A DNA stretch of 64,000 nucleotides, from the NCBI GenBank assembly GCA_013376985.1, contig JACABB010000001.1, positions 65,560 through 129,559 of the forward strand, written 5' to 3'. Origin of the DNA: Bacteroidales bacterium (GTDB lineage Bacteria; Bacteroidota; Bacteroidia; Bacteroidales; Tenuifilaceae). Positions within the stretch are counted from its first letter, which is position 1. Every line of letters starts with the position of its first letter. This document shows positions 1 to 64,000 of the stretch, one piece after another. The translations under genes and the position numbers were made by a program. Under the pieces are notes generated by a model. It did no database searches, had not been told where the DNA came from, and saw nothing but the letters and a program-made list of their open reading frames with translations.

Positions 1-327
1 TGCCTTTGGTAAGGATGCTAATACTAATTGGTAGGATAAATCTATTAGCTCTTTAATGAGGTTTTCGGGTAAAGATCTATCCATATAAACGGTATTCCAG
101 TGAAGTTTGCTCATATGGTAACCAGGAATTATTGCTGAATATTGCTCCCTGAGTTCAATCGCCTTCTCAGGATCGCATTTAAGATTAACGCTTGGTTCGC
201 CATCAAGATTGGTTAGGGCAAACATTTTGCCTCCAACCTTAAAAACCAAAGTTACCTCATCGAAAGGAAATCCCTCTGTTACCCCTTTTTTTGAGATGCA
301 ATATTCCCTTAATTCCTCAATATTCAT
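1..327 (-). CDS. MmcQ/YjbR family protein, C-terminus cut by window edge
   Basis: Read on the minus strand from ATG at 327, the frame stays open to base 1, giving 109 codons with no stop. The translation begins MNIEELREYC and contains GFPFDEVTLVFKVGGKMFAL, then NLKCDP and GYHMSKLHWNTV. This order is typical of the MmcQ/YjbR family (about 115-120 residues, CyaY-like fold, sometimes called DNA-binding-like). Probably only the last several residues are missing. The family has no firmly established biochemical role, so none is assigned. It is divergent from the lipoprotein gene that starts at 703. Confidence 0.85.
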   Translation of the reverse strand, partial: MNIEELREYCISKKGVTEGFPFDEVTLVFKVGGKMFALTNLDGEPSVNLKCDPEKAIELREQYSAIIPGYHMSKLHWNTVYMDRSLPENLIKELIDLSYQLVLASLPKA

Positions 328-650
328 TTGATTTATATTGATGTTTTTAATGATACCTTTTTTGTTGGCAAATTAATAATTTTATTTAAGAGTTTTATTT
401 TATCAGGGACATTCACTAATAATCAATATTCCCGTCTGGGCTATCGTTTGAAGTTTTGCCTTTCTGGGAAAACTATATGTCAAAAACTAATAAACTACAA
501 ATTATATGTGTGTTGATATAATTCTTATTTCAATCAATAAGGACTTGAGTATTTCTTTTACTATCCTGATTTCTTTAGCCGAAATTTTAAGTAAAAGATA
601 GAACTAAGACTCCCTGTAATAAAAGAGAAATAAATAAATTCATCCTAATT
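328..650. other. AT-rich intergenic region between divergent genes
   Basis: No convincing gene is present. A 62-codon open frame on the plus strand (328-516) starts right against the divergent gene and has a low-complexity hydrophobic translation, so I treat it as chance. The region must hold the promoter of the minus-strand MmcQ-like gene and leads into the promoter-like element at 651-677. Confidence 0.5.
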
Positions 651-677
651 TTTGTTTAAAAAAATCTATTACCTTTA
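651..677 (+). promoter_or_regulatory. Candidate Bacteroidota-type promoter for the LamG lipoprotein gene
   Basis: TTTG at 651-654 is followed after 15 bases by TACCTTTA (670-677), close to the -33 TTTG / -7 TAnnTTTG pattern of this phylum, with a somewhat short spacer. It lies just upstream of ATG 703 and overlaps the alternative TTG start at 652. This argues that translation begins at 703. Confidence 0.35.
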
Positions 678-702
678 TCATAAGAAACATAATTCTAATA
701 GT

Positions 703-1734
703 ATGAAACATAATGCACTTGTCTTTGGTTTAATTTTTTTTATAGGTTTCAGCACATTCTATTCTTGCAAAAAAGAAGATTCTTTTGTAAATACTCCACC
801 AACTATTGAAAATCAACAATTTTCATTAAATGAAAATACTCCTAATGGAGTTATGGTTGATACAGTGAAGGCTACGGATATTGATAAAAACCAGAAACTT
901 AAGTATTCAATTATCTCAGGTAACTTTGATGCAGCATTCAGAATTGACTCTCTTACGGGTATGATTTATGTTAACAATTCTTTAGCATTAGACTATGAAA
1001 AAGTTACAATATTTGAGCTTGGCGTTAGGGTTAAGGATGATTATAAAAATCCTTTAACTGCAAGTGCTAAGATCACTATAACTATAAATAATATTATCGA
1101 AATCCCAATCCCTCAAAATGGATTAGTTGCATACTATCCATTCAATGGTAATGCAAACGATGAAAGTGGAAACTCACACAATGGAATAGTATATGGAGCC
1201 TCGTTAACTACTGATAGACATCATAAAGCCAATAGTGCCTATGAGTTTAATGGAGTTAATAATTTCATCAATACCTTTTCAACGTTTGACTATGAATATA
1301 GAACAATATCGTTATGGGTATTTGCATACAATATGCAAGGTCTAAGTCCAAATAATCATGCTATTATCGCTCAGGATGACCCTTCGCTTTCGTATGGGAT
1401 TTTAGCAGCATCTTATGATAATGGAGTCCTCAAGGTTAATGCGGGTGGAAGTAGTGCCTCAGATATTTTCCAAACTAATCAAATTGCTGAGAATCGATGG
1501 TATCATTTAGTTATTGTTCGTGATGGAGTCATTACAAAGTACTATATTAATGGTGATTTAAAATATTCTGGGACTTCTGGCACATTAACAAGTTCTTCAG
1601 GCTCAAATCAACTTTTAATAGGTGTTGGTAGATCAAAAACCTTACAATTCTTTTCAGGGAAAATTGACGATCTTGCAATTTATAATAGAGTACTAAGTCC
1701 AAGTGAAATTAACACCATGTATGCTGTGAAATAA
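703..1734 (+). CDS. Secreted lipoprotein with cadherin-like and LamG/ConA-like domains
   Basis: A 343-residue protein. The start at 703 gives a clean lipoprotein signal: MKH, a hydrophobic stretch, then the lipobox FYSC with Cys22. The alternative TTG at 652 only adds a charged leader. Residues about 35-130 look like a cadherin repeat (ENTPNG, ATDID, DYEK, VRVKDD). Residues about 135-343 form a LamG/concanavalin-like jellyroll (GLVAYYPFNGNANDESGN, AYEFNG, RWYHLVIVRDG, KIDDLAIYNRVLSPSEI). Such lipoproteins are exported and bind polysaccharide or protein partners; no catalytic site is visible. The Lys-Lys-Glu-Asp after the Cys may be compatible with surface export, but that is inference. The gene stands alone and is followed by a strong hairpin. 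Confidence 0.8.
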   Translation: MKHNALVFGLIFFIGFSTFYSCKKEDSFVNTPPTIENQQFSLNENTPNGVMVDTVKATDIDKNQKLKYSIISGNFDAAFRIDSLTGMIYVNNSLALDYEKVTIFELGVRVKDDYKNPLTASAKITITINNIIEIPIPQNGLVAYYPFNGNANDESGNSHNGIVYGASLTTDRHHKANSAYEFNGVNNFINTFSTFDYEYRTISLWVFAYNMQGLSPNNHAIIAQDDPSLSYGILAASYDNGVLKVNAGGSSASDIFQTNQIAENRWYHLVIVRDGVITKYYINGDLKYSGTSGTLTSSSGSNQLLIGVGRSKTLQFFSGKIDDLAIYNRVLSPSEINTMYAVK

Positions 1735-1750
1735 CCAGTTATTTCTAATT

Positions 1751-1791
1751 AAAAAAGAAGAACAATAGAAATTCTATTGTTCTTCTTTTTT
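1751..1791. terminator. Long perfect inverted repeat, bidirectional terminator
   Basis: A 20-base arm (1751-1770) is matched exactly by its complement at 1772-1791. The A-rich outer part becomes a T tract on either strand. It lies 16 bases after the stop of the lipoprotein gene. Confidence 0.8.
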
Positions 1792-1910
1792 AATTGAATA
1801 TCGTTTCATTTAAGAGAATTTAATATTCCCTTATTATGAGAACTATTTAGATTTTCCCAATAATCGATACTATTTAGTAATATTGCATAACTCATAATCC
1901 AATACAATTA

Positions 1911-3437
1911 ATGCAGAAACAATTTAAAAATCTTTTAAAGGGAATTCTGATTTATGGTTTTGGCAACGTTTCGGTAAAACTTGTTGGTTTAGTATTACTG
2001 CAATTATATACAAATCCGAAAATTCTCTCTGTTGATGAATTTGCCACTTGGGGAGTATTGGAATCTACTCAACTAGTCGTTGTTTCGCTATTCAGCCTTG
2101 CCCTTTATACAGCTTATATTAGATGGTACTGGGATAAGGACTATATCGACAAACGGAAGAGCATCCTATTCTCATGCTATGCCGTTCTTTTTGGAATTGG
2201 AATCGTTCTTTCATTTTCAGGATTTTTTTGTTCAAAAACACTTTCTATAATCCTTTTCAATAAAGATACTTTTGCGCTACCAATCGCATTAATGATTATT
2301 GGATCTGCGATTCAGTTCTTAATTGATTTAACTCTTTCGCAAATGAGAGTTGAAGAAAAACCAACCTTCTATATCACAACCAACATTATCAGACTTACCG
2401 TTTCGCTTGTTGCGACAATATACCTACTTAAATATGTACATCATGGATTATTGGGTATTTATGAGGCTCTTCTTCTTGGAAATATTGCCTTTGTAGTAGT
2501 TACAATCCCATACATACTAAAACATATTGAAGTCAAATTCAATTTTCCTGTTATCAAGGAAATGATAGTTTTCAGCCTGCCTTTAGCATTAGCATCAATT
2601 TCGGGTGTTTTACTCAATGTATTTGATAGATATGTTCTGAATTTTTCTTCCACACCACTTAACGTTGGTGTTTATAACATAGGAGTTAAAGTCACGAACA
2701 TAACGAAACTACTCATTGTCAACTCCATTCAGATTGCATTAACACCCACCTATTTTAAGCTAATGAATCACCCCGATCATAAGGCTATATACTCAAGGAT
2801 AATGACCTGGTTTATTCTTATTGTAGTCTATACGTCATTGTTTCTTTCTCTTTTTGGTTTAGAGATAACTAAACTTTTTTCGAAAGGGACTATGTACTGG
2901 GATGCATACAAACTAATTCCCATACTCAGCCTAGGGATTATATTTGCTTTGTTAAAGGACACTTCGGTTATTGGGCTTCAAATTACTAAACGCACAAAAA
3001 TTATTGGGATCGTATTAGCAGGAATTGCGGCTTTTAATCTGGGGTTAAACATATTGCTTATCCCTTATTTTGGAACATACGGCGCTGCAATCTCATCATT
3101 AATATCTCAAATTGCATACTTTATTATTATCCAATATTACGCTCAAAAATACTACCATATCCCTTATAGGCTTGATAGGGTATTTACAATAATTATTATT
3201 GGCGCAATACTATATTTTGCCGGTAGTTTATTTAATAGCTACTCTTTGGGGGTAAGGGTGCTGACAAAATCTTCCTCACTCCTTCTGTTCCCATTTTTTC
3301 TATTCGCTTTTAGAGTGTTTGATAAATCTGAAGTTGATGCATTAAAATCATTCATAACCAGCATTAGGAATATATTTATTAATACAGCACCCAAGGAAAT
3401 TGACGAACAAGTTTCAGAGGTAGAAGAACCACAATAA
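1911..3437 (+). CDS. Polysaccharide flippase (Wzx/MATE-like, oligosaccharide exporter family)
   Basis: A 508-residue polytopic membrane protein with about 12-14 hydrophobic segments spread over the full length. The N-terminus is typical of Wzx-type flippases (KNLLKGILIYGFGNVSVKLVGLVLLQLYTNP). Mid-protein there is the usual pair of helices around DRYVLNF. The C-terminal tail (about residues 470-508) is acidic and cytoplasmic. The expected role is to flip undecaprenyl-linked oligosaccharide from the inner to the outer leaflet of the inner membrane. It is the first gene of a four-gene plus-strand cluster with 16-base, 1-base and overlapping junctions to the next genes, so it is probably an operon leader. 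Substrate specificity cannot be read from sequence. Confidence 0.85.
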   Translation: MQKQFKNLLKGILIYGFGNVSVKLVGLVLLQLYTNPKILSVDEFATWGVLESTQLVVVSLFSLALYTAYIRWYWDKDYIDKRKSILFSCYAVLFGIGIVLSFSGFFCSKTLSIILFNKDTFALPIALMIIGSAIQFLIDLTLSQMRVEEKPTFYITTNIIRLTVSLVATIYLLKYVHHGLLGIYEALLLGNIAFVVVTIPYILKHIEVKFNFPVIKEMIVFSLPLALASISGVLLNVFDRYVLNFSSTPLNVGVYNIGVKVTNITKLLIVNSIQIALTPTYFKLMNHPDHKAIYSRIMTWFILIVVYTSLFLSLFGLEITKLFSKGTMYWDAYKLIPILSLGIIFALLKDTSVIGLQITKRTKIIGIVLAGIAAFNLGLNILLIPYFGTYGAAISSLISQIAYFIIIQYYAQKYYHIPYRLDRVFTIIIIGAILYFAGSLFNSYSLGVRVLTKSSSLLLFPFFLFAFRVFDKSEVDALKSFITSIRNIFINTAPKEIDEQVSEVEEPQ

Positions 3438-3453
3438 ATAAAAGTATTTTGAT

Positions 3454-4647
3454 ATGAAGATTGGAATTATTCTTGATAATGAGTTTACAATAGATATTAG
3501 GGTTTCGAATGAGGTGTGTTTCTTAAAATCGATTGGTTATGAGATTCATATTTTATGTCCAAACTATAATACCTATAAAGAGCATGAGATAATCAACGGT
3601 GTAACCATTCATAGGTTTAAATTTAGCAAGTCAACAAAGAACAAACTTTTTGGGTTAATGAACACTCTTCCTTTCTATGAAAAACTATGGATAAAGAAAG
3701 TACGTGAATTTGTAAAAGAGGTAAACCCACAATATCTTCATGCTCACGATCTATACATGTCAAAAATTGCCTACATGGGCGGAAATGGGCAACTCCCTGT
3801 TATTCTCGACCTTCACGAAAACTTCCCAGCAGCTATACTATCCTACAAATGGTCATCTAAATTTCCATACAATTTATTGAGTAGACCCAAAGCATGGCAA
3901 AGAAAAGAGCAAAAATACTTATCATACGCAAGTAAAATAATTGTTCTAAGTAATTCATTTAAATTAGCTCTAACAAATCGATATCCTACAATAAATCCTA
4001 GCAATTTATTCGTATATCCCAATGTGCCAGATGTTAAGCAAATGCTATCATTCCCAATAAAACTGGATATATTTCCTAAAAAGGATCGATTTGTACTTTT
4101 TTACTTTGGGGGTATTAGCGAACGGCGAGGAATTTTTACATGTTTTGAGGCCATAAAGATTCTCGCCAACGAAATTCCATCAATACACCTTCTCTTGATC
4201 GGGCCAATTGATGGCCATGAACAAGTAACCTTTGATCGGTACATGAACAATCCTATAATAAAAGAGAGGGTAACACACTACAAATGGAAGGATATCAGCG
4301 ATTTTTCTTCATATACAATTGCTAGTGATATCTGTTTATCTCCAATTTTTAAAAACGAGCAACATGAATCGGGTGTGGCCAATAAGGTTTTCCAGTATAT
4401 GCTATTCGGGAAACCCCTTATTGTATCGAACTGTGCACCACAAATTGATATTGTTGAGGGACGTAGATGCGGAGTTGTTTTTAGGAGCAACGAAAGTGAT
4501 GATTTAGCAGCAAAAATTAAATATCTGTATAGTAACCCTCAAGTATGTGCTGAAATGGGAGAAAGAGGGAGAGAGACCGTTCTTGAAAAATATAATCTGG
4601 AGGTTTGTGGAAAACAACTTGAATTGCTTTATAAATCATTAATATAG
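3454..4647 (+). CDS. Glycosyltransferase family 4 (GT-B fold)
   Basis: A 397-residue cytoplasmic or membrane-associated GT4-type enzyme. The N-terminal half has an acceptor-domain start (MKIGIILDNEFTIDIRV) and HAHDLYMSKIA and LDLHENFP. The C-terminal half begins with FYFGGISERRG and contains the donor-sugar region ESGVANKVFQYMLFGKPLI, which resembles the GT4 E-x7-E signature. It starts 16 bases after the flippase and ends one base before the next gene. It probably adds one sugar to the lipid-linked oligosaccharide; donor and linkage are unknown. Confidence 0.85.
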   Translation: MKIGIILDNEFTIDIRVSNEVCFLKSIGYEIHILCPNYNTYKEHEIINGVTIHRFKFSKSTKNKLFGLMNTLPFYEKLWIKKVREFVKEVNPQYLHAHDLYMSKIAYMGGNGQLPVILDLHENFPAAILSYKWSSKFPYNLLSRPKAWQRKEQKYLSYASKIIVLSNSFKLALTNRYPTINPSNLFVYPNVPDVKQMLSFPIKLDIFPKKDRFVLFYFGGISERRGIFTCFEAIKILANEIPSIHLLLIGPIDGHEQVTFDRYMNNPIIKERVTHYKWKDISDFSSYTIASDICLSPIFKNEQHESGVANKVFQYMLFGKPLIVSNCAPQIDIVEGRRCGVVFRSNESDDLAAKIKYLYSNPQVCAEMGERGRETVLEKYNLEVCGKQLELLYKSLI

Positions 4648-4648
4648 A

Positions 4649-5716
4649 ATGAGTGGTATGTTTATCCATATAATGACATCGGAAAATTATTATCATATAA
4701 GTTTTATAAAATTCATTGAGAGAAACTTCTCTACAAAACAGCATCATTTTGTTTTTCGTTCAAAGAATACCAAAAGAAGTAATTACAAAGAGACAACATC
4801 AATTAAAGAAAAGCCAAATTTCATCTCGCTGATTCTTTTCATTCCTCAACTATTTAGAGCTAAAAGGATATATATCCATTACCTACCTTACGGAATTTCA
4901 CTTCCATTTTGGGTAATCTTTTCCTTGCTATCAAAAAAATTGGTTTGGATTTTTTGGGGTGGTGATATTTACATTTACAATGAAAAGAATAATAACCTAA
5001 AGACGAGGTTTTATGAACTTTGTAGGAAAATAATAATTCGCCGCTTAGGGAATATTGCAGGTTTTTTGACGGAGGATTTTAACCTTATAAAAAAAATTTA
5101 CAAAACGGATGCGGCATATACTAAAACCATATATCCTCTCCCCATTAATTTTACGGAACTCTCACAGGGAGAAAATGTTTCAAAAGGGAAAACAATTAAA
5201 ATACTTGCTGGAAATTCCGCAGATCCATCCAATAATCATTTTGAACTTCTGCACATACTTGAGCGTTTTAAGGATGAAGATATTCAGGTTATTTGTCCCC
5301 TTTCATACGGACGTGATGCAGCATACTCTCTACGGGTTAACGATGAGGGATTTAGGGTATTGGGCGAAAAATTTAAGCCGTTGCTCCACCTTTTGCCTCC
5401 TACCGAATACAGCAAAATACTTCAGGAGGTTGATATTGCTATAATGAATCATCAGCGTCAACAAGGTCTTGGTAACCTTATTTCAATTCTTTGGCTAGGA
5501 AAAAAAGTATTTGTTCGGAGCGATACTACCACCTTTTCCTATTTTAAGTCAGAAGGTATAGCTGTTTGGGATACTCTGGACATTAAAAACCAATCCTTTG
5601 AAAGTTTTATATTAATGAATCCTAATGATGCTATTAAAAATAAAACCTTAGTTTTGAATGTTTTTTCGGAACATCATTATATTGAACTATGGAGTAATGT
5701 ATTTAGCGTAAAATGA
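4649..5716 (+). CDS. WecF-like 4-acetamido-4,6-dideoxygalactose (Fuc4NAc) transferase, GT56 family
   Basis: A 355-residue protein that matches the conserved blocks of E. coli WecF as I recall them: WGGDIY at residues 103-108 (WGADLY in WecF), ILAGNSADPSNNH at about 185-197 (ILVGNSGDRSNEH), and RQQGLGNL at 270-277 (RQQGIGTL). WecF moves Fuc4NAc from its TDP carrier to lipid II of enterobacterial common antigen. A relative beside a DegT aminotransferase and a hexapeptide acetyltransferase suggests transfer of the same or a similar 4-amino sugar. Start: ATG 4649 directly follows the previous stop; a second Met three codons in is also possible. The stop overlaps the next start (ATGA). Confidence 0.8.
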   Translation: MSGMFIHIMTSENYYHISFIKFIERNFSTKQHHFVFRSKNTKRSNYKETTSIKEKPNFISLILFIPQLFRAKRIYIHYLPYGISLPFWVIFSLLSKKLVWIFWGGDIYIYNEKNNNLKTRFYELCRKIIIRRLGNIAGFLTEDFNLIKKIYKTDAAYTKTIYPLPINFTELSQGENVSKGKTIKILAGNSADPSNNHFELLHILERFKDEDIQVICPLSYGRDAAYSLRVNDEGFRVLGEKFKPLLHLLPPTEYSKILQEVDIAIMNHQRQQGLGNLISILWLGKKVFVRSDTTTFSYFKSEGIAVWDTLDIKNQSFESFILMNPNDAIKNKTLVLNVFSEHHYIELWSNVFSVK

Positions 5717-6789
5717 TAAACGTAACAAAAACATATTTACCTGCTTTAGAGAAGTATCAAGATTATGTTCGGAGAATCTTTGAGTCGGGGTGGTTAACCA
5801 ATAATGGCGCGTTAACCCAAACTCTTGAGGCTAGATTGTCAGAATATCTTCAAGTTCCTTATGTTGTTTTAGTTTCAAACGGAACTCTGGCTCTTCAAAT
5901 TGCTTATCGATTATTAAAAGTAAAAGATCAGGCAATAACAACACCCTTTTCGTTTGTTGCAACATCCAGCTCTTTGGTGTGGGAGAACATTAATCCCGTT
6001 TTTGCAGATATTGATCCCAATAGCTTTAATATTTCCCCTGAAAATGTACGAAAAGCGATTACCCCATCAACATCTGCTATTGTTGCTGTTCATGTATTTG
6101 GTAATCCATGCGATCACGATTCTTTAGTAAAAATTTCTAAGGATAATTCAATTCCTATTATTTACGATGCTGCACATGCTTTTGGTGTTCAATACAATGG
6201 TGCTTCAATTGCAGGTCTAGGAGATATCTCTACGTTTAGTTTTCATGCAACCAAAATATTCCATACTATCGAGGGGGGTGCAATAATCGTAAAGGATAAA
6301 AAAACATACGATAAGGCAAAACTTCTTATCAATTTTGGAATTCCAGGATATGATCAAATTACCGAGTTGGGAATAAACTGTAAGATGAATGAATTTCAAG
6401 CAGCGATGGGTTTATGTATTCTCGATGATATTGAAGATATTATTGCCGGAAGAAAATCTATTTACAACCGATACGTTGATTCTTTCTTGGGAACAGAATC
6501 ATTAAAACTACAGCAATACAGTTTAAAAGCAACCAATAATTATGCTTATTTCCCGATAGTATTTTCGAGTGAAAAGATTCTGCTTAAAGTTAAAGAAGAA
6601 TTAAACAAACTTGAGATATTTCCAAGAAGATACTTTTTTCCATCCCTCGAAAAATTAAATTATGTAGCATCTCAAGTTACACCAATTGCCAACTCAATCT
6701 CACAACGCATTTTGTGCTTACCCTTATTTGCAGATTTAAACTGGGAAGAACAAAAGAAGATTATTGAAGTTGTTAAAAAATCAGCATAA
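5713..6789 (+). CDS. DegT/DnrJ/EryC1/StrS-family sugar aminotransferase
   Basis: A 358-residue PLP enzyme. Visible family features: SNGTLALQIAY near residue 55 (phosphate-binding turn), YDAAHAFG (Asp152 contacts the pyridine nitrogen), and FSFHATKIFHTIEGGAI with Lys181 as the Schiff-base lysine. Members convert keto-sugar nucleotides to amino sugars, for example TDP-4-keto-6-deoxyglucose to the 4-amino sugar (WecE). The start overlaps the stop of the WecF-like gene by four bases (translational coupling), so this enzyme probably supplies the amino sugar used by that transferase. The 4-position and TDP carrier are inferred from context, not sequence. Confidence 0.85.
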   Translation: MINVTKTYLPALEKYQDYVRRIFESGWLTNNGALTQTLEARLSEYLQVPYVVLVSNGTLALQIAYRLLKVKDQAITTPFSFVATSSSLVWENINPVFADIDPNSFNISPENVRKAITPSTSAIVAVHVFGNPCDHDSLVKISKDNSIPIIYDAAHAFGVQYNGASIAGLGDISTFSFHATKIFHTIEGGAIIVKDKKTYDKAKLLINFGIPGYDQITELGINCKMNEFQAAMGLCILDDIEDIIAGRKSIYNRYVDSFLGTESLKLQQYSLKATNNYAYFPIVFSSEKILLKVKEELNKLEIFPRRYFFPSLEKLNYVASQVTPIANSISQRILCLPLFADLNWEEQKKIIEVVKKSA

Positions 6790-6790
6790 A

Positions 6791-7438
6791 TTATTTTTTC
6801 TCCAACTTTTTAGCAGGGTTACCAATGTAAGTACCTTCTTCTATAATATCTTTTACAACAACAGCACCCATTCCTATAGTAACATTTTTAAATATTTTTA
6901 TTCTTTCACGAATTGTTGCGTTTGCCCCAAAATAAACACATTCGTCAATAACACATCGTCCACTAATATTTGCTCCTGGAGAGGCAGTAAAAAAATCGCC
7001 GATAACACAGTCATGTCCTATTGTAGCGTTGTAATTAATAACTGCATGTTTCCCTATTTTTGTATCACATGAAATAACTGCTCCCGGAGCAATAATAACT
7101 CCTTCCGCTAATTCGGCATACTTTGATACAATGCTTTTAGGATGGATGAGCGATAGAAATTTTGTATCCATCGGAAGGCTATTAATAATTTTTTTTCTCT
7201 CCGATGACTCTCCAATAGCAACAAGAATCTCATAGTTGGCAAATGAAAATTGAGAAAGCGGAACTACGGGTATACCAAAATTTGTTTTCTCAGTAAAATA
7301 TTTATCGTCAACAATAAAAACAGCAATTTCTTCGATTTTATATTTTGATCCCGACAAACAGTCCATGATGTAGCACATAGCTTCTTTACCGAGACCGCCC
7401 GCACCAAAAACACCAATTTTGTTTTCAAATTTTAACAT
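6791..7438 (-). CDS. NeuD/PglD-type sugar O/N-acetyltransferase (left-handed beta-helix)
   Basis: A 215-residue protein with an N-terminal Rossmann-like nucleotide-binding part (IGVFGAGGLGKEA at about 8-20) followed by hexapeptide repeats (VIIAPGAVIS, AVINYNATIGHDCVIGDF, GANATIRERI, MGAVVVKDI). PglD relatives N-acetylate the 4-amino group of UDP- or TDP-amino sugars; NeuD relatives O-acetylate sialic acid. It is convergent with the aminotransferase, with a one-base gap, which is unusual for pathway partners but still tight linkage. With the aminotransferase and WecF-like transferase it could complete Fuc4NAc synthesis in place of the GNAT enzyme WecD. That role is inference. Confidence 0.8.
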   Translation of the reverse strand: MLKFENKIGVFGAGGLGKEAMCYIMDCLSGSKYKIEEIAVFIVDDKYFTEKTNFGIPVVPLSQFSFANYEILVAIGESSERKKIINSLPMDTKFLSLIHPKSIVSKYAELAEGVIIAPGAVISCDTKIGKHAVINYNATIGHDCVIGDFFTASPGANISGRCVIDECVYFGANATIRERIKIFKNVTIGMGAVVVKDIIEEGTYIGNPAKKLEKK

Positions 7439-7460
7439 GCCAAAGGATAATTAACGTTAT

Positions 7461-7490
7461 AAAAAAACCCCGGCACTCCGGGGCTTTTTT
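7461..7490. terminator. Rho-independent terminator after gcvH
   Basis: CCCCGG (7468-7473), loop CACT, CCGGGG (7478-7483), flanked by an A run and a T run, so it can act on both strands. It lies just after the minus-strand gcvH stop and before the NeuD-like start, separating the two units. Confidence 0.85.
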
Positions 7491-7498
7491 TAGAAAGT

Positions 7499-7879
7499 TT
7501 ATTCGTTTATAAGCTCTTTGTATTGCTCTGGTGTTAAAAGTTCATTAAGTTGAGCGGCATCAGTCATTTTAATCTTTACCATCCAACCATCACCATAAGG
7601 ATCTTTATTTACCACGTCGGGGGAGTCTAGGAGTTTTGGGTTAACCTCAAGAATTTCGCCAGCAACAGGCATAAACATATCAGATACCGTTTTCACAGCT
7701 TCAATTGTACCAAAAACTTCTTCCTTTGCAAGGGTTTCGCCTTGAGTTTCAATCTCAATAAAAACAACATCACCTAGCTGACCTTGGGCAAAGTCCGTTA
7801 CACCAATAATAGCATTACTTCCTTCCGCTTTTATCCACTCGTGATCCTTTGTGTACTTTAAATTTGCAGGAACATTCAT
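7499..7879 (-). CDS. gcvH: Glycine cleavage system H protein
   Basis: A 126-residue lipoyl carrier of the glycine cleavage complex; it shuttles the aminomethyl group between P, T and L proteins. The lipoylation site is Lys63 in GTIEAVKTVSD, and the family start is visible as LKYTKDHEWI. The ATG at 7879 is chosen over an upstream one at 7927. The family N-terminus starts near here, and a TATTTTTG element (minus strand, 7932-7925) would place transcription start downstream of 7927. No glycine riboswitch is visible upstream. P and T protein genes are not in the window. The neighbours sprA and ruvA are a common setting for gcvH in this phylum, to my recollection. Confidence 0.95.
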   Translation of the reverse strand: MNVPANLKYTKDHEWIKAEGSNAIIGVTDFAQGQLGDVVFIEIETQGETLAKEEVFGTIEAVKTVSDMFMPVAGEILEVNPKLLDSPDVVNKDPYGDGWMVKIKMTDAAQLNELLTPEQYKELINE

Positions 7880-8064
7880 GATTATATTTTTTTGATTGTT
7901 AACGTTTTGTTTAATTTGTTGTTCCAAAAATACTTTTTTTTGTAGATATAAAATACTGTTATGATTATTATTTTAATGTTTTATTTAGTTTTCAAATTTT
8001 TTATACTTAAAAATAGTAATTTGATTAAGATTTCTGTAGGAATAGGATTGGTGAAAGACTGAAA

Positions 8065-11000
8065 TTATTGAATCATAGTAAAACGAACGCTAAAACCAAA
8101 ACTCGTATTTACCATAGGATAGGATGATCCTGAAACTAGTGGTGTATTCTTTGCCCAATCGAAGAAAGCTCTGATTGTTACTTGATTACTTATCACATAA
8201 TCGGCTGATGCCTTAACAGATACAGCCCTTTGACCCGATGTTGTTTGATTAATTTCTTCAACCATCTTGTGAAGAACTGTCTCATTCTTTCTTAGCGAAA
8301 AATCGACCCTAAGTCTCAGATCGCTCTTCAAGGTTTTTTCTTTACCTTTTTCTGTGCTAAAAATTAAAGGTAGATTTTCGAACCGATAACCAGAACCTAT
8401 AACGTATTCCCAAGTATCAATCTCAGTGAGCTGATTGTTGGCAAAACTCATTGATAATGAACGCCCCGATTTAATCTCGAACCTACCAGTAAGATTGTTA
8501 ATCCAAGTCATATCCAATCCAATTAATGGGGTAAAGGTTTCGGTTATGGATACATTGGAAATCTCTCTCTTTGAAATAAAATCATCTATTGCATTTGTCA
8601 CTGTTGTCAATCCATCATCCATTTCGTTATTATACTTTAGATTTGAAGTGTAAGCACCTATTGTATAAACAGATCTGTATCCATGTGTTAGAGAAAAAGT
8701 ACGTAAGAAATTTTTAAAAGGCTGAAGTTTAGCCAAACCATCGTAGGTTATCTGCCAGTTTGGAAAAGGTATTTTTGGAAAATCATCATACGGAGCTCTT
8801 TTTTTTGTGTAACTAGTGTAAGTAGCAAGGAAAGATGGAATAAGCACATCTTGCGATAAATTACTATATCCAACAGGAAAATCGCCATTACCTCTTTGGT
8901 AATTCATGGTACTTACTCCTTCCCGATAAGCAGCTAATTGCTCAGCAATACCAATGCGGGCATTTCGGAACTTGTCAAAAACACTATTCGGCGATTTAAA
9001 AGCAGTACCTATGCTAATAACACTCATACTGAAATTTCCTGTGGTTAAAGGGTTGCGAGGATTAAAAACACCATTAGCATCGGCATGATAGTATACGCTA
9101 TGGTTGCTGGAATAAGTTCTAATGGCACTAAGTTCCACCCGCAAACTTGGTATAGGTTCAAAAGTTGTGCGGAAATTTAGGTTTTCATTGCTCGTGAAAA
9201 GTACTGGGTTACTTAAAGTTGTATCTTTGCTTAGCCATCCATTTTGTATTGCTTTCCAAGCAAATTCGGGATCTTGCCAGCCAGATATAAATTCAAAACC
9301 AGGTGCAGTTACGCCATTCACATCGTTCATTCCAAGATACCGAGTAGTAGGTTTGTAGCCAGGTAGCATAGTTCCATTATTCTCAGAATATGCTATTGAT
9401 ACGACTTTTATTCCCATAAGAACTCTTAAAGCTCCTTCCGCAATAAATTTGAGCGGATTAGGCTTTTCGGGTATCTTACCCTCAATCACAACCCTTAATT
9501 TTTCGTACTCCTTTTCTGCTTTAATGGTGACACGTTCATCGTTTTTTATTTCTGTAGCAACCTTAATTTCGGCTCCTTTTTCAGTATACACTTTAACTGT
9601 AACATTCTCTGTTTTTAATCGATGAAAAATCGATTTTGCAACATTTGCCCTCAGCCTCACATCATTTTCCTCATACTTAATAATTTTCATTTTCTGTTGC
9701 TGCTTCGATCCACCTTTGGCCATTTGATCAAATTTCTGATTTAATCGTTTTAGATAACCAACCTTATTATATAGACCCATCATATTCAGTTGACCTGTAG
9801 CTTGAATAGTGTTTGAGTTTTGAATTGTATTGCCTGGATCAAAACGAGAAGTGTCAGCAAGTATTGGTCCAGCCGTCCACTTATAGTTGCCCGAATACCT
9901 TGTCGTCAAAGAAGTCCAATCAAGGAATGGTATTTTATTTATTGGTAACGTATACGTTACATTAAACTGATGATTGTAATCGGTGGTTCGTCCAAAATTT
10001 AAAATATTATGCCAAACTGAATCCTTCCAATGTTCGTATGAATCTCTGTATCGACGATCTACTATTCCCCCAGGCTCATCAATTTGAGCAACATTGTTAG
10101 CATTAAAATCAAACTTAATTGATTGAGCAAGATCCCAGTTAAGCGTATAAACTCTATTCCAAAGAAACTCTTTTGAATAGGTTGGTGTTAGAATCATATT
10201 AGGATTACTGATATTACGCAACTGCTGTTCATAGTAGTTCCTATTCAAATCTGTACGGAAAGAAAACTGGGAAGGTATTAGATTAAAGTTAAAATCTTTT
10301 ATTAGCCGTAAATATTTTGAACTTAACCAATTTACATTTTTAAATGGGGTTATAGGTTTTGGTTTTGTACCATAATTATAGGTGAATGCTCCTCTAATAT
10401 TTCTCTGAATTCTATGATCAGTTTTAATATTTCTAGAGAATTGCTCACTGAAAGAGTAGCTAACCGAAAAGTTTGAAGGTGATAAAAGCCAGGGCTTTCC
10501 ATCCATTTTATCAATCTTAACGTTAGTTAGGTTAAAACTTTTCCTTCGGGTATAATCCTGAGCCAATTTTTTAATTTCGTTACGCTCAGATTTTGTTGAA
10601 GCCTTATCCAATGCTGTTTTTAATGGAATATCAGGATCTAGTGGATTGTATTCTGGGTTGGAGAAAGACTCGCTATAACCAACATATAATGGAATTCTAA
10701 CGCCAGAGGTCGAAGGGAAGAATTTACCCATCTCAAGTGTTGCACTTAAATCGTATTGATAATAATCGTTGGTACTTCTATTACTAACCTTTGATTCTAT
10801 TGAGCCAAATCCTGGTTTTATTGTAGTTCCTGCAATTGTAACCATACCCAGATCGGCTAGTTTTGCCGACATACGTGCATTTGCAGCCCAGCCTGCTTTA
10901 TCATCTGTATTTGATAGCCGAAGTTCATCAACCCAAATAATTGCTGATTTGGAAAGCCCATCGCTTGTTGGATCGCTTGAGCGTCCAGGGTTACGAATAC

Positions 11001-14000
11001 CTATCATCAACACTTTAACGTTGCTAAGATTAGGATTACCAGTAACCTTAATCTTTCGATTGCCATCCATTTTTACATAAATTGTGCTTGTTGTGATACT
11101 TGAACCAAGTTTATGCATGGCATCATTACGGGCAAGTTTTGTGTCAGTTAATGCTTCAAGGTTAATATCAAAAAGATTCTCGCGAGGCCAAACTTTAATT
11201 CTATCAGCCTCACTATTGTTGTTGTAATTGCTGCGTGGAGGGGTTACCTTAAGGGGTAACTCATACTCATAGTAGTTGTTTGTATAATCAGATCCTAGTC
11301 TTATAAAGATAGTTAAATCGTTATCGTTTAGGGTGTAGCCAGGTATTGCCTCGGCATGTACGTCCATTGTCAATTTACGGTACTGGCGAATGTCTAAATT
11401 GAGATTTTTAAAACCTGCACGAGCATCACCCTCAGCGAGATTAAGTACCTTATACTCCATTGATTGTTCGTTTTGTTCTATAACTTCATTTAAACTAGGA
11501 TCGATTGATCTACTTAATCCTGGAGGAAGAACATAATTAACCGGTGTCCTCGAGCTATTGTCCTCTAAGTTTACAGAAGATATTTCAAAACTTCCTGATG
11601 GAAGATCCATTCCTGGAACACCCTCTTGTCCCTCAATTAGAGAAAGACCGTATCTTCTCCATTCGTCTCTTACCAGCTGAAGTTTTGCAAATCTGAGAAT
11701 TAAAGTATCATTGAATCCTTTTAAAAACATTCTGGCAAAACTTATCATTTTAAAGTCCTGAATTGGCCCAACAATTCTCTCATACTCAGTAATAGGAACT
11801 TTAAATTGATACCATGCAACCTTTTGTTTTTGGCTATATGCAGGCATTTTTGTGTAGGTTGTCACTTTGTTGGTAATAAAATTATTTCCAACCTTCATAT
11901 CCTCGGGTCGTAAAGAAACACGATACTGAAAGTAAGCTTCATTATCGCTCATGGTCTGATCTCTATTAATATCTTCTCCATCTGGCTCCTGAGTACCTGC
12001 CGTTCCGCTGTTTTGATTGCTAGTGGGAGAGTTACCTTCCATGTTGTTGTACTTTTTATACCGATCGAGGATTCCTGCTCCTCTCGTTGAATAGTCGGGA
12101 TCTAAAAAATACTTGTAATCATCATTCGATGGGTCGTTATAAATTTCACTAAATGCATCAGCGTTTGTAAAACCTTTAATCTGATTCAAATAATCAGCAA
12201 AAAATGTTTGCTCATCATTTTCACCTCCTCCTGTTAAATTGTACTTTGAACTAAGACCGTCAAGACCAACATCCTGATATTTTTGACCATCATTTGGAAC
12301 AAATACATTGGGTATAGATTTAATTTTAGGATAACGCCCCCAATTTGTAATACCCGTATTCTTAAGATCTCCAGAAGAAGGTAATCCTCCTTCAAATGTT
12401 TTTTGACCATCACGAAGAATATCCTCCGAGATATTCCCCAAATTGAAGTACAAATCGCCTCCAGCCTTGGTGGAATCGTATACAAATGGATCCATCAACC
12501 AAAATTCGATATACTCAATATTTTGAGCTTCAAAATCCGATGAACTAATTGGTCGCATAATCCCACCCCATCGTGTCTCTGGATCTCTAAAATGTCCATT
12601 TTCGTCTATTACTAGTGGATTATGATCATAGTTATAAGGTCCCCTTTCCCTTGGATAAAAAGCAATATTAAGTATTGGTAAGTTTGTGGGTTGCCCTTGA
12701 GGTGTTTTTTTATAAGGAAAAAGCTCATTCTCATAAACTTCTCGAACCCAATGGCTACTCCTCTCTTTATCGCTAAATCTCACCGAAGAATTAATGTTTC
12801 GAGGAAGGGATGGATCTATAGAGTACCATGCAATTTGCGCCCTTTTATAACCATACCTCAAATCATTATTTAAATTTCCCTCTGGAAATAGATCGCTTTG
12901 CTTAGAAGGGGTACTTGCCAACTTCCAATAGTATGGGCTTTGTAAATCAATTGGCGTTGAACTTCCCTCAAAATCATCAAGATATACTGTACCACTCTTA
13001 CCTATTGCTTTGGCATAGCCTGGAACAAATTGAGCAAATTCAGCATCGAATGTGATGGTTGATTTCTCTTTTGTTTGGATAAATGGAAGAAAGTCTACCA
13101 TCTTGGTCAAGAAACTAGATTCCTTCTGGAACGAGGTGTTTAGCCCCCATATTGTATTGGAAATCGCTTCGTTTCCAAAGTTGACCTTCTGTGTAAGTGG
13201 CCTTTCGGTTAAATTCAATACTGTGGCACCAATATTAAATTTATCAGATATTTGATAATCTAAGTGTGTGCCAACAAGGGTTTTGGTTTGAAAGTTGAAT
13301 AGCGCATTATTTTCAAGTGAAACCTTAATCGCCGTTCCCGATTCAATCAACCCAGGTTTAATAATCTTTAATGTACCAAGATTATAATCAACCGTATAGT
13401 CCACTCCTTCCGTTAACTTTGCTCCCGCTGCGGTAACAACAACGGAGCCTTTGGGAATATTCGCTGCATTCAGCGATATTTCGGATCCCATCGAAGACTG
13501 GTAGGTTCCAACAAGTTTAAATTTATTTTTGTTAGCAACCTGCCTTGCCCTTGTAAGAGATGAGTCATATAACTCCTGATAAACATATTTTTCGGGATTT
13601 ACATGGCTTTTAATTTTTTCACTAAGATCCTTACCAAAAGGTTCAAGTACAGGGAAAATTATCTTACCATTAGTCGCATTAATAGTTACACCATCAATAA
13701 AATCGAAAACACCATCAGGTGTCGAATTACCCTGACTGTTAAGGTTATCTAAATTTAATAATTTAATAAGGGGTTTGTCAGGGATTTCGCTGATATAGTT
13801 TAATGCTGTACCCGTAGCATCATTCTGATAAAGAACATCTAATCTAAACTCATCCTTGCTAACCTGATACGCCCCCAAAGAGTAAATATTCTTCATCATC
13901 AACTTCCATGTAGGTGTTTTTGGGGTTAACGTTTTTCCCTTAAGAAGTTTCAGAATTAGTGCTTTAGGAGCAGCAATTCCATCGGTTGATAACTCTCCTA

Positions 14001-15474
14001 CTTTAAAGCTTTGACCTCCCACCGTATACTCGTATGCAACAGCCAATACCTCATCTGTAAGTAATGAGTTATTTAGTGACACATAGCCCATTTTGGCATT
14101 AAATGTATATTCATTGGGCTGGAGTTTACGCGCATTTTCTATCTTTTCATAGTCTTGGCCTTCACTAAATCCAGTACCTTCAAGTGGTGATAGGCTTTGG
14201 TTTACACCTGCAATGTCTCTAACATCATAGTTAGAGGTCATCAGGTTGAAAAGGTTATTTAATTTATTATCGGGAAATAAGCCTAATCCAGTTTGTGAAA
14301 AATTCGTTTTTGAATAGATGTTATTCTTTGATTCCGCAAGATCGATAAACGCAACTATATCTCTTGAGTTTTCATAGTTTGCCTGTTTATTAGTTACCCA
14401 AATCTCTATTTTGGTAATATTTACTCCCGTGTTAATAATTGGTAGATTTTTAAGAGTGCTATTGTATGTATCCCTGAAATACTGTGAAAGAAAGAAGTGC
14501 CTATTAGCCTCGTATTCATCGGCACTAATAGAAAAATCCTTTGCTTGAGCTCCTCCTTTTACTTCAATAACCTGAGTTTGTCCATTCTGCTTTGAGAAAA
14601 CGGTTGTAATATTCAACTTCCCAAATTTTAACTGCGTTTTAAAGCCAAACAAACTCTGACTCCCCGTTATAAGAGTTCCCGGTAACGGTAGTGAAACGTT
14701 ACCTGCTTCGATCTTCTGAATTATTTCATCCTCAAACCCATTGTATTCAACCTTGACATTATTCTCAAAATCAAAAGTTGCCTCAGTATTATACTGAACA
14801 TTCATTTTAAGCTTTTGACCTATCTTACCATCAACATTCATCTGAATCTTCGATTTAAAGTCGAAGGTGGTACTCCTGCGCTGATCAAGTGGAAGGAAAG
14901 GGCTATTTGTTGTTGAACTATTTATTCCAAAACTCAATTCTGCATTTCCTTGAGGAATAATCTCAATGGTATTACTTCCAAAAACTCTATCGAATGTCTC
15001 TCCTCCCAGTTTTATATGAGATAGCAACATAGATCCTACACTAGCAGATTGTCCAGAACTTTGCTTCCGCCAGTACTCTCGCAAAGAATTCTCAAACTGG
15101 TATCCTCGATACTCCTCCTCGCTCATCACCCTAGGAGGTTTAATGTTATACTTACCAACCCTTTCGTAAATTGTATACTGCTTTGTAACGGGATCAAAGT
15201 CAACCGAGATCTTTATATTCGATGGAGACTCTAAATTAAAAGATGATCTTTTTTTATCATCCGAAGCAAAAGGATCTTCGGGTTTTAAAGGGTATGGAAG
15301 ATTGGTTGTATCTGTTGCTTGGAAGAATGTGCTTTCTTCCATCAAAAAAGATCTCTCTGTGGTATTATAATTATAGGAATTAACTATAAACGAATATGCC
15401 TTTGATGTTTTAGTAAAACCAACAAAGGCAGCAATTAAAAATCCTGCTATCTGATATTTAAATGAATACTTCAA
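8065..15474 (-). CDS. sprA: SprA/Sov, outer-membrane translocon of the type IX secretion system
   Basis: A 2469-residue giant outer-membrane protein, the length expected for SprA (about 2400-2500). It has an N-terminal signal sequence (MKYSFKYQIAGFLIAAFVGF, cut near KAYS) and long stretches of alternating strands typical of the 36-strand SprA barrel. Known SprA landmarks are visible: repeated RLKMNVQYNTEATFDFEN-like strands, YLDDFEGSSTPIDL near residue 830, and a C-terminal strand ending FGFSVRFTMIQ. It exports T9SS cargo across the outer membrane and is needed for gliding in gliding species. Start: the only in-frame start is TTG at 15472-15474, because a TAG stop lies two codons upstream and the next Met is about 45 residues in. 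It follows ruvA by 21 bases. Confidence 0.95.
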   Translation of the reverse strand: MKYSFKYQIAGFLIAAFVGFTKTSKAYSFIVNSYNYNTTERSFLMEESTFFQATDTTNLPYPLKPEDPFASDDKKRSSFNLESPSNIKISVDFDPVTKQYTIYERVGKYNIKPPRVMSEEEYRGYQFENSLREYWRKQSSGQSASVGSMLLSHIKLGGETFDRVFGSNTIEIIPQGNAELSFGINSSTTNSPFLPLDQRRSTTFDFKSKIQMNVDGKIGQKLKMNVQYNTEATFDFENNVKVEYNGFEDEIIQKIEAGNVSLPLPGTLITGSQSLFGFKTQLKFGKLNITTVFSKQNGQTQVIEVKGGAQAKDFSISADEYEANRHFFLSQYFRDTYNSTLKNLPIINTGVNITKIEIWVTNKQANYENSRDIVAFIDLAESKNNIYSKTNFSQTGLGLFPDNKLNNLFNLMTSNYDVRDIAGVNQSLSPLEGTGFSEGQDYEKIENARKLQPNEYTFNAKMGYVSLNNSLLTDEVLAVAYEYTVGGQSFKVGELSTDGIAAPKALILKLLKGKTLTPKTPTWKLMMKNIYSLGAYQVSKDEFRLDVLYQNDATGTALNYISEIPDKPLIKLLNLDNLNSQGNSTPDGVFDFIDGVTINATNGKIIFPVLEPFGKDLSEKIKSHVNPEKYVYQELYDSSLTRARQVANKNKFKLVGTYQSSMGSEISLNAANIPKGSVVVTAAGAKLTEGVDYTVDYNLGTLKIIKPGLIESGTAIKVSLENNALFNFQTKTLVGTHLDYQISDKFNIGATVLNLTERPLTQKVNFGNEAISNTIWGLNTSFQKESSFLTKMVDFLPFIQTKEKSTITFDAEFAQFVPGYAKAIGKSGTVYLDDFEGSSTPIDLQSPYYWKLASTPSKQSDLFPEGNLNNDLRYGYKRAQIAWYSIDPSLPRNINSSVRFSDKERSSHWVREVYENELFPYKKTPQGQPTNLPILNIAFYPRERGPYNYDHNPLVIDENGHFRDPETRWGGIMRPISSSDFEAQNIEYIEFWLMDPFVYDSTKAGGDLYFNLGNISEDILRDGQKTFEGGLPSSGDLKNTGITNWGRYPKIKSIPNVFVPNDGQKYQDVGLDGLSSKYNLTGGGENDEQTFFADYLNQIKGFTNADAFSEIYNDPSNDDYKYFLDPDYSTRGAGILDRYKKYNNMEGNSPTSNQNSGTAGTQEPDGEDINRDQTMSDNEAYFQYRVSLRPEDMKVGNNFITNKVTTYTKMPAYSQKQKVAWYQFKVPITEYERIVGPIQDFKMISFARMFLKGFNDTLILRFAKLQLVRDEWRRYGLSLIEGQEGVPGMDLPSGSFEISSVNLEDNSSRTPVNYVLPPGLSRSIDPSLNEVIEQNEQSMEYKVLNLAEGDARAGFKNLNLDIRQYRKLTMDVHAEAIPGYTLNDNDLTIFIRLGSDYTNNYYEYELPLKVTPPRSNYNNNSEADRIKVWPRENLFDINLEALTDTKLARNDAMHKLGSSITTSTIYVKMDGNRKIKVTGNPNLSNVKVLMIGIRNPGRSSDPTSDGLSKSAIIWVDELRLSNTDDKAGWAANARMSAKLADLGMVTIAGTTIKPGFGSIESKVSNRSTNDYYQYDLSATLEMGKFFPSTSGVRIPLYVGYSESFSNPEYNPLDPDIPLKTALDKASTKSERNEIKKLAQDYTRRKSFNLTNVKIDKMDGKPWLLSPSNFSVSYSFSEQFSRNIKTDHRIQRNIRGAFTYNYGTKPKPITPFKNVNWLSSKYLRLIKDFNFNLIPSQFSFRTDLNRNYYEQQLRNISNPNMILTPTYSKEFLWNRVYTLNWDLAQSIKFDFNANNVAQIDEPGGIVDRRYRDSYEHWKDSVWHNILNFGRTTDYNHQFNVTYTLPINKIPFLDWTSLTTRYSGNYKWTAGPILADTSRFDPGNTIQNSNTIQATGQLNMMGLYNKVGYLKRLNQKFDQMAKGGSKQQQKMKIIKYEENDVRLRANVAKSIFHRLKTENVTVKVYTEKGAEIKVATEIKNDERVTIKAEKEYEKLRVVIEGKIPEKPNPLKFIAEGALRVLMGIKVVSIAYSENNGTMLPGYKPTTRYLGMNDVNGVTAPGFEFISGWQDPEFAWKAIQNGWLSKDTTLSNPVLFTSNENLNFRTTFEPIPSLRVELSAIRTYSSNHSVYYHADANGVFNPRNPLTTGNFSMSVISIGTAFKSPNSVFDKFRNARIGIAEQLAAYREGVSTMNYQRGNGDFPVGYSNLSQDVLIPSFLATYTSYTKKRAPYDDFPKIPFPNWQITYDGLAKLQPFKNFLRTFSLTHGYRSVYTIGAYTSNLKYNNEMDDGLTTVTNAIDDFISKREISNVSITETFTPLIGLDMTWINNLTGRFEIKSGRSLSMSFANNQLTEIDTWEYVIGSGYRFENLPLIFSTEKGKEKTLKSDLRLRVDFSLRKNETVLHKMVEEINQTTSGQRAVSVKASADYVISNQVTIRAFFDWAKNTPLVSGSSYPMVNTSFGFSVRFTMIQ

Positions 15475-15495
15475 ACTCTAGTTTTTCTAGCTATT

Positions 15496-16080
15496 CTACA
15501 ATTGTTTAAGTGCCAATTTAATTAATCCTTCTACGCTTTGGTTAATATCAATTTTAAGCAATTGATCAAGAATCTTCTCCGCCGCTGCTTTATTGAAACC
15601 AAGCATAACTAAAGCAGATAACGCTTCTTGTCGTGTTGTATTGTTTATAGATGTAAATAATTGGGCAGATTCTAAATCTTTACCAGATACCTTATCCTTT
15701 AAATCAACAACTATACGTTGTGCTGTTTTTAGACCAATCCCTTTTATTTGCTTTAATGCATTAACATCCGCTTGCATAATCACCTTTTGTATTTCTATGG
15801 CAGACATAGACGAAAGGATAACCCGAGCCGTATTAGCACCAACCCCAGAAACGCTAATTAAAAGCCTGAACAGATCCCTTTCTTCTTTGCTTGCAAAACC
15901 AAAAAGAAGATGTGCATCCTCTCTTATAACCTGATGCAAGTATACCAGAGTATCTTTTTTTCCGTCAATACTGCTGTATGTTTGTAACGAGATATTAACG
16001 TAGTAGCCTACACCAGCACAATCAACGATAACATAAGTTGGAGTTAAATCTGCTATTAAGCCCTTAATATATTCAAACAT
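15496..16080 (-). CDS. ruvA: Holliday junction branch migration protein RuvA
   Basis: A 194-residue protein of normal family length. The N-terminal OB-fold part begins MFEYIKGLIADLTPTYVIVD. Two helix-hairpin-helix motifs follow (SVSGVGANTARVIL and KGIGLKTAQRIVVDLKDK). The C-terminal domain III (from about 145: ALSALVMLGFNKAAAEKIL) contacts RuvB. A RuvA tetramer holds the junction while RuvB drives branch migration. It sits between pdxA (29 bases upstream) and sprA (21 bases downstream), apparently cotranscribed; ruvB and ruvC are not nearby. Confidence 0.97.
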   Translation of the reverse strand: MFEYIKGLIADLTPTYVIVDCAGVGYYVNISLQTYSSIDGKKDTLVYLHQVIREDAHLLFGFASKEERDLFRLLISVSGVGANTARVILSSMSAIEIQKVIMQADVNALKQIKGIGLKTAQRIVVDLKDKVSGKDLESAQLFTSINNTTRQEALSALVMLGFNKAAAEKILDQLLKIDINQSVEGLIKLALKQL

Positions 16081-16109
16081 CTCTTTAAAATTATAATCAA
16101 TAGTATTTG

Positions 16110-17162
16110 CTAAATTGCTTCAGGATCGATACGCTGTAATGGATTGCTAATTAACTCCGTGTAAGCCTGTCGGTTTTTAAAAAGATCTAGTGCAAGGTAT
16201 AAAGCTTGTCGAAATGAGTTTGGAGAGGCCTCTCCTTTACCTGCAATCTCGTATGCAGTACCGTGCGCAGGGGAAGTCCTTATAATTGGTAGTCCGGCTG
16301 TATAATTAACACCCGTATCGAAGTTTACAGTTTTAAATGGAGCAAGACCTTGATCGTGGTACATTGCTAGTATTGCATCAAACTTAACAAAGTTTTCGGA
16401 TCCAAAGAAACCATCGGCTGGGTATGGTCCAAGGGCGACAATGCCCTCATTGTTAGCCTCGTTTATGGCTGGGATAATGATTTGCATCTCTTCTTCACCA
16501 ATAACACCGTGATCGCCAGCATGTGGATTTAAACCCAATACAGCAATTCTAGGCCTTCGAATAGCAAAATCTTGAATCAATGATCGATTAAGAATGCGAA
16601 GTTTAGAGAGTATTGAATCCTTTGTTATCAATGATGGTACCTGAGAAATTGGAACATGACCAGTAACAACTCCAACCTTCATAATTTCGCTAACCATTAG
16701 CATCAATACCTCATTGCAATCAAAACTATTAGCAAGGAACTCTGTGTGACCAGGAAAATGAAAATTTTGCCCTTGAATATTATGCTTATTGATTGGCGCA
16801 GTAAGTAGAACATCAATTTTTTGGGCTTTTATATCAACAATTGCCGCTTTTAACGCCTGTAAAGATCCCATTCCGCCGTACTCTGTGGATTTTCCAAGTT
16901 CAACACGAACATTTTCGTCCATGCAGTTGACAATATTTGCACGTTTGGGATTGGCTTCGCTGGCATCTTTAATTTGATTGAAACTAAAATTCTCGACATT
17001 TAGCGCTTTTCTATGGTATGCAGCAACTTTAGGAGAACCGTATATGATTGGAATACAGGATTCACTGACTCTTGGATCGGAAAAGGTTTTTATTATTACC
17101 TCATATCCTATCCCATTGATATCACCCTGTGTAATTCCGACTCTAATTTTTTCTTCGCTCAT
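16110..17162 (-). CDS. pdxA: 4-hydroxythreonine-4-phosphate dehydrogenase
   Basis: A 350-residue enzyme of DXP-dependent vitamin B6 synthesis; it oxidises 4-phosphohydroxy-threonine to the precursor of 3-amino-2-oxopropyl phosphate. Metal-ligand histidine regions are visible: FHFPGHTEFLA, GLNPHAGDHG and AMYHDQGLAPFKT. The start is taken at ATG 17162 (MSEEKIRVGITQGDING). A longer frame from 17225 is unlikely because a good promoter-like element (17197-17226) lies inside it. First gene of a probable pdxA-ruvA-sprA unit. Confidence 0.95.
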   Translation of the reverse strand: MSEEKIRVGITQGDINGIGYEVIIKTFSDPRVSESCIPIIYGSPKVAAYHRKALNVENFSFNQIKDASEANPKRANIVNCMDENVRVELGKSTEYGGMGSLQALKAAIVDIKAQKIDVLLTAPINKHNIQGQNFHFPGHTEFLANSFDCNEVLMLMVSEIMKVGVVTGHVPISQVPSLITKDSILSKLRILNRSLIQDFAIRRPRIAVLGLNPHAGDHGVIGEEEMQIIIPAINEANNEGIVALGPYPADGFFGSENFVKFDAILAMYHDQGLAPFKTVNFDTGVNYTAGLPIIRTSPAHGTAYEIAGKGEASPNSFRQALYLALDLFKNRQAYTELISNPLQRIDPEAI

Positions 17163-17196
17163 ATTCAACCTTTTTTGTTTTGTAAGGTTTATCGTA

Positions 17197-17226
17197 CAAA
17201 AGTATAAAAAAACAGCAAGGTTCAAA
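17197..17226 (-). promoter_or_regulatory. Bacteroidota-type promoter of pdxA-ruvA-sprA
   Basis: Read on the minus strand: TTTG (17226-17223), an 18-base spacer, then TACTTTTG (17204-17197), an exact match to TAnnTTTG. The predicted transcription start is about 30 bases before ATG 17162, which settles the pdxA start. Confidence 0.55.
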
Positions 17227-17311
17227 GAGTTAGCGTAAGAGTAGTTTAAGAGTTGTTTGGCTTTTAATTACCAGCAATGGTAAACCCTTAAATTCATTGA
17301 ATTAATTTTAA

Positions 17312-17339
17312 TTGTAAAGTTTAAATTTTAGTACTTTTA
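17312..17339 (+). promoter_or_regulatory. Candidate promoter of mqnC
   Basis: TTG (17312-17314), a 17-base spacer, then TACTTTTA (17332-17339), one base off TAnnTTTG. It lies 20 bases before the mqnC ATG, which would leave a very short leader. Confidence 0.35.
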
Positions 17340-17359
17340 TAGCTCCTTAATAAAATTGA

Positions 17360-18511
17360 ATGGAACTGAAACAACTATACGATAAGGCTCTTGATCTTAA
17401 GCCTCTTTCAAAGGAGGAGGGTGTTTTTCTTTACCTAAATGCACCAACCAGTGAACTTATATTTTTAGGTTCAGAACTACGAAAGATGCATGTTCCAAAC
17501 AATATTGTTACATGGCAAATCGATAGAAATGTAAACATTACAAATGTTTGCATATCTGGGTGTAAATTTTGTAATTTTCATTGTAGCCTTGCCGATGATG
17601 GCGCTTTTATCACCTCTGTTGCAGAGTACAAAATAAAAATTGAAGAACTTCAGCGTTACGGAGGCGATCAATTATTACTTCAGGGTGGTTTGCATCCAAA
17701 GTTAGGATTAAACTTCTACACCTCTCTTTTTAGGGAAATTAAAGGTTTATTTCCAAATATCAAGTTACATGCGCTGGGTCCGCCAGAAGTAGCATTTTTG
17801 GCAAAGGTAGAGAAAATATCTTATAGAGATGTTTTACTTGAATTAATTGATGCAGGGCTGGACAGCCTTCCCGGTGCTGGTGCCGAAATTTTAGTTGATA
17901 GGGTTAGAAAATTTATATCTCCAGGAAAACCCAACTCACAGGCGTGGCTTGATGTAATGGCCGAAGCACACTCTCTAAACCTAGTTACGTCCGCAACAAT
18001 GATGATTGGTCATTACGAAACAGTGGAAGAGCGTATTGAGCATTTGGTTAAAATCCGCGATCTTCAGGCAAAGAAACCAAAAGAGGCGATAGGATTTTTA
18101 AATTTTATTGTTTGGACATTTCAGGACAAAGGCACTAAACTTGAGGAACTTGGAGTAACTAGCAAGGTAACCACCGAAGAGTACATAAGAACTATTGCGG
18201 TAAGTAGGATAATGCTGAACAATATTAAGCATATTCAGGCATCGTGGTTAACAGTAGGTAAGGATACGGCACAAATATGCCTACATGCTGGAGCTAACGA
18301 TTTTGGCTCGATAATGATTGAGGAAAATGTTGTCTCCTCCGCAGGAGCAAACAATAGGATGGATTCATACGGTATCCAAAAGGCAATTGTAGATGCGGGG
18401 TGTGAGCCTCAACTTCGGAACCAGCGTTATGAATATATTGTTTTACCCGAATGTGAGTTTAGTAAGATTCTAACCATGGAGGAACTAAAAAGGCGACCCG
18501 AAATTGGTTAA
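17360..18511 (+). CDS. mqnC: Cyclic dehypoxanthinyl futalosine synthase, menaquinone synthesis
   Basis: A 383-residue radical SAM enzyme. The cluster-binding motif CX3CX2C is at Cys64, Cys68 and Cys71 (NVCISGCKFCNF). GLHPKLGLNFY follows, and DSLPGAGAEIL corresponds to the family's D-S-x-P-G-x-G-A-E signature, which favours MqnC over its relative MqnE. It cyclises dehypoxanthine futalosine on the futalosine route to menaquinone. No other mqn gene is in the window, which is common because these genes are often scattered. It is divergent from pdxA. Confidence 0.85.
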   Translation: MELKQLYDKALDLKPLSKEEGVFLYLNAPTSELIFLGSELRKMHVPNNIVTWQIDRNVNITNVCISGCKFCNFHCSLADDGAFITSVAEYKIKIEELQRYGGDQLLLQGGLHPKLGLNFYTSLFREIKGLFPNIKLHALGPPEVAFLAKVEKISYRDVLLELIDAGLDSLPGAGAEILVDRVRKFISPGKPNSQAWLDVMAEAHSLNLVTSATMMIGHYETVEERIEHLVKIRDLQAKKPKEAIGFLNFIVWTFQDKGTKLEELGVTSKVTTEEYIRTIAVSRIMLNNIKHIQASWLTVGKDTAQICLHAGANDFGSIMIEENVVSSAGANNRMDSYGIQKAIVDAGCEPQLRNQRYEYIVLPECEFSKILTMEELKRRPEIG

Positions 18512-18682
18512 CAACCCTTTAACTGTTTAATTCAAGTTGCTAGATACTCGTTCCTAGTTTCTGTTAAATTGATTGGTACGAATCTTAAACTCTTTAAAAT
18601 AGAGTAAAACAGATAATGAATTAAGATGCTGTAAAACAAACTAGCAACTTGTATCAAGCAACTAAAGTTTTATATTAACAAA

Positions 18683-18961
18683 TTATTTTTCGGCTAGTTG
18701 CACCTTGTAGGTATCCTGTAAATAATTTAATTCTAGCAAAATAAGTTCAAACTCCTTACCATTGAATGTGAATGTCCATTTTTGTCCGGGGCTAACATTA
18801 TTTATATCAACCGATGAAGCCTTGGGTAGAGTAATACTTCCCGATGCTAACCTATCGTAACTGATATGCCTAATACCAAAAGTAAGCCCAGTAACAGAAT
18901 CGATAAAAACTTGTCCCGTTCCTATTGGATTACTCTGTATAAAATACTTTTGATCATCCAT
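18683..18961 (-). CDS. Small protein of unknown function
   Basis: A 92-residue protein starting at ATG 18961, without signal peptide or membrane segment. The sequence is soluble and beta-rich: FIDSVTGLTFGIRHISYDRL, then GQKWTFTFNGKEFELILLEL and a C-terminal DTYKVQLAEK. I do not recognise a family. It is transcribed alone and divergent from the methyltransferase gene. Its good composition and normal codon use support a real gene. Confidence 0.6.
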   Translation of the reverse strand: MDDQKYFIQSNPIGTGQVFIDSVTGLTFGIRHISYDRLASGSITLPKASSVDINNVSPGQKWTFTFNGKEFELILLELNYLQDTYKVQLAEK

Positions 18962-19140
18962 AAATTTTCAAATAAAATCAATCAAAGATATAAAAAACTA
19001 TTACCGGATAAAAGTTTTATAAATCACTTCCTCCCAATAAATAGATTTACAGCATAATAATGACCTAATTAATGGGAGTAAAATTATTTATAGTACATTT
19101 AGAGCAAGGATTTATACTGTCAACACTTCAATTATAGATT

Positions 19141-19989
19141 ATGAAAATCAGAGATATCTATAGGTTTCTTTCTCCAAAGTTTCAAAATTTATTTTTAGAC
19201 TATAAAGTAAACTTTAAACCAAGGTATGGTTACGGGAAACCTGCACACGACCTACTTTATCAACTGATAAACGAAAATCGTTCATTGTATATTGAATTAT
19301 TAAACGAAGCGGTAAAATATAAAGAGGTATTTCAGTCGTTTAAAAAAATGGACGAGGAGAGCGATGAATCGAAACCCGTCTATAACAATAAATATTTACC
19401 CGGTTTAGATATAGTTGGAATTTATACCATAATCTCAAGATTTAAGCCAGAAACTTACATTGAGGTAGGTTCTGGTTTTTCTACAAAGGTTGCTTACAAA
19501 GCAATAAAGGACAATGCTTTGAAAACAAACATTATTTCAATTGATCCCGCTCCCAGAGCAGAAATAGACCAACTTGCAACTAAAATTATTCGTGAACCTT
19601 TTGAAAACATAAATTTTGATTTTATTTTTTCGCTAAAAGAAAATGACATACTCTTTATTGATAACTCCCATCGAATTTTACCGAATTCCGATTCGCTTGT
19701 TTTTTATCTAGATATTTTACCAAATATACCTAAAGGAGTTATTGTCCATATTCATGATATATATTTACCCTTTGATTATCCACAATTTATGTGCGATAGA
19801 TTTTACTCCGAGCAGTATGGCTTGGCGATGTATTTACTAGCCAATAGCAAAAAATATAAACCTTTGCTGCCCAACTATTTTATAAGCGAGGATAATGAAT
19901 TAAGCGCCATTCTTGAACCAATATGGAATCATAAAAACCTTGATAATGTTGAAAGGCATGGCGGTTCGTTTTGGTTAACTATTGGTTAG
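19141..19989 (+). CDS. Class I SAM-dependent methyltransferase (Methyltransf_24-like)
   Basis: A 282-residue protein. The SAM-binding motif I is YIEVGSGFSTKVA (Glu108 to Ser114), followed by a second-strand acidic end at IISIDPAPR and a later motif DILFIDNSHRILPNSD. The HIHDIYLPFDYP segment is typical of the family that includes glycan- and small-molecule-modifying methyltransferases. The N-terminal 90 residues are helical and poorly conserved in type. The acceptor substrate is unknown. It is monocistronic and convergent with the caspase fusion gene. Confidence 0.8.
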   Translation: MKIRDIYRFLSPKFQNLFLDYKVNFKPRYGYGKPAHDLLYQLINENRSLYIELLNEAVKYKEVFQSFKKMDEESDESKPVYNNKYLPGLDIVGIYTIISRFKPETYIEVGSGFSTKVAYKAIKDNALKTNIISIDPAPRAEIDQLATKIIREPFENINFDFIFSLKENDILFIDNSHRILPNSDSLVFYLDILPNIPKGVIVHIHDIYLPFDYPQFMCDRFYSEQYGLAMYLLANSKKYKPLLPNYFISEDNELSAILEPIWNHKNLDNVERHGGSFWLTIG

Positions 19990-20152
19990 TTAGAGTTTTG
20001 AATTTGTTATCCTTATAAAAGCAATAAGAATCCATGATCTAACTCATTGCGAAAAAATGAATTATAACTATGTAACCACCTATGTCTCTCCTTTTTCATT
20101 CATACCTAATTTATTTGAAACTAGAATCAAACTTTGTTTACACTAGTCCCTA

Positions 20153-23095
20153 TTATTTATCATTCAAATGCCAATTAATCCATTCATTTTGAATTTGAGG
20201 ACTACCCAATATTTGTGGAGTTTGTTTTTGATTGTTTATATTAATACTCTCTAAAGTAACGTTTTGATAAATATAATCCGATAATTCCTGATAAGAAACC
20301 TCTCCCTTAGTTTCTTGTAATTTTTTGAGTAAATAATATGTGAAAATTCCATGAAATCTATCCTTATAGATAGTAGAACTCTCATCTCCGGAACTAGATG
20401 AAAACATAATTAAATTCCCTGACAAAATTGATTCTTTTGGTTTTACCTTAACTCCTTTTAAACTAAGCATGCTTTGATTACGGGCTCCCCCACTAAAACA
20501 TGCATCCAAAAACATCGTTACTCTTTTACAAGGATACTGATTAAGTTGTTTGCATATTGTATCTAAACATATTCCTGATTTAATATCAGATCCACTTATA
20601 TCAACGGGCAATAAATAAGGTGTTTGAGTAGATTCATCGGGTAACCCATGCCCTGAATAATAAAATATAAGCTCTGCTTCACCCTTTTTAATTTCCGCTA
20701 TTGTTGTGAGCTTTTTAAGTAATCGTCTCATTTGAGCCGATGTTGCATTGTTTTGAAATGTTATATTTTGGGCAGGAATACCAAGCGTTTTTGTGCAATA
20801 TTCTCTGAATGTTTCGGCATCATTTTTAGCAAATAAAGCATCGCTCTCAGCTTTTATATCCGTTTGAAAATTACTGTAGTCTTCATTTCCAATAATAAGC
20901 GCAAATCTATTAGGATTAGTATAAGCAACCTGTGGTATATTTAAATCAACATCGGACAAGACGGTTTTCTTTTGTTTATATTCATTAAAAACACCATGAA
21001 TTATAAGTTCAATGGAAATCCTTCTGAACTGTGAACCTTTTTCTTTGCTAACTACTGCAAAGTGCTGAAAAGAGTTCTTTGTTTTTTTCAGTGGCTCAGC
21101 GTATGTTTCTAAAATTTGTCGAACACCATAAGTTCTTAAGAAAGCAAGCTGAAAGTTTTCTTTAATACCTTCCGTTTTATTTATATTTATACTACTTAAA
21201 TTACCATTTATAAAACATGGTTCATCATCAAAATCACCATATTCCCCGCCATATGGAATTTTGCCTCCAATTGGTGTTGCATCAGTAGAACCAGTAATCT
21301 TTATAGTAACTTTTGTACCCGTTTTTAAATATGAAACTAATTTTGTTTCTAAAGTTTCCTGTAAAATTTGTAAAGTTGCTTTTGCTGCATTTGATTGAGT
21401 TAATTTGTACTTCCCTGCTGGAAAATCATCAGTCTGATTATCTACAGATGCTTTTATCACCTCATAACTGTACTCTACGTGAAAGTTTATTTCATTATTA
21501 CCCACAGAATCCTTTTCGATAACAGCTTTTGTGCTAACATTAGTTGATACATTATCAGTCATTCTTTTAGAAGAATGTAGGTCGTCAATATACTGGGCTA
21601 ATTGTTTTTTTAATGTGTCTTCATAATTTTTTACTTCTAAAACTACTGTTGTGGGGACAATTTCAATTTTCTTAAGAGCAACTTCATTTCTTAACCTTAC
21701 AGCCTCCGGGTCTTCTTTTCCATAATAATATGCTTTATTATTAATTGTATCTTTTATTTCTAGCTGTGCAAGTGAAAAAACATCTTCGTTTATAGAAAAT
21801 ACGGGGTTTTTAAACACGCAACTTTTATAGTTCTTGTCAAAATATTCAGCATTTGTGTTCGATACATTTAATTTTATTGGATTTAAATCTTTAAAAGTCA
21901 ATGTGAAAGTTTCATTATCGGCATCATATTGTTCTTTTTTAGGATTAGATAGAGCAACTGTTTGTAAAGCATAATAATTAGTTGCTTCCTGAATAAACTC
22001 ACTCATTTTTGACGCACGAAGTTCGGTAAGGCGTTTTTCGTAATCAACAGTTTTTTCATAAATCCCCTTTTTCTCCCATTCGGATAGTTTGCTTTCAGCC
22101 ATTTGATTTATTAAGATATCATATGAAGGGGGTAAGGAAATTTCCGTTCGAATAATCAAACGACCATCCAAACCACAACTTACTAAAAACACTTTATCCG
22201 TTTCATAGTCTTTTAAATACCCAACATAAGTTACCGATTTCATGTGTTCTTTTAATGAATAAATAATTTTGTTCCTTTTTACATGCCACACATTTACCGT
22301 TTTATCATCACTACCACTTGCTAAAAAAAGACCCGAAGGATGAAATACAACAGAATTTATTTTACCATTATGACCTATAAGAGATTTAGTTACTTTACCT
22401 GTATTTACATCCCATATTTTTATGGTGTTATCTGAACTTCCGCTGGCTAAAAATAAGCCATCTGGACTGTAACTAACGCTATTTACAATGTCACCATGCC
22501 CTTTAAATGTTTTTAAAACTTTTGTTTCCCGTAAATTCCATGTTTTCACCGTGCTGTCTGCACTACCACTTGCTAAACATAAGCCGTTGGGACTAAAACA
22601 TACACTATTTACCCTTCTTGAATGTCCAGACAAGACAGCAATTAATTTATTCTCTTTAAAATTCCATACATATACGTTTTTATCGTCACTACAGGCAGCA
22701 ATGAATTCTCCATTACTGCTAAAAGCAATACATCTAATTGAATCTTTAGCTCCAGTAAATTTTTTTGCTAGTTTATTCTTTTCTTCAATTTTCCAAACAT
22801 CAATTTCATTAAAATTGCTTGAAGCAAGATATCCTCCTGTTGGATTAAAACTCATTGCTAAAACCTTGTTCTTTGCTTTAGTAAGTTCTGTAATCCAAAT
22901 ATTAACTGCTCCATTTTCGCAACCTGATGCAAATAGATATAGATGAAATGAATGGGAACGAATAGGAGAATTATATAATCGACCTGTCTTAACTTCATAC
23001 TGAGCAAATATTGGTAAACTAATAACGTTAACTAATAATGTGAATATGAAAATTGATTTGAAATTTATTGCTTTTTTCATTTTACGTCTTTTCAT
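20153..23095 (-). CDS. Secreted WD40 - OmpA-like - caspase (C14) fusion protein
   Basis: A 980-residue protein from ATG 23095 (a closer Met at 23080 is also possible), with a signal sequence ending near PIFAQ. Residues about 40-320 hold roughly six WD40 repeats (VNSVCFSPNGLCLASGSADSTVKTWN and similar), a beta-propeller for protein contacts. A helical linker follows. Residues about 540-710 resemble an OmpA C-like domain (KYKLTQSNAAKATLQILQ, IKITGSTDATP, LAFLRTYGVRQIL). Residues about 730-975 are a caspase-like peptidase with His816 in YYSGHG and Cys866 in DACFSGG. Both catalytic residues are present, so it should be active. The export signal puts it in the periplasm or outside, away from the usual cytoplasmic setting of bacterial caspases. 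Substrate unknown. Confidence 0.85.
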   Translation of the reverse strand: MKRRKMKKAINFKSIFIFTLLVNVISLPIFAQYEVKTGRLYNSPIRSHSFHLYLFASGCENGAVNIWITELTKAKNKVLAMSFNPTGGYLASSNFNEIDVWKIEEKNKLAKKFTGAKDSIRCIAFSSNGEFIAACSDDKNVYVWNFKENKLIAVLSGHSRRVNSVCFSPNGLCLASGSADSTVKTWNLRETKVLKTFKGHGDIVNSVSYSPDGLFLASGSSDNTIKIWDVNTGKVTKSLIGHNGKINSVVFHPSGLFLASGSDDKTVNVWHVKRNKIIYSLKEHMKSVTYVGYLKDYETDKVFLVSCGLDGRLIIRTEISLPPSYDILINQMAESKLSEWEKKGIYEKTVDYEKRLTELRASKMSEFIQEATNYYALQTVALSNPKKEQYDADNETFTLTFKDLNPIKLNVSNTNAEYFDKNYKSCVFKNPVFSINEDVFSLAQLEIKDTINNKAYYYGKEDPEAVRLRNEVALKKIEIVPTTVVLEVKNYEDTLKKQLAQYIDDLHSSKRMTDNVSTNVSTKAVIEKDSVGNNEINFHVEYSYEVIKASVDNQTDDFPAGKYKLTQSNAAKATLQILQETLETKLVSYLKTGTKVTIKITGSTDATPIGGKIPYGGEYGDFDDEPCFINGNLSSININKTEGIKENFQLAFLRTYGVRQILETYAEPLKKTKNSFQHFAVVSKEKGSQFRRISIELIIHGVFNEYKQKKTVLSDVDLNIPQVAYTNPNRFALIIGNEDYSNFQTDIKAESDALFAKNDAETFREYCTKTLGIPAQNITFQNNATSAQMRRLLKKLTTIAEIKKGEAELIFYYSGHGLPDESTQTPYLLPVDISGSDIKSGICLDTICKQLNQYPCKRVTMFLDACFSGGARNQSMLSLKGVKVKPKESILSGNLIMFSSSSGDESSTIYKDRFHGIFTYYLLKKLQETKGEVSYQELSDYIYQNVTLESININNQKQTPQILGSPQIQNEWINWHLNDK

Positions 23096-23290
23096 CAAAG
23101 TTAAACAAATAATAAATAATTCGACGTTTCTAATTTTAAATGTTTAAACCTCTTTTTACTTTTTTGGACATACGTTCACCTCAAATTTGTAATTCGAAGT
23201 AAAAATTTTTAATCCGATAAAAGCATTTGTAATCCCCATAAAAGCAAAGAGCCGGATTTCAAATCCAGCTCAACGTACTCAACACAAAAT

Positions 23291-23319
23291 AAAAAAGCCG
23301 CAACAAATGCGGCTTTTTT
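23291..23319. terminator. Terminator after tRNA-Gln
   Basis: AAAAAAGCCGC (23291-23301) pairs with GCGGCTTTTTT (23309-23319). It starts directly at the 3' end of the minus-strand tRNA gene. The 11-base perfect stem with terminal A/T runs should work on both strands. Confidence 0.85.
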
Positions 23320-23320
23320 G

Positions 23321-23393
23321 TTGTCCTGCCAGGGGTCGAACCTGGACTCTTCTGATCCAGAATCAGACGTGTTGCCAATTACACTACAGGACA
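23321..23393 (-). tRNA. tRNA-Gln (anticodon CUG)
   Basis: The minus strand folds into a full cloverleaf: acceptor TGTCCTG/CAGGACA, D-arm GTGT..ACAC, anticodon stem TCTGA/TCAGA with loop TTCTGGA, T-arm CCAGG-TTCGACC-CCTGG. The anticodon CTG reads CAG (Gln). The first pair is U1-A72, which is known as a GlnRS identity feature in E. coli. The discriminator base is A, and CCA is not encoded. It lies 127 bases downstream of glnS on the same strand, with its own promoter-like element and terminator. Confidence 0.95.
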
Positions 23394-23405
23394 ATTTTCA
23401 GGCTG

Positions 23406-23438
23406 CAAATATAGTTGAAGTGTTTGGAATATTCCAAA
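23406..23438 (-). promoter_or_regulatory. Promoter of tRNA-Gln
   Basis: Minus strand: TTTG (23438-23435), a 21-base spacer, TATATTTG (23413-23406), an exact TAnnTTTG. The start point would lie a few bases before the mature tRNA 5' end at 23393. Confidence 0.55.
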
Positions 23439-23439
23439 C
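23422..23439. promoter_or_regulatory. 18-bp perfect palindrome over the -33 region of the tRNA-Gln promoter
   Basis: GTTTGGAATATTCCAAAC is its own reverse complement and contains the -33 TTTG. A palindrome with no loop looks like a dimeric protein site rather than an RNA hairpin. No regulator can be named. Confidence 0.4.
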
Positions 23440-23520
23440 GTTTTGCTTGAAAAAATGACATGTTATAAGCAATTAGCGGTAATTTTACTATTAACTAGCA
23501 GCTTACAACTGTCAACTAAT

Positions 23521-25215
23521 TTATTGCCCTGAGATTTTAGCCCAAGTATCCTTCAAAGTGGTGGTACGATTAAACACCAGCTTACCCGGTTTTGAATCGT
23601 AATCAACGCTAAAGTATCCCATTCGCTCAAACTGGAACTTATCAAGCGATTTAGCCTCAGCAAGTGCAGGTTCTAAATATGCTTCAATCACTTTTAAAGA
23701 ATCGGGATTAATGGACGATTTCCAATCCTCACCCTCAGCAACATCATCGGGGTTGGCCTTAGTAAATAGCCTATCGAACAAACGAACCTCAGTTTTAATA
23801 GCCTGTTGAGCCGATACCCAATGAATTGTTCCTTGTACCTTTCTGCCATCGGGAGAATTTCCTCCCTTTGAGGCAGGATCAATAGTACAGCGTAACTCGG
23901 TGATATTACCAGCAGAATCCTTAATCACCTCATTACACCTCATAAAGTAAGCATAACGTAACCGAACCTCTTGCCCAGGTGCAAGGCGGAAGAATTTCTT
24001 TGGAGGGTTTTCCATAAAATCTTCCTGCTCAATATATAATTCCTTTGAGAATGGTACAAGCCTCTTCCCTGCCGATTCATCTTCGGGATTATTTACGGCT
24101 TCCAACTGTTCCACTTGTCCATCGGGGTAGTTGGTAATAACCACTTTAAGTGGGTTTAGAACTGCCATACGGCGAGGTGCACGCCTATTCAAATCTTCTC
24201 TTAAACAAAATTCTAGTAACGATAGGTCAATTACATTATCGCGCTTTGCGATACCCACTTTTTCGGTGAAAAACCTGATCGCCTCTGGTGTATACCCTCT
24301 ACGACGCAACCCGCAGATAGTTGGCATGCGAGGATCGTCCCAGCCCATTACAACCTTTTCCTGAACAAGTTGAAGTAATTTGCGCTTGCTCATCATGGTA
24401 TAGGTCATGTTCAATCGTGCAAACTCGTATTGGTGCGATGGGAATATCTCAAGTTTCTCAATAAACCAGTCGTAAAGCGGACGGTGTACATCAAACTCAA
24501 GGGTACATATTGAGTGTGTGATTTTTTCAATTGAATCGCTCTGCCCATGGGCATAATCGTACATTGGGTAGATACACCATTTATCCCCAGTGCGATGATG
24601 TTCAGTGTGGATAATTCGGTATAGGATTGGATCGCGTAGCAACATGTTTGGATGTGCCATATCGACCTTTGCACGAAGCACCTTTTCCCCATCCTTGAAT
24701 TCACCGTTGCGCATGCGCTTGAAAAGATCAACGTTTTCATCAACGGAACGATTTCTCCAAGGGCTATCTTTACCCGCTTGGTTTACTGTTCCTCGTGTTG
24801 TACGAATCTCTTCCTGAGTTTGATCATCAACGTAAGCAAGTCCTTTTTTTATTAAAACAATTGCCCATTCGTAAAGCTGCTCAAAATAATCGGATGCGTA
24901 ATATTCTCCAGCCCAATCGAATCCAAGCCAATGAACATCCTCCTTAATAGAATCAACGTATTCAACATCTTCCTTGGTTGGGTTTGTATCATCAAATCTG
25001 AGATTTGTTTTGCCACCGTAACGCTGGGCAAGACCAAAATTTAAGCAAATGGATTTGGCATGACCAATGTGTAAGTACCCATTGGGTTCTGGAGGAAAGC
25101 GGGTAAGCACTCTACCTGCATGTTTTCCTGTTCGAATATCCTCTTCAATAATCTCTTCGAGAAAGTTTTTTGATTTCTCCTCCAAACTTTCATTTCTTAA
25201 ATTTTCACTTAACAT
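23521..25215 (-). CDS. glnS: Glutaminyl-tRNA synthetase
   Basis: A 564-residue class I synthetase that charges tRNA-Gln with glutamine. HIGH motif region: [26 protein letters not shown]-like motif: [15 protein letters not shown]. The GlnRS anticodon-binding beta-barrels follow from about residue 340 ([17 protein letters not shown] to the C-terminus). Length is as in E. coli (about 554). The start is the ATG at 25215 rather than the TTG two codons upstream. Presence of GlnRS means glutamine is attached directly rather than only by Glu-tRNA amidotransferase. The tRNA-Gln gene lies next downstream. Confidence 0.97.
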
Positions 25216-25780
25216 CTGCAAAATTTTAGTTCTTAAAAATATAGAATGGCAAATTTAGAATTTTTTGGCGATATGTGTATAATAACATGAACCCGATATA
25301 AGAGTTACGATAAGAATATAATAAGCAGATATTTATAGATATGATGTTTATGAATGGAGTGGTGGAACAATGGAAACGAAGTTCGGCAGAGCCAATAACG
25401 AACCTGGAGCGAATCCCGCAGGGATCGATGAAGTCAACCAGAACTCGACGAAGTCAAAACAAATGGTTAGATTTTTACCTGTATCCTCCATTTTTCCAAT
25501 TTCCCACTATTCCATTGATTCAAATAAAACAAATTAATTGATATATAGGTTAATACATTGTTTCTTGTGTCGAACTGACGTTATTATAAGCAAAACACAC
25601 TCCATTGTCATTGGCTCTGCCGAACTCATAAATTCGGTTCCAGGCGAAGTCCTGGAATCTGGATATAAAGAAGGGGATTCTTGCATTCGCAGGAACTGAG
25701 CGTTTTTTTGAGAATTTGCCGTAAGGCAATGAAAGCATAAAGATTTGATTTTGTTTTATAAGCGGATCGTTTTGAAAATA
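25216..25780. other. Intergenic region, gene-free, with an inverted-repeat element
   Basis: Open frames here (25341-25541 plus; 25550-25738 minus) have no recognisable content and overlap the repeat arms at 25381-25399 and 25607-25625. The stretch contains short repeated phrases typical of degenerate intergenic repeats. I see no RNA gene. No clear terminator is visible downstream of the response-regulator gene. Confidence 0.5.
25381..25625. repeat. 245-bp segment bounded by 19-bp inverted repeats (MITE-like?)
   Basis: GTTCGGCAGAGCCAATAAC (25381-25399) is matched at 18 of 19 positions by the complement of 25607-25625. The interior has no coding capacity. The layout resembles a small non-autonomous element, but no target-site duplication is evident, and a pair of dispersed repeats is equally possible. 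Confidence 0.4.
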
Positions 25781-26470
25781 TTAACTGAATTTATACCCCA
25801 CTCCTTTGATTGTTTTAATATGATTTGATCCGAGTTTCTCTCTCAGATTGTGGATGTGTACATCAATATATCTAGATCCTTGGTTAATGCTATTTTCCCA
25901 TATTTGATCTAAAATCTCTTGGCGGGTAAATACTTTTGATGGTTTTGATGATAGTAGTTTTAGCAATTGGAATTCTTTTTTTGGTAATTCAATTTCATTC
26001 CGATCAACAATAACCAGATATTTTTCAAAATCGATGGTAATGTTCCCAAATTTCTTTAGCGTATCTTTCTCATCGTTATATATTATTGGGTGTTTAAAGG
26101 CTTTTAGTAATGCACCTATTCGGGCTAATAATACTTTAGGTTTTATAGGTTTGCAAATATAATCATCGGCACCCGCTTCAAAGCCTGCTATTTTTGACTT
26201 GTCGTCCAAAAGCCCAGAGACAAATGCAATTTTTGTATGGCTAATTTCGGGGATATTCCTTAGTGCAATACAGACTTCAATGCCATCCTTTTTTGGCATT
26301 TTAATATCAAGGAGGATTAGGTGGGGGTTGCTTCTTCTGGCAATTTCAATTGCTTCATCACCGGAATTTGCCTGAATAACAATATATCCTTCTTTACTAA
26401 GTATATAATCTAAGAATTCAATGAAAATTAGATCATCATCAACAATCAATATTTTTATATTATTTTCCAT
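25781..26470 (-). CDS. PhoB-like response regulator (receiver plus winged-helix)
   Basis: A 229-residue OmpR/PhoB-family regulator. Receiver: acidic DDD at 11-13, phosphoacceptor Asp55 in LILLDIKMPKKDG, the switch region FVSGLL and Lys in ICKPIKP. The C-terminal winged helix (about 135-229) includes KEFQLLKLLSSKP, FTRQEILDQIW and SRYIDVHIHNLREKLG. The start is ATG 26470 (MENNIKILIVDDD); the longer frame to 26560 adds an unrelated leader. It lies 134 bases downstream of phoU, at the end of the phosphate cluster, so it is likely the phosphate-starvation regulator. No histidine kinase gene is beside it. Confidence 0.85.
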   Translation of the reverse strand: MENNIKILIVDDDLIFIEFLDYILSKEGYIVIQANSGDEAIEIARRSNPHLILLDIKMPKKDGIEVCIALRNIPEISHTKIAFVSGLLDDKSKIAGFEAGADDYICKPIKPKVLLARIGALLKAFKHPIIYNDEKDTLKKFGNITIDFEKYLVIVDRNEIELPKKEFQLLKLLSSKPSKVFTRQEILDQIWENSINQGSRYIDVHIHNLREKLGSNHIKTIKGVGYKFS

Positions 26471-26604
26471 GCAATAATTTTCTTTTAATTTACAACGGAA
26501 TTCACTGAATTCATATTTATGATAACGGGCATTATAAGATGAATTCTTGTAAAGAAGCAATTGATATGTTGCTCAGATGTTAAATTAAATTTAAATCTAT
26601 TTTT

Positions 26605-27276
26605 TTATAACTTCTTCTTCCCGCTATGCTTTAGAACTTTTGCTTCAAGGAAAAAAATTATCTCCTCGGCGATATTGCTACAATGGTCACCAATCCTTTC
26701 AACCTTACGAATAATGCTGTGTAGGTGAAGAGCTTCATCAATCTCATCGGGATGTTTCCTGATATAATCAGCAATGATTTTATTGGAGTTTTTATGTACA
26801 TCATCTAAAAAATCATCTTGGGAGAAGATGCTTAGCGCCATTCTTGAGTTTTCGTTTTCAAAAGCAGTCTTTGCATCGGTAAGCATGTCAACAGCGTTTT
26901 TAATTAGCTCGTCAATCTGGCAAACCCTTAATAATTCAGGGTTAATGCTCTTCTTTGGGCTTTTCTTTATAAACCTAGCAATGCCACGGGCAAAATCACC
27001 AATTCTTTCTAAATCGGCATTAATCTTAAGAACCGCTAAGGTTAATCTAAGGTCGGGTGCTACAGGGTTGTAAAGTGCAATAATATTCTCACAGTCGCGG
27101 TCGATTTTTAGCTCATAGGTATCGACCATCTTCTCTCTGAAAGCGACTTCGGAAGCAGCACCTTTGTCAAAATTTAAGAGGGCTTCGCGTGAAGTTTCAA
27201 CCTGCGAGATTACCAACAGCCACATTTCAAATAGTTGCTGTTTGAGTTTAGCGAGTTCGGTATCTAGATGTGTCAT
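26605..27276 (-). CDS. phoU: Phosphate transport regulator PhoU
   Basis: A 223-residue all-helical protein made of two similar three-helix bundles, close to the usual 220-240. Metal-binding-type motifs are visible: DRDCENIIAL in the first half and the DDFLDDVHKN and ERIGDHCSNIAEEI segments in the second half. PhoU links the PstSCAB transporter to the PhoR/PhoB system and represses it when phosphate is plentiful. It follows pstB after a 163-base gap that holds a compound hairpin. Confidence 0.95.
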   Translation of the reverse strand: MTHLDTELAKLKQQLFEMWLLVISQVETSREALLNFDKGAASEVAFREKMVDTYELKIDRDCENIIALYNPVAPDLRLTLAVLKINADLERIGDFARGIARFIKKSPKKSINPELLRVCQIDELIKNAVDMLTDAKTAFENENSRMALSIFSQDDFLDDVHKNSNKIIADYIRKHPDEIDEALHLHSIIRKVERIGDHCSNIAEEIIFFLEAKVLKHSGKKKL

Positions 27277-27366
27277 AGTTCGTCTCTATTAGAATAAATT
27301 GTAAGTAGAAAAGTTTTTAATTTCAAGTTAAAACATGATGAAGGTTTTCAAGTGCACTAAAGTTTG

Positions 27367-27435
27367 GAGTGCCTAAAGTGCCTAGAGTTATATTTGGTTG
27401 TTTTTTACTTTAGGCACTCTAAGTACTCTAGGCAC
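27367..27435. repeat. Compound inverted repeat between pstB and phoU
   Basis: GAGTGCCTAAAGT (27367-27379) pairs with ACTTTAGGCACTC (27407-27419), and the overlapping GTGCCTAGAGT (27378-27388) pairs with ACTCTAGGCAC (27425-27435). The arms are built on a repeated GTGCCTA(A/G)AGT word, so two alternative hairpins can form in the pst transcript. It could stabilise or attenuate the message, or be a dispersed intergenic repeat. Confidence 0.55.
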
Positions 27436-27439
27436 TTCT

Positions 27440-28192
27440 TTAACCAAATCTTCCTGTTATGTAGTTCTCCGTATGCTTTAGTTTTGGTTTAGTAAATATC
27501 TCCACGGTTTGTCCGTATTCAACTAGTTCTCCAAGATAAAAGAAAGCAGTATAATCGCTTACTCGTGAAGCCTGTTGCATGTTATGGGTAACAATTACAA
27601 TTGTGTATTCTTTTTTCAACTCATGAATCAGTTCCTCTATTTTAGCTGTTGAGAGCGGATCTAATGCTGAGGCAGGTTCATCCATAAGTATTACCGATGG
27701 CGAAATAGCCAAAGCACGAGCAATACAAAGTCTTTGTTGTTGACCCCCAGATAATTCAAACGCTGATTTATTGAGTTTATCGGAAACCTCATCCCAAAGG
27801 GCGGCCTGCTTAATTGAGTGTACAACGGTATCCTCAATAAACGATTTGTTCTTTTCGCCATTCACCCTAAGCCCGTAGGCAACATTTTCGAATATACTTT
27901 TGGGGAAGGGGTTGGGCTTTTGAAAAACCATACCGACCTTGATACGAAGCTCGTCAACGTTGATGTTTTTACTGTAGATATCCTCATCATCAACTAGAAT
28001 TTGACCTGTAATTCTAACGTTATCAATTAAATCGTTCATACGGTTGAAAAGCCTTAGGTATGTAGATTTTCCACAACCAGAAGGGCCAATTAGGGCAGTA
28101 ACAGTATTTAGCTCCATTTTCATGGAGATGTTTTTTAGTGCATGAAAATCGCCATAATACAAATTGGCATCTATTGTTTCTATTTTTGCCAT
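27440..28192 (-). CDS. pstB: Phosphate ABC transporter ATP-binding protein
   Basis: A 250-residue ATPase. Walker [10 protein letters not shown] (residues 34-42), Q-loop [12 protein letters not shown], signature LSGGQQQR, Walker [14 protein letters not shown], and a switch His in [10 protein letters not shown]. Length and the [12 protein letters not shown] phrase are typical of PstB. It drives uptake through PstC and PstA and lies two bases downstream of pstA. The stop at 27440 is immediately next to the compound repeat. Confidence 0.97.
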
Positions 28193-28194
28193 TA

Positions 28195-29079
28195 TTAGTT
28201 CATTTTAACTTTTTTGCTGAAATATCTACGAAGCGCATTTGCCATTAGATTTAGAAAAAGAACAATCATAATAAGAACAAGGGCAGTTCCGTACGCCATG
28301 GGTCTTGATTCCTCGATGTTAGTGCCACTCGTAGCCAAAACGTAGAGGTGATAGGGAAGAGCCATTACCTGATCGAAAATTCCATGCGGTAATCTGGGTA
28401 AGAAGTATGCCGCTACGGTGAAAAGAATTGGGGCGGTTTCTCCCGATACTCTTCCGATAGAGAGTATTAAACCAGTAATAATATTAGGGTATGCAATTGG
28501 TAGCGTTACCCTTCGGATGGTTTGAAGTTTTGAAGCACCAAGGGCGTAACTTCCATGACGGAATGAGTTATCTACTGATTTTAGCGCCTCCTCTGTGGTT
28601 CTGATAACAACGGGAAGAGTCATCAATCCAAGGGTTAGAGAGCCTGCAATGATTGAATCGCCAAACCCAAGAGTGTTTACAAAAAGCGACATCCCGAAAA
28701 GTCCGAATACAATGGAAGGAATTCCTGCAAGGTTATTGGTCATCAATCTTATAAACTTTACAACCCAGCCATTACTAGCATATTCGTTGATATAGATTCC
28801 CGATAGTACCCCAATTGGAAAACTGAAAAGCATACTCCCAGCAATTAGGTAAAGTGTTCCAATGATAGCAGGATAGATTCCCCCTTTGGTCATCCCGTCC
28901 TCGGGCATTTTGGTTATAAAGTCCCAGCTGATAACTGAAAAGCCTTTAATTACAAGAAATCCCAGAATTACAAAAAGAATCCCAACTACCAAAAGGCTCA
29001 TCACACGGAAAATCCCAAAAGCGACACGTTCGCTGAGTCGTTTGCTTCTTTCAATTTTTCTTCTCTTTTCAGAAATCAT
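28195..29079 (-). CDS. pstA: Phosphate ABC transporter permease PstA
   Basis: A 294-residue inner-membrane permease with six hydrophobic segments. The EAA-type loop that docks PstB is [23 protein letters not shown]. PstA-specific phrases include [20 protein letters not shown] and [18 protein letters not shown]. The first 20 residues are strongly basic and cytoplasmic. It forms a heterodimer with PstC. It starts five bases after pstC. Confidence 0.96.
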
Positions 29080-29084
29080 ATCGA

Positions 29085-30296
29085 TTACCTTTTAGCCAGT
29101 TTATTTCGTGATGAGATATACTCAACCGTAAGGTTGATAATTAACGTTAAGATAAATAGTATGCATCCAAGAATGAATAGTGCTTGGTAATGGGGTCCCC
29201 CCTGTGATGATTCTCCCAACTCAGCGGCAATGGTAGCAGGGATTGTTCTAACAGGCTGAAGGAATGAATGTGGTATGACTGCTGCATTTCCTGTAACCAT
29301 AAGTACAGCCATTGTTTCTCCAACAGCTCTACCTATTCCAAGTATTGCGGCTGCAGTTATTCCAGATATTGAATAAGGAATTACAATTCTATAGATTGTT
29401 TGCCAACGACTTGCTCCTAGTGCAAGACTAGCCTCTTTCATGGAGCGAGGCGTTGTTCTAATCGAATCTTCAGCAATGGTTATTATTGTTGGCAATGCCA
29501 TAATAGCGAGTATGATACTTCCTGCTAATGCCGTTTCTCCAACAGGAAGGTTAAAGATGCTTTGAATCAACGGAACAATAACCACTAAACCAAAGAAACC
29601 GTAGATTACAGATGGGATACCAGCCAGTAGTTCGATGATAGGTTTAAAGATATTGCGAATTCTGGGGTTGGCAACCTCTGCCATATAAATTGCAACTGCT
29701 AGCCCCAAAGGGAGCGATAGTAGAATAGCACCCAAACTCACCCAAAGTGTACCCAAAAGCAAAGGGAGAACGCCAAATTGAGCAGAAGGTTCGGCTGTAG
29801 GATACCATTCCTTACCCAAAAAGAACTCTCCTGCGGAAACATTTTCGGGTTTTACCAACTTCCCTTTAAAGTCATTGGTTATATTTTTTTGAGGGACAAA
29901 GGCAATGATTCCTGAAATGCTATCAACTAAACTACTAATACATACAGAAAGATTTTCCAAATTTGCACCTATCTTTTCGTCTGAATAGTAGGAGTTTAGA
30001 TTATCAAGACGAAATGTTATAATTGTATCATTCTTTCCGGTGATTGATTTCCAATTGGTTATCTCCTGATCAAAAATTCTTTTAACTACTTTTGAATCAA
30101 TTCTATTAACTGGATTGTTTTTATTAACAGCAAGTACATATCCCTCAGCAACTGGACTTCGTTTAAAAAGACCAAGACCCTCTTTGAAAAGAAAAATAAC
30201 TATCAGTAGCACGGCTAAACTTGTGATACTTCCGCTCAAGGCAAGAATTCCTTCAACAATCTTTTCGAGCAGTTTTTTGTGGAAAGGTTTTGTCAT
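29085..30296 (-). CDS. pstC: Phosphate ABC transporter permease PstC with inserted periplasmic PstS-like segment
   Basis: A 403-residue permease, about 80 longer than E. coli PstC (319). A first membrane segment (about 18-38) is followed by about 120 extra residues (about 50-170) before the usual permease core (from about 175: GVLPLLLGTLWVSLGAILLSLP). The EAA loop is SMKEASLALGASRWQTIYRIVIP, and GRAVGETMAVLMVTGN is the PstC signature. The insert resembles part of the neighbouring PstS: LAVNKNNPVNRIDSKVVKRIF with EITNWKSITGK against PstS VVVNPSNPVSQLTRAQLEGIF with KIKNWKEVGG. Topology places the insert in the periplasm. Function of the insert is unknown. Confidence 0.92.
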   Translation of the reverse strand: MTKPFHKKLLEKIVEGILALSGSITSLAVLLIVIFLFKEGLGLFKRSPVAEGYVLAVNKNNPVNRIDSKVVKRIFDQEITNWKSITGKNDTIITFRLDNLNSYYSDEKIGANLENLSVCISSLVDSISGIIAFVPQKNITNDFKGKLVKPENVSAGEFFLGKEWYPTAEPSAQFGVLPLLLGTLWVSLGAILLSLPLGLAVAIYMAEVANPRIRNIFKPIIELLAGIPSVIYGFFGLVVIVPLIQSIFNLPVGETALAGSIILAIMALPTIITIAEDSIRTTPRSMKEASLALGASRWQTIYRIVIPYSISGITAAAILGIGRAVGETMAVLMVTGNAAVIPHSFLQPVRTIPATIAAELGESSQGGPHYQALFILGCILFILTLIINLTVEYISSRNKLAKR

Positions 30297-30324
30297 TTTG
30301 TATTAGTCTATTTATATAGGAATA

Positions 30325-30347
30325 TCCGTAATCGCTTAGATTACGGA
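30325..30347. terminator. Hairpin between pstS and pstC, possible attenuator
   Basis: TCCGTAATC (30325-30333), loop GCTTA, GATTACGGA (30339-30347), with no strong T run. It sits just after the pstS stop. Such a hairpin could protect or partly terminate the message so that the binding protein is made in excess over the permeases. Confidence 0.45.
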
Positions 30348-30377
30348 ACTTCCCAATTAACCTAATCCTGAAACCTA

Positions 30378-31184
30378 TTAAAGAGGCACGTATCCAACCT
30401 GTTCAACTATTTTTTGACCTTCGGCAGATAGTACAAAATCAAAATATGCTTTTACCTTACTTTCAACCTTTACATTATAATAGTAGTACAGACGACGAAT
30501 GATAGGGTAAGTTTTATTTTTTGCTGTTTCGAGTGAAGGACCTATGAATGTTTTTCCATCATAGGAAACTTTAAGAGCTTTTACATCTCTAGAAACATAA
30601 GCTAAACCTACATACCCAATGGCTCCTTTAGTTTGGCTAACGCTTTGGATAATAGCTCCAGTTGCAGGCATACTTAACACATTGGATGCAAAGTTTTTGT
30701 TATTCATCACGTTTGTTTTAAAGAATTCATAGGTACCAGAACTGGTTTCGCGTGAGTAAACGATAATTTGCAGATCCTCTCCACCAACCTCTTTCCAGTT
30801 CTTTATTTTACCTGTAAAAATTCCTTCAAGTTGAGCGCGGGTCAGCTGACTAACGGGATTGCTTGGGTTTACAACAACTGCAAGTGCATCCCATGCTGCA
30901 ACAACCTCCTTATAGGTTACGCCAGCCTCCTGTAGTTTAAGTTTCTCATCCATTTTGAGCGGGCGTGATGCTTGAGCGATGTCCGTTGTTCCTTCAATAA
31001 GAGCAGCAATACCTACCCCGCTTCCGCCACCAGTTACGGTAACTTTTGCAGTTGTATTATTCTTCATGAATGTTTCAGCTTCTTTTTGTGATAGGGGAAG
31101 CATAGTATCACTACCCTTGATTCTCTGCGCTTGACCATTGATTGCAAAGGCTAACGCAATGATTGAAATAACTATTCGTTTCAT
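30378..31184 (-). CDS. pstS: Phosphate-binding periplasmic protein PstS
   Basis: A 268-residue solute-binding protein with signal peptide (cut near GQAQ, residue 20). Phosphate-site loops are visible: GSDTMLPL (24-31), GGGSGVGI (52-59), ASRPLK (about 72) and SRETSSGTYEFF (about 144-155). This is the shorter PstS type common in Bacteroidota and Firmicutes, not the 340-residue E. coli form. It lies 25 bases after the porin gene. Confidence 0.93.
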   Translation of the reverse strand: MKRIVISIIALAFAINGQAQRIKGSDTMLPLSQKEAETFMKNNTTAKVTVTGGGSGVGIAALIEGTTDIAQASRPLKMDEKLKLQEAGVTYKEVVAAWDALAVVVNPSNPVSQLTRAQLEGIFTGKIKNWKEVGGEDLQIIVYSRETSSGTYEFFKTNVMNNKNFASNVLSMPATGAIIQSVSQTKGAIGYVGLAYVSRDVKALKVSYDGKTFIGPSLETAKNKTYPIIRRLYYYYNVKVESKVKAYFDFVLSAEGQKIVEQVGYVPL

Positions 31185-31209
31185 TTTATTTAATGTTTTT
31201 AGGTTCTAA

Positions 31210-32526
31210 TTAAAATTTGTATTGCATTCTGATTGTCCAAACGTTATCCTTTAAATCTTTGGAATAGTTTTTAAGATTATTGCTTGTTTCGTTTTTAACC
31301 ATATCGTAGTAAAAAGTAAACTTTACATTAGCTGATACAGCGTAGAGTAAGCCTAATCCAACGGTTGTATATTTTAAATCGGTAGCATTGGTGGCTTTTG
31401 CATTAATTGCACTTTCTGTTGTTGAGACTTTTCCTATATCATTGCCTGATATTTTTGTGTTTGGATCGTAGAAATCATATTTTAGAACTACAGTAAGTGG
31501 TGTGTGAGAAATAGATTGAACAAAGTAAAGGTACCCACCCTTAATATTTCTGATATATGTATCATATCCCGTTGTTGTAAAGTCAGTAGTTCCAGAGTTA
31601 GGACTTGTTGATGAGCCACTTTGACCAGGTTGAACACCCATAACATATTCACCACGAAGTGTGGTTATACCAATTGGAGATTCTAAGGAAACTTGGGCAT
31701 CAAATCCCTTATACTGCCTTTTTGCGAAAGCACCCTTTGCAGTTTGTGTACCATCTAAGTAGAAACCCTTTACTCCATCAGATTCCCACATCTTATAGGA
31801 ATTAACACTGGCTTGATAAACTCCGCCATTGTAGTATGAGAAACCGAGACCGTAGCGAATTTTCTCATTTGGGGTAGCTTTTACAATACCGATGCGACCA
31901 ATAAAATCTTTCTTATTATCAAATTCCTGACCGATGCCATTTCCTGCAAAGTAACCAGCATCAATCTTTAGGAAATTCCAAGGAGAAGTTTTGGGCATCT
32001 GGAAGGTTAGCATTGCACCAAGATCACGTTCTTGTGGAAAAAGAGTTTGGGTAAACCGTGAACGCTCTGGACTTTCGCGTTGTGATGATGAGAATGGAAT
32101 CTCGTAACCAAAAGGACGGTTAAAAACACCACCTTGTAGGGTGAAGGCTTGCATCCAAGGATCGGTGAAATTTGCATATACATCTTTAGTTGCAAATCCC
32201 TTTTCGGTAATATCAAATTGAATTACGTAATTACTAAGTGTCCCAGCATAAGCAAACTTAATACGACCTCGGCGAACCCCAAAACGATTATTCTGATTGG
32301 CTCCGAAGTTACCTCCTGCCATGGATTTAATACCCATTGAATCTGCTTTTTGAGCCTGAAACTGAACATAGCCAGAAATTTTCAGTTTACTTAAGGTAGT
32401 TACTGTAGTGTTCATCTTTTGAACATAATTCGCAAGAGTATCAATAGGGTTAGTAGACTCCTGCGCAAATGTACTAGCCGTAAATGCTAGCATCAAAAAT
32501 GTAAGTAGGTTTAAATGTTTTTTCAT
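31210..32526 (-). CDS. Phosphate-selective porin (OprO/OprP family)
   Basis: A 438-residue outer-membrane beta-barrel. Signal peptide ends at TFAQ (about residue 21). A short coiled stretch (LANYVQKMNTTVTTLSKLKI) is followed by GYVQFQAQ and the porin-typical RFGVRRGRIKFAYAG, then alternating strands up to a C-terminal aromatic (RMQYKF). OprP-type porins pass phosphate or polyphosphate across the outer membrane under phosphate limitation. Its place at the head of the pst operon supports the phosphate role. Confidence 0.88.
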   Translation of the reverse strand: MKKHLNLLTFLMLAFTASTFAQESTNPIDTLANYVQKMNTTVTTLSKLKISGYVQFQAQKADSMGIKSMAGGNFGANQNNRFGVRRGRIKFAYAGTLSNYVIQFDITEKGFATKDVYANFTDPWMQAFTLQGGVFNRPFGYEIPFSSSQRESPERSRFTQTLFPQERDLGAMLTFQMPKTSPWNFLKIDAGYFAGNGIGQEFDNKKDFIGRIGIVKATPNEKIRYGLGFSYYNGGVYQASVNSYKMWESDGVKGFYLDGTQTAKGAFAKRQYKGFDAQVSLESPIGITTLRGEYVMGVQPGQSGSSTSPNSGTTDFTTTGYDTYIRNIKGGYLYFVQSISHTPLTVVLKYDFYDPNTKISGNDIGKVSTTESAINAKATNATDLKYTTVGLGLLYAVSANVKFTFYYDMVKNETSNNLKNYSKDLKDNVWTIRMQYKF

Positions 32527-32898
32527 CTGTTATTAGTTTTAGTCCTTTTTTTCTGATACAAAGGAACAGTAAGAATATTGCTCCATGATTATGAGAACAT
32601 TAACTCTATATTAAGAAATAGGAGTGTATGTTAAATTAATGTTAAGTTAGTGGAAAATAGGCTATTATAACGTCAACTCGATGTAAGATGTCATCCTGAG
32701 CGAAGCGAAGGATCTAAAGACCTATAATCCAGATGCTTCACTCAGTTCAGCATGACAAAGCAATAATCTAATACTATACTTAAAATCAATATGTTATACT
32801 TACATTGAACTCGCATTATTATAAAAATTGCAGAGTAACTAGTAACATGGGCCTATCTGGGATGTAAAGAAAATATCGCCGCTTTGGGCGTTTTAAAT
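32527..32898. other. Intergenic region upstream of the phosphate operon
   Basis: It must contain the promoter of the porin-pst operon (minus strand), but I see no exact TTTG/TAnnTTTG pair and cannot point to a Pho box. It also holds the dispersed repeat at 32689-32757. No gene is seen. Confidence 0.5.
32689..32757. repeat. Dispersed imperfect-palindrome repeat
   Basis: Two 27-base arms, 32689-32715 (starting TGTCATCCTGAGC) and 32731-32757 (ending GCATGACA), match as inverted repeats at 21 of 27 positions by hand alignment. I recall this TGTCATCCTGAGCG word as a frequent intergenic repeat in many Bacteroidota genomes. Only one copy is in this window. Confidence 0.6.
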
Positions 32899-33633
32899 TT
32901 ATGCTCTGTTTAGAATAGCAAGAACTGCTTTTATTTTCTCAACACTACTTTCTTGTATTTTGTATTCTGTGTCTCGATTTCCAAGAGTCATTCCTAATTT
33001 CCGGAAGTTCATTTTACTATCTATTGATGAAATACCGCTCATGTGAAATTCGAAAGCTCCTGTTTCGAGAAGATATTCAATGTTTTCGGCATTCACGCCG
33101 CTTCCGGGCATAATAATGATTTTGCCTTTGCTCTGTTTCACCAGTTCTCTTATAAGATGCTCGCCCTGAATGGCAGATGGTTGTTGCCCAGATGTTAAAA
33201 TCCTATCAGCGCCAGTTGAAATAATATCATTAAGAGATTTAAATGGATCATTGGTAAAGTCAAATGCTCTATGGAATGTAAAGGACATTGGTCTTGCCAA
33301 TTCAACTAGTACTTTTGTACGCTCAATATCTACATTTCCATTAGGAAGCAGAATTCCACAAACAATCCCATCAGCACCGAGTTGCTTTGCTATTCTGATA
33401 TCTTCCTTAATAACATGGAATTCTAAATCAGAATAGAGGAAATCACCAGAACGAGGGCGAATCAAAACATTTATTTTGATATTGAGATGCTTTCGGGTTT
33501 GAGTTATTAATCCGTAAGATGGAGTAGTACCGCCTTGCTCTATATTCTCGCAAAGTTCAATGCGTTGTGCACCTGCTTCCTGAGCGTTTATGGCACTTTG
33601 TAGGGAGTTCGCGCAAATCTCTAAAGTTGACAT
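32899..33633 (-). CDS. cutC: CutC family protein (copper homeostasis, TIM barrel)
   Basis: A 244-residue protein of standard CutC length. Family phrases are visible along the barrel: LEICANSLQSAINAQEAGAQRIELCE, GGTTPSYGLI, VLIRPRSGDFLYS, GADGIVCGIL, FTFHRAFD, ADRILTSGQQPSA, and IMPGSGVNAEN. CutC was named for copper tolerance in E. coli, but its reaction is uncertain. It lies 40 bases downstream of the transglutaminase gene. Confidence 0.93.
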   Translation of the reverse strand: MSTLEICANSLQSAINAQEAGAQRIELCENIEQGGTTPSYGLITQTRKHLNIKINVLIRPRSGDFLYSDLEFHVIKEDIRIAKQLGADGIVCGILLPNGNVDIERTKVLVELARPMSFTFHRAFDFTNDPFKSLNDIISTGADRILTSGQQPSAIQGEHLIRELVKQSKGKIIIMPGSGVNAENIEYLLETGAFEFHMSGISSIDSKMNFRKLGMTLGNRDTEYKIQESSVEKIKAVLAILNRA

Positions 33634-33673
33634 TGGATTTTCATTAATAATTCTCGAATAAATACTTTACATG

Positions 33674-36337
33674 TCACTTGTCGCTTTTAAGATTCTTCAA
33701 AATTGTTTCTCCCATCCCAATGCTATACCCTTCCGAATAAAAGATTATTTCTCCGCTAGAGTTAATAATTGATACCTGTGGGTACTGTGGAGCAGGGTTT
33801 TTTCCACACATCAAATCAATGGCATTAGTTACATCGCCAGCAGGATCATATCCAAAAGCAGAAATCTTCGGAATGTTTTTATAGGATGAAGGGTTGAACC
33901 CTTTAGATAGTTTACCCTTTGCAACGATAAAGAGAATTTGTCCGTCCCATTGTTCAAAGCCTGATTTTACTAGTTGTATATCCTCCATTAGGTGTTTGGT
34001 AGGCTCTTTATCAGGATCTATAACAGCAACAACTAAACCCTTCTTCCCAAGGTAACTTTTTAGTATGAACTCCGATTTCCCGTCTAATGAATTGAATCCT
34101 GCATCGAGATCTGCTTTACCAAGTATCCCTGTTTGAGTTTCAATGGGAAGCACAATAATTGGAATCTCTACCTTTTTGTCCTTCTCTACATTGAAGTATT
34201 CAACTCTGCACTTAACAGAACCATCGTTAAGCCGATTTCCTGTCATTAAACGATAGTAACCAGTTTCGAGGTTAAGTTTACATGGGAATGTTTTAAGATT
34301 TGGATCTGTTTCATAATCAAGGGTTGTAAATTGGCCTTTATCAAGCCGAGCTATAGTAAAATGTGTGTAGTATTGTGGGATGAAATTGTTATCACTTGAT
34401 TGGTTCGTCAGAGTTACCTCTCCTTTAGGCAGTTCAACTGTTAGCTGTTTTTCAAAAAGTACATCAACCCATTTATTACTTTGCAAATATTGTGGCTTAT
34501 GGGTTGCTGATTCAATACGAGCAGGTATACCAAAACTACGACACGAAGCAACAAAGAAGATATTACGCGAGTATTTATCGGCAACCCTCATCTCATAAAC
34601 GCTTTCGGGGCTTAGTGGTACATTATAGTAATTGCTTAAGGTATCGATTTTTATATTTTGAGAGATCCATTTAACCAAGGAGGCAGGATCTTTTCTAAAC
34701 GTTTCAATATCTTTTTTACTAAATGATTTTTGTAGTAAACTCCTCCATGGTGTAATAAACTCACGTCCAATTCTGGGTGATACTATATCCCTTTCAATAA
34801 TCTCTTTACTTATAGCATTATCAATCACAGGAAAAGTAGATAAACTCTTCAGATGGTCGTTAAGTGTTGAGGCTAAGGCATCATGAGTATCCTTTTCGGA
34901 GATATTTCTAAGAATTGCAAAACCATTAGCGGTATCTTTTATATCGAGACCATTAATAAAGGTATAAATTTCCCTCCAGTTACCACGGCTATTTTTTAAT
35001 GATGTAGCAATTTGGTTATAATGAAATCCTTTTTTTGTTGCTAGGTTAACGATTGATGCGGAATCAATAAATGTTGACATGTATTTATTTCGGATCAAAT
35101 CCTCGGTTTGTAAACGCTGATTGTTAATTGCTGCCTTATTAGTATCCGTCGCAGGAATGGACTGTGTTACAGGGGGTACAAGTTCATATTGCTCTACAGA
35201 TGATTTATAGTTTGGAGGTGTTAATGTCACAACTATAGTATCAGTAGAATTACCCGAAACTTTTTGGTAGCCATAGAAACCATTATGCGATGCCCAAACG
35301 ATTAAATCACCAAAACCTGAAATTGCTGAACAAATACCTTTTCTATTGGAATATTTAGTTGCAATTGGATAGAATTCAGCATAATTATAGAGCATAAATT
35401 CAACCTTTGCCATTGGCGCAGGTTTACCATCAATTTTCAGCACCTTTACTGGAATCGTCCTAGTTTGCGTGTAGTTGGCAAGCAGATTTATGCGTGTATA
35501 TTTGTCCTCAACTTGCAGTTTTTCTTCGGATCCCTGATATTGTCCAAACACCACAGTATGAGTCATCATTGCACGTTTAACAGGTGCTGCAAACCAGCCC
35601 ATATTAAGTTCTGGCTCAGGTTCACAAGCTCCAAGGAAATACCATTTTCCATCAACCCAAACCTCAACCCATGCATGATTATCATCGGTATGAGCCCAGC
35701 GCGGGGTATAAACCTGACGGGCAGGAAGGCAAACGGAGCGCAATGCAGCAACGGTAAAGGTTGATTCTTCACCACAACGACCAAGAGCGTTCCGAACAGT
35801 TGTAAGTGGGCCTGATGTGCGATCATCAGAGGCTTTATAGGTTACCTTCTCATGACACCAATGGTTAACCTCTAATGCAGCGTTATACATCGACATCCCT
35901 TTTATTCTATCTTTTATCTCCTTATAAAAAACCTGACGGGCGGTATCGGTATACTCATTATTGATTCGGTACGGTAGAACAAAATGTATGAAGATTTCTT
36001 CGGGAATTGATTTTCCCCATGAGAAGTATTTTCGAGACTGGAGGGCAGCGTTGACCTGAGAAAGAACATAGTTACCGTTATGCATTGCAAGATCACTTAA
36101 TGGCATAAAGGCGTACAAAAATTCAAGTGCTTCTTCCTGTTCCGAAGAAATTTGTTTGTTAAATACATCGAAGAGAGTACTTTCTCTCCCTTTGGCTAGC
36201 TCTTTACTTTTAAGAAATTGATTGTGGACGAGATTTCGATATGAAGGATCAGAAATTAAATGCTTCTCCTGTGCAGTTGAAATAAGGCTTATTAGCATTA
36301 ATATTGCTAACCAGATGGATATTCTTAGTTTTCTCAT
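33674..36337 (-). CDS. Secreted protein with tandem transglutaminase-like domains and thioredoxin-like C-terminus
   Basis: An 887-residue exported protein; signal peptide ends near STAQ (residue 23). The first transglutaminase-like domain (about 140-245) has a full set of catalytic candidates: Cys188 in GRCGEES, His221 in DDNHAWVEVW, and an acidic residue after WYFLGAC. The second (about 540-640) repeats the fold around SRNIFFVASCRSFGIPAR. There the Cys position is Ala (VADKYS, near 585) and the His is missing, so it is probably inactive. The last 170 residues resemble a thioredoxin-like fold (LVVAVIDPDKEPTKHLMEDI, then PQVSIINSSGEIIFY). It may act as a peptidase or amidase on cell-envelope peptides; substrate unknown. 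Confidence 0.8.
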   Translation of the reverse strand: MRKLRISIWLAILMLISLISTAQEKHLISDPSYRNLVHNQFLKSKELAKGRESTLFDVFNKQISSEQEEALEFLYAFMPLSDLAMHNGNYVLSQVNAALQSRKYFSWGKSIPEEIFIHFVLPYRINNEYTDTARQVFYKEIKDRIKGMSMYNAALEVNHWCHEKVTYKASDDRTSGPLTTVRNALGRCGEESTFTVAALRSVCLPARQVYTPRWAHTDDNHAWVEVWVDGKWYFLGACEPEPELNMGWFAAPVKRAMMTHTVVFGQYQGSEEKLQVEDKYTRINLLANYTQTRTIPVKVLKIDGKPAPMAKVEFMLYNYAEFYPIATKYSNRKGICSAISGFGDLIVWASHNGFYGYQKVSGNSTDTIVVTLTPPNYKSSVEQYELVPPVTQSIPATDTNKAAINNQRLQTEDLIRNKYMSTFIDSASIVNLATKKGFHYNQIATSLKNSRGNWREIYTFINGLDIKDTANGFAILRNISEKDTHDALASTLNDHLKSLSTFPVIDNAISKEIIERDIVSPRIGREFITPWRSLLQKSFSKKDIETFRKDPASLVKWISQNIKIDTLSNYYNVPLSPESVYEMRVADKYSRNIFFVASCRSFGIPARIESATHKPQYLQSNKWVDVLFEKQLTVELPKGEVTLTNQSSDNNFIPQYYTHFTIARLDKGQFTTLDYETDPNLKTFPCKLNLETGYYRLMTGNRLNDGSVKCRVEYFNVEKDKKVEIPIIVLPIETQTGILGKADLDAGFNSLDGKSEFILKSYLGKKGLVVAVIDPDKEPTKHLMEDIQLVKSGFEQWDGQILFIVAKGKLSKGFNPSSYKNIPKISAFGYDPAGDVTNAIDLMCGKNPAPQYPQVSIINSSGEIIFYSEGYSIGMGETILKNLKSDK

Positions 36338-36375
36338 CGGTACACTGATTTAATTGGGCGGTAAGGAAAACGTGA

Positions 36376-37374
36376 TTAAACTCCCAATAACCAAGCAGAT
36401 ACGTCGGGATTGTTATTGTGAAATTTATTAAATTCGCTTAGTGCAATATTTTTATCGGTGAATTTGTTTACAGAAACACGGAACATTGCCTTGCCTTGTA
36501 TAATCTCGGTTTTAAATCCTTTCCGATTATATTTTTCTGCAAGTTTTTGGGCATTTTCCAATTTTCCAAAGCTACCTACAATAAGGTAAAAGGTTTTATT
36601 TTCTTGAATTTTTGGTTCTGTATAGGATAGAGCGGTTTTCTTAACTGTATTATCAGTAATTGTTTGATCTATCCTAGAGTTTACAGAGTCTTTTTTTACT
36701 GCTGATGTTTGAGCCAATTTATTATCTACCTTTTTAAGAGTATCAGTAGATGTTAAAGAGTTATTCGTTTCGTTAGCCTTTTTCCAAAAACGAAAATCAG
36801 GTATCAAAATAAACATAGAGGACAAGACCGCAATGGCTATGAAAATAGATATTCCAATTAAAATTTTAGATGTAGAAGATTTTTTATGCGGAAGAACTTT
36901 GGATTTTAATGGAATAGATTGAGATTCTATCTTAGTTTTTGGTTTATCGACTTTGATATCGGTTTTAGAAACAACAATATCTTTAAGTCCATATGTAGAT
37001 ATTGCTATATTTAACTCTTTGGCTTGCTCAAAACATATTTTGCCTTTTTTATTTCGGCTAAGAATACCAATACTTTCAAAAATGAATTCTTTGCCATTGC
37101 TGATATCCTCATTTATTCTTTTTATATGCTCTACAAGCAATTCAGAAGCATTTGAATGGCTAAGCCCCATTTTTTCGCAAAGATAATTCTCAATTGCTTC
37201 ATCGTTAAATGTTCGCGAATCATCAAAGGTTACGCTTTGTTTGGGGGCTATAAAGCCGTTTCCATCTGCTGAAGGGTGGGCGGGTTCATAATTTTGAACA
37301 AAACTTCCAAGACCGGGTAAACTTATATAGTTGTGCTTTGCTAGAAGTTCCCTTATAACGATATTAATTTCCAA
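36376..37374 (-). CDS. HU-CCDC81 and SPOR domain membrane protein
   Basis: A 332-residue protein. Residues 1-125 match the two prokaryotic CCDC81-type HU-like domains (HNYISLPGLGSFVQNYEPA, and the GKEFIFESIGILSRNKKGKI segment). A membrane segment follows at about 171-192, then a low-complexity linker and a SPOR domain at about 262-332 (FYLIVGSFGKLENAQKLAEKY). SPOR domains bind denuded peptidoglycan at division sites; the HU part is cytoplasmic and may bind DNA. The start is TTG at 37372-37374, since no ATG precedes the upstream in-frame stop. It lies between the SpoIIE phosphatase and transglutaminase genes on one strand. Confidence 0.85.
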   Translation of the reverse strand: MEINIVIRELLAKHNYISLPGLGSFVQNYEPAHPSADGNGFIAPKQSVTFDDSRTFNDEAIENYLCEKMGLSHSNASELLVEHIKRINEDISNGKEFIFESIGILSRNKKGKICFEQAKELNIAISTYGLKDIVVSKTDIKVDKPKTKIESQSIPLKSKVLPHKKSSTSKILIGISIFIAIAVLSSMFILIPDFRFWKKANETNNSLTSTDTLKKVDNKLAQTSAVKKDSVNSRIDQTITDNTVKKTALSYTEPKIQENKTFYLIVGSFGKLENAQKLAEKYNRKGFKTEIIQGKAMFRVSVNKFTDKNIALSEFNKFHNNNPDVSAWLLGV

Positions 37375-37441
37375 AACTTTAGTTTTTAGGGTTCAAGCAA
37401 AATTAGAAAAATTCAGATAGTAATGAATATAATTATTTATG

Positions 37442-40400
37442 TTAAATTCTAACTCCCATAACAACAACATCATCTATTCGTGGTGAATCACCATGCCAAT
37501 CGAGAAGGTTTTTATGAAGGCGTTCTCGCTGTTCTGACATAGGAAGGAGGTGTATTTCAAGAAGTAAGTCCTTCAGGTTCTTTATCATAAACTTACGTTG
37601 GTCGGGTCCTCCAAATTGATCTGCGTAACCATCGGAGAAGGTATAAATGCAGTCGCCTGGTTGAAGTTGAATAGTGTGAGTAGTAAACGGCTCTTTTGCG
37701 CGCAGGTGGATACCAATTGGCATCTTATCGCTCTTTATATGGTTTAACTCATTATTCCTAATATGAATTAGAGGGTTATTTGCACCTGAGAACTCAAGTA
37801 CATTTGTTTCTTCATCAATTACATATATGGCAATGTCCATTCCATCCTTGCTACCACCAACTTCGCCAGTTTGGTGTAGTGAGTTGATAACAGAGGAACG
37901 GAGTTGATTTAGAATATCTCCTGGATGGTAAGATTCACCTTTGCCTATAATTTGACTGATGAATGACATGCCCAACATGCTCATAAATCCACCGGGTACT
38001 CCATGTCCTGTACAATCGGCTACAACGCAAATTTTCTTAGTACCAACTTTTGTAATCCAGTAGAAGTCACCGCTAACAATGTCGCGAGGAAGGAAAAGTA
38101 TAAAATACTCATCGAAAACCTTCTGGATTTGCTCGTCTGGAGTAAGAATTGCCCCCTGTATTCGGCTTGCATAGTGTATGCTACTTTTAATCTCTTCGTT
38201 CTGAATGGATATTTTTTCATTCTGAACTTCAATTTCATCCTTTTGTGCAACCACCTCGGCGGTACGCTCCTTAACAATTTGTTCGAGGGCTTCCTTTTCG
38301 GCAATCAATCTTCGGGAATTCAGTCGAACAAGAATCCATACAAGTGCAATAAATAGCAGCGCATAAATTATATAGGCAAGAACGGTACGATACCACGGAG
38401 GTGTTATAGAGAATTTATACTCTGCAACTGTACTTTCGGTTCCATAAATATTTCGAGCCTTAACTTTAAATATGTAATCACCCTCTTTCAGGTTCGTATA
38501 GGTCGCCTCTGTCTTTTTATTCCAAATCGACCAGTTTTCATCAGATCCCTCAAGGAGAAAACTGAACTGAGTATCCTCTTCTTTTTCGTAGAAGGCAGCG
38601 CTGTACTCAAAGACTAATCGGTTGAAACGGTACGATAGTTTATAGGTTTGTTCTGGTTGCTGTATTAAAGAGGTTAGGTATCGACCATCAAAATATTTAA
38701 TCCTGTATGTACCATTGAAAAGAATCGAATCATCTCTAGATATAACCTTTCTGATTAAAGCATTAAAAGTACTTTTATAGTTTCTTTTAGTTTTTGGGTT
38801 AAAAGAATACAATTCGTTAGCTTTTGAAATCCAAATAGTTCCATCGTTATCTACAAATAGTGCGTCACTAAATTTATCGGGTAATCTTTTAAATGGAGTT
38901 TCATCAATAATATATTTTCCATTACTATCTGATTCAACAGTTTCAATCCAGTTGGTTGTTTTATTAAAACAGGCCATAACAAATCCTCTGGGGATACGAG
39001 CAACTCTATTTATCCCATGATCAAAAAGTTTTGTTGAATCACCTAGTAAACCAGTGGGAGCAAATTTATTTATTCTTGAATCGAATTTGTAGAAACCCTT
39101 TGATGTGCAAAAGAAGAACTGATTTTTATAATTTAGCACTTGAATTTCCTTAAGTGTTGGAAGCCCACTTTCAGTTCCATAGAATTTTAAACTATCAGTT
39201 TTTGGATTGTACTTAGCCACGCCATCAACGTAAGTACCCAACCATAAAGTTCCATTGGAATCTTCATCAATACTTCTAATATTAGACTTTAGTTTGGTTT
39301 TGTTAAATCGACCATCTTTAAGAAGACACCATTGTCCCTTTACCATTTGAAATCCAACTAAACCAGCTTGTTCTCCAATATAAACAATAGAAGGATCCAC
39401 TTTTGATTGGTAAAGTTTATATCCAACAATGCCAATTTTATCTTTAAACTTGTCACTTATTGAGAATACTCTGCCATTTCCATTTACCTCATAAATTCCT
39501 GAAGATGATGCTACAAGTAAAGATTGCTTTCCAGTTTCAGGATTGTTGAATATTAAGAATGACCACGTATTTGAATTTACAATAGGTTCTGGAATGAACT
39601 TTAAAAAACCATGATCCTCAATTTGTTTATATAATCCCTTAAGTGTTGCAAGGTAAAGCGTACCATTGAAGCGAATAATATCAATAATTGAGCCTTCAAA
39701 CCCAGACTCCTCTCCAAATCTGCGAAAGGGTGATTGAATTTCTGCTCTTGAAACGCCATTAAAGTGTGTTAGCCAAAGGGGTTGCTCGGAACTATTTTCG
39801 GATGAACGGTATAGAAAAGTGATAGATGGATCTTTTAACCCTATAGAAGGGTTGATGGTTTCGTAAGGTAAGCCGCTTCTATCAACTTCAAGGTAGTTAT
39901 ATTTGGTTGAAAGAGGAAATGCAAATCCATAGTTACCATTTGGTTGTTCCAAAGCATGGTATGCAATGGACTCTTCAAGAATCTTATTTATTAAATTTGA
40001 TTTATCAACATATTGCTTAATTTCACCAGTCCGCTGATTGTATATGTAGAATCCAACATCGGTGCCAATAATTACACGTTCATCTTTATTTGGCATGATA
40101 AAATAAATATTCTTAGCCATAAAGAAGTTACCATTTGGAGCATCCACAAGAGAATCACCAACCAATTCCCTTAATCCTTTAACATAACTACCAAAGTAGA
40201 ATCGATTGTTAACAATAAAGGAGAAAAAGTATGATAAATCAGAGTTTTTATCAATATCAACTATTTTGGTATTTTGCTTATTATAAATAATAATATATTT
40301 CTTTGAGCAGAAATAGATTTTACTATTGTAATAGTAAGTTTTGTAAATATTAGATACCTTAAAACTATCTCTATTAAAAGTATTTAATGATACATATTTC

Positions 40401-40738
40401 AAATTGCCTTGATTATCTGGTGATAGATAGCCAAATTCACCAATAGCTCCGGCATAGATTGTCCCCTTATCATCCATTGCTAGTGAGCGAACTTCTGAAT
40501 TGTTGGGAATAGGTATATTACGCCAAGTTCTACCATCGTACTCTAGAATCCCTTTGTCAAGATTTCCAAAGTACATTACGCCTCTTCTATCCTGAATAGC
40601 AGACCAATTCTGCTCGCTAGCACCATACTCCTCTGGAGTGAAATTTCGTAATAATGGATGGCCAAGTTTGTTCACAACTTGTCCTCTCAGACTTGTACTG
40701 CAAATAATAAATATGAATAACAGCCTAAAGACTTTCAT
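37442..40738 (-). CDS. Two-component-type propeller sensor with SpoIIE (PP2C) phosphatase output
   Basis: A 1098-residue transmembrane signalling protein. Signal peptide 1-19. Residues about 25-700 form beta-propeller repeats (WSAIQDRRGVMYFGN, IDEDSNGTLWLGTYVDGVAKY). A Y_Y_Y domain is at about 715-785 (LEGSDENWSIWNKKTEATYT). One membrane helix at about 788-810 is followed by a coiled coil (EKEALEQIVKERTAEV...) and a SpoIIE phosphatase from about 865 (RDIVSGDFYW, ADCTGHGVPGGFMSM, FSDGYADQFGG). Metal-binding Asp residues are present. The layout copies hybrid two-component sensors but replaces kinase with phosphatase. It probably senses a periplasmic or outer-surface ligand and controls an anti-sigma-antagonist type switch; partners are not visible. 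Confidence 0.88.
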   Translation of the reverse strand: MKVFRLLFIFIICSTSLRGQVVNKLGHPLLRNFTPEEYGASEQNWSAIQDRRGVMYFGNLDKGILEYDGRTWRNIPIPNNSEVRSLAMDDKGTIYAGAIGEFGYLSPDNQGNLKYVSLNTFNRDSFKVSNIYKTYYYNSKIYFCSKKYIIIYNKQNTKIVDIDKNSDLSYFFSFIVNNRFYFGSYVKGLRELVGDSLVDAPNGNFFMAKNIYFIMPNKDERVIIGTDVGFYIYNQRTGEIKQYVDKSNLINKILEESIAYHALEQPNGNYGFAFPLSTKYNYLEVDRSGLPYETINPSIGLKDPSITFLYRSSENSSEQPLWLTHFNGVSRAEIQSPFRRFGEESGFEGSIIDIIRFNGTLYLATLKGLYKQIEDHGFLKFIPEPIVNSNTWSFLIFNNPETGKQSLLVASSSGIYEVNGNGRVFSISDKFKDKIGIVGYKLYQSKVDPSIVYIGEQAGLVGFQMVKGQWCLLKDGRFNKTKLKSNIRSIDEDSNGTLWLGTYVDGVAKYNPKTDSLKFYGTESGLPTLKEIQVLNYKNQFFFCTSKGFYKFDSRINKFAPTGLLGDSTKLFDHGINRVARIPRGFVMACFNKTTNWIETVESDSNGKYIIDETPFKRLPDKFSDALFVDNDGTIWISKANELYSFNPKTKRNYKSTFNALIRKVISRDDSILFNGTYRIKYFDGRYLTSLIQQPEQTYKLSYRFNRLVFEYSAAFYEKEEDTQFSFLLEGSDENWSIWNKKTEATYTNLKEGDYIFKVKARNIYGTESTVAEYKFSITPPWYRTVLAYIIYALLFIALVWILVRLNSRRLIAEKEALEQIVKERTAEVVAQKDEIEVQNEKISIQNEEIKSSIHYASRIQGAILTPDEQIQKVFDEYFILFLPRDIVSGDFYWITKVGTKKICVVADCTGHGVPGGFMSMLGMSFISQIIGKGESYHPGDILNQLRSSVINSLHQTGEVGGSKDGMDIAIYVIDEETNVLEFSGANNPLIHIRNNELNHIKSDKMPIGIHLRAKEPFTTHTIQLQPGDCIYTFSDGYADQFGGPDQRKFMIKNLKDLLLEIHLLPMSEQRERLHKNLLDWHGDSPRIDDVVVMGVRI

Positions 40739-40873
40739 ATCGAAGCAAAATATGAATAATCAATAAAAATAGATAATTTTTTGTAATTATGACCAATACA
40801 AATATAACTTAATCCTTTTTTATACGGCAAGTTCCCATATTTAAAATTGTTTTAGTTAGACTATTCAAGTAAG

Positions 40874-40903
40874 AAAAGCCCGAAGCGGCTACTTCGGGCT
40901 TTT
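40874..40903. terminator. Terminator downstream of the collagen-like fibre gene
   Basis: AAAAGCCCGAAG (40874-40885) pairs with CTTCGGGCTTTT (40892-40903). It lies 21 bases after the minus-strand stop at 40925 and has A/T runs on both sides. Confidence 0.85.
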
Positions 40904-40924
40904 ATGTTAGATTTTAAATTTATC

Positions 40925-43900
40925 CTATTTTTTAGCTTTAATTGCCTCAAGTTCCTCTGTTAATTTTTCAATCTGTTTCTGTTGTTCTTTAATAGCTTCA
41001 ATTAGAACAGGTATCATCTTAATATAATCAACAGATTTTAACCCTTCACCATCGGTTTGAACGAGTTCTGGTAAAACTTTCTCGACATCCTGAGCGATTA
41101 CACCAATCTGAGTTCCTTTTGGGAAGTTAAATTTCCTAGCCTCTTCCTTACCGTTTGAATCAGATGATTTCCTAAAATCAGTTAATTCCTGATCAGACTT
41201 CCAATCATAAGTAACACCCTGAAGGTTAAGAACTTTTTTTAGCGAACCAGTAAGCGGATTAATATTCTTTTTCAAGTTTCTATCCGAAGGATTTGAAAAT
41301 GTGCCTGTTACAGTGACGGGTCCTGCAAAATATCCTGCATAATTAGTTGTTCCACCCGCAGCATACCCATAAACCCCATAATTCGCAGTTGTTCCATTTG
41401 CATACCCATAAACCCCATAGTTTGTAGAGCCTCCAGATGCATTACCACGAACCCCTGTACGCGAACCAGTGCCTGAAACTGTTGATAAACCCTGCACGCC
41501 ATAATAACCACCAATTCCTCTTACCCCGATTCCATAGCTGGTTGTATTAAGCGTGTGTTCTCCGATTATTGCAGGATCATCAACCGCCGTACTTCTGTCA
41601 TCGTATGAGTAGAATTTTGAGGAGATTGGATCTGCATTAACAGCAACATTGGCATTAAACTTTAAAATTTTATTATCAAACTCTCCATATAAAAGAGGAG
41701 TAGTGCCACTAACATCAGTTCCAATTACAAGTGCGTTAGAAACGGTTTGGAATGTATTATATCCCATCTTATACCCTATAAAAATGTTTTTTGAACCGGT
41801 ATTACTCCACCCAGCACTTGTACCCAAATAAACATTACCCGTTCCAGCTGTATTTATTGCACCAGCATTGTTTCCAATTATAACATTTTCACCGCCAGTA
41901 GTTAGAGAGCCTCCAGCACCTCCACCAATCAGAATTTGCTGTGCACCAGTTGTATTGTTTTTGCCAGTCCATCTACCAATCATAATATTAAAGAATCCGC
42001 TAGTATTACTTTCTCCTGCTGAAGTACCAATGAAAACGTTTTGGCTAGAAGTGTTCTTAAATCCTGCATTATCGCCAATTGCGATATTATTTTGGCCGCT
42101 AGTATTACTCCATCCTGCTTGGTTACCAATAAATACGTTATTGTAGCTTTGGGTGTTTTTACCAGCTGCATAACCTAAGAAAACGTTATTGGTTGCAAAT
42201 TGGTTGTTTGAGTAGTAACCTGCACTATCACCAATAAATATATTACTTTGAAGTAATGTACCAGAATAACCTGCTAACCTGCCAATAAATACATTATGTT
42301 GTCCTGTTAAATTGCTATAACCAGAACTTTCACCCATAAAAATATTAGATGATCCCGTTGTATTGCTAAATCCACTTTGATACCCTAAGAATAAATTACT
42401 ACTCGCTGTAGTGTTCGCTTTTCCTGCCCAATAACCCATGAAAGTATTGTATTGACCGGTAGAGTTTGCATACCCGGATTGATACCCAATAAATGAGTTA
42501 TAACTAGCGTTATTGGTATAGCCAGTTTGATAACCCATAAATGTATTGTACAGCCCTGTAGTATTATTATAACCGCTTTGATTTCCAATAAAAACGTTGC
42601 TACTTCCAGTTGTATTTTTATATCCAGATTGATTTCCCATAAAAACGTTATAGCCACCAGTTTGGTTATAATATCCGCTTAAGTAACCAACAAATGAGTT
42701 TGCTGCACCATCGTTGTTATATCCTGCATAAGGTCCGTAGAAGGCGTTATAGTTTCCTGTGTTTGTTTTACCTGAGTTCCATCCATAGAAAGCATTATAA
42801 CTACCTGTGTTGGAACTACCAGTATTAAATCCAAAGAACGAATTATAGTTTCCAGAATTCGAATAACCTGCGTTATATCCAAAAAATGAGTTATAGCTTC
42901 CAGAATTTGTATAACCTGCATTATAACCAAAAAGCGAGTTATAGTTACCAGAATTATTAAATCCAGCCTGATAACCTACTACGGAATTGTAGTAAGCCGT
43001 TGTGCTATTTCTGCCTGCTTGATACCCGATAAGCACATTTCCACCAAAAGTACTGTTTGATGAGTAACCGCTTTCATAACCTAGGAAAACATTATTACTT
43101 GATGTACTATTGGTATAACCAGATGAATAGCCAAGAAAGACGTTATTATTACCTGTTGTGTTTGACAAACCTGCTTGGTAACCAATAAATGAGTTATATA
43201 AACCTGTTGTATTTTGACTTCCGCTTTGCTGCCCGATAAAATAATTAGAGGGAGTTAGTTGCATAAAGTTATTTGCACCCCCTTTAGCTTGATTAGAAAG
43301 ACCTCCAACGGCAAATCCACCTTTTGCTCCTTTTACTAAAGCGTCATTTACATAAATTCTTGCGCTATCATGAGTAATACGAAAGTACTCCAAGGGAGCA
43401 ACTTTTGCTTGGTTCGAAAGGCCTCCAACGGCAAACCCACCTTTTGCACCCTTAACAAGAGGCGAATCATCAAAATATACACGAACACCGCTTTGGTATA
43501 CCCCAAATACAACTTTTCCATCTTTATTCTTAACCTCAAAAATAGGATCATCGGGTAGGGCGGTCAGGTTACTTGCAACTTGAAGACTCGATGCCCAAGT
43601 TATGTTGGATAAACCTTGAAGACTACTAGTTCCGTTCCATAAAGCGACCTGACCAGATATGCCAGTTCCACTTGGTAATCCTAATGTTGGAAGCGATTGC
43701 CATAGAACTCCTGATGCACCTTTAGTAAGAATTTGATTTAAAGAACCCGGTAGGTTATTATAGTCGTAAAGAGTGCTTCTTAATCGTAAACTACCGTTTA
43801 CATCCAATTTCTGAGTTGGAGTTGTACCAATACCAACATTTACTCCATCATTAATCAAGGAAGAGGTGGCAGCCCATGTTGAACCGTTATTATATAAGGT

Positions 43901-46150
43901 TTGTCCAGATGTTCCTGAAACAAGTGGTCCAACAGGTCCTTGAATACCCTGTATCCCTTGAGGTCCTTGTACCCCATCTTGAGCAAGAATACTCCATGAA
44001 GACCCGTTATATATATAGGATATTTTATTTGTTGAATTATAATAGGCTTGGTTTAATGTAGGAGATGAAGGTGCTGTAGCCAATGTTCCTAACCATTGAA
44101 TAGAAACTCCATTCGCACCCGTAGCACCTGTATTCCCTTGTGGTCCTTGTGGTCCAGCGGGTGCCTGAAATTCTGTCCAATGTGCGAGATCTAAATATGG
44201 TTGGGTTGTTGAGGTTAAAGCGAGTTGACAAATCCACATCGAATTCACAGAAGCACTTGCAGATGATCTATTAAATACATAATCTCCAGATGCATAAGTT
44301 GTACCACTGCCCCAGTTCCCTTTATTTACAAGACCTGTTCCAGCAGGTCCTTGAGGTCCTTGTATCCCTTGAATACCCTGTATTCCCTGTACTCCCTGAG
44401 TACCTGTTGAGCCATCTTGTGCTAAAATGTTCCAAGATGAGCCATTATAAACATAGGATTTTTTATCGTTGGAATTATAGTAGGCCTGATTTAATGTAGG
44501 GGATGATGGCGCTATTGCAAACGTTCCTAACCACTGAATTGATACACCATTACTGCCATTAGTTCCATTTGATCCTGATGCACCTGTTGCTCCCATGACT
44601 CCATCTTGCGCAATTGTATTCCAAGATGAGCCATTCCATATTTCCGATATTTTTGTTACAGTATTGTAGTAAGCCTGATTTAGAGTTGGTGAAGATGGTC
44701 GTAAAGCCAAAGGGCCTATCCACTGAACAGAAACTCCATTAGCACCCGTAGAGCCTGTAGCTCCCGTAGCACCTGTAGCACCTGTAGCACCCGTAGAGCC
44801 TGTAGCACCATCTTTAGCAAGAGTACCCCAAGCAGATCCTGTCCAAATTTCAGCAAGTTTAGTAGTACTATTATAGTAAGCCTGATTTAGAGTTGGTGAA
44901 GATGGTCTTACGGTAAGCGTACCTAACCATTGTATTGAAATACCGTTAGCACCAGCCGCACCAGCCGCACCAGCCGCACCCGTTAACCCTTGAATCCCTT
45001 GGTCTCCTTTTGGTCCTTGGGGGCCAGTAAGATTCGAAGTTGTAAACTGACTATTATCAGTATATTTGAAAGTATAGGTTCCATCACCATTATTAATGGT
45101 TTGAGAAATTCCATTACCTTGAGGACCTATTGAACCTTGAGATCCAGCGGGTCCTGCATCACCCTTAACACCTTGAGGTCCCTGTACACCTTGAGGTCCA
45201 GCCGGAGCTTCAAACTCTACCCAATGCGCAAGATCCTGATATGGTTGTGTGGCGGAGGTAATGGATTGTTTACATATCCACATAGAATTTACTAAGGCAC
45301 TAGCTGCCGACCTATCAAATACATAATCACCAGATAGGTAAGAAACACTTCCACTCCAACTTCCCCTATTGGTTAGGCCTGTTCCAGCAACTCCTTGAAT
45401 TCCTTGAGGTCCTTGAATTCCTTGAGGTCCTTCTTTACCTTCATTCCCTTGAGGTCCTTGAGGTCCAACGGGTGCTTCAAATTCAGTCCAATTACCAGTA
45501 TCGCCAGAGGGTTGAGTATTTGAAATGAAGGATGTATTAGATTTTACAATCCACATTGAGTTTATCAATGAATTTGCGGATCCGCTGGAAAAAACATAAT
45601 CTCCTGGTGAATAGGTTGTTCCAGAAACCCAAGCACCTTTATTTGTTAAACTTACTCCATCTTGACCTGGAATTCCCTGTATTCCCTGAGATCCTGTATC
45701 CCCCTTTACGCCCTGTATTCCCTGATCTCCTTTTGGTCCTTGAGGTCCAGGTTGGCCATTTAGCGCATACATTGCAAGAGGAACGGGCCTTAATATAACC
45801 GAACCCATATCAGTATAAGTAGAACTCCCTGAAAGTTTAATTTCAACCTTCATCACTATATTACCAGAGTTCCAAGGTATATTATTATATATACCCGTTT
45901 CAATAGTTCCTTGGCCAACAACCATGTTAGCAACACCAAATTGAGTGGTAGTTACATTTTGATTTTCAGAATAATGAATGATTGAGCCATCACCATTAGT
46001 TAAAGTAATATGGAAATTTACAACTTGATTTGACAATGCAGTTCCGCTTGCGTTTCGAACTACAGTTTGGTAATTAAACCCATTTGTTGTTTGACTAAAC
46101 GCACCTGTTGCTATAATTAGTAACAGAGCAACTAAAATTATCCTTTTCAT
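40925..46150 (-). CDS. Giant secreted fibre protein with collagen-like stretches and S74 chaperone domain
   Basis: A 1741-residue protein; signal peptide ends near GAFSQ (19). Residues 20-130 are the N-terminal domain shared with four other genes here (FNYQTVVRNASG to VPLAMYALNG). About 131-745 alternate Gly-X-Y collagen-like runs (GPQGPKGDQGIQGVKG) with three copies of a KGAWVSGTTYSPGDYVF module and four copies of an IQWLGTL..PSSPTLNQAYYN module. Two GAKGGFAVGGLSNQAK cores lie near 900 and 940, then many head repeats (NSFIGYQAGLSNTTG) to about 1460. The C-terminus (about 1620-1741) is an S74 intramolecular chaperone with SDRNLKKNI and a terminal coiled coil. Probably a trimeric surface fibre. 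No T9SS sorting domain is visible. Confidence 0.85.
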   Translation of the reverse strand: MKRIILVALLLIIATGAFSQTTNGFNYQTVVRNASGTALSNQVVNFHITLTNGDGSIIHYSENQNVTTTQFGVANMVVGQGTIETGIYNNIPWNSGNIVMKVEIKLSGSSTYTDMGSVILRPVPLAMYALNGQPGPQGPKGDQGIQGVKGDTGSQGIQGIPGQDGVSLTNKGAWVSGTTYSPGDYVFSSGSANSLINSMWIVKSNTSFISNTQPSGDTGNWTEFEAPVGPQGPQGNEGKEGPQGIQGPQGIQGVAGTGLTNRGSWSGSVSYLSGDYVFDRSAASALVNSMWICKQSITSATQPYQDLAHWVEFEAPAGPQGVQGPQGVKGDAGPAGSQGSIGPQGNGISQTINNGDGTYTFKYTDNSQFTTSNLTGPQGPKGDQGIQGLTGAAGAAGAAGANGISIQWLGTLTVRPSSPTLNQAYYNSTTKLAEIWTGSAWGTLAKDGATGSTGATGATGATGATGSTGANGVSVQWIGPLALRPSSPTLNQAYYNTVTKISEIWNGSSWNTIAQDGVMGATGASGSNGTNGSNGVSIQWLGTFAIAPSSPTLNQAYYNSNDKKSYVYNGSSWNILAQDGSTGTQGVQGIQGIQGIQGPQGPAGTGLVNKGNWGSGTTYASGDYVFNRSSASASVNSMWICQLALTSTTQPYLDLAHWTEFQAPAGPQGPQGNTGATGANGVSIQWLGTLATAPSSPTLNQAYYNSTNKISYIYNGSSWSILAQDGVQGPQGIQGIQGPVGPLVSGTSGQTLYNNGSTWAATSSLINDGVNVGIGTTPTQKLDVNGSLRLRSTLYDYNNLPGSLNQILTKGASGVLWQSLPTLGLPSGTGISGQVALWNGTSSLQGLSNITWASSLQVASNLTALPDDPIFEVKNKDGKVVFGVYQSGVRVYFDDSPLVKGAKGGFAVGGLSNQAKVAPLEYFRITHDSARIYVNDALVKGAKGGFAVGGLSNQAKGGANNFMQLTPSNYFIGQQSGSQNTTGLYNSFIGYQAGLSNTTGNNNVFLGYSSGYTNSTSSNNVFLGYESGYSSNSTFGGNVLIGYQAGRNSTTAYYNSVVGYQAGFNNSGNYNSLFGYNAGYTNSGSYNSFFGYNAGYSNSGNYNSFFGFNTGSSNTGSYNAFYGWNSGKTNTGNYNAFYGPYAGYNNDGAANSFVGYLSGYYNQTGGYNVFMGNQSGYKNTTGSSNVFIGNQSGYNNTTGLYNTFMGYQTGYTNNASYNSFIGYQSGYANSTGQYNTFMGYWAGKANTTASSNLFLGYQSGFSNTTGSSNIFMGESSGYSNLTGQHNVFIGRLAGYSGTLLQSNIFIGDSAGYYSNNQFATNNVFLGYAAGKNTQSYNNVFIGNQAGWSNTSGQNNIAIGDNAGFKNTSSQNVFIGTSAGESNTSGFFNIMIGRWTGKNNTTGAQQILIGGGAGGSLTTGGENVIIGNNAGAINTAGTGNVYLGTSAGWSNTGSKNIFIGYKMGYNTFQTVSNALVIGTDVSGTTPLLYGEFDNKILKFNANVAVNADPISSKFYSYDDRSTAVDDPAIIGEHTLNTTSYGIGVRGIGGYYGVQGLSTVSGTGSRTGVRGNASGGSTNYGVYGYANGTTANYGVYGYAAGGTTNYAGYFAGPVTVTGTFSNPSDRNLKKNINPLTGSLKKVLNLQGVTYDWKSDQELTDFRKSSDSNGKEEARKFNFPKGTQIGVIAQDVEKVLPELVQTDGEGLKSVDYIKMIPVLIEAIKEQQKQIEKLTEELEAIKAKK
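44741..44803 (-). repeat. Seven tandem 9-bp units inside a collagen-like region
   Basis: Seven imperfect copies of AGCACCTGT-type 9-mers encode successive Gly-Ala-Thr/Gly-Ser-Thr triplets. A second run, GCACCAGCC x3 (44949-44975), encodes Gly-Ala-Ala. Unit gain or loss would change length by whole triplets without frameshift. Confidence 0.75.
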
Positions 46151-46252
46151 TTTGGGAATATTAATTAGTAAAATTTTTCCAAATTGATGATTTTAATAAG
46201 CAGGTAATATATAATAATATTTAATTCATAACAAAAACAGAAAGGAGATATT

Positions 46253-46303
46253 TGACATATATTTCGATATTATATGTCACTTTTTTTCATTTGATTGACA
46301 TAT
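46253..46303. promoter_or_regulatory. Operator-like cluster of three TGACATAT words
   Basis: TGACATATA (46253-46261) and its complement TATATGTCA (46271-46279) form an inverted repeat with a 9-base spacer. A third direct copy, TGACATAT, is at 46296-46303. Position about 100-150 bases upstream of the collagen-fibre start fits an activator or repressor site. The binding protein is unknown. Confidence 0.4.
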
Positions 46304-46596
46304 GAGAAAAATTTCTAACAGAATTATAGACATGAGTTATAAAAACCTGCAGAGATAGTTCTTATTTAGTTTGCTCTTATTGAATTTTTAAATTGACCCG
46401 TTATAAAGGGTTCTATTTTAGCACTGGTTGGGGCGAATAAAATTCCAATAAGGCAAGATACGAATTGTCAAATAATACTAAATCGGTAAAAATTTAATGA
46501 ATTGTTTTTGGGGGATTAACTATTAATCCTCACATTAAATAAAAAAGCACATTATTAACCTATAAATAACCCAATTAATTACTTTAAAAATTTAAA

Positions 46597-46630
46597 TTGC
46601 AATTAAATTTTTTTTGTATTTTTATTTTTG
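46597..46630 (+). promoter_or_regulatory. Candidate promoter of the VWA gene
   Basis: TTG (46597-46599), a 23-base spacer and TATTTTTG (46623-46630), an exact TAnnTTTG. It lies 80 bases before ATG 46711. Confidence 0.35.
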
Positions 46631-46710
46631 GATATTTTGTGAGAGAGATTGCGCAATGTGTTTACTAGTAGGTTTTTACAAACCATTTACTTACCTAATC
46701 TTTTTAAGCC

Positions 46711-49086
46711 ATGAACCACCAAATTGAAAAATGCCTTTTGGGAAGAGGTATAAATATTTTGCCAGTAATATTTTTATTCGTATTTCTGGGATGCTTCAGC
46801 ACAAACCTTTACTCGCAAAACATTATAAGTCGAGAAGTTACAGATTATCCTGGTGGAAGTTTTTCTTCAACATGTTCCACATCTCCATATACGAGTTGTA
46901 TTATCACTCTTCCTCCCGCAAAATATGGTGAAAGTTACTCTTTTTCAATCCCTTTAAAATCTGGAATAACAAGATCCGATATATCTTTTATTTTCACTCA
47001 GGTTACAAATTGTAGCGAAGGGGCGATTAATTTCACTACGGACGGTAAGGTTGAAATGCTGGCTGCCAGTAGTTGTAGACCAGAAGTAAATAACTTTATT
47101 GAAATTGATCTTGAAACAATTAGTGGAAGTGATGGAACTTCCGATAGGCAAAAATATTACCTCCCAATTCTTCGCGATCCTATCAAGGTTGTGCTAGTTT
47201 TGGATATGTCGGGAAGTATGTCGCTTCCAGTTCCAGGTGGAACTGCTGTTCGCTGGGAGGTATTAAAAAATGCTGTGTTGCTTTTTGTTCAAAAACTTGA
47301 AGCATTTAGGCAGGATAGGGACTCTATCGCTGCAACCTATTTCTCCACAGATATTACACAACCCGGAGGTCCAATTAACTCAGGATTTATTTCAATAACC
47401 TCCGATTCCGATCCCACAAGATCAAGTTCAATTATCCAAACTGATATGTCTGGGAGAGGACCAACCTTTTTAACAGCAATGGGGAAGGGACTACTTAACT
47501 CAAAGTTAAAACTCAATGATAATAATCCTATAAGTGCCCGCAAACTGGTATTACTTTTTACTGATGGACTTCAGAATGTTCAACCTTTGGTTAACCCCGA
47601 TGGTCTAACTCTTTCTCCCGGAAGTTATGTTTTAAATAGCGGACCCTGTACTAGCCTTGATAGTATTCATTACTATACAATAGGTATGGGTGATGTTACA
47701 TTGGTGCCAGAGGTATTGGCTCAAATTGCTCATGCAAATGGGGGCGTGGCATTAACCACAACTACTGGGGCAGAAGAGGGCGATATTTATAATTTTTTCC
47801 AGAATCAATTCGCAAATATGCTATCGGGTAGTAGCCCTCAAATTGTTTCAAGAGAAACAGGATTTCTTACATCAGCAGGGACTACCTATTCATTTCCTAT
47901 TAATGGAAATGTGACAAAATTATACTTTGAATTTATTAATCCCAATGCTGCTAATGTAACATTTAAACTCGAAAAGGGTGGAAAAGACTTAACCTCTTTT
48001 GTAAATGTTACAAATGGAACATTTTACAAAACGCTTAGCCTGCCATTACCAATACTCAATCCAGAGCTAATAAATTCTGAAGGTGATTGGAACCTAACAC
48101 TCTCAGGCACTTCTTCAAAGAAATACTCATTAACCTGCTTTGTTGATGATCATTTTATTGATTTTAGTTGCCAACCACAAAAGGCTCTGTATACAGTTGG
48201 AGACACGCTTAAATTAGATGCTAAAATATCATATGCAGGGAAACCCTTGACAGGTGCTGCTAATAAAGTTCAGGTAGTACTTCTTAAACCTGGAGATGAT
48301 TTAGGCGATTTGCTTGCAAACTATACTGATAGAAGAACTGATTCATTAAAGGATGTTGCTGCAGGTGCTGAAACAAAATATTTACACCTAATTCAAAGTG
48401 ATAGTTCCTTTTATAAAGAGCTTTTACCCAAAAGTCAAATTATTGATCTGTCGGAAAGTTCAAATGGACTATTTAAAGGATATTATAAAAACACTGATTT
48501 AACAGGAGTTTATCAGCTATTATATATTGTTAATGGAGAAATTTCTGGTTATGGGAAATTTCAAAGACAGAAACAATACTCAGCAGTCTTTAAATTTGGT
48601 CAGATTAATCCGAGTTCTACGGAAATTGATGCAACAATAACCACACCTTCTGCTACAACTACTCACGATGGCAATAGTAGAACAGCAACCGTTATAGTTA
48701 AACCTAAGAATAAGTTTGGACATCTACTTGGACCAGGTTATTTATCGAGAATAAAATTTACAGTAGATCCCAAGCAGGGTATTGTAAAATCCGCAAAAGA
48801 TAACTTGAATGGTAGTTATACCTTTACAGTTGTGAATATCCCTGCAAATGTGAAGCCTAATATTAAGATTAATGTAATGGGAGAGTTACTTTATCAAGGA
48901 AGTTTCCCAACACCTAAGATTCATTTCTGGCAGTATATTCTGTTAATATTGCTGATCTTGATTTTGATTTTTCGTTATGTTAATGCACATACGGGGAGAA
49001 CTTGGGTAAGAATGCTAATTTGGGTATTGATAATTCTTTGTGTAATATTTATGATTCTTCAAAAACAAGGAATAATCCATTTTTAA
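46711..49086 (+). CDS. Exported VWA-domain membrane protein
   Basis: A 791-residue protein. A long signal sequence (hydrophobic 15-33, ending near LYSQ) is followed by a Cys-rich beta domain (about 37-150: SSTCSTSPYTSC, TNCSEG, SSCRPE). A von Willebrand A domain at about 160-370 has the MIDAS motif DMSGSMS and the VLLFTDGLQN segment. Beta-sandwich-like regions continue to about 735. Two C-terminal membrane helices (about 738-755 and 765-783) anchor it, most of the protein being outside the cytoplasm. VWA domains bind proteins through a metal ion. It is the only plus-strand gene in the fibre array and is divergent from the collagen-like fibre gene, so a role with the fibres is possible but only contextual. 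Confidence 0.8.
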   Translation: MNHQIEKCLLGRGINILPVIFLFVFLGCFSTNLYSQNIISREVTDYPGGSFSSTCSTSPYTSCIITLPPAKYGESYSFSIPLKSGITRSDISFIFTQVTNCSEGAINFTTDGKVEMLAASSCRPEVNNFIEIDLETISGSDGTSDRQKYYLPILRDPIKVVLVLDMSGSMSLPVPGGTAVRWEVLKNAVLLFVQKLEAFRQDRDSIAATYFSTDITQPGGPINSGFISITSDSDPTRSSSIIQTDMSGRGPTFLTAMGKGLLNSKLKLNDNNPISARKLVLLFTDGLQNVQPLVNPDGLTLSPGSYVLNSGPCTSLDSIHYYTIGMGDVTLVPEVLAQIAHANGGVALTTTTGAEEGDIYNFFQNQFANMLSGSSPQIVSRETGFLTSAGTTYSFPINGNVTKLYFEFINPNAANVTFKLEKGGKDLTSFVNVTNGTFYKTLSLPLPILNPELINSEGDWNLTLSGTSSKKYSLTCFVDDHFIDFSCQPQKALYTVGDTLKLDAKISYAGKPLTGAANKVQVVLLKPGDDLGDLLANYTDRRTDSLKDVAAGAETKYLHLIQSDSSFYKELLPKSQIIDLSESSNGLFKGYYKNTDLTGVYQLLYIVNGEISGYGKFQRQKQYSAVFKFGQINPSSTEIDATITTPSATTTHDGNSRTATVIVKPKNKFGHLLGPGYLSRIKFTVDPKQGIVKSAKDNLNGSYTFTVVNIPANVKPNIKINVMGELLYQGSFPTPKIHFWQYILLILLILILIFRYVNAHTGRTWVRMLIWVLIILCVIFMILQKQGIIHF

Positions 49087-49095
49087 GCAAAGCAT

Positions 49096-49133
49096 AAAAA
49101 AACTGGGCTGGTTATCGCCAGCCCAGTTTTTTT
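49096..49133. terminator. Bidirectional terminator between convergent VWA and fibre genes
   Basis: A perfect 16-base stem: 49096-49111 pairs with 49118-49133 around loop TTATCG. A run on one side and T run on the other serve both strands. It sits 10 bases after one stop and 6 after the other. Confidence 0.92.
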
Positions 49134-49138
49134 GTCTA

Positions 49139-52100
49139 TTATTTATTCAAAGTTTCAAGTTTCTCAACCCTTTCTAATAATCTTTTATTGGCCTCCATCA
49201 ACTCGTTAATCTGCTGTTTTTGATTATCAATAAGCCGTTGCTGTTCCTGCATCCCCTTAACAATAACTGGGATAATACTACTGTAATTTATACCTAATGT
49301 TTTATCTGGATCATCTCCTTCAACAACCACCTCACTAATAATTGGTTTAACGTCTTGTGCTATAAATCCAAGTTTTCTTCCTTCCTGAGGACTCTTTTTC
49401 CAAAGGAAACTAACAGGTTTAAGTTTTAGGAGTTCTGCTAAACCATAGGTTAACTCTGTGATATTATCTTTTAATCTTAAATCGGAAGTATTTATTGTTC
49501 CATTGGTTGCAAATACAGTATTCCACTTATTACCTGAAGTTCCTAATGTTGCTGCAGGAAGTTCTGGGTAAAAATTACTTTTCAGCTTCATTGTTCCGTC
49601 CTTATAAACAGTAACTGCATTGCTTAGACTTGATGAAGATGTTCCGTTACCTACTGCAAATATTGGATCTGTAGCAATCCACGACCCAGGCGTTCCTTCT
49701 ACTACATTGTATGCGCCCACTGCTGTTGAGGAATAGGCGTTTGCTGTGCAGCCATATCCTACAGACAAAGAATATTTCCCAATAGCTGATGTTTGGTTTC
49801 CAAATGCAGTAGAGTTATCACCACTTGCAGTTGTGGTATTGCCTATCGCAATAGCATATTGTGTTGAGGCTACAACATTTCTTCCAAGTGCAATAGAATA
49901 ATTTGCAGATGCGCTAGCATGATCGCCGAGGGCAATTGAGGATATTCCGCTTGCTGTTGATACATTACCTCCAGCTAAGCTGTATATTCCACTCGAAGCA
50001 GATTGATACCCAATAGCAGTTGAGTAAGTTGCGCTAGCATTTGTCTCTCGACCCAAAGCGGTGGCAGCGGTCGCCGAAGGACCAGTTATTGATGAGTAAC
50101 CTACTGCGAAAGAGTAAGCTCCTTGAGCATTGGAAAAGGCGCCAAGTGCTACTGAGCGTGCACCAAGTGCCTTGGCATTATCGCCACATGCAAACGAGTA
50201 TACACCGCTTGCAGTTGACTGGTTACCAAATGCACACGAGGCTATACCTGATGCTGTTGTCTTAAATCCCATTGCAACGGTATAAAAGCCGCTTGCAGTT
50301 GTATATCCACCCATTGCTGTTGAGTACCAGTTCCCTGAATTTGTTTTGTATCCGATGGCAGTAGCAAATGAACCACTTGCAATATTATTTGCTCCAAAAG
50401 CAAGCGAAGCCTTTCCTGATGCGATAGATCCTAAACCAAATGCATACGCATAATCTCCTGATGCTTTAGTGTTGCCCGTTACATTTCCGGTTGAGTCGAT
50501 ACCAACAGAGCCGAAGGCAAAACTTTTATTTCCTGATGCTTGAGCCCCAGAACCAAAGGCATACGAATCATCTGATGTTGCCTTTGCCTGATAGCCAAAA
50601 GCAAATGAGTTATTCTTATGTGCTAACGCTTGATATCCAATTGCAGTTGAATATTGCCCACGGGCAATAGCTTTAAATCCCAATGCTTGACTGTAATTCC
50701 CTTTTGCTTTTGATTCAAAACCAGTTGCAAAGGAATTTACACCAACGCTATCAGGCATTTCGATTATAACCTGACCAGCCAAGAAAGCATTCTTCAGCGG
50801 ATACCACATTACCCTTTTTTCACTTGGGTAGATATTTCCCGTAGAATTTGTTGAAACATTAAAGTAGCTAGCGCTACCGCCTTTTGCTTGATTTGAAAGA
50901 CCCCCAACGGCAAATCCTCCCTTTGCTCCTTTAGGAGTTGTTGAATCATCTATGTAAATACGCGCACTATCGGAGCCGATAAACATGAGATTATTATTTG
51001 TTCCCGCTTTGCTTTGATTTGATAGACCTCCCACAGCAAATCCTCCTTTTGCACCTTTGGTGGAGTTATTGCTTACGTAAATTCGGGTGCTGTCGGTAGT
51101 TACTTTCAGTAAATCATAGCTTCCTCCTTTGGCCTGGTTTGATAAACCGCCAACGGCAAACCCACCTTTAGCACCTTTTATTGTTTTGGAGTCATCAATG
51201 TAAATACGTGCGCTGTCCGGACCAATAAACATGAAATTGTTGCTTGTTCCCGTTTTGCTTTGGTTGGAAAGACCTCCCACAGCAAATCCTCCTTTAGCAC
51301 CTTTGGTGCTGCTATTGCTTACGTAAATACGGGTACTATCGGACGTGACCTTAAGTATATCGTAGGTTCCGCCTTTGGCCTGATTAGAAAGTCCTCCTAC
51401 AGCAAATCCTCCCTTAGCACCCTTAAGCGTGGTTAAATCATCGATATAGAATCGGGTGCTATCTGGTGCAACAAACATTAAATTACGGGTTATACTGCCT
51501 TTAGCTTGGTTGGAAAGACCTCCAACAGCAAAACCACCCTTAGCACCTTTTGCTCCACTTACTTCATTAACAAAGATTCTTGCTGAATCGGAGGTAATTC
51601 TTAAATACTCCACATTACCTTTAGCTTGATTGGAAAGTCCTCCCACTGCAAATCCCCCTTTTGCTCCTTTTAGTGGAGTATCTTCTACGTATACCCTAAC
51701 TCCTGTTTGGTATACAGCGAATACTATTTTTCCTTCCTTGTTTTTTACTACAAATATTGGTTCATCATCGGTTGCATTGGGTTGGCTCACTACCTCTTTG
51801 GTATTATTGGCATAAAGGGCATAGGGAACTGATTGTAATTTGGTATGAGTGCCCATTGGGGTATAAGTGTTTCCGCCCGCAGGATCAATTTCAATTTTAA
51901 CGTATATATCCCCATCCTTCCATGGGATATTTGCAAAGGTGTTTATTCCCACCTGCGCTCCGTTTCCAATGTTTAGGGTGATAACTCCTTCTTTTGTTGA
52001 GGTAGGTGAGTGCGTTTCAGTATAGTAGGCTACTCCTGAGATATTCTCAAGGGTGAGACGTACTCCAATATTTTTACTCGCAACTGGTTTCCCATCACTG

Positions 52101-52213
52101 TCTCGAATTACGGCTTGATAGGAAATGCCTTGTGGGGCTTGTGAGTAAACGAGGTTTGCATAAAATGCTAATACTAATAGCATTAATGTACTTGTAAAAG
52201 TTCTTGTTTTCAT
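49139..52213 (-). CDS. Secreted fibre protein, seven GAKGG modules, YadA-like head, S74 domain
   Basis: A 1024-residue protein from ATG 52213 (a TTG two codons upstream is also open). Signal peptide ends near LVYSQ. The shared N-terminal domain (about 25-140: PQGISYQAVIRDSDGKP to SVPYALYA) is followed by seven copies of an approximately 40-residue module with core GAKGGFAVGGLSNQAK (about 178-445), the highest number in the array. Residues about 490-840 are YadA/Hep_Hag-type head repeats (SYAFGSGAQASGNKSFAFG), a left-handed beta-roll. The C-terminal S74 chaperone has TSDLRLKDNI with Ser and Lys five apart and ends in a coiled coil. The head type differs from three of the other fibre genes and matches the one at the window edge. 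Confidence 0.85.
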   Translation of the reverse strand: MKTRTFTSTLMLLVLAFYANLVYSQAPQGISYQAVIRDSDGKPVASKNIGVRLTLENISGVAYYTETHSPTSTKEGVITLNIGNGAQVGINTFANIPWKDGDIYVKIEIDPAGGNTYTPMGTHTKLQSVPYALYANNTKEVVSQPNATDDEPIFVVKNKEGKIVFAVYQTGVRVYVEDTPLKGAKGGFAVGGLSNQAKGNVEYLRITSDSARIFVNEVSGAKGAKGGFAVGGLSNQAKGSITRNLMFVAPDSTRFYIDDLTTLKGAKGGFAVGGLSNQAKGGTYDILKVTSDSTRIYVSNSSTKGAKGGFAVGGLSNQSKTGTSNNFMFIGPDSARIYIDDSKTIKGAKGGFAVGGLSNQAKGGSYDLLKVTTDSTRIYVSNNSTKGAKGGFAVGGLSNQSKAGTNNNLMFIGSDSARIYIDDSTTPKGAKGGFAVGGLSNQAKGGSASYFNVSTNSTGNIYPSEKRVMWYPLKNAFLAGQVIIEMPDSVGVNSFATGFESKAKGNYSQALGFKAIARGQYSTAIGYQALAHKNNSFAFGYQAKATSDDSYAFGSGAQASGNKSFAFGSVGIDSTGNVTGNTKASGDYAYAFGLGSIASGKASLAFGANNIASGSFATAIGYKTNSGNWYSTAMGGYTTASGFYTVAMGFKTTASGIASCAFGNQSTASGVYSFACGDNAKALGARSVALGAFSNAQGAYSFAVGYSSITGPSATAATALGRETNASATYSTAIGYQSASSGIYSLAGGNVSTASGISSIALGDHASASANYSIALGRNVVASTQYAIAIGNTTTASGDNSTAFGNQTSAIGKYSLSVGYGCTANAYSSTAVGAYNVVEGTPGSWIATDPIFAVGNGTSSSSLSNAVTVYKDGTMKLKSNFYPELPAATLGTSGNKWNTVFATNGTINTSDLRLKDNITELTYGLAELLKLKPVSFLWKKSPQEGRKLGFIAQDVKPIISEVVVEGDDPDKTLGINYSSIIPVIVKGMQEQQRLIDNQKQQINELMEANKRLLERVEKLETLNK

Positions 52214-52480
52214 AACCAAATTAGATTAACTTTTGAATAAAAGAAAGGTATGACAAAAAGCAAAAACCAGCAAAGTGCCGTATCAAATTTTGATAAAAAA
52301 TTAAAAAATAGTTCCACGACTTAATGGAATTTTAGTTTTTTCTTCTAGTTCAGCAGGGGATGTATAAAAAGCTCCGTGTGATGATTTGTGCTATTTTGTG
52401 TAATGTGTTAAGGCATTGTTACACCAAGAAAGCACCTAGAAACGCTGGGAGTAATGGTGAACTTAGTGTAGATGATAAAA

Positions 52481-52539
52481 CTATCGCAAAATGCGATAGC
52501 TGAGATGCAGGAGTGTTTCTTTTTAACGCATTTTGCGAT
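52481..52539. repeat. Palindrome CTATCGCAAAATGCGATAG with a nearby inverted partner
   Basis: 52481-52499 is a hairpin (8-base arms, AAA loop). CGCATTTTGCGAT at 52527-52539 is the exact complement of 52483-52495. Two alternative pairings are possible. No T run follows, so it is not an obvious terminator. Confidence 0.5.
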
Positions 52540-52665
52540 TGTGGTGTATTGCAATAAGGTTATGTGTTTTGACTGTTGATGCAGTTAGCAGTGGTTACCC
52601 CTAGGTAATTTTTGGTTTAACTTTGGCTGTTGGTGGTTATTTGGTAATGCAAGAATAGATATTCG

Positions 52666-52694
52666 CCCGCTCGCGCGGATTTGCAATCCGTGCG
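52666..52694 (-). repeat. REP-like palindrome, left copy
   Basis: The minus strand reads CGCACGGATTGCAAATCCGC then a GCGAGCGGG end. Its central GGATTGCAAATCC is an exact palindrome, and the unit matches the two right copies at 53376-53407 and 53482-53512, in opposite orientation. It ends 8 bases from the transposase stop. Confidence 0.75.
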
Positions 52695-52702
52695 TTAAAA
52701 AA

Positions 52703-53272
52703 CTACTTGTATGTAATCAACTTAGAATCTATTGTTATTATATCTAATAAACTTTCCAAATCAGCGTAATTCCTAGCTGAACTGAATAGATAATCCTCTG
52801 GCTTAGCAACAATCATTTCTTCAACAGGGTTTCTATGGATATATTCTAGTTTTTCATAGATAAACCTATTGCTAAATACTTCTACTGCATGATTTCCATC
52901 CTGCCATACCTTATAATCCTGCTCTTTTTTTAGATGTACGCATGAATCTTTGAAATGCTTTAAAAGCCATTCCCTCCTGCTTTCGGGTTCATCCATTGTT
53001 AGCTGAACTATCTGCTTTGAGGTAAACTTTTTGAAATCTCTGAGTAAAGCCGAAAGGCCACCTTCCTTTTCTACCCTACAAAGCATGTGCAGATGGCTTG
53101 GCATCAAGCACCATGCGAAGATAACCAGCCCCTTTTGTTTTTGACAATATTTAAGCGAATTGATTAGCGCCAACTTTTGGTTTAAACGGGTGAATACATC
53201 TACCCAGCCTACTGTGGTTAGGGTAATAAAATAGGCCGCCTCGTTATCCTTTATCTTGTACTTGTCGGACAT
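52703..53272 (-). CDS. REP-associated tyrosine transposase (RAYT, IS200-like Y1 family)
   Basis: A 189-residue HUH-type single-strand nuclease. The metal-binding His-x-His is in MPSHLHML near residue 60, and the catalytic Tyr candidate is in the helix YIHRNPV near 143. RAYTs are domesticated relatives of IS200/IS605 transposases that cut and move REP palindromes rather than themselves. Three REP-like copies flank this gene (one left, two right), the layout expected of a RAYT locus. No frameshift is seen, and both motifs are intact, so it may be active. Confidence 0.88.
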   Translation of the reverse strand: MSDKYKIKDNEAAYFITLTTVGWVDVFTRLNQKLALINSLKYCQKQKGLVIFAWCLMPSHLHMLCRVEKEGGLSALLRDFKKFTSKQIVQLTMDEPESRREWLLKHFKDSCVHLKKEQDYKVWQDGNHAVEVFSNRFIYEKLEYIHRNPVEEMIVAKPEDYLFSSARNYADLESLLDIITIDSKLITYK

Positions 53273-53580
53273 CGGTTAAGATTTATATCAAAAGTAAAAT
53301 ATTTTTGCTTTTCTAGGATGGTTCAGGCTTGTTACAGTTAGGTTTTTATTTTTTTGTTAAATATTCCTTGCTACTCTAGCACGGATTGCAAATCGGCGCT
53401 AGCGGGGTCCTAACTGAGATGGTTCAGGTTTGTTACAGTTAGGCTTTTCTATTTGTTTGCTGTTATATATTCTCTGCTACTCTAGCACGGATTGCAAATC
53501 CGCGCTAGCGGGAGATTACTACTATTTAATTACAGCCTTGGGCTAACGGGGGCTGCCTAATCGATTGTAGCCAGTATTTA
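53273..53580. other. Intergenic region with tandem REP-containing units
   Basis: It is made up mostly of the two tandem units at 53317-53512; the remainder has no gene. It separates the transposase start from the TIR gene stop. Confidence 0.6.
53317..53512 (+). repeat. Two tandem approximately 100-bp units, each ending in a REP palindrome
   Basis: Unit 1 (53317-53407) and unit 2 (53418-53512) both start GATGGTTCAGG and run through TTGTTACAGTTAGG to a REP (53376-53407 and 53482-53512). The REP reads CTAGCACGGATTGCAAATC then a short GC end and CTAGCGGG. Unit 2 keeps a perfect palindrome arm (AATCCGCGCTAG); unit 1 has one change (AATCGGCGCTAG). The outer CTAGC/GCTAG arms also pair. Confidence 0.8.
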
Positions 53581-54915
53581 TTATTTTATTAAACCTAATC
53601 TATATGGTTTTGGAAAAAAAACAACCCTATTATTATAATAAGTAAATATTTCAAAACTATAACCACCTTCTCCGGTTTCATTTTCTAAAAAATCGACTCT
53701 GTATAACTTTTGGTCAATGTTAAAGACATAGTTTTTAACGCACTCAATAGTTCCTCCATTAAAATAGTTACTACCTTTCAATAATTCAAAAACTGTTGCT
53801 GATGAAATTTTATAAGTAGTATATTTCCCCCATAAGTTTATGGCTTTCTCTTTACCAAATTGACTGAATATTTTACAGTATCTAATAAACGCATCGTCCG
53901 AAAATTTTTCAGAGAATAATCTTTGACAATCTAGTTTTGTAGGATGTGCCTCAATAAGTATCTGGTCTATATCAATATTTTTTATTAGGAATTGCTCAAA
54001 ATATTCACTTGGAAATTTATCATCAGTTGTTTTTAGTAGTTGAATGTAACTATTAGAAAAATCAATAAATTCTTGTTTGTGTTTATTCCATGTCACAATA
54101 TCAAAATTATTTTTATTAAGAGTCTTTAAAATAATTTTTGATAACTCATCTAAGAACATTGAGTCATTAACTTTTGCAATTTGAAGAGGTTCTAAAATTA
54201 CACCAACACTTTTATAGTCAATTGGGTCTATTATTACTGGTAAAACATGAGAGTTTAATGCCCATGCAGCTCCCATCTCATTTAAACAGATTTCACTTTT
54301 CTTATAATTTGGACTTATTAATAACAATGTAATTTTAGCATTTGAAATATTTTCCTTAATAGCATTTCTGAAATCATCTCCTGTTTTTATTCCAAAACCC
54401 TCGGTGGATGTACAAAAAATATCATCTTTTGATAAATTAAGTCCAAGAATTAATATTTTTTCTACAAATTTATCAATCAGAATTTTGTCCTTTGAGGAAT
54501 GACTAATAAATATATCTTTTGATTTATTATCAGAATTTAATGTTTTTTCAATTTTTTCAGGAGTTTTTATTTCCAGATTAACTTCTTTGTTTCCTATAAA
54601 TTCTGTGGTAACTTCTTTAATTATTTTGCATAACATATCAGGTTTGTAGTATCCTTTATTTTGCCCATCTACATTAACCCAATCTCTATCTATTTTTATT
54701 CCTGAGTTTTTTATGTCTTCATGGAATTTAGATTCGCTTTCAGTTTCAAATATTCTAATTTCAAGCAAACGATTTATAAAGTATTTTTTTCCATCTAAGA
54801 TGAAATCGTTTTTCCCTTTAAGTATAGCTTCTGCTATAATATTTACTTTTCCTTTATCAATAAATTTGATAAAGTAGTAATTTATCTGAGTCTTAATGTA
54901 GATTATGTATGTCAT
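53581..54915 (-). CDS. TIR-domain protein, possible NADase immune effector
   Basis: A 444-residue protein from ATG 54915 (a TTG seven codons upstream is also open). Residues about 134-265 are a TIR domain: DIFISHSSKDK at its start, IFCTSTEGFGIKTGDDF, ITLLLISPNYKKSEICLNEMGAAW. Glu213 in that last motif is the position of the catalytic Glu in NAD-cleaving TIRs. The N-terminal 120 residues and the C-terminal 180 residues (from about NNFDIVTWNKHKQEF) are unrecognised and may sense a trigger. Bacterial TIR proteins commonly act in antiphage defence. The gene is alone between a RAYT locus and a minisatellite, typical of an accessory island. AT content appears higher than in its neighbours. Confidence 0.8.
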   Translation of the reverse strand: MTYIIYIKTQINYYFIKFIDKGKVNIIAEAILKGKNDFILDGKKYFINRLLEIRIFETESESKFHEDIKNSGIKIDRDWVNVDGQNKGYYKPDMLCKIIKEVTTEFIGNKEVNLEIKTPEKIEKTLNSDNKSKDIFISHSSKDKILIDKFVEKILILGLNLSKDDIFCTSTEGFGIKTGDDFRNAIKENISNAKITLLLISPNYKKSEICLNEMGAAWALNSHVLPVIIDPIDYKSVGVILEPLQIAKVNDSMFLDELSKIILKTLNKNNFDIVTWNKHKQEFIDFSNSYIQLLKTTDDKFPSEYFEQFLIKNIDIDQILIEAHPTKLDCQRLFSEKFSDDAFIRYCKIFSQFGKEKAINLWGKYTTYKISSATVFELLKGSNYFNGGTIECVKNYVFNIDQKLYRVDFLENETGEGGYSFEIFTYYNNRVVFFPKPYRLGLIK

Positions 54916-55215
54916 TTCTTCAATATTGCCTGCCAACTCGTTTTTATATACCCCAAATACATTTGTAAACTCTAAAAGGAATGTATTGTGTCCCTTTTAG
55001 TTTTTTTCCAACTCAACTAGATTAGCTTTCAGCCAATTTCGCCAAGAAGGATTTGTTTATCAAAGATATAATTTATATTAACAATATATAATAGTTTTGA
55101 TTTGTACGAGTATTTGTTATTTGGGTTACTAAGTTTTTAATATAATGGTTTGTATATGCTTAGTTTTTACCCATTCTGGTATAAATTGCTCTTTGAGTTA
55201 ATTGTATGAATAGCA
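54916..55215. other. AT-rich region upstream of the TIR gene
   Basis: Contains the promoter side of the TIR gene. A hairpin CTAAAAGG (54972-54979) with CCTTTTAG (54993-55000), followed by seven T (plus strand), looks like a weak terminator facing away from any known gene. Otherwise nothing is seen. Confidence 0.45.
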
Positions 55216-55278
55216 CAGTTTGCCGAATGCTCCCAGTTCCTATAAAGTTGAGGATTGGTTTGGTGAATTAAACCCTAG

Positions 55279-55319
55279 ATTTCCGAACTTTTTAAAGGTT
55301 CGGAAATCTTTCTGGATCG
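55279..55319. repeat. 41-bp hairpin spacer, copy 1
   Basis: ATTTCCGAAC and GTTCGGAAAT form an inverted repeat around a T/A-rich centre. It joins block 1 and block 2 of the minisatellite. Confidence 0.75.
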
Positions 55320-55424
55320 ATTTGGCAATTTGCAGCGTTCATTTGGCGAACTTAACGGTTCATTTGGCAAATTGCAGATTTGATTTAACGAACTTAAGGG
55401 TTGGTTTGGTGAGTTGTACCCTAG

Positions 55425-55465
55425 ATTTCCGAACTTTTTAAAAGTTCGGAAATCTTATCGGATCA
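55425..55465. repeat. 41-bp hairpin spacer, copy 2
   Basis: Same length and layout as copy 1, 146 bases downstream, with few changes. Its arms extend to ATTTCCGAACTTTT / AAAAGTTCGGAAAT, so the inverted repeat is longer and perfect. Confidence 0.75.
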
Positions 55466-55758
55466 ATTTGGAAAATTGCGGAGTCCATTTGGCAAGTTTA
55501 ATATCGCATCTTGCGAATTTTGTATCGCATCTTGCGAACTTAATCTTACATCTTGCGATGTTATTATCGCACCTTGCGAGCATAATATTACATTTTGCGA
55601 TGTTGCTATCGCATCTTGCGAACTTAAGGGACGGTCTGGCAAATTTCCACCTCAATCTGGCGAGTTGCTGGGTCGATTTAGCGAATTTCCCGGAGAGTGT
55701 AAAGAAGATTGTGTAAACAGATTTTTATTGTCGATATCTGTCTTCAAGGAAATAAAAA

Positions 55759-55789
55759 AACCTGACAGATATTTGGTTTCTGTCAGGTT
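55759..55789. terminator. Terminator of the 55809-59375 fibre gene
   Basis: AACCTGACAGA (55759-55769) pairs with TCTGTCAGGTT (55779-55789). An A run at 55752-55760 gives a T run on the minus strand. It lies 19 bases after the stop. Confidence 0.85.
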
Positions 55790-55808
55790 CTATGTTTTTT
55801 ATCGAAAT

Positions 55809-58800
55809 TTACTTTTTCAACAAAAGTTTTATCTGTTCAAGCTCCTTTTCAAGGCTTTCGAGTTTTTGATCAGTGGTTGATTGTTTTGCAGAAAGATCTT
55901 CAATAGTTTTTTTCTGCTCATCAATAATTTTTTGTTGATCTTTTAATGCTTCAACAAGGAGTGCAGTTATTGGAGCATACTGCATTGTGTAGAATTCACC
56001 CTCCTTATTCACTACTTCTGGGATAACCTTTTCGGCTTCCTGTGCAATAAAGCCCATTCTTATTCCTTTCTCAGGGTTAGTTATATCTTTCCATTCAAAG
56101 TTAACCCCTCTGAGGTTTAGAACTTTACTAAGAGCATTGGGTATTGTTGAAATATTCTTTTTAAGTCTTTCATCACTTAAATTAGCCCATGCTGAAAGTC
56201 CAGCAGCAGTTCCATTTACATAAAAAGTATAAGTTCCTGGAGTAGTGGAATTTATTGCAACTCTTCTATTATCAAACTCTCCCCAAATAAGAGGTGTTGT
56301 AACAGCACCACCGTCAATAATTAGCCTGTTGGAAACTGTTTGAAATGCTCCATAACCTACTTTATACCCAAGTATTACATTATAGGATCCTGTATTACTC
56401 CATCCGGCAGATGTTCCTACATATACGTTTCCTACTCCAGTGGTGTTAACTGATCCGGCGGTATTTCCAATCATAACATTTTCGCTACCTGTTGTAAGGG
56501 ATCCCCCTGCCGATCCTCCTATTAATACTTGTTGGTAGCCGGTTGTATTGCTATGACCTGCATAACGACCCATCATTATATTAAAGTACCCGCTTGTATT
56601 TACCAATCCAGCCTCGGTTCCAATAAAGATATTTTGGCTGGTGGTATTGGTATAACCAGCTTTATCGCCAATTGCGATATTGTTTTGCCCACTTGCATTA
56701 TTCCAGCCAGCTAGGTTTCCAATAAATATATTGTTATAGCTCTGCGTTTTTTTACCAGCGGCATAGCCAATAAATACGTTATTGGTTGCAAATGCTGCAT
56801 TTGATAAATATCCAGCGCTATCGCCAATAAAGATATTGTTCTTAAGAGCTGTTCCAGTATAACCAGCAAAGCGTCCAATAAAAACGTTGTGCTGCCCGGT
56901 TTGGTTACTATACCCTGAATTCTCTCCAAGGAAAAGGTTTGAGAAACCAGTTGTGGTGCTAAAACCGCTTTCATCGCCAATAAAGAGGTTAGAGTAGCCA
57001 GTGGTATTACTTGCTCCGCTCGATTTTCCTATAAAAACGTTACTATATCCTGTAGTATTTGCACGTCCAGCAAAGTAGCCCATAAATGCATTATCAGCAC
57101 CAGAAGAATTATATCTTCCGCTCTCGTTACCAATAAAAACATTGTTATCTGCATTGCTTGTATAACCCGCTAAATTACCGAGATATACATTGCTTGCACC
57201 AATAGTATTGGTTCTACCGCTCTCATTTCCAATAAATACATTGTTTGCACCTGTTGAATTTGAAAGACCTGCATTGTAACCTATGAAGGAGTTAAATTGA
57301 CCAGAGGTATTTGCTTTTCCTGTTTGATATCCAATAAATGAATTATAGCTTGCATTGTTGCTAAAACCAGCCTGATAACCCAAGAAAGTGTTATAACCTC
57401 CTGTTGTATTATTAAAACCAGTTTGGTTTCCTATGAATACGTTATTTGTTCCACTAGTGTTATTCAACCCTGCTTGGTAACCCATAAATGCGTTGTACTG
57501 GCCGGTATTTATCTTACCGCTTTCTTTCCCAATGAATACGTTGTAGCTACTGGTATTGCCATACCCTGCAAGATCACCTATAAAAACGTTACTTGCCCCA
57601 CTAGATCCTAAATATCCAGCAAGATTACCAACGGCAATGTTATTCGAACCTGTTAGGTTGGAGTATCCTGTTTGATAACCAAGGAATACATTGTTGGTAC
57701 CCGTAGTAGTGCTTAATCCAGCCTGATACCCAACAAAGGAGTTATAGTTTGCAGAGCTTGAGTACCCGGATTGGTATCCTAGGAAGGTGTTGTAACTTGA
57801 ATTGCTTGAGTACCCAGATTGATAGCCCAAAAAGGTGTTGTAGTTTCCTGTTGTATTATTTCTACCCGTTTGGTTGCCAATAAACACGTTACTTGCCCCG
57901 CTGGTATTCATCAACCCTGCCTGATAGCCCATAAATGCGTTGTACAGACCAGTGTTTGCCTTACCGCTCCCTTTCCCAAGGAAAACGTTGTAGCTATTGG
58001 TGTTTCCAAACCCGGCTGAATCACCAAGAAAGACGTTGCTAGCACCAGTAGTACCTAAGAACCCTGCAAGGTTACCTACCGCAACGTTATTCGTACCGGT
58101 CAGGTTGGAATATCCTGTCTGATATCCTAAGAATACGTTATTTGCTCCAGAGGAGTTGCTAAACCCTGCTTGGTATCCAATGAATGAATTGTAGATACCA
58201 GTTGTATTCATAACGCCAGTATTAGATCCTACAAAAACATTAAACTGCCCGGTTAGGTTGCCGAACCCTGTACTATCACCAATGAACACATTGCTAAAAC
58301 CGCCAGTATTCATATATCCTGATTTATGTCCGAGAAAAGTATTACGTTTACCATCAGCATTACTAAATCCGCTTTGGAAACCTAAGAACACATCACTAGA
58401 GCCTGTTGTGGTTGCCTGTCCGCTCTGGTAGCCCATGAACGAATTATAGAGTCCTGTTGTAATGCTCTTTCCCGCCTGATGTCCAATAAAGTAATTATCT
58501 GGAGTAAGTCGTAGGAACGGATCTCCTGAGCCCTTGGCTTGGTTTGATAGCCCCCCAACGGCAAACCCTCCTTTAGCATTCTTTGCAACAGATTGATTTA
58601 CATAGATTCTTGCGCTATCAGGTGCAACGAACATCATATTTCTAGAGACAACCGTCTTGGCCTGATTTGATAGCCCTCCAACAGCGAATCCTCCCTTTGC
58701 TCCTTTAACCGTAGGGACTTCTTTAACCCATACACGGGCACTATCTGGAGTAATCCGAAAATATTCTGCCTGTCCTGCTTTAGCTTGGTTGGAAAGCCCA

Positions 58801-59375
58801 CCAACAGCAAATCCTCCCTTTGCCCCTTTGATTTGCGTGTCTTCCACGTAAACCCTAACTCCTCCTTGGTAAACTCCGAATACTACCTGCCCACTCTTGT
58901 TCTTTACCTCGAAGATGGGATCATCATCAAGGGCGGTGGGAGTACTGACTATTTCCTTAGCATTCTCAGCATATAAAGCATATGGAACTGATTGTAATTG
59001 CGTGTGGTTACCCATTGAGGTGTAAGCATTACCCCCAGCAGGATCAATTTCAAGTTTGATATAGATATCTCCGTTCATCCATGGAATACTTGAGAATGTG
59101 TTAACTCCTACCTTTGTTCCGCTTCCAATATTTAGGGTGATAAGGCCTTCTCCGCTTGAGGTAGGGGTTTGCGTTTCGGTGTAGTAGGCAGTACCCGATA
59201 TATTCTCTAGTGTAATTCTCACCCCAATAATCTTACTCGCAATTGGTTTACCGCTGCCATCGCGAATAATTGCTTGGTAAGAGATTCCTTGAGGAACTTG
59301 TGAGAAACCTGTTACAGATATGCAAAGTGCAAAGAAAAAGAGCACAAGTTTGCAGGTAATACAATTCGTTTTCAT
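55809..59375 (-). CDS. Giant secreted fibre protein with long head-repeat array and S74 domain
   Basis: A 1188-residue protein from ATG 59375, which gives a clean signal peptide (MKTNCITCKLVLFFFALCIS, cut near GFSQ). The shared N-terminal domain (PQGISYQAIIRDGSG to SVPYALYA, about 27-140) is followed by three GAKGG-type modules (about 180-275; the third core is NAKGGFAVGGLSNQAK). About 290-1010 is an unbroken run of head repeats of the form NVFIGNQTGRNNTTG, with larger blocks repeated internally (the phrase GVYNSFIGYQAG-like then GYSNLTG-NN recurs). The S74 chaperone (about 1065-1188) has LSDERLKKNI and a terminal coiled coil. It is almost the same as the next gene up to about residue 300. 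Confidence 0.85.
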   Translation of the reverse strand: MKTNCITCKLVLFFFALCISVTGFSQVPQGISYQAIIRDGSGKPIASKIIGVRITLENISGTAYYTETQTPTSSGEGLITLNIGSGTKVGVNTFSSIPWMNGDIYIKLEIDPAGGNAYTSMGNHTQLQSVPYALYAENAKEIVSTPTALDDDPIFEVKNKSGQVVFGVYQGGVRVYVEDTQIKGAKGGFAVGGLSNQAKAGQAEYFRITPDSARVWVKEVPTVKGAKGGFAVGGLSNQAKTVVSRNMMFVAPDSARIYVNQSVAKNAKGGFAVGGLSNQAKGSGDPFLRLTPDNYFIGHQAGKSITTGLYNSFMGYQSGQATTTGSSDVFLGFQSGFSNADGKRNTFLGHKSGYMNTGGFSNVFIGDSTGFGNLTGQFNVFVGSNTGVMNTTGIYNSFIGYQAGFSNSSGANNVFLGYQTGYSNLTGTNNVAVGNLAGFLGTTGASNVFLGDSAGFGNTNSYNVFLGKGSGKANTGLYNAFMGYQAGLMNTSGASNVFIGNQTGRNNTTGNYNTFLGYQSGYSSNSSYNTFLGYQSGYSSSANYNSFVGYQAGLSTTTGTNNVFLGYQTGYSNLTGSNNIAVGNLAGYLGSSGASNVFIGDLAGYGNTSSYNVFIGKESGKINTGQYNAFMGYQAGLNNTSGTNNVFIGNQTGFNNTTGGYNTFLGYQAGFSNNASYNSFIGYQTGKANTSGQFNSFIGYNAGLSNSTGANNVFIGNESGRTNTIGASNVYLGNLAGYTSNADNNVFIGNESGRYNSSGADNAFMGYFAGRANTTGYSNVFIGKSSGASNTTGYSNLFIGDESGFSTTTGFSNLFLGENSGYSNQTGQHNVFIGRFAGYTGTALKNNIFIGDSAGYLSNAAFATNNVFIGYAAGKKTQSYNNIFIGNLAGWNNASGQNNIAIGDKAGYTNTTSQNIFIGTEAGLVNTSGYFNIMMGRYAGHSNTTGYQQVLIGGSAGGSLTTGSENVMIGNTAGSVNTTGVGNVYVGTSAGWSNTGSYNVILGYKVGYGAFQTVSNRLIIDGGAVTTPLIWGEFDNRRVAINSTTPGTYTFYVNGTAAGLSAWANLSDERLKKNISTIPNALSKVLNLRGVNFEWKDITNPEKGIRMGFIAQEAEKVIPEVVNKEGEFYTMQYAPITALLVEALKDQQKIIDEQKKTIEDLSAKQSTTDQKLESLEKELEQIKLLLKK
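58531..58784 (-). repeat. 254-bp tract identical to 60997-61250
   Basis: By direct line comparison I find no difference between this tract and 60997-61250. It covers the second and third GAKGG modules and part of the first linker. The sequence on both sides diverges at once, largely by synonymous changes (for example gcttggttgg against gcctgattag). This is the pattern of recent gene conversion. Confidence 0.8.
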
Positions 59376-59503
59376 GTTCAAATGAATTTTATTTACGTGG
59401 GAAAGATACTGTATTAACAAAGAGATTTAATCGGTTGTTTTAGTATTTTGATTAAAAGAGCAATGTTAGTATAGAAAAAGGCAAAAAAAACTGAACCAAT
59501 AAA

Positions 59504-59537
59504 AAACCTATCGATTCTTTCTAAAACCGATAGGTTT
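59504..59537. terminator. Terminator of the 59556-61841 fibre gene
   Basis: AAACCTATCG (59504-59513) pairs with CGATAGGTTT (59528-59537); the A run at 59501-59506 becomes a T run on the minus strand. It lies 18 bases after the stop. Confidence 0.8.
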
Positions 59538-59555
59538 CATGGTGTATTTAGGCAA

Positions 59556-61841
59556 CTATTTTTTTAGTAGAGTTTTAATTGCCTCTATTTCAGCTTTAAG
59601 TGTTTCAATTTCTGTTTGTTGATTTTTTATTTGTAATTGTTGCTCTTTAAATGCCTCAATAAATATTGCCGACATTTTTTCGTAAGCAACAGATTTATAA
59701 CCATCGTCTCCAGTGATAACTAACTCTGGAAATATTTTTTCAACTTCCTGTGCAATTACACCAATTTGTTTTCCTTTTGGGAAATTCGAAGTATTCTTAT
59801 TTGTATTATCCCAATCGTACGTGACACCACGTAAATTGCAAACATTGAAAAGAGCATTAGTTAATGTTACAATATTTGTTTTAAAACGGGAGTCCGACCA
59901 GGTTGATGCGCCTGCTGAAATAGTACTTCCATTAGCCCAAATTGTACCACCAACTTCAAGGGTATATGTTGTTGGCATACGGTTAATACCAACTCTTGCA
60001 GTACTGAAATCTCCACCAATTAACGGGGTTGCTGTTGAAGAATTAGCGATGTATAAGGCATTCGACTTATTACCTGTATAATAACCTGCCTGATATCCAA
60101 TTAATACATTACTTCCTCCTGTATTCCCTTCTCCTGCTTGGTAGCCCAAAAATACGTTATTGGATCCGCTACTTCCCTGACCAGCTCGCCAACCCAAGTA
60201 GGTATCTTTTTCACCATTAACATTGCTTCCACCAGCCCAATAACCAATAAAAGTATTATAGCTTTGTGTATTGTTCATCCCAGCAAACTGGCCGAAATAG
60301 GAATTCAGCTGCCCAGTTTGATTATCTTGTCCAGCAAAGAAACCAACAAAAGAATTTCTGCTGCCTGAAGTATTTTTTTCACCAGCATACTCTCCAATAA
60401 ATAGATTTTGACTGGTTGTGTTATTATACCCTGAATAATCTCCAATGCAGATATTTTGCCCACCATAAAGTCCCATATAACCTGATTGATAACCGATATA
60501 TATATTATCAGCTCCAAAAACATTGCTTTTGCCAGCAAAATTCCCTAGAAATACATTTTTGTCTCCCGATGTGTTAGCAGTCCCTACGCTATCGCCAATA
60601 AAGACATTGCTGGAACCACTTGTACTATTAGTCCCGCTCTGGTTTCCAATAAACACGTTACTAGATCCTATTGTGTTGGATTTTCCAGCATTATAACCCA
60701 TAAATGCGTTGTACTGCCCAGTAGTATTGGCTTTACCTGCCTGATAACCTATAAAAGAATTGTAACTTGCATTATTGTTATAACCGGCTAAATAGCCAAT
60801 GAATACGTTGCTAGTTCCAGTTGTATTTGTAAATCCACTTTGAAAACCTAGAAATACGTTGCTGGAGCCGATTGTGGTTGCCTGTCCGCTCTGGTAGCCC
60901 ATGAACGAATTATAAAGCCCCGTGGTTAAGCCCCTTCCTGCTTGATAACCGATAAGGTAGTTATCAGATGTAAGTTGTAGGAACTGATCTGTAGAACCCT
61001 TGGCTTGGTTTGATAGCCCCCCAACGGCAAACCCTCCTTTAGCATTCTTTGCAACAGATTGATTTACATAGATTCTTGCGCTATCAGGTGCAACGAACAT
61101 CATATTTCTAGAGACAACCGTCTTGGCCTGATTTGATAGCCCTCCAACAGCGAATCCTCCCTTTGCTCCTTTAACCGTAGGGACTTCTTTAACCCATACA
61201 CGGGCACTATCTGGAGTAATCCGAAAATATTCTGCCTGTCCTGCTTTAGCCTGATTAGATAGTCCACCCACGGCGAAACCTCCTTTAGCCCCTTTGATCT
61301 GTGTATCTTCTACGTATACTCTCACACCGCCTTGGTATACGCCAAATACCACCTGACCGCTCTTATTCTTAACCTCAAAGATGGGATCACTGTCAAGTGC
61401 AGTGGGAGCACTAACTATCTCCTTCGCATTTTCAGCGTATAAAGCGTATGGAACTGATTGTAATTGCGTGTGGTTACCCATTGAGGTGTAAGCGTTACCC
61501 CCAGCAGGATCAATTTCAAGTTTGATGTAGACATCCCCATTCATCCAAGGAATACTGGAGAATGTATTAACTCCTACCTTAGTTCCCCCTCCAATATTCA
61601 GAGTGATAAGACCTTCCCCGCTTGAGGTTGGGGTTTGTGTTTCGATATAATAGGCAGTACCCGAAGCATTCTCAAGGGTAATTCTCACCCCAATAATTTT
61701 ACTTGCAATTGGCTTCCCACTTCCATCACGGATAACCGCTTGGTATGAGATTCCTTGGGGAACTTGTGAGAAAGCCCCTGTTTGTAACAAGAGCATCAAT
61801 AAAGTAGAAATTAGTTTAGAAAGAGAAGCATTTACTCTCAT
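59556..61841 (-). CDS. Secreted fibre protein, short head array, S74 domain
   Basis: A 761-residue protein; signal peptide ends near GAFSQ (26). The first approximately 300 residues match the 55809-59375 protein nearly residue for residue: shared N-terminal domain, three GAKGG-type modules, start of head array. Head repeats (about 294-595) are much fewer than in that protein and more varied (NICIGDYSGYNNTTS, NSYFGQFAGMNNT). The S74 chaperone (about 640-761) has WSDSRFKTNI and ends in a coiled coil. The signal peptide differs from its sister's, so the duplication is not simply recent over its whole length. Confidence 0.85.
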   Translation of the reverse strand: MRVNASLSKLISTLLMLLLQTGAFSQVPQGISYQAVIRDGSGKPIASKIIGVRITLENASGTAYYIETQTPTSSGEGLITLNIGGGTKVGVNTFSSIPWMNGDVYIKLEIDPAGGNAYTSMGNHTQLQSVPYALYAENAKEIVSAPTALDSDPIFEVKNKSGQVVFGVYQGGVRVYVEDTQIKGAKGGFAVGGLSNQAKAGQAEYFRITPDSARVWVKEVPTVKGAKGGFAVGGLSNQAKTVVSRNMMFVAPDSARIYVNQSVAKNAKGGFAVGGLSNQAKGSTDQFLQLTSDNYLIGYQAGRGLTTGLYNSFMGYQSGQATTIGSSNVFLGFQSGFTNTTGTSNVFIGYLAGYNNNASYNSFIGYQAGKANTTGQYNAFMGYNAGKSNTIGSSNVFIGNQSGTNSTSGSSNVFIGDSVGTANTSGDKNVFLGNFAGKSNVFGADNIYIGYQSGYMGLYGGQNICIGDYSGYNNTTSQNLFIGEYAGEKNTSGSRNSFVGFFAGQDNQTGQLNSYFGQFAGMNNTQSYNTFIGYWAGGSNVNGEKDTYLGWRAGQGSSGSNNVFLGYQAGEGNTGGSNVLIGYQAGYYTGNKSNALYIANSSTATPLIGGDFSTARVGINRMPTTYTLEVGGTIWANGSTISAGASTWSDSRFKTNIVTLTNALFNVCNLRGVTYDWDNTNKNTSNFPKGKQIGVIAQEVEKIFPELVITGDDGYKSVAYEKMSAIFIEAFKEQQLQIKNQQTEIETLKAEIEAIKTLLKK
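60997..61250 (-). repeat. 254-bp tract identical to 58531-58784
   Basis: Second copy of the identical tract described at 58531-58784, in the same orientation and at the corresponding place of its gene. Confidence 0.8.
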
Positions 61842-61980
61842 AATGGTTAATAGGTTAATTAGAAATTAAAACGAGCGTTTAAGGCAACAACAAACGATAT
61901 TTGAAATTGTTATAGTATTCATCAATTTTTTAAGCAATTTCTGTCTAGGAGGTGAAGGGCAAAACCCATGAAACAATGAA

Positions 61981-62012
61981 AAAAGCCCCATCAATATTTT
62001 GATGAGGCTTTT
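61981..62012. terminator. Terminator of the edge fibre gene
   Basis: AAAAGCCCCATCA (61981-61993) pairs with TGATGAGGCTTTT (62000-62012) with one C/A mismatch; the A run on the plus strand is a T run on the minus strand. It lies about 20 bases after the stop at 62033. Confidence 0.8.
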
Positions 62013-62032
62013 TTATAATTGTGATTTATATT

Positions 62033-64000
62033 CTATTTTTTAAGCATTTTCTTGATTGCTTCAAGTTCAGCCTTGAGGTCTTGAATCTCCTTAGCGTCGT
62101 TTTTGAGTTGAGCATTCTCTGCTTTTAAAGCATCAATTTGCACCTGTTGTTCCTGCAATGCTTTTACCAAAGGGGCAATAAAATCTGTATATCGAAGACC
62201 TAGAGTACGATCAGCATCACCACCAATGGTAAGCATACTATTATTAGTACCAATTAGTTTTTCAATATCTTGTGCAATGAAACCATAGTTTATTTTATCG
62301 TCACCTTGTTTCATCTGAAACTCAACGGGGCGAAGTTTTAGAATAAAATCCAATCCGCTATTTAAATCTTTGATATTCTTTTTCAATCGCATATCCGATG
62401 CAGAAGTAAACGCTACTTGACCTTCAATTACAGAAACGGCCGTATTTCCAATCCTAACTTTATTATTAGCATTTGCAATAGCACCATTACCAATAGCCGT
62501 AGCATTGATTGCTGTGGCTTGAGCCTGATTACCTAAAGCTACGGAGTAATTAGAACTGGCTACACTTCGAGTACCTAAGGAAATGGAACTTTGCCCACCA
62601 GAGTTAGCTGCATAGCCCACTGCAATTGAAGCTTGCCCAGTAGCGTAAGTAGTGTCCGGATTTGATCCGTTTGCCCCAATGGCGATTGAGACATATGCTG
62701 TTGATTTAGTATTTGTACCAAAGGCTATAGCATCGTTATTTAACGCTCTGGCATGGCTGCCTAATGCATATGCACGCTGACCATAACATTCTGCATTATC
62801 ACCAATAGCATAGCTTCCCCAGGCTGTATTAGAACCGTATGCAACTTTTGAATTGCTTCCTATAGCATAGCTGTTAAGACCCCCTGAAACTGATGCGTTT
62901 GTCCCAAAAGCGTAACAGTCTGTTGATCCTGTAACTAATGATGTATTGCCCAAAGCATAGCTGTTTGTAGAATAAGAAAGTACCTGTGCTGAATTTCCAA
63001 AAGCATAGCTGTTGGAAGAATTCGATAAAACTTTTGCTAGTTTTCCAAAAGCATAGCAATCAGAAGAACCCGATGATTCTGTTTGATAACCTATTGCAAT
63101 ATTATTTGTGTTTGTAGCTTGAGCCTGCGAACCAAAGGCGAAGGAGTAAAGCCCACTAGCAAGACAGGATTCACCAATTGCTGTAGCATAGGTATTGGAT
63201 GCTACAGTGTTATATCCCATAGCCTGTGAGTAGTCACCTTTTGCTTTGGAGTGGTATCCTGAAGAAAAGGAGTTAAATCCAACATCAGCAGGATCAAGTA
63301 CTTGAACTCTGCCTACTAAAAATGCCTCTTTCAATGGATACCATAGTAGTTGTGCGTTATCATTAATTATAAGTGGTGTACTAACGGGAGAGACATTAAA
63401 ATAATCGTTATCAGTTAGTTTTTTATTGGAAAGTCCACCCACAGCAAATCCACCTTTTGCTCCTTTTATAGAAGGAACTTCTTTTATCCAAATACGCGCA
63501 CTATCTGGTGTAATACGGAAATACTCGGTTGATGCTTTTGCCTGATTTGAAAGTCCTCCTACAGCAAATCCTCCTTTAGCACCCTTAATCACAGCATCTT
63601 CAACGTAAACTCTTACGCCACCTTGATATACACCAAGAACAACATTCCCATCTTTATTTTTTACTTCGAAGATTGGATCATCAGGTCCAGCTGTAGCGCT
63701 GCTAGTTACAGTATGTGCTGATGCCCACGTGCCGTTAACAGCATACTGAGCGTAGGGAACAGATTGGAGTTGGGTCAAACCCATTGAAATATATCCAGCC
63801 CCATCTTTTTTATCAACCTCTACTTTAACCCAAATGTTTCCATCTTTCCATACCACATTATTAATATCTCCTTGATTTTGAGCAACTCCCGCCCCAATTG
63901 TTAGGTTAATAATTCCTTGAGGGGTAGTAGTTTTCGAGTGAGTTTCGCTGTAATAAACTGGAGTTCCAGTGTCATTTGTAAGCGTTATGCGAATGGATAC
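62033..64000 (-). CDS. Secreted fibre protein with YadA-like head and S74 domain, N-terminus cut by window edge
   Basis: The minus-strand frame is open from base 64000, so the gene continues past the window; 655 codons plus stop are visible. The first visible residues (VSIRITLTNDTGTPVYYSETH, then GIINLTIGAG) belong to the shared N-terminal domain. Two GAKGG modules follow, the second altered to GGLSNKKL. YadA/Hep_Hag head repeats (SYAFGNSAQVLS, SYALGNTSLVTG) make up the middle. The S74 chaperone has ASDMRLKKNI and ends in a coiled coil. Signal peptide and the first approximately 35 residues are missing from view. It is closest in type to the 49139-52213 gene. Confidence 0.85.
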   Translation of the reverse strand, partial: VSIRITLTNDTGTPVYYSETHSKTTTPQGIINLTIGAGVAQNQGDINNVVWKDGNIWVKVEVDKKDGAGYISMGLTQLQSVPYAQYAVNGTWASAHTVTSSATAGPDDPIFEVKNKDGNVVLGVYQGGVRVYVEDAVIKGAKGGFAVGGLSNQAKASTEYFRITPDSARIWIKEVPSIKGAKGGFAVGGLSNKKLTDNDYFNVSPVSTPLIINDNAQLLWYPLKEAFLVGRVQVLDPADVGFNSFSSGYHSKAKGDYSQAMGYNTVASNTYATAIGESCLASGLYSFAFGSQAQATNTNNIAIGYQTESSGSSDCYAFGKLAKVLSNSSNSYAFGNSAQVLSYSTNSYALGNTSLVTGSTDCYAFGTNASVSGGLNSYAIGSNSKVAYGSNTAWGSYAIGDNAECYGQRAYALGSHARALNNDAIAFGTNTKSTAYVSIAIGANGSNPDTTYATGQASIAVGYAANSGGQSSISLGTRSVASSNYSVALGNQAQATAINATAIGNGAIANANNKVRIGNTAVSVIEGQVAFTSASDMRLKKNIKDLNSGLDFILKLRPVEFQMKQGDDKINYGFIAQDIEKLIGTNNSMLTIGGDADRTLGLRYTDFIAPLVKALQEQQVQIDALKAENAQLKNDAKEIQDLKAELEAIKKMLKK

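Follow-up and report, generated by a model that had tools for sequence, protein, structure and literature searches.

The window, by which we mean the whole 64,000-nucleotide stretch analysed from a Bacteroidales genome of the family Tenuifilaceae (G000), carries a tandem array of 21-bp units between two genes on the minus strand. One encodes a TIR-domain protein (53581–54936) whose best PADLOC match is spbK, with ThsB weaker; the other encodes a repeat-rich protein with a Peptidase_S74 (endosialidase chaperone) C-terminus (55809–59420) and has its 3′ end towards the array, directly followed by an inverted repeat (55750–55798, minus strand) that looks terminator-like by eye. Directly before the divergent accessory gene lies an att-like imperfect palindrome ending in ...ACGAGTT, here called the P element (54921–55000, minus strand, the end coordinate being approximate), and the distance from P to the array is about 250–300 bp. 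On the plus strand a leader (55001–55253) runs into roughly one 21-bp-type unit (55254–55276), which is followed by five units (55316–55420) with the core ATTTGGCRAA and then by eleven units (55462–55692). Between the blocks stand two hairpin copies, AGATTTCCGAACTTTTTAAAAGTTCGGAAATCT, the first (55277–55309) 94% self-complementary and belonging to a dispersed family, the second (55423–55455) perfect with 16-bp arms.

The preliminary description of this DNA had reported an exact period of 21 in three blocks of 3, 5 and 11 units, and the two hairpin copies did not appear in it. Match-lag analysis gave top lags of 42 and 21 in both the middle block (69% and 57% matches) and the last block (61% and 59%), with every next-best lag in the window array at or below 37%, and TRF called 55320–55409 and 55498–55627 with periods of 21 and 42. 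The period stands, as do the blocks of five and eleven units, for which match-lag analysis and alignment gave a spacing of exactly 21. In the eleven-unit block the aligner put one gap at the block edge, leaving the spacing unaffected, and the core shifts from ATTTGGCAAG to CATCTTGCGAAC and back with the register kept. The supposed first block of three units is mostly conserved leader, leaving only about one unit at 55254–55276, and the pair of TTTG-type cores in it, at 55219 and 55259, lie 40 bp apart as read off the match-lag output. The array also carries a 146-bp higher-order duplication. Judged by the match lags, eleven successive units at about 60% identity and constant spacing are far beyond chance.

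Leader and array occur together in the window (contig C1), twice in G000 C42, in C48, where only part of the leader is present, and in C21 of G002, a second species of the same genus, at the orthologue of the window site. Arrays are also present in G002 C53 and C11, next to sequence that is leader-like by eye comparison, and G000 C52 has an array related to that of the window. Searching 60 genomes with the array returned a match in four; the array itself was found in G000 and G002, G004 had the hairpin alone and G013 gave one marginal 25-base match. Within G000 the array query produced 74 matches, the majority on the hairpin and often on both strands at one place. This 33-bp hairpin, TTCCGAACTTTTTAAAAGTTCGGAA, is dispersed, with about 40 loci in G000 besides the two window copies. 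The hairpin-bearing segment measures 63 bp from flanking core to flanking core in G000 C48 and G002 C53 and 62 bp in the window, and it reads as shortened in copy 2 of G000 C42.

A separate palindrome, TATCGCA-N3-TGCGATA, is found at 52482–52498 and at 56 places in 1.13 Mb of G000 and G002, and is the top-ranked over-represented gapped palindrome in both genomes examined. In 464 kb of G000 there are 18 occurrences of its inner form, TCGCA-N3-TGCGA, four of them supplied by window-array units (block C, variants of the palindrome), and 667 kb of G002 contain 38; permuted palindromes average 0.45 and 0.85. Among cases with an arm spacing of 0–15, the spacing was 3 in 56 of 59.

The window copy is a leader-plus-array form beside a site where defence genes are exchanged. 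At 52664–54946 the window has the Y1 transposase and TIR genes, and at the orthologous site (C21, locus L083) G002 has Gabija genes and another pair instead, which we take from our own ORF reading to be nucleotidyltransferase/HEPN-like. The flanks common to both genomes comprise the leader, the array, the Peptidase_S74 gene and most of P, and the ACGAGTT end of P is unrecognisable at the G002 site. In 53317–53512 and 52703–53272 we observed a 106-bp tandem duplication with an GATTGCAAATC hairpin adjoining the Y1 (IS200-like) transposase gene, perhaps REP sequences of the transposase.

A search for P gave 26 matches, which became 22 loci once the weak L093, L096, L110 and L115 were removed; we used 20 distinct P sites because L113 offers no P that could be used and the match at L106 is that of L100 again. 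Nine of the 22 scanned loci have an array of period 21, 42 or 63 located 100–720 bp upstream, several of the nine being paralogues of one another, and one of the nine has a 35-bp array as its neighbour. The sole array downstream of P (L103) is inside a gene. Arrays are enriched upstream of P-linked accessory or defence genes, and their siting is non-random. P stands before diverse accessory and defence genes at L036, L040, L041, L085–L088, L314, L315 and L316, and four times it was paired, with two copies in the same orientation 1–3 kb apart. The P composite folds into an imperfect palindrome, in which candidate R'' and R' boxes were compared by eye. In G000 C59 a truncated tyrosine recombinase gene is followed after 16 bp by a full P. 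Recombinase genes of G003 and G004 have palindromes with the ACGAGTT end behind them, which were recognised by motif and by eye and missed by the P profile. No viral contigs carrying the recombinase were found.

To describe unit length we collected 252 spacings from 24 segments of 21 arrays, which were picked by us as 21-bp arrays and include three orthologous pairs, paralogues and targeted loci. Of these spacings 245 were 21 bp and seven were 20 bp, with none longer, and against their array consensus the segments carried 1480 substitutions (a mismatch of about 26%) and eight indel bases. Three additional arrays (L339, L340 and L341) gave 46 of 47 spacings at 21 and one at 20, with 26 of 26 at 21 in L339 and L341. 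The preliminary description had proposed looking for units of other lengths in relatives; among the arrays measured, the only departures from 21 were these spacings of 20, seven of 252 and one of 47. A permissive gap cost raised the count to 165 indel bases, with 219 of 251 spacings at 21. We adopted the stricter setting, taking most of the permissive gaps to be compensating pairs and calibrating the spacing calls on simulated arrays, in which the strict caller reported an off-21 share of 0.348 against a true 0.355.

As a neutral standard we used non-ORF orthologous alignments of G000 and G002, which held 88 indel events per 907 substitutions; these were BLAST alignments with a different gap cost in which the orthologous arrays were left unmasked. 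Arrays simulated at this indel ratio had 19–36% of their units off 21, depending on divergence, so the observed non-21 spacings are roughly 7- to 13-fold rarer than in neutral simulation. Ascertainment is an unlikely explanation because at all three simulated divergences TRF picked up 150 of 150 irregular arrays. The survey below used the lag scan, which is less sensitive to irregular arrays and found 147, 132 and 100 of 150.

Array discovery combined TRF on selected loci with a lag scan of arbitrarily placed stretches, and it yielded additional arrays whose units are quite unlike in sequence and whose period is mostly 21, 42 or 63. The final survey covered non-ORF arrays in 1.40 Mb of G000 and G002, two species of the genus, with the window included. 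Among nine arrays with a period of at least 18, seven were multiples of 21 (42, 63, 63, 105, 42, 42 and 42), or six of eight when the window's own array is set aside; the exceptions had periods of 32 and 18, and there were five more arrays of period 14 or 16. The binomial value of 1e-8 for the genus periods presumes uniform periods and independent arrays and is a guide only. In 360 kb from the same family both arrays were at 21 or 42, and in 1.54 Mb from other Bacteroidales three of seven were multiples of 21, the rest having periods of 23, 23, 28 and 41. TRF run on the survey DNA, again for periods of at least 18, gave multiples of 21 in 7 of 13 arrays in the genus, one of two in the family and 3 of 11 in other Bacteroidales. 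The survey's ORF filter removes arrays inside long open frames, including a family-2 21-bp array in L219, and array L157 (period 21) was left out as it sits within a 96-aa ORF that we read as TatA-like. Another departure from 21 in the genus is the 35-bp array beside G002 C11.

In some of the 42-bp arrays (L129 at 18371–18544, L144 and L089) lag 21 gives few matches or none. The one in L089 (983–1293, G000 C23) is a tandem repeat of about seven copies with a palindromic unit, ATTACCATTAT...ATAATGGTAAT. Comparing 15 unit profiles in 105 pairs, we found 15 pairs alike at p ≤ 0.05, made up of all six pairs within family 1 and 9 of the 99 others. Counting the window's own, family 1 arrays were found in two of 60 genomes, family 2 in two of 40 and family 3 in one of 40. 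A shared sequence origin of all unit families finds no support outside family 1, even though one array, L340 (1476–1941, G000 C7), joins two families: its 22 units begin as family 2 and then change to a wholly different unit, and despite this mid-array change 20 of its 21 spacings are 21 bp and one is 20 bp. An origin from 7-nt repeats or half-turn sub-units was rejected, since neither 7 nor 10 emerged as a sub-period (mean z 0.29 and −0.19). The description of these arrays as non-coding, length-locked and free in sequence, with several families, is well supported for G000 and G002; that the class extends to the family and the order is only suggested.

The main rival to a functional reading is that the arrays are functionless minisatellite passengers, which grow and shrink by slippage, spread in a MITE-like manner with their leader and owe their 21-bp unit to an ancestral array. 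Drift in sequence would then be neutral, and length would seem fixed by descent or by a mutational bias against indels. We consider this a serious possibility, though a somewhat doubtful one. It agrees with the divergence between orthologues, where the arrays (27/229 and 19/223) change much as their surroundings do (leader 33/221, flank 9/115), with a 42-bp difference in length between orthologous arrays, with the drift of L340 from one unit family to another, with the existence of leader-array paralogues and with the neutral simulation, which also yields higher-order periods of 42 and 63. It does not account well for the 7- to 13-fold shortage of non-21 spacings relative to that simulation, nor for the non-random siting of the arrays upstream of P.

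Alternatively, the array could be iteron-like and sequence-specific, its units serving as operators for one regulator or nucleoid protein and lying two turns apart. The conserved columns do cluster as a core (p = 0.001 for the mean lag-1 autocorrelation of 14 segments), and the block C units resemble the over-represented TATCGCA-N3-TGCGATA. However, the cores vary from array to array, and the focus of the preliminary description on a TTGCGAA core was misplaced because the cores of other arrays differ from it. Purifying selection on the core was not seen between orthologues, where conserved columns were not spared (pooled rho −0.10, p = 0.42, from three segments only), and no binding site is demonstrated for this reason. 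Dyad symmetry is also not general among the unit profiles, with 1 of 14 at p < 0.05, and we regard this explanation as unlikely. A putative structured non-coding RNA built of repeated small hairpins (TCGCA-TCT-TGCGA and the 33-bp hairpin) seems quite improbable: the 33-bp hairpins are present and the block C units are self-complementary as read off the match-lag output, but this lack of general dyad symmetry speaks against it, and Rfam gave six sub-threshold matches in 52500–56000 with no family reaching its gathering score. Least credible of all is a heptad-repeat coiled-coil peptide of seven codons per unit, which the preliminary description had offered and for which each window block does have open frames (e.g., xHLANLx), as variability in the 16 segments did not follow codon position (combined p = 0.67), open frames occurred in 9 of 16 segments against a chance expectation of 9.0, all six frames were stopped in the other seven and the reading frames change across the window hairpins, ruling out coding heptads for the class.

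We prefer to read the window array as a non-coding intergenic minisatellite, an element kept for its helical geometry over its sequence, and we place this reading just short of evenly balanced. The preliminary description had named DNA geometry as one of the things that might be kept, and this fits a constrained length and a free sequence across many arrays of different sequence, while the mechanism is one that we infer. Two turns of B-DNA take up 21 bp. The unit length may stay at 21 because each 21 bp shows one helical face again; on such a shared face, small bends could accumulate and/or a low-specificity DNA-binding or wrapping protein could align. An array aligned in this way would make a bent stretch or a nucleoprotein segment upstream of the accessory gene, by which that gene would be tuned or silenced.

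Bending was predicted from wedge angles, and in this comparison of 18 arrays (113–521 bp) with 231-bp genomic windows, 10 arrays had a predicted coherent bending above the 95th percentile of the genomic windows. Predicted bending was lower at both period 20 (units cut) and period 22 (units stretched) in 11 of 18. Real units did not exceed column-permuted 21-bp ones in predicted curvature (3 of 18 arrays at p < 0.05; mean p 0.48), so in this model most of the predicted bend arises from phasing and not from the letters, and selection for intrinsic unit curvature is unsupported beyond phasing. Bending alone is an incomplete answer because some arrays (L126, C39, L144, L089 and L262) are predicted to be nearly straight. 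The geometric reading is further weakened by the small number of genomes in which arrays of families 1 to 3 were found, by the other periods in the genus, by the 42-bp arrays with little or nothing at lag 21, by the unspared conserved columns and by the 219 of 251 spacings at 21 under the permissive gap cost.

More tentatively, and as a conjecture that we hold with some doubt, the genus may have a sequence-independent 21-bp ruler, often upstream of exchangeable anti-phage genes, for which any sequence would serve if the unit equals two turns. It might be kept by a nucleoprotein that reads the spacing or by an enzyme that writes or repairs in 21-nt steps. If so, length conserved without sequence would be direct evidence for selection on the geometry of non-coding DNA, at a time when bacterial minisatellites are commonly regarded as neutral or as single families, and the siting by a defence-gene exchange site would tie the arrays to the control of newly acquired immune genes.

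Several known systems share features with this locus. CRISPR arrays are likewise intergenic direct repeats adjoining a leader, but the window array has no unique spacers, its units being contiguous, and the three neighbour proteins scanned are not Cas, in agreement with the preliminary description. Plasmid replication iterons and parC-type centromere arrays are direct repeats at roughly whole helical turns, as here; in contrast to them, the units vary between arrays and the conserved columns are unspared between orthologues, and none of the three neighbour proteins scanned (TIR, Y1 transposase and Peptidase_S74) is a Rep or Par protein. For P only, integron cassettes offer a likeness, with a palindrome before diverse accessory genes, variable sequence past GTT and recombinase genes nearby. 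The difference lies in the recombinases, of which none in the five genus genomes exceeded the 265-bit cut-off for the integron integrase TIGR02249, the best reaching 107 bits, and in the P profile missing the G003 and G004 sites. All 14 control genomes likewise give sub-cut-off matches. Integron membership of P was rejected with the integrase under this cut-off, and P may possibly belong to a cassette system of Bacteroidales that resembles integrons but has a non-canonical integrase. For Bacteroidetes proper, a single complete integron is reported, in Salinibacter ruber (PMC9024848).

No report of a length-locked 21-bp array class was among the best-ranked matches of our literature search, a result that does not prove absence. 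The preliminary description had called the array no known repeat class, which is nearly right, as there is a close analogue with a 23-nt unit. This is BrickBuilt, a MITE minisatellite of Porphyromonas gingivalis, also in the Bacteroidales, described as a leader with a spacer-less tandem array in several intergenic copies per genome (PMC4596501). Its units are imperfect, with conserved and variable positions, and its leader and tail have promoter activity in E. coli; it is a single family with 0–11% mismatches and 0–6% indels per element, a tail and terminal inverted repeats (PMC4596501). The arrays reported here differ in having a 21-nt unit (245 of 252 spacings at 21, seven at 20), unit sequences of several unrelated kinds, a mismatch of about 26% to the array consensus and hardly any shift of register, and no BrickBuilt-type tail or terminal inverted repeat was recognised around the window copy (55000–55810). 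Both are multi-copy, intergenic arrays of contiguous units with a common leader in Bacteroidales, and BrickBuilt is the closest known system to the 21-bp arrays.
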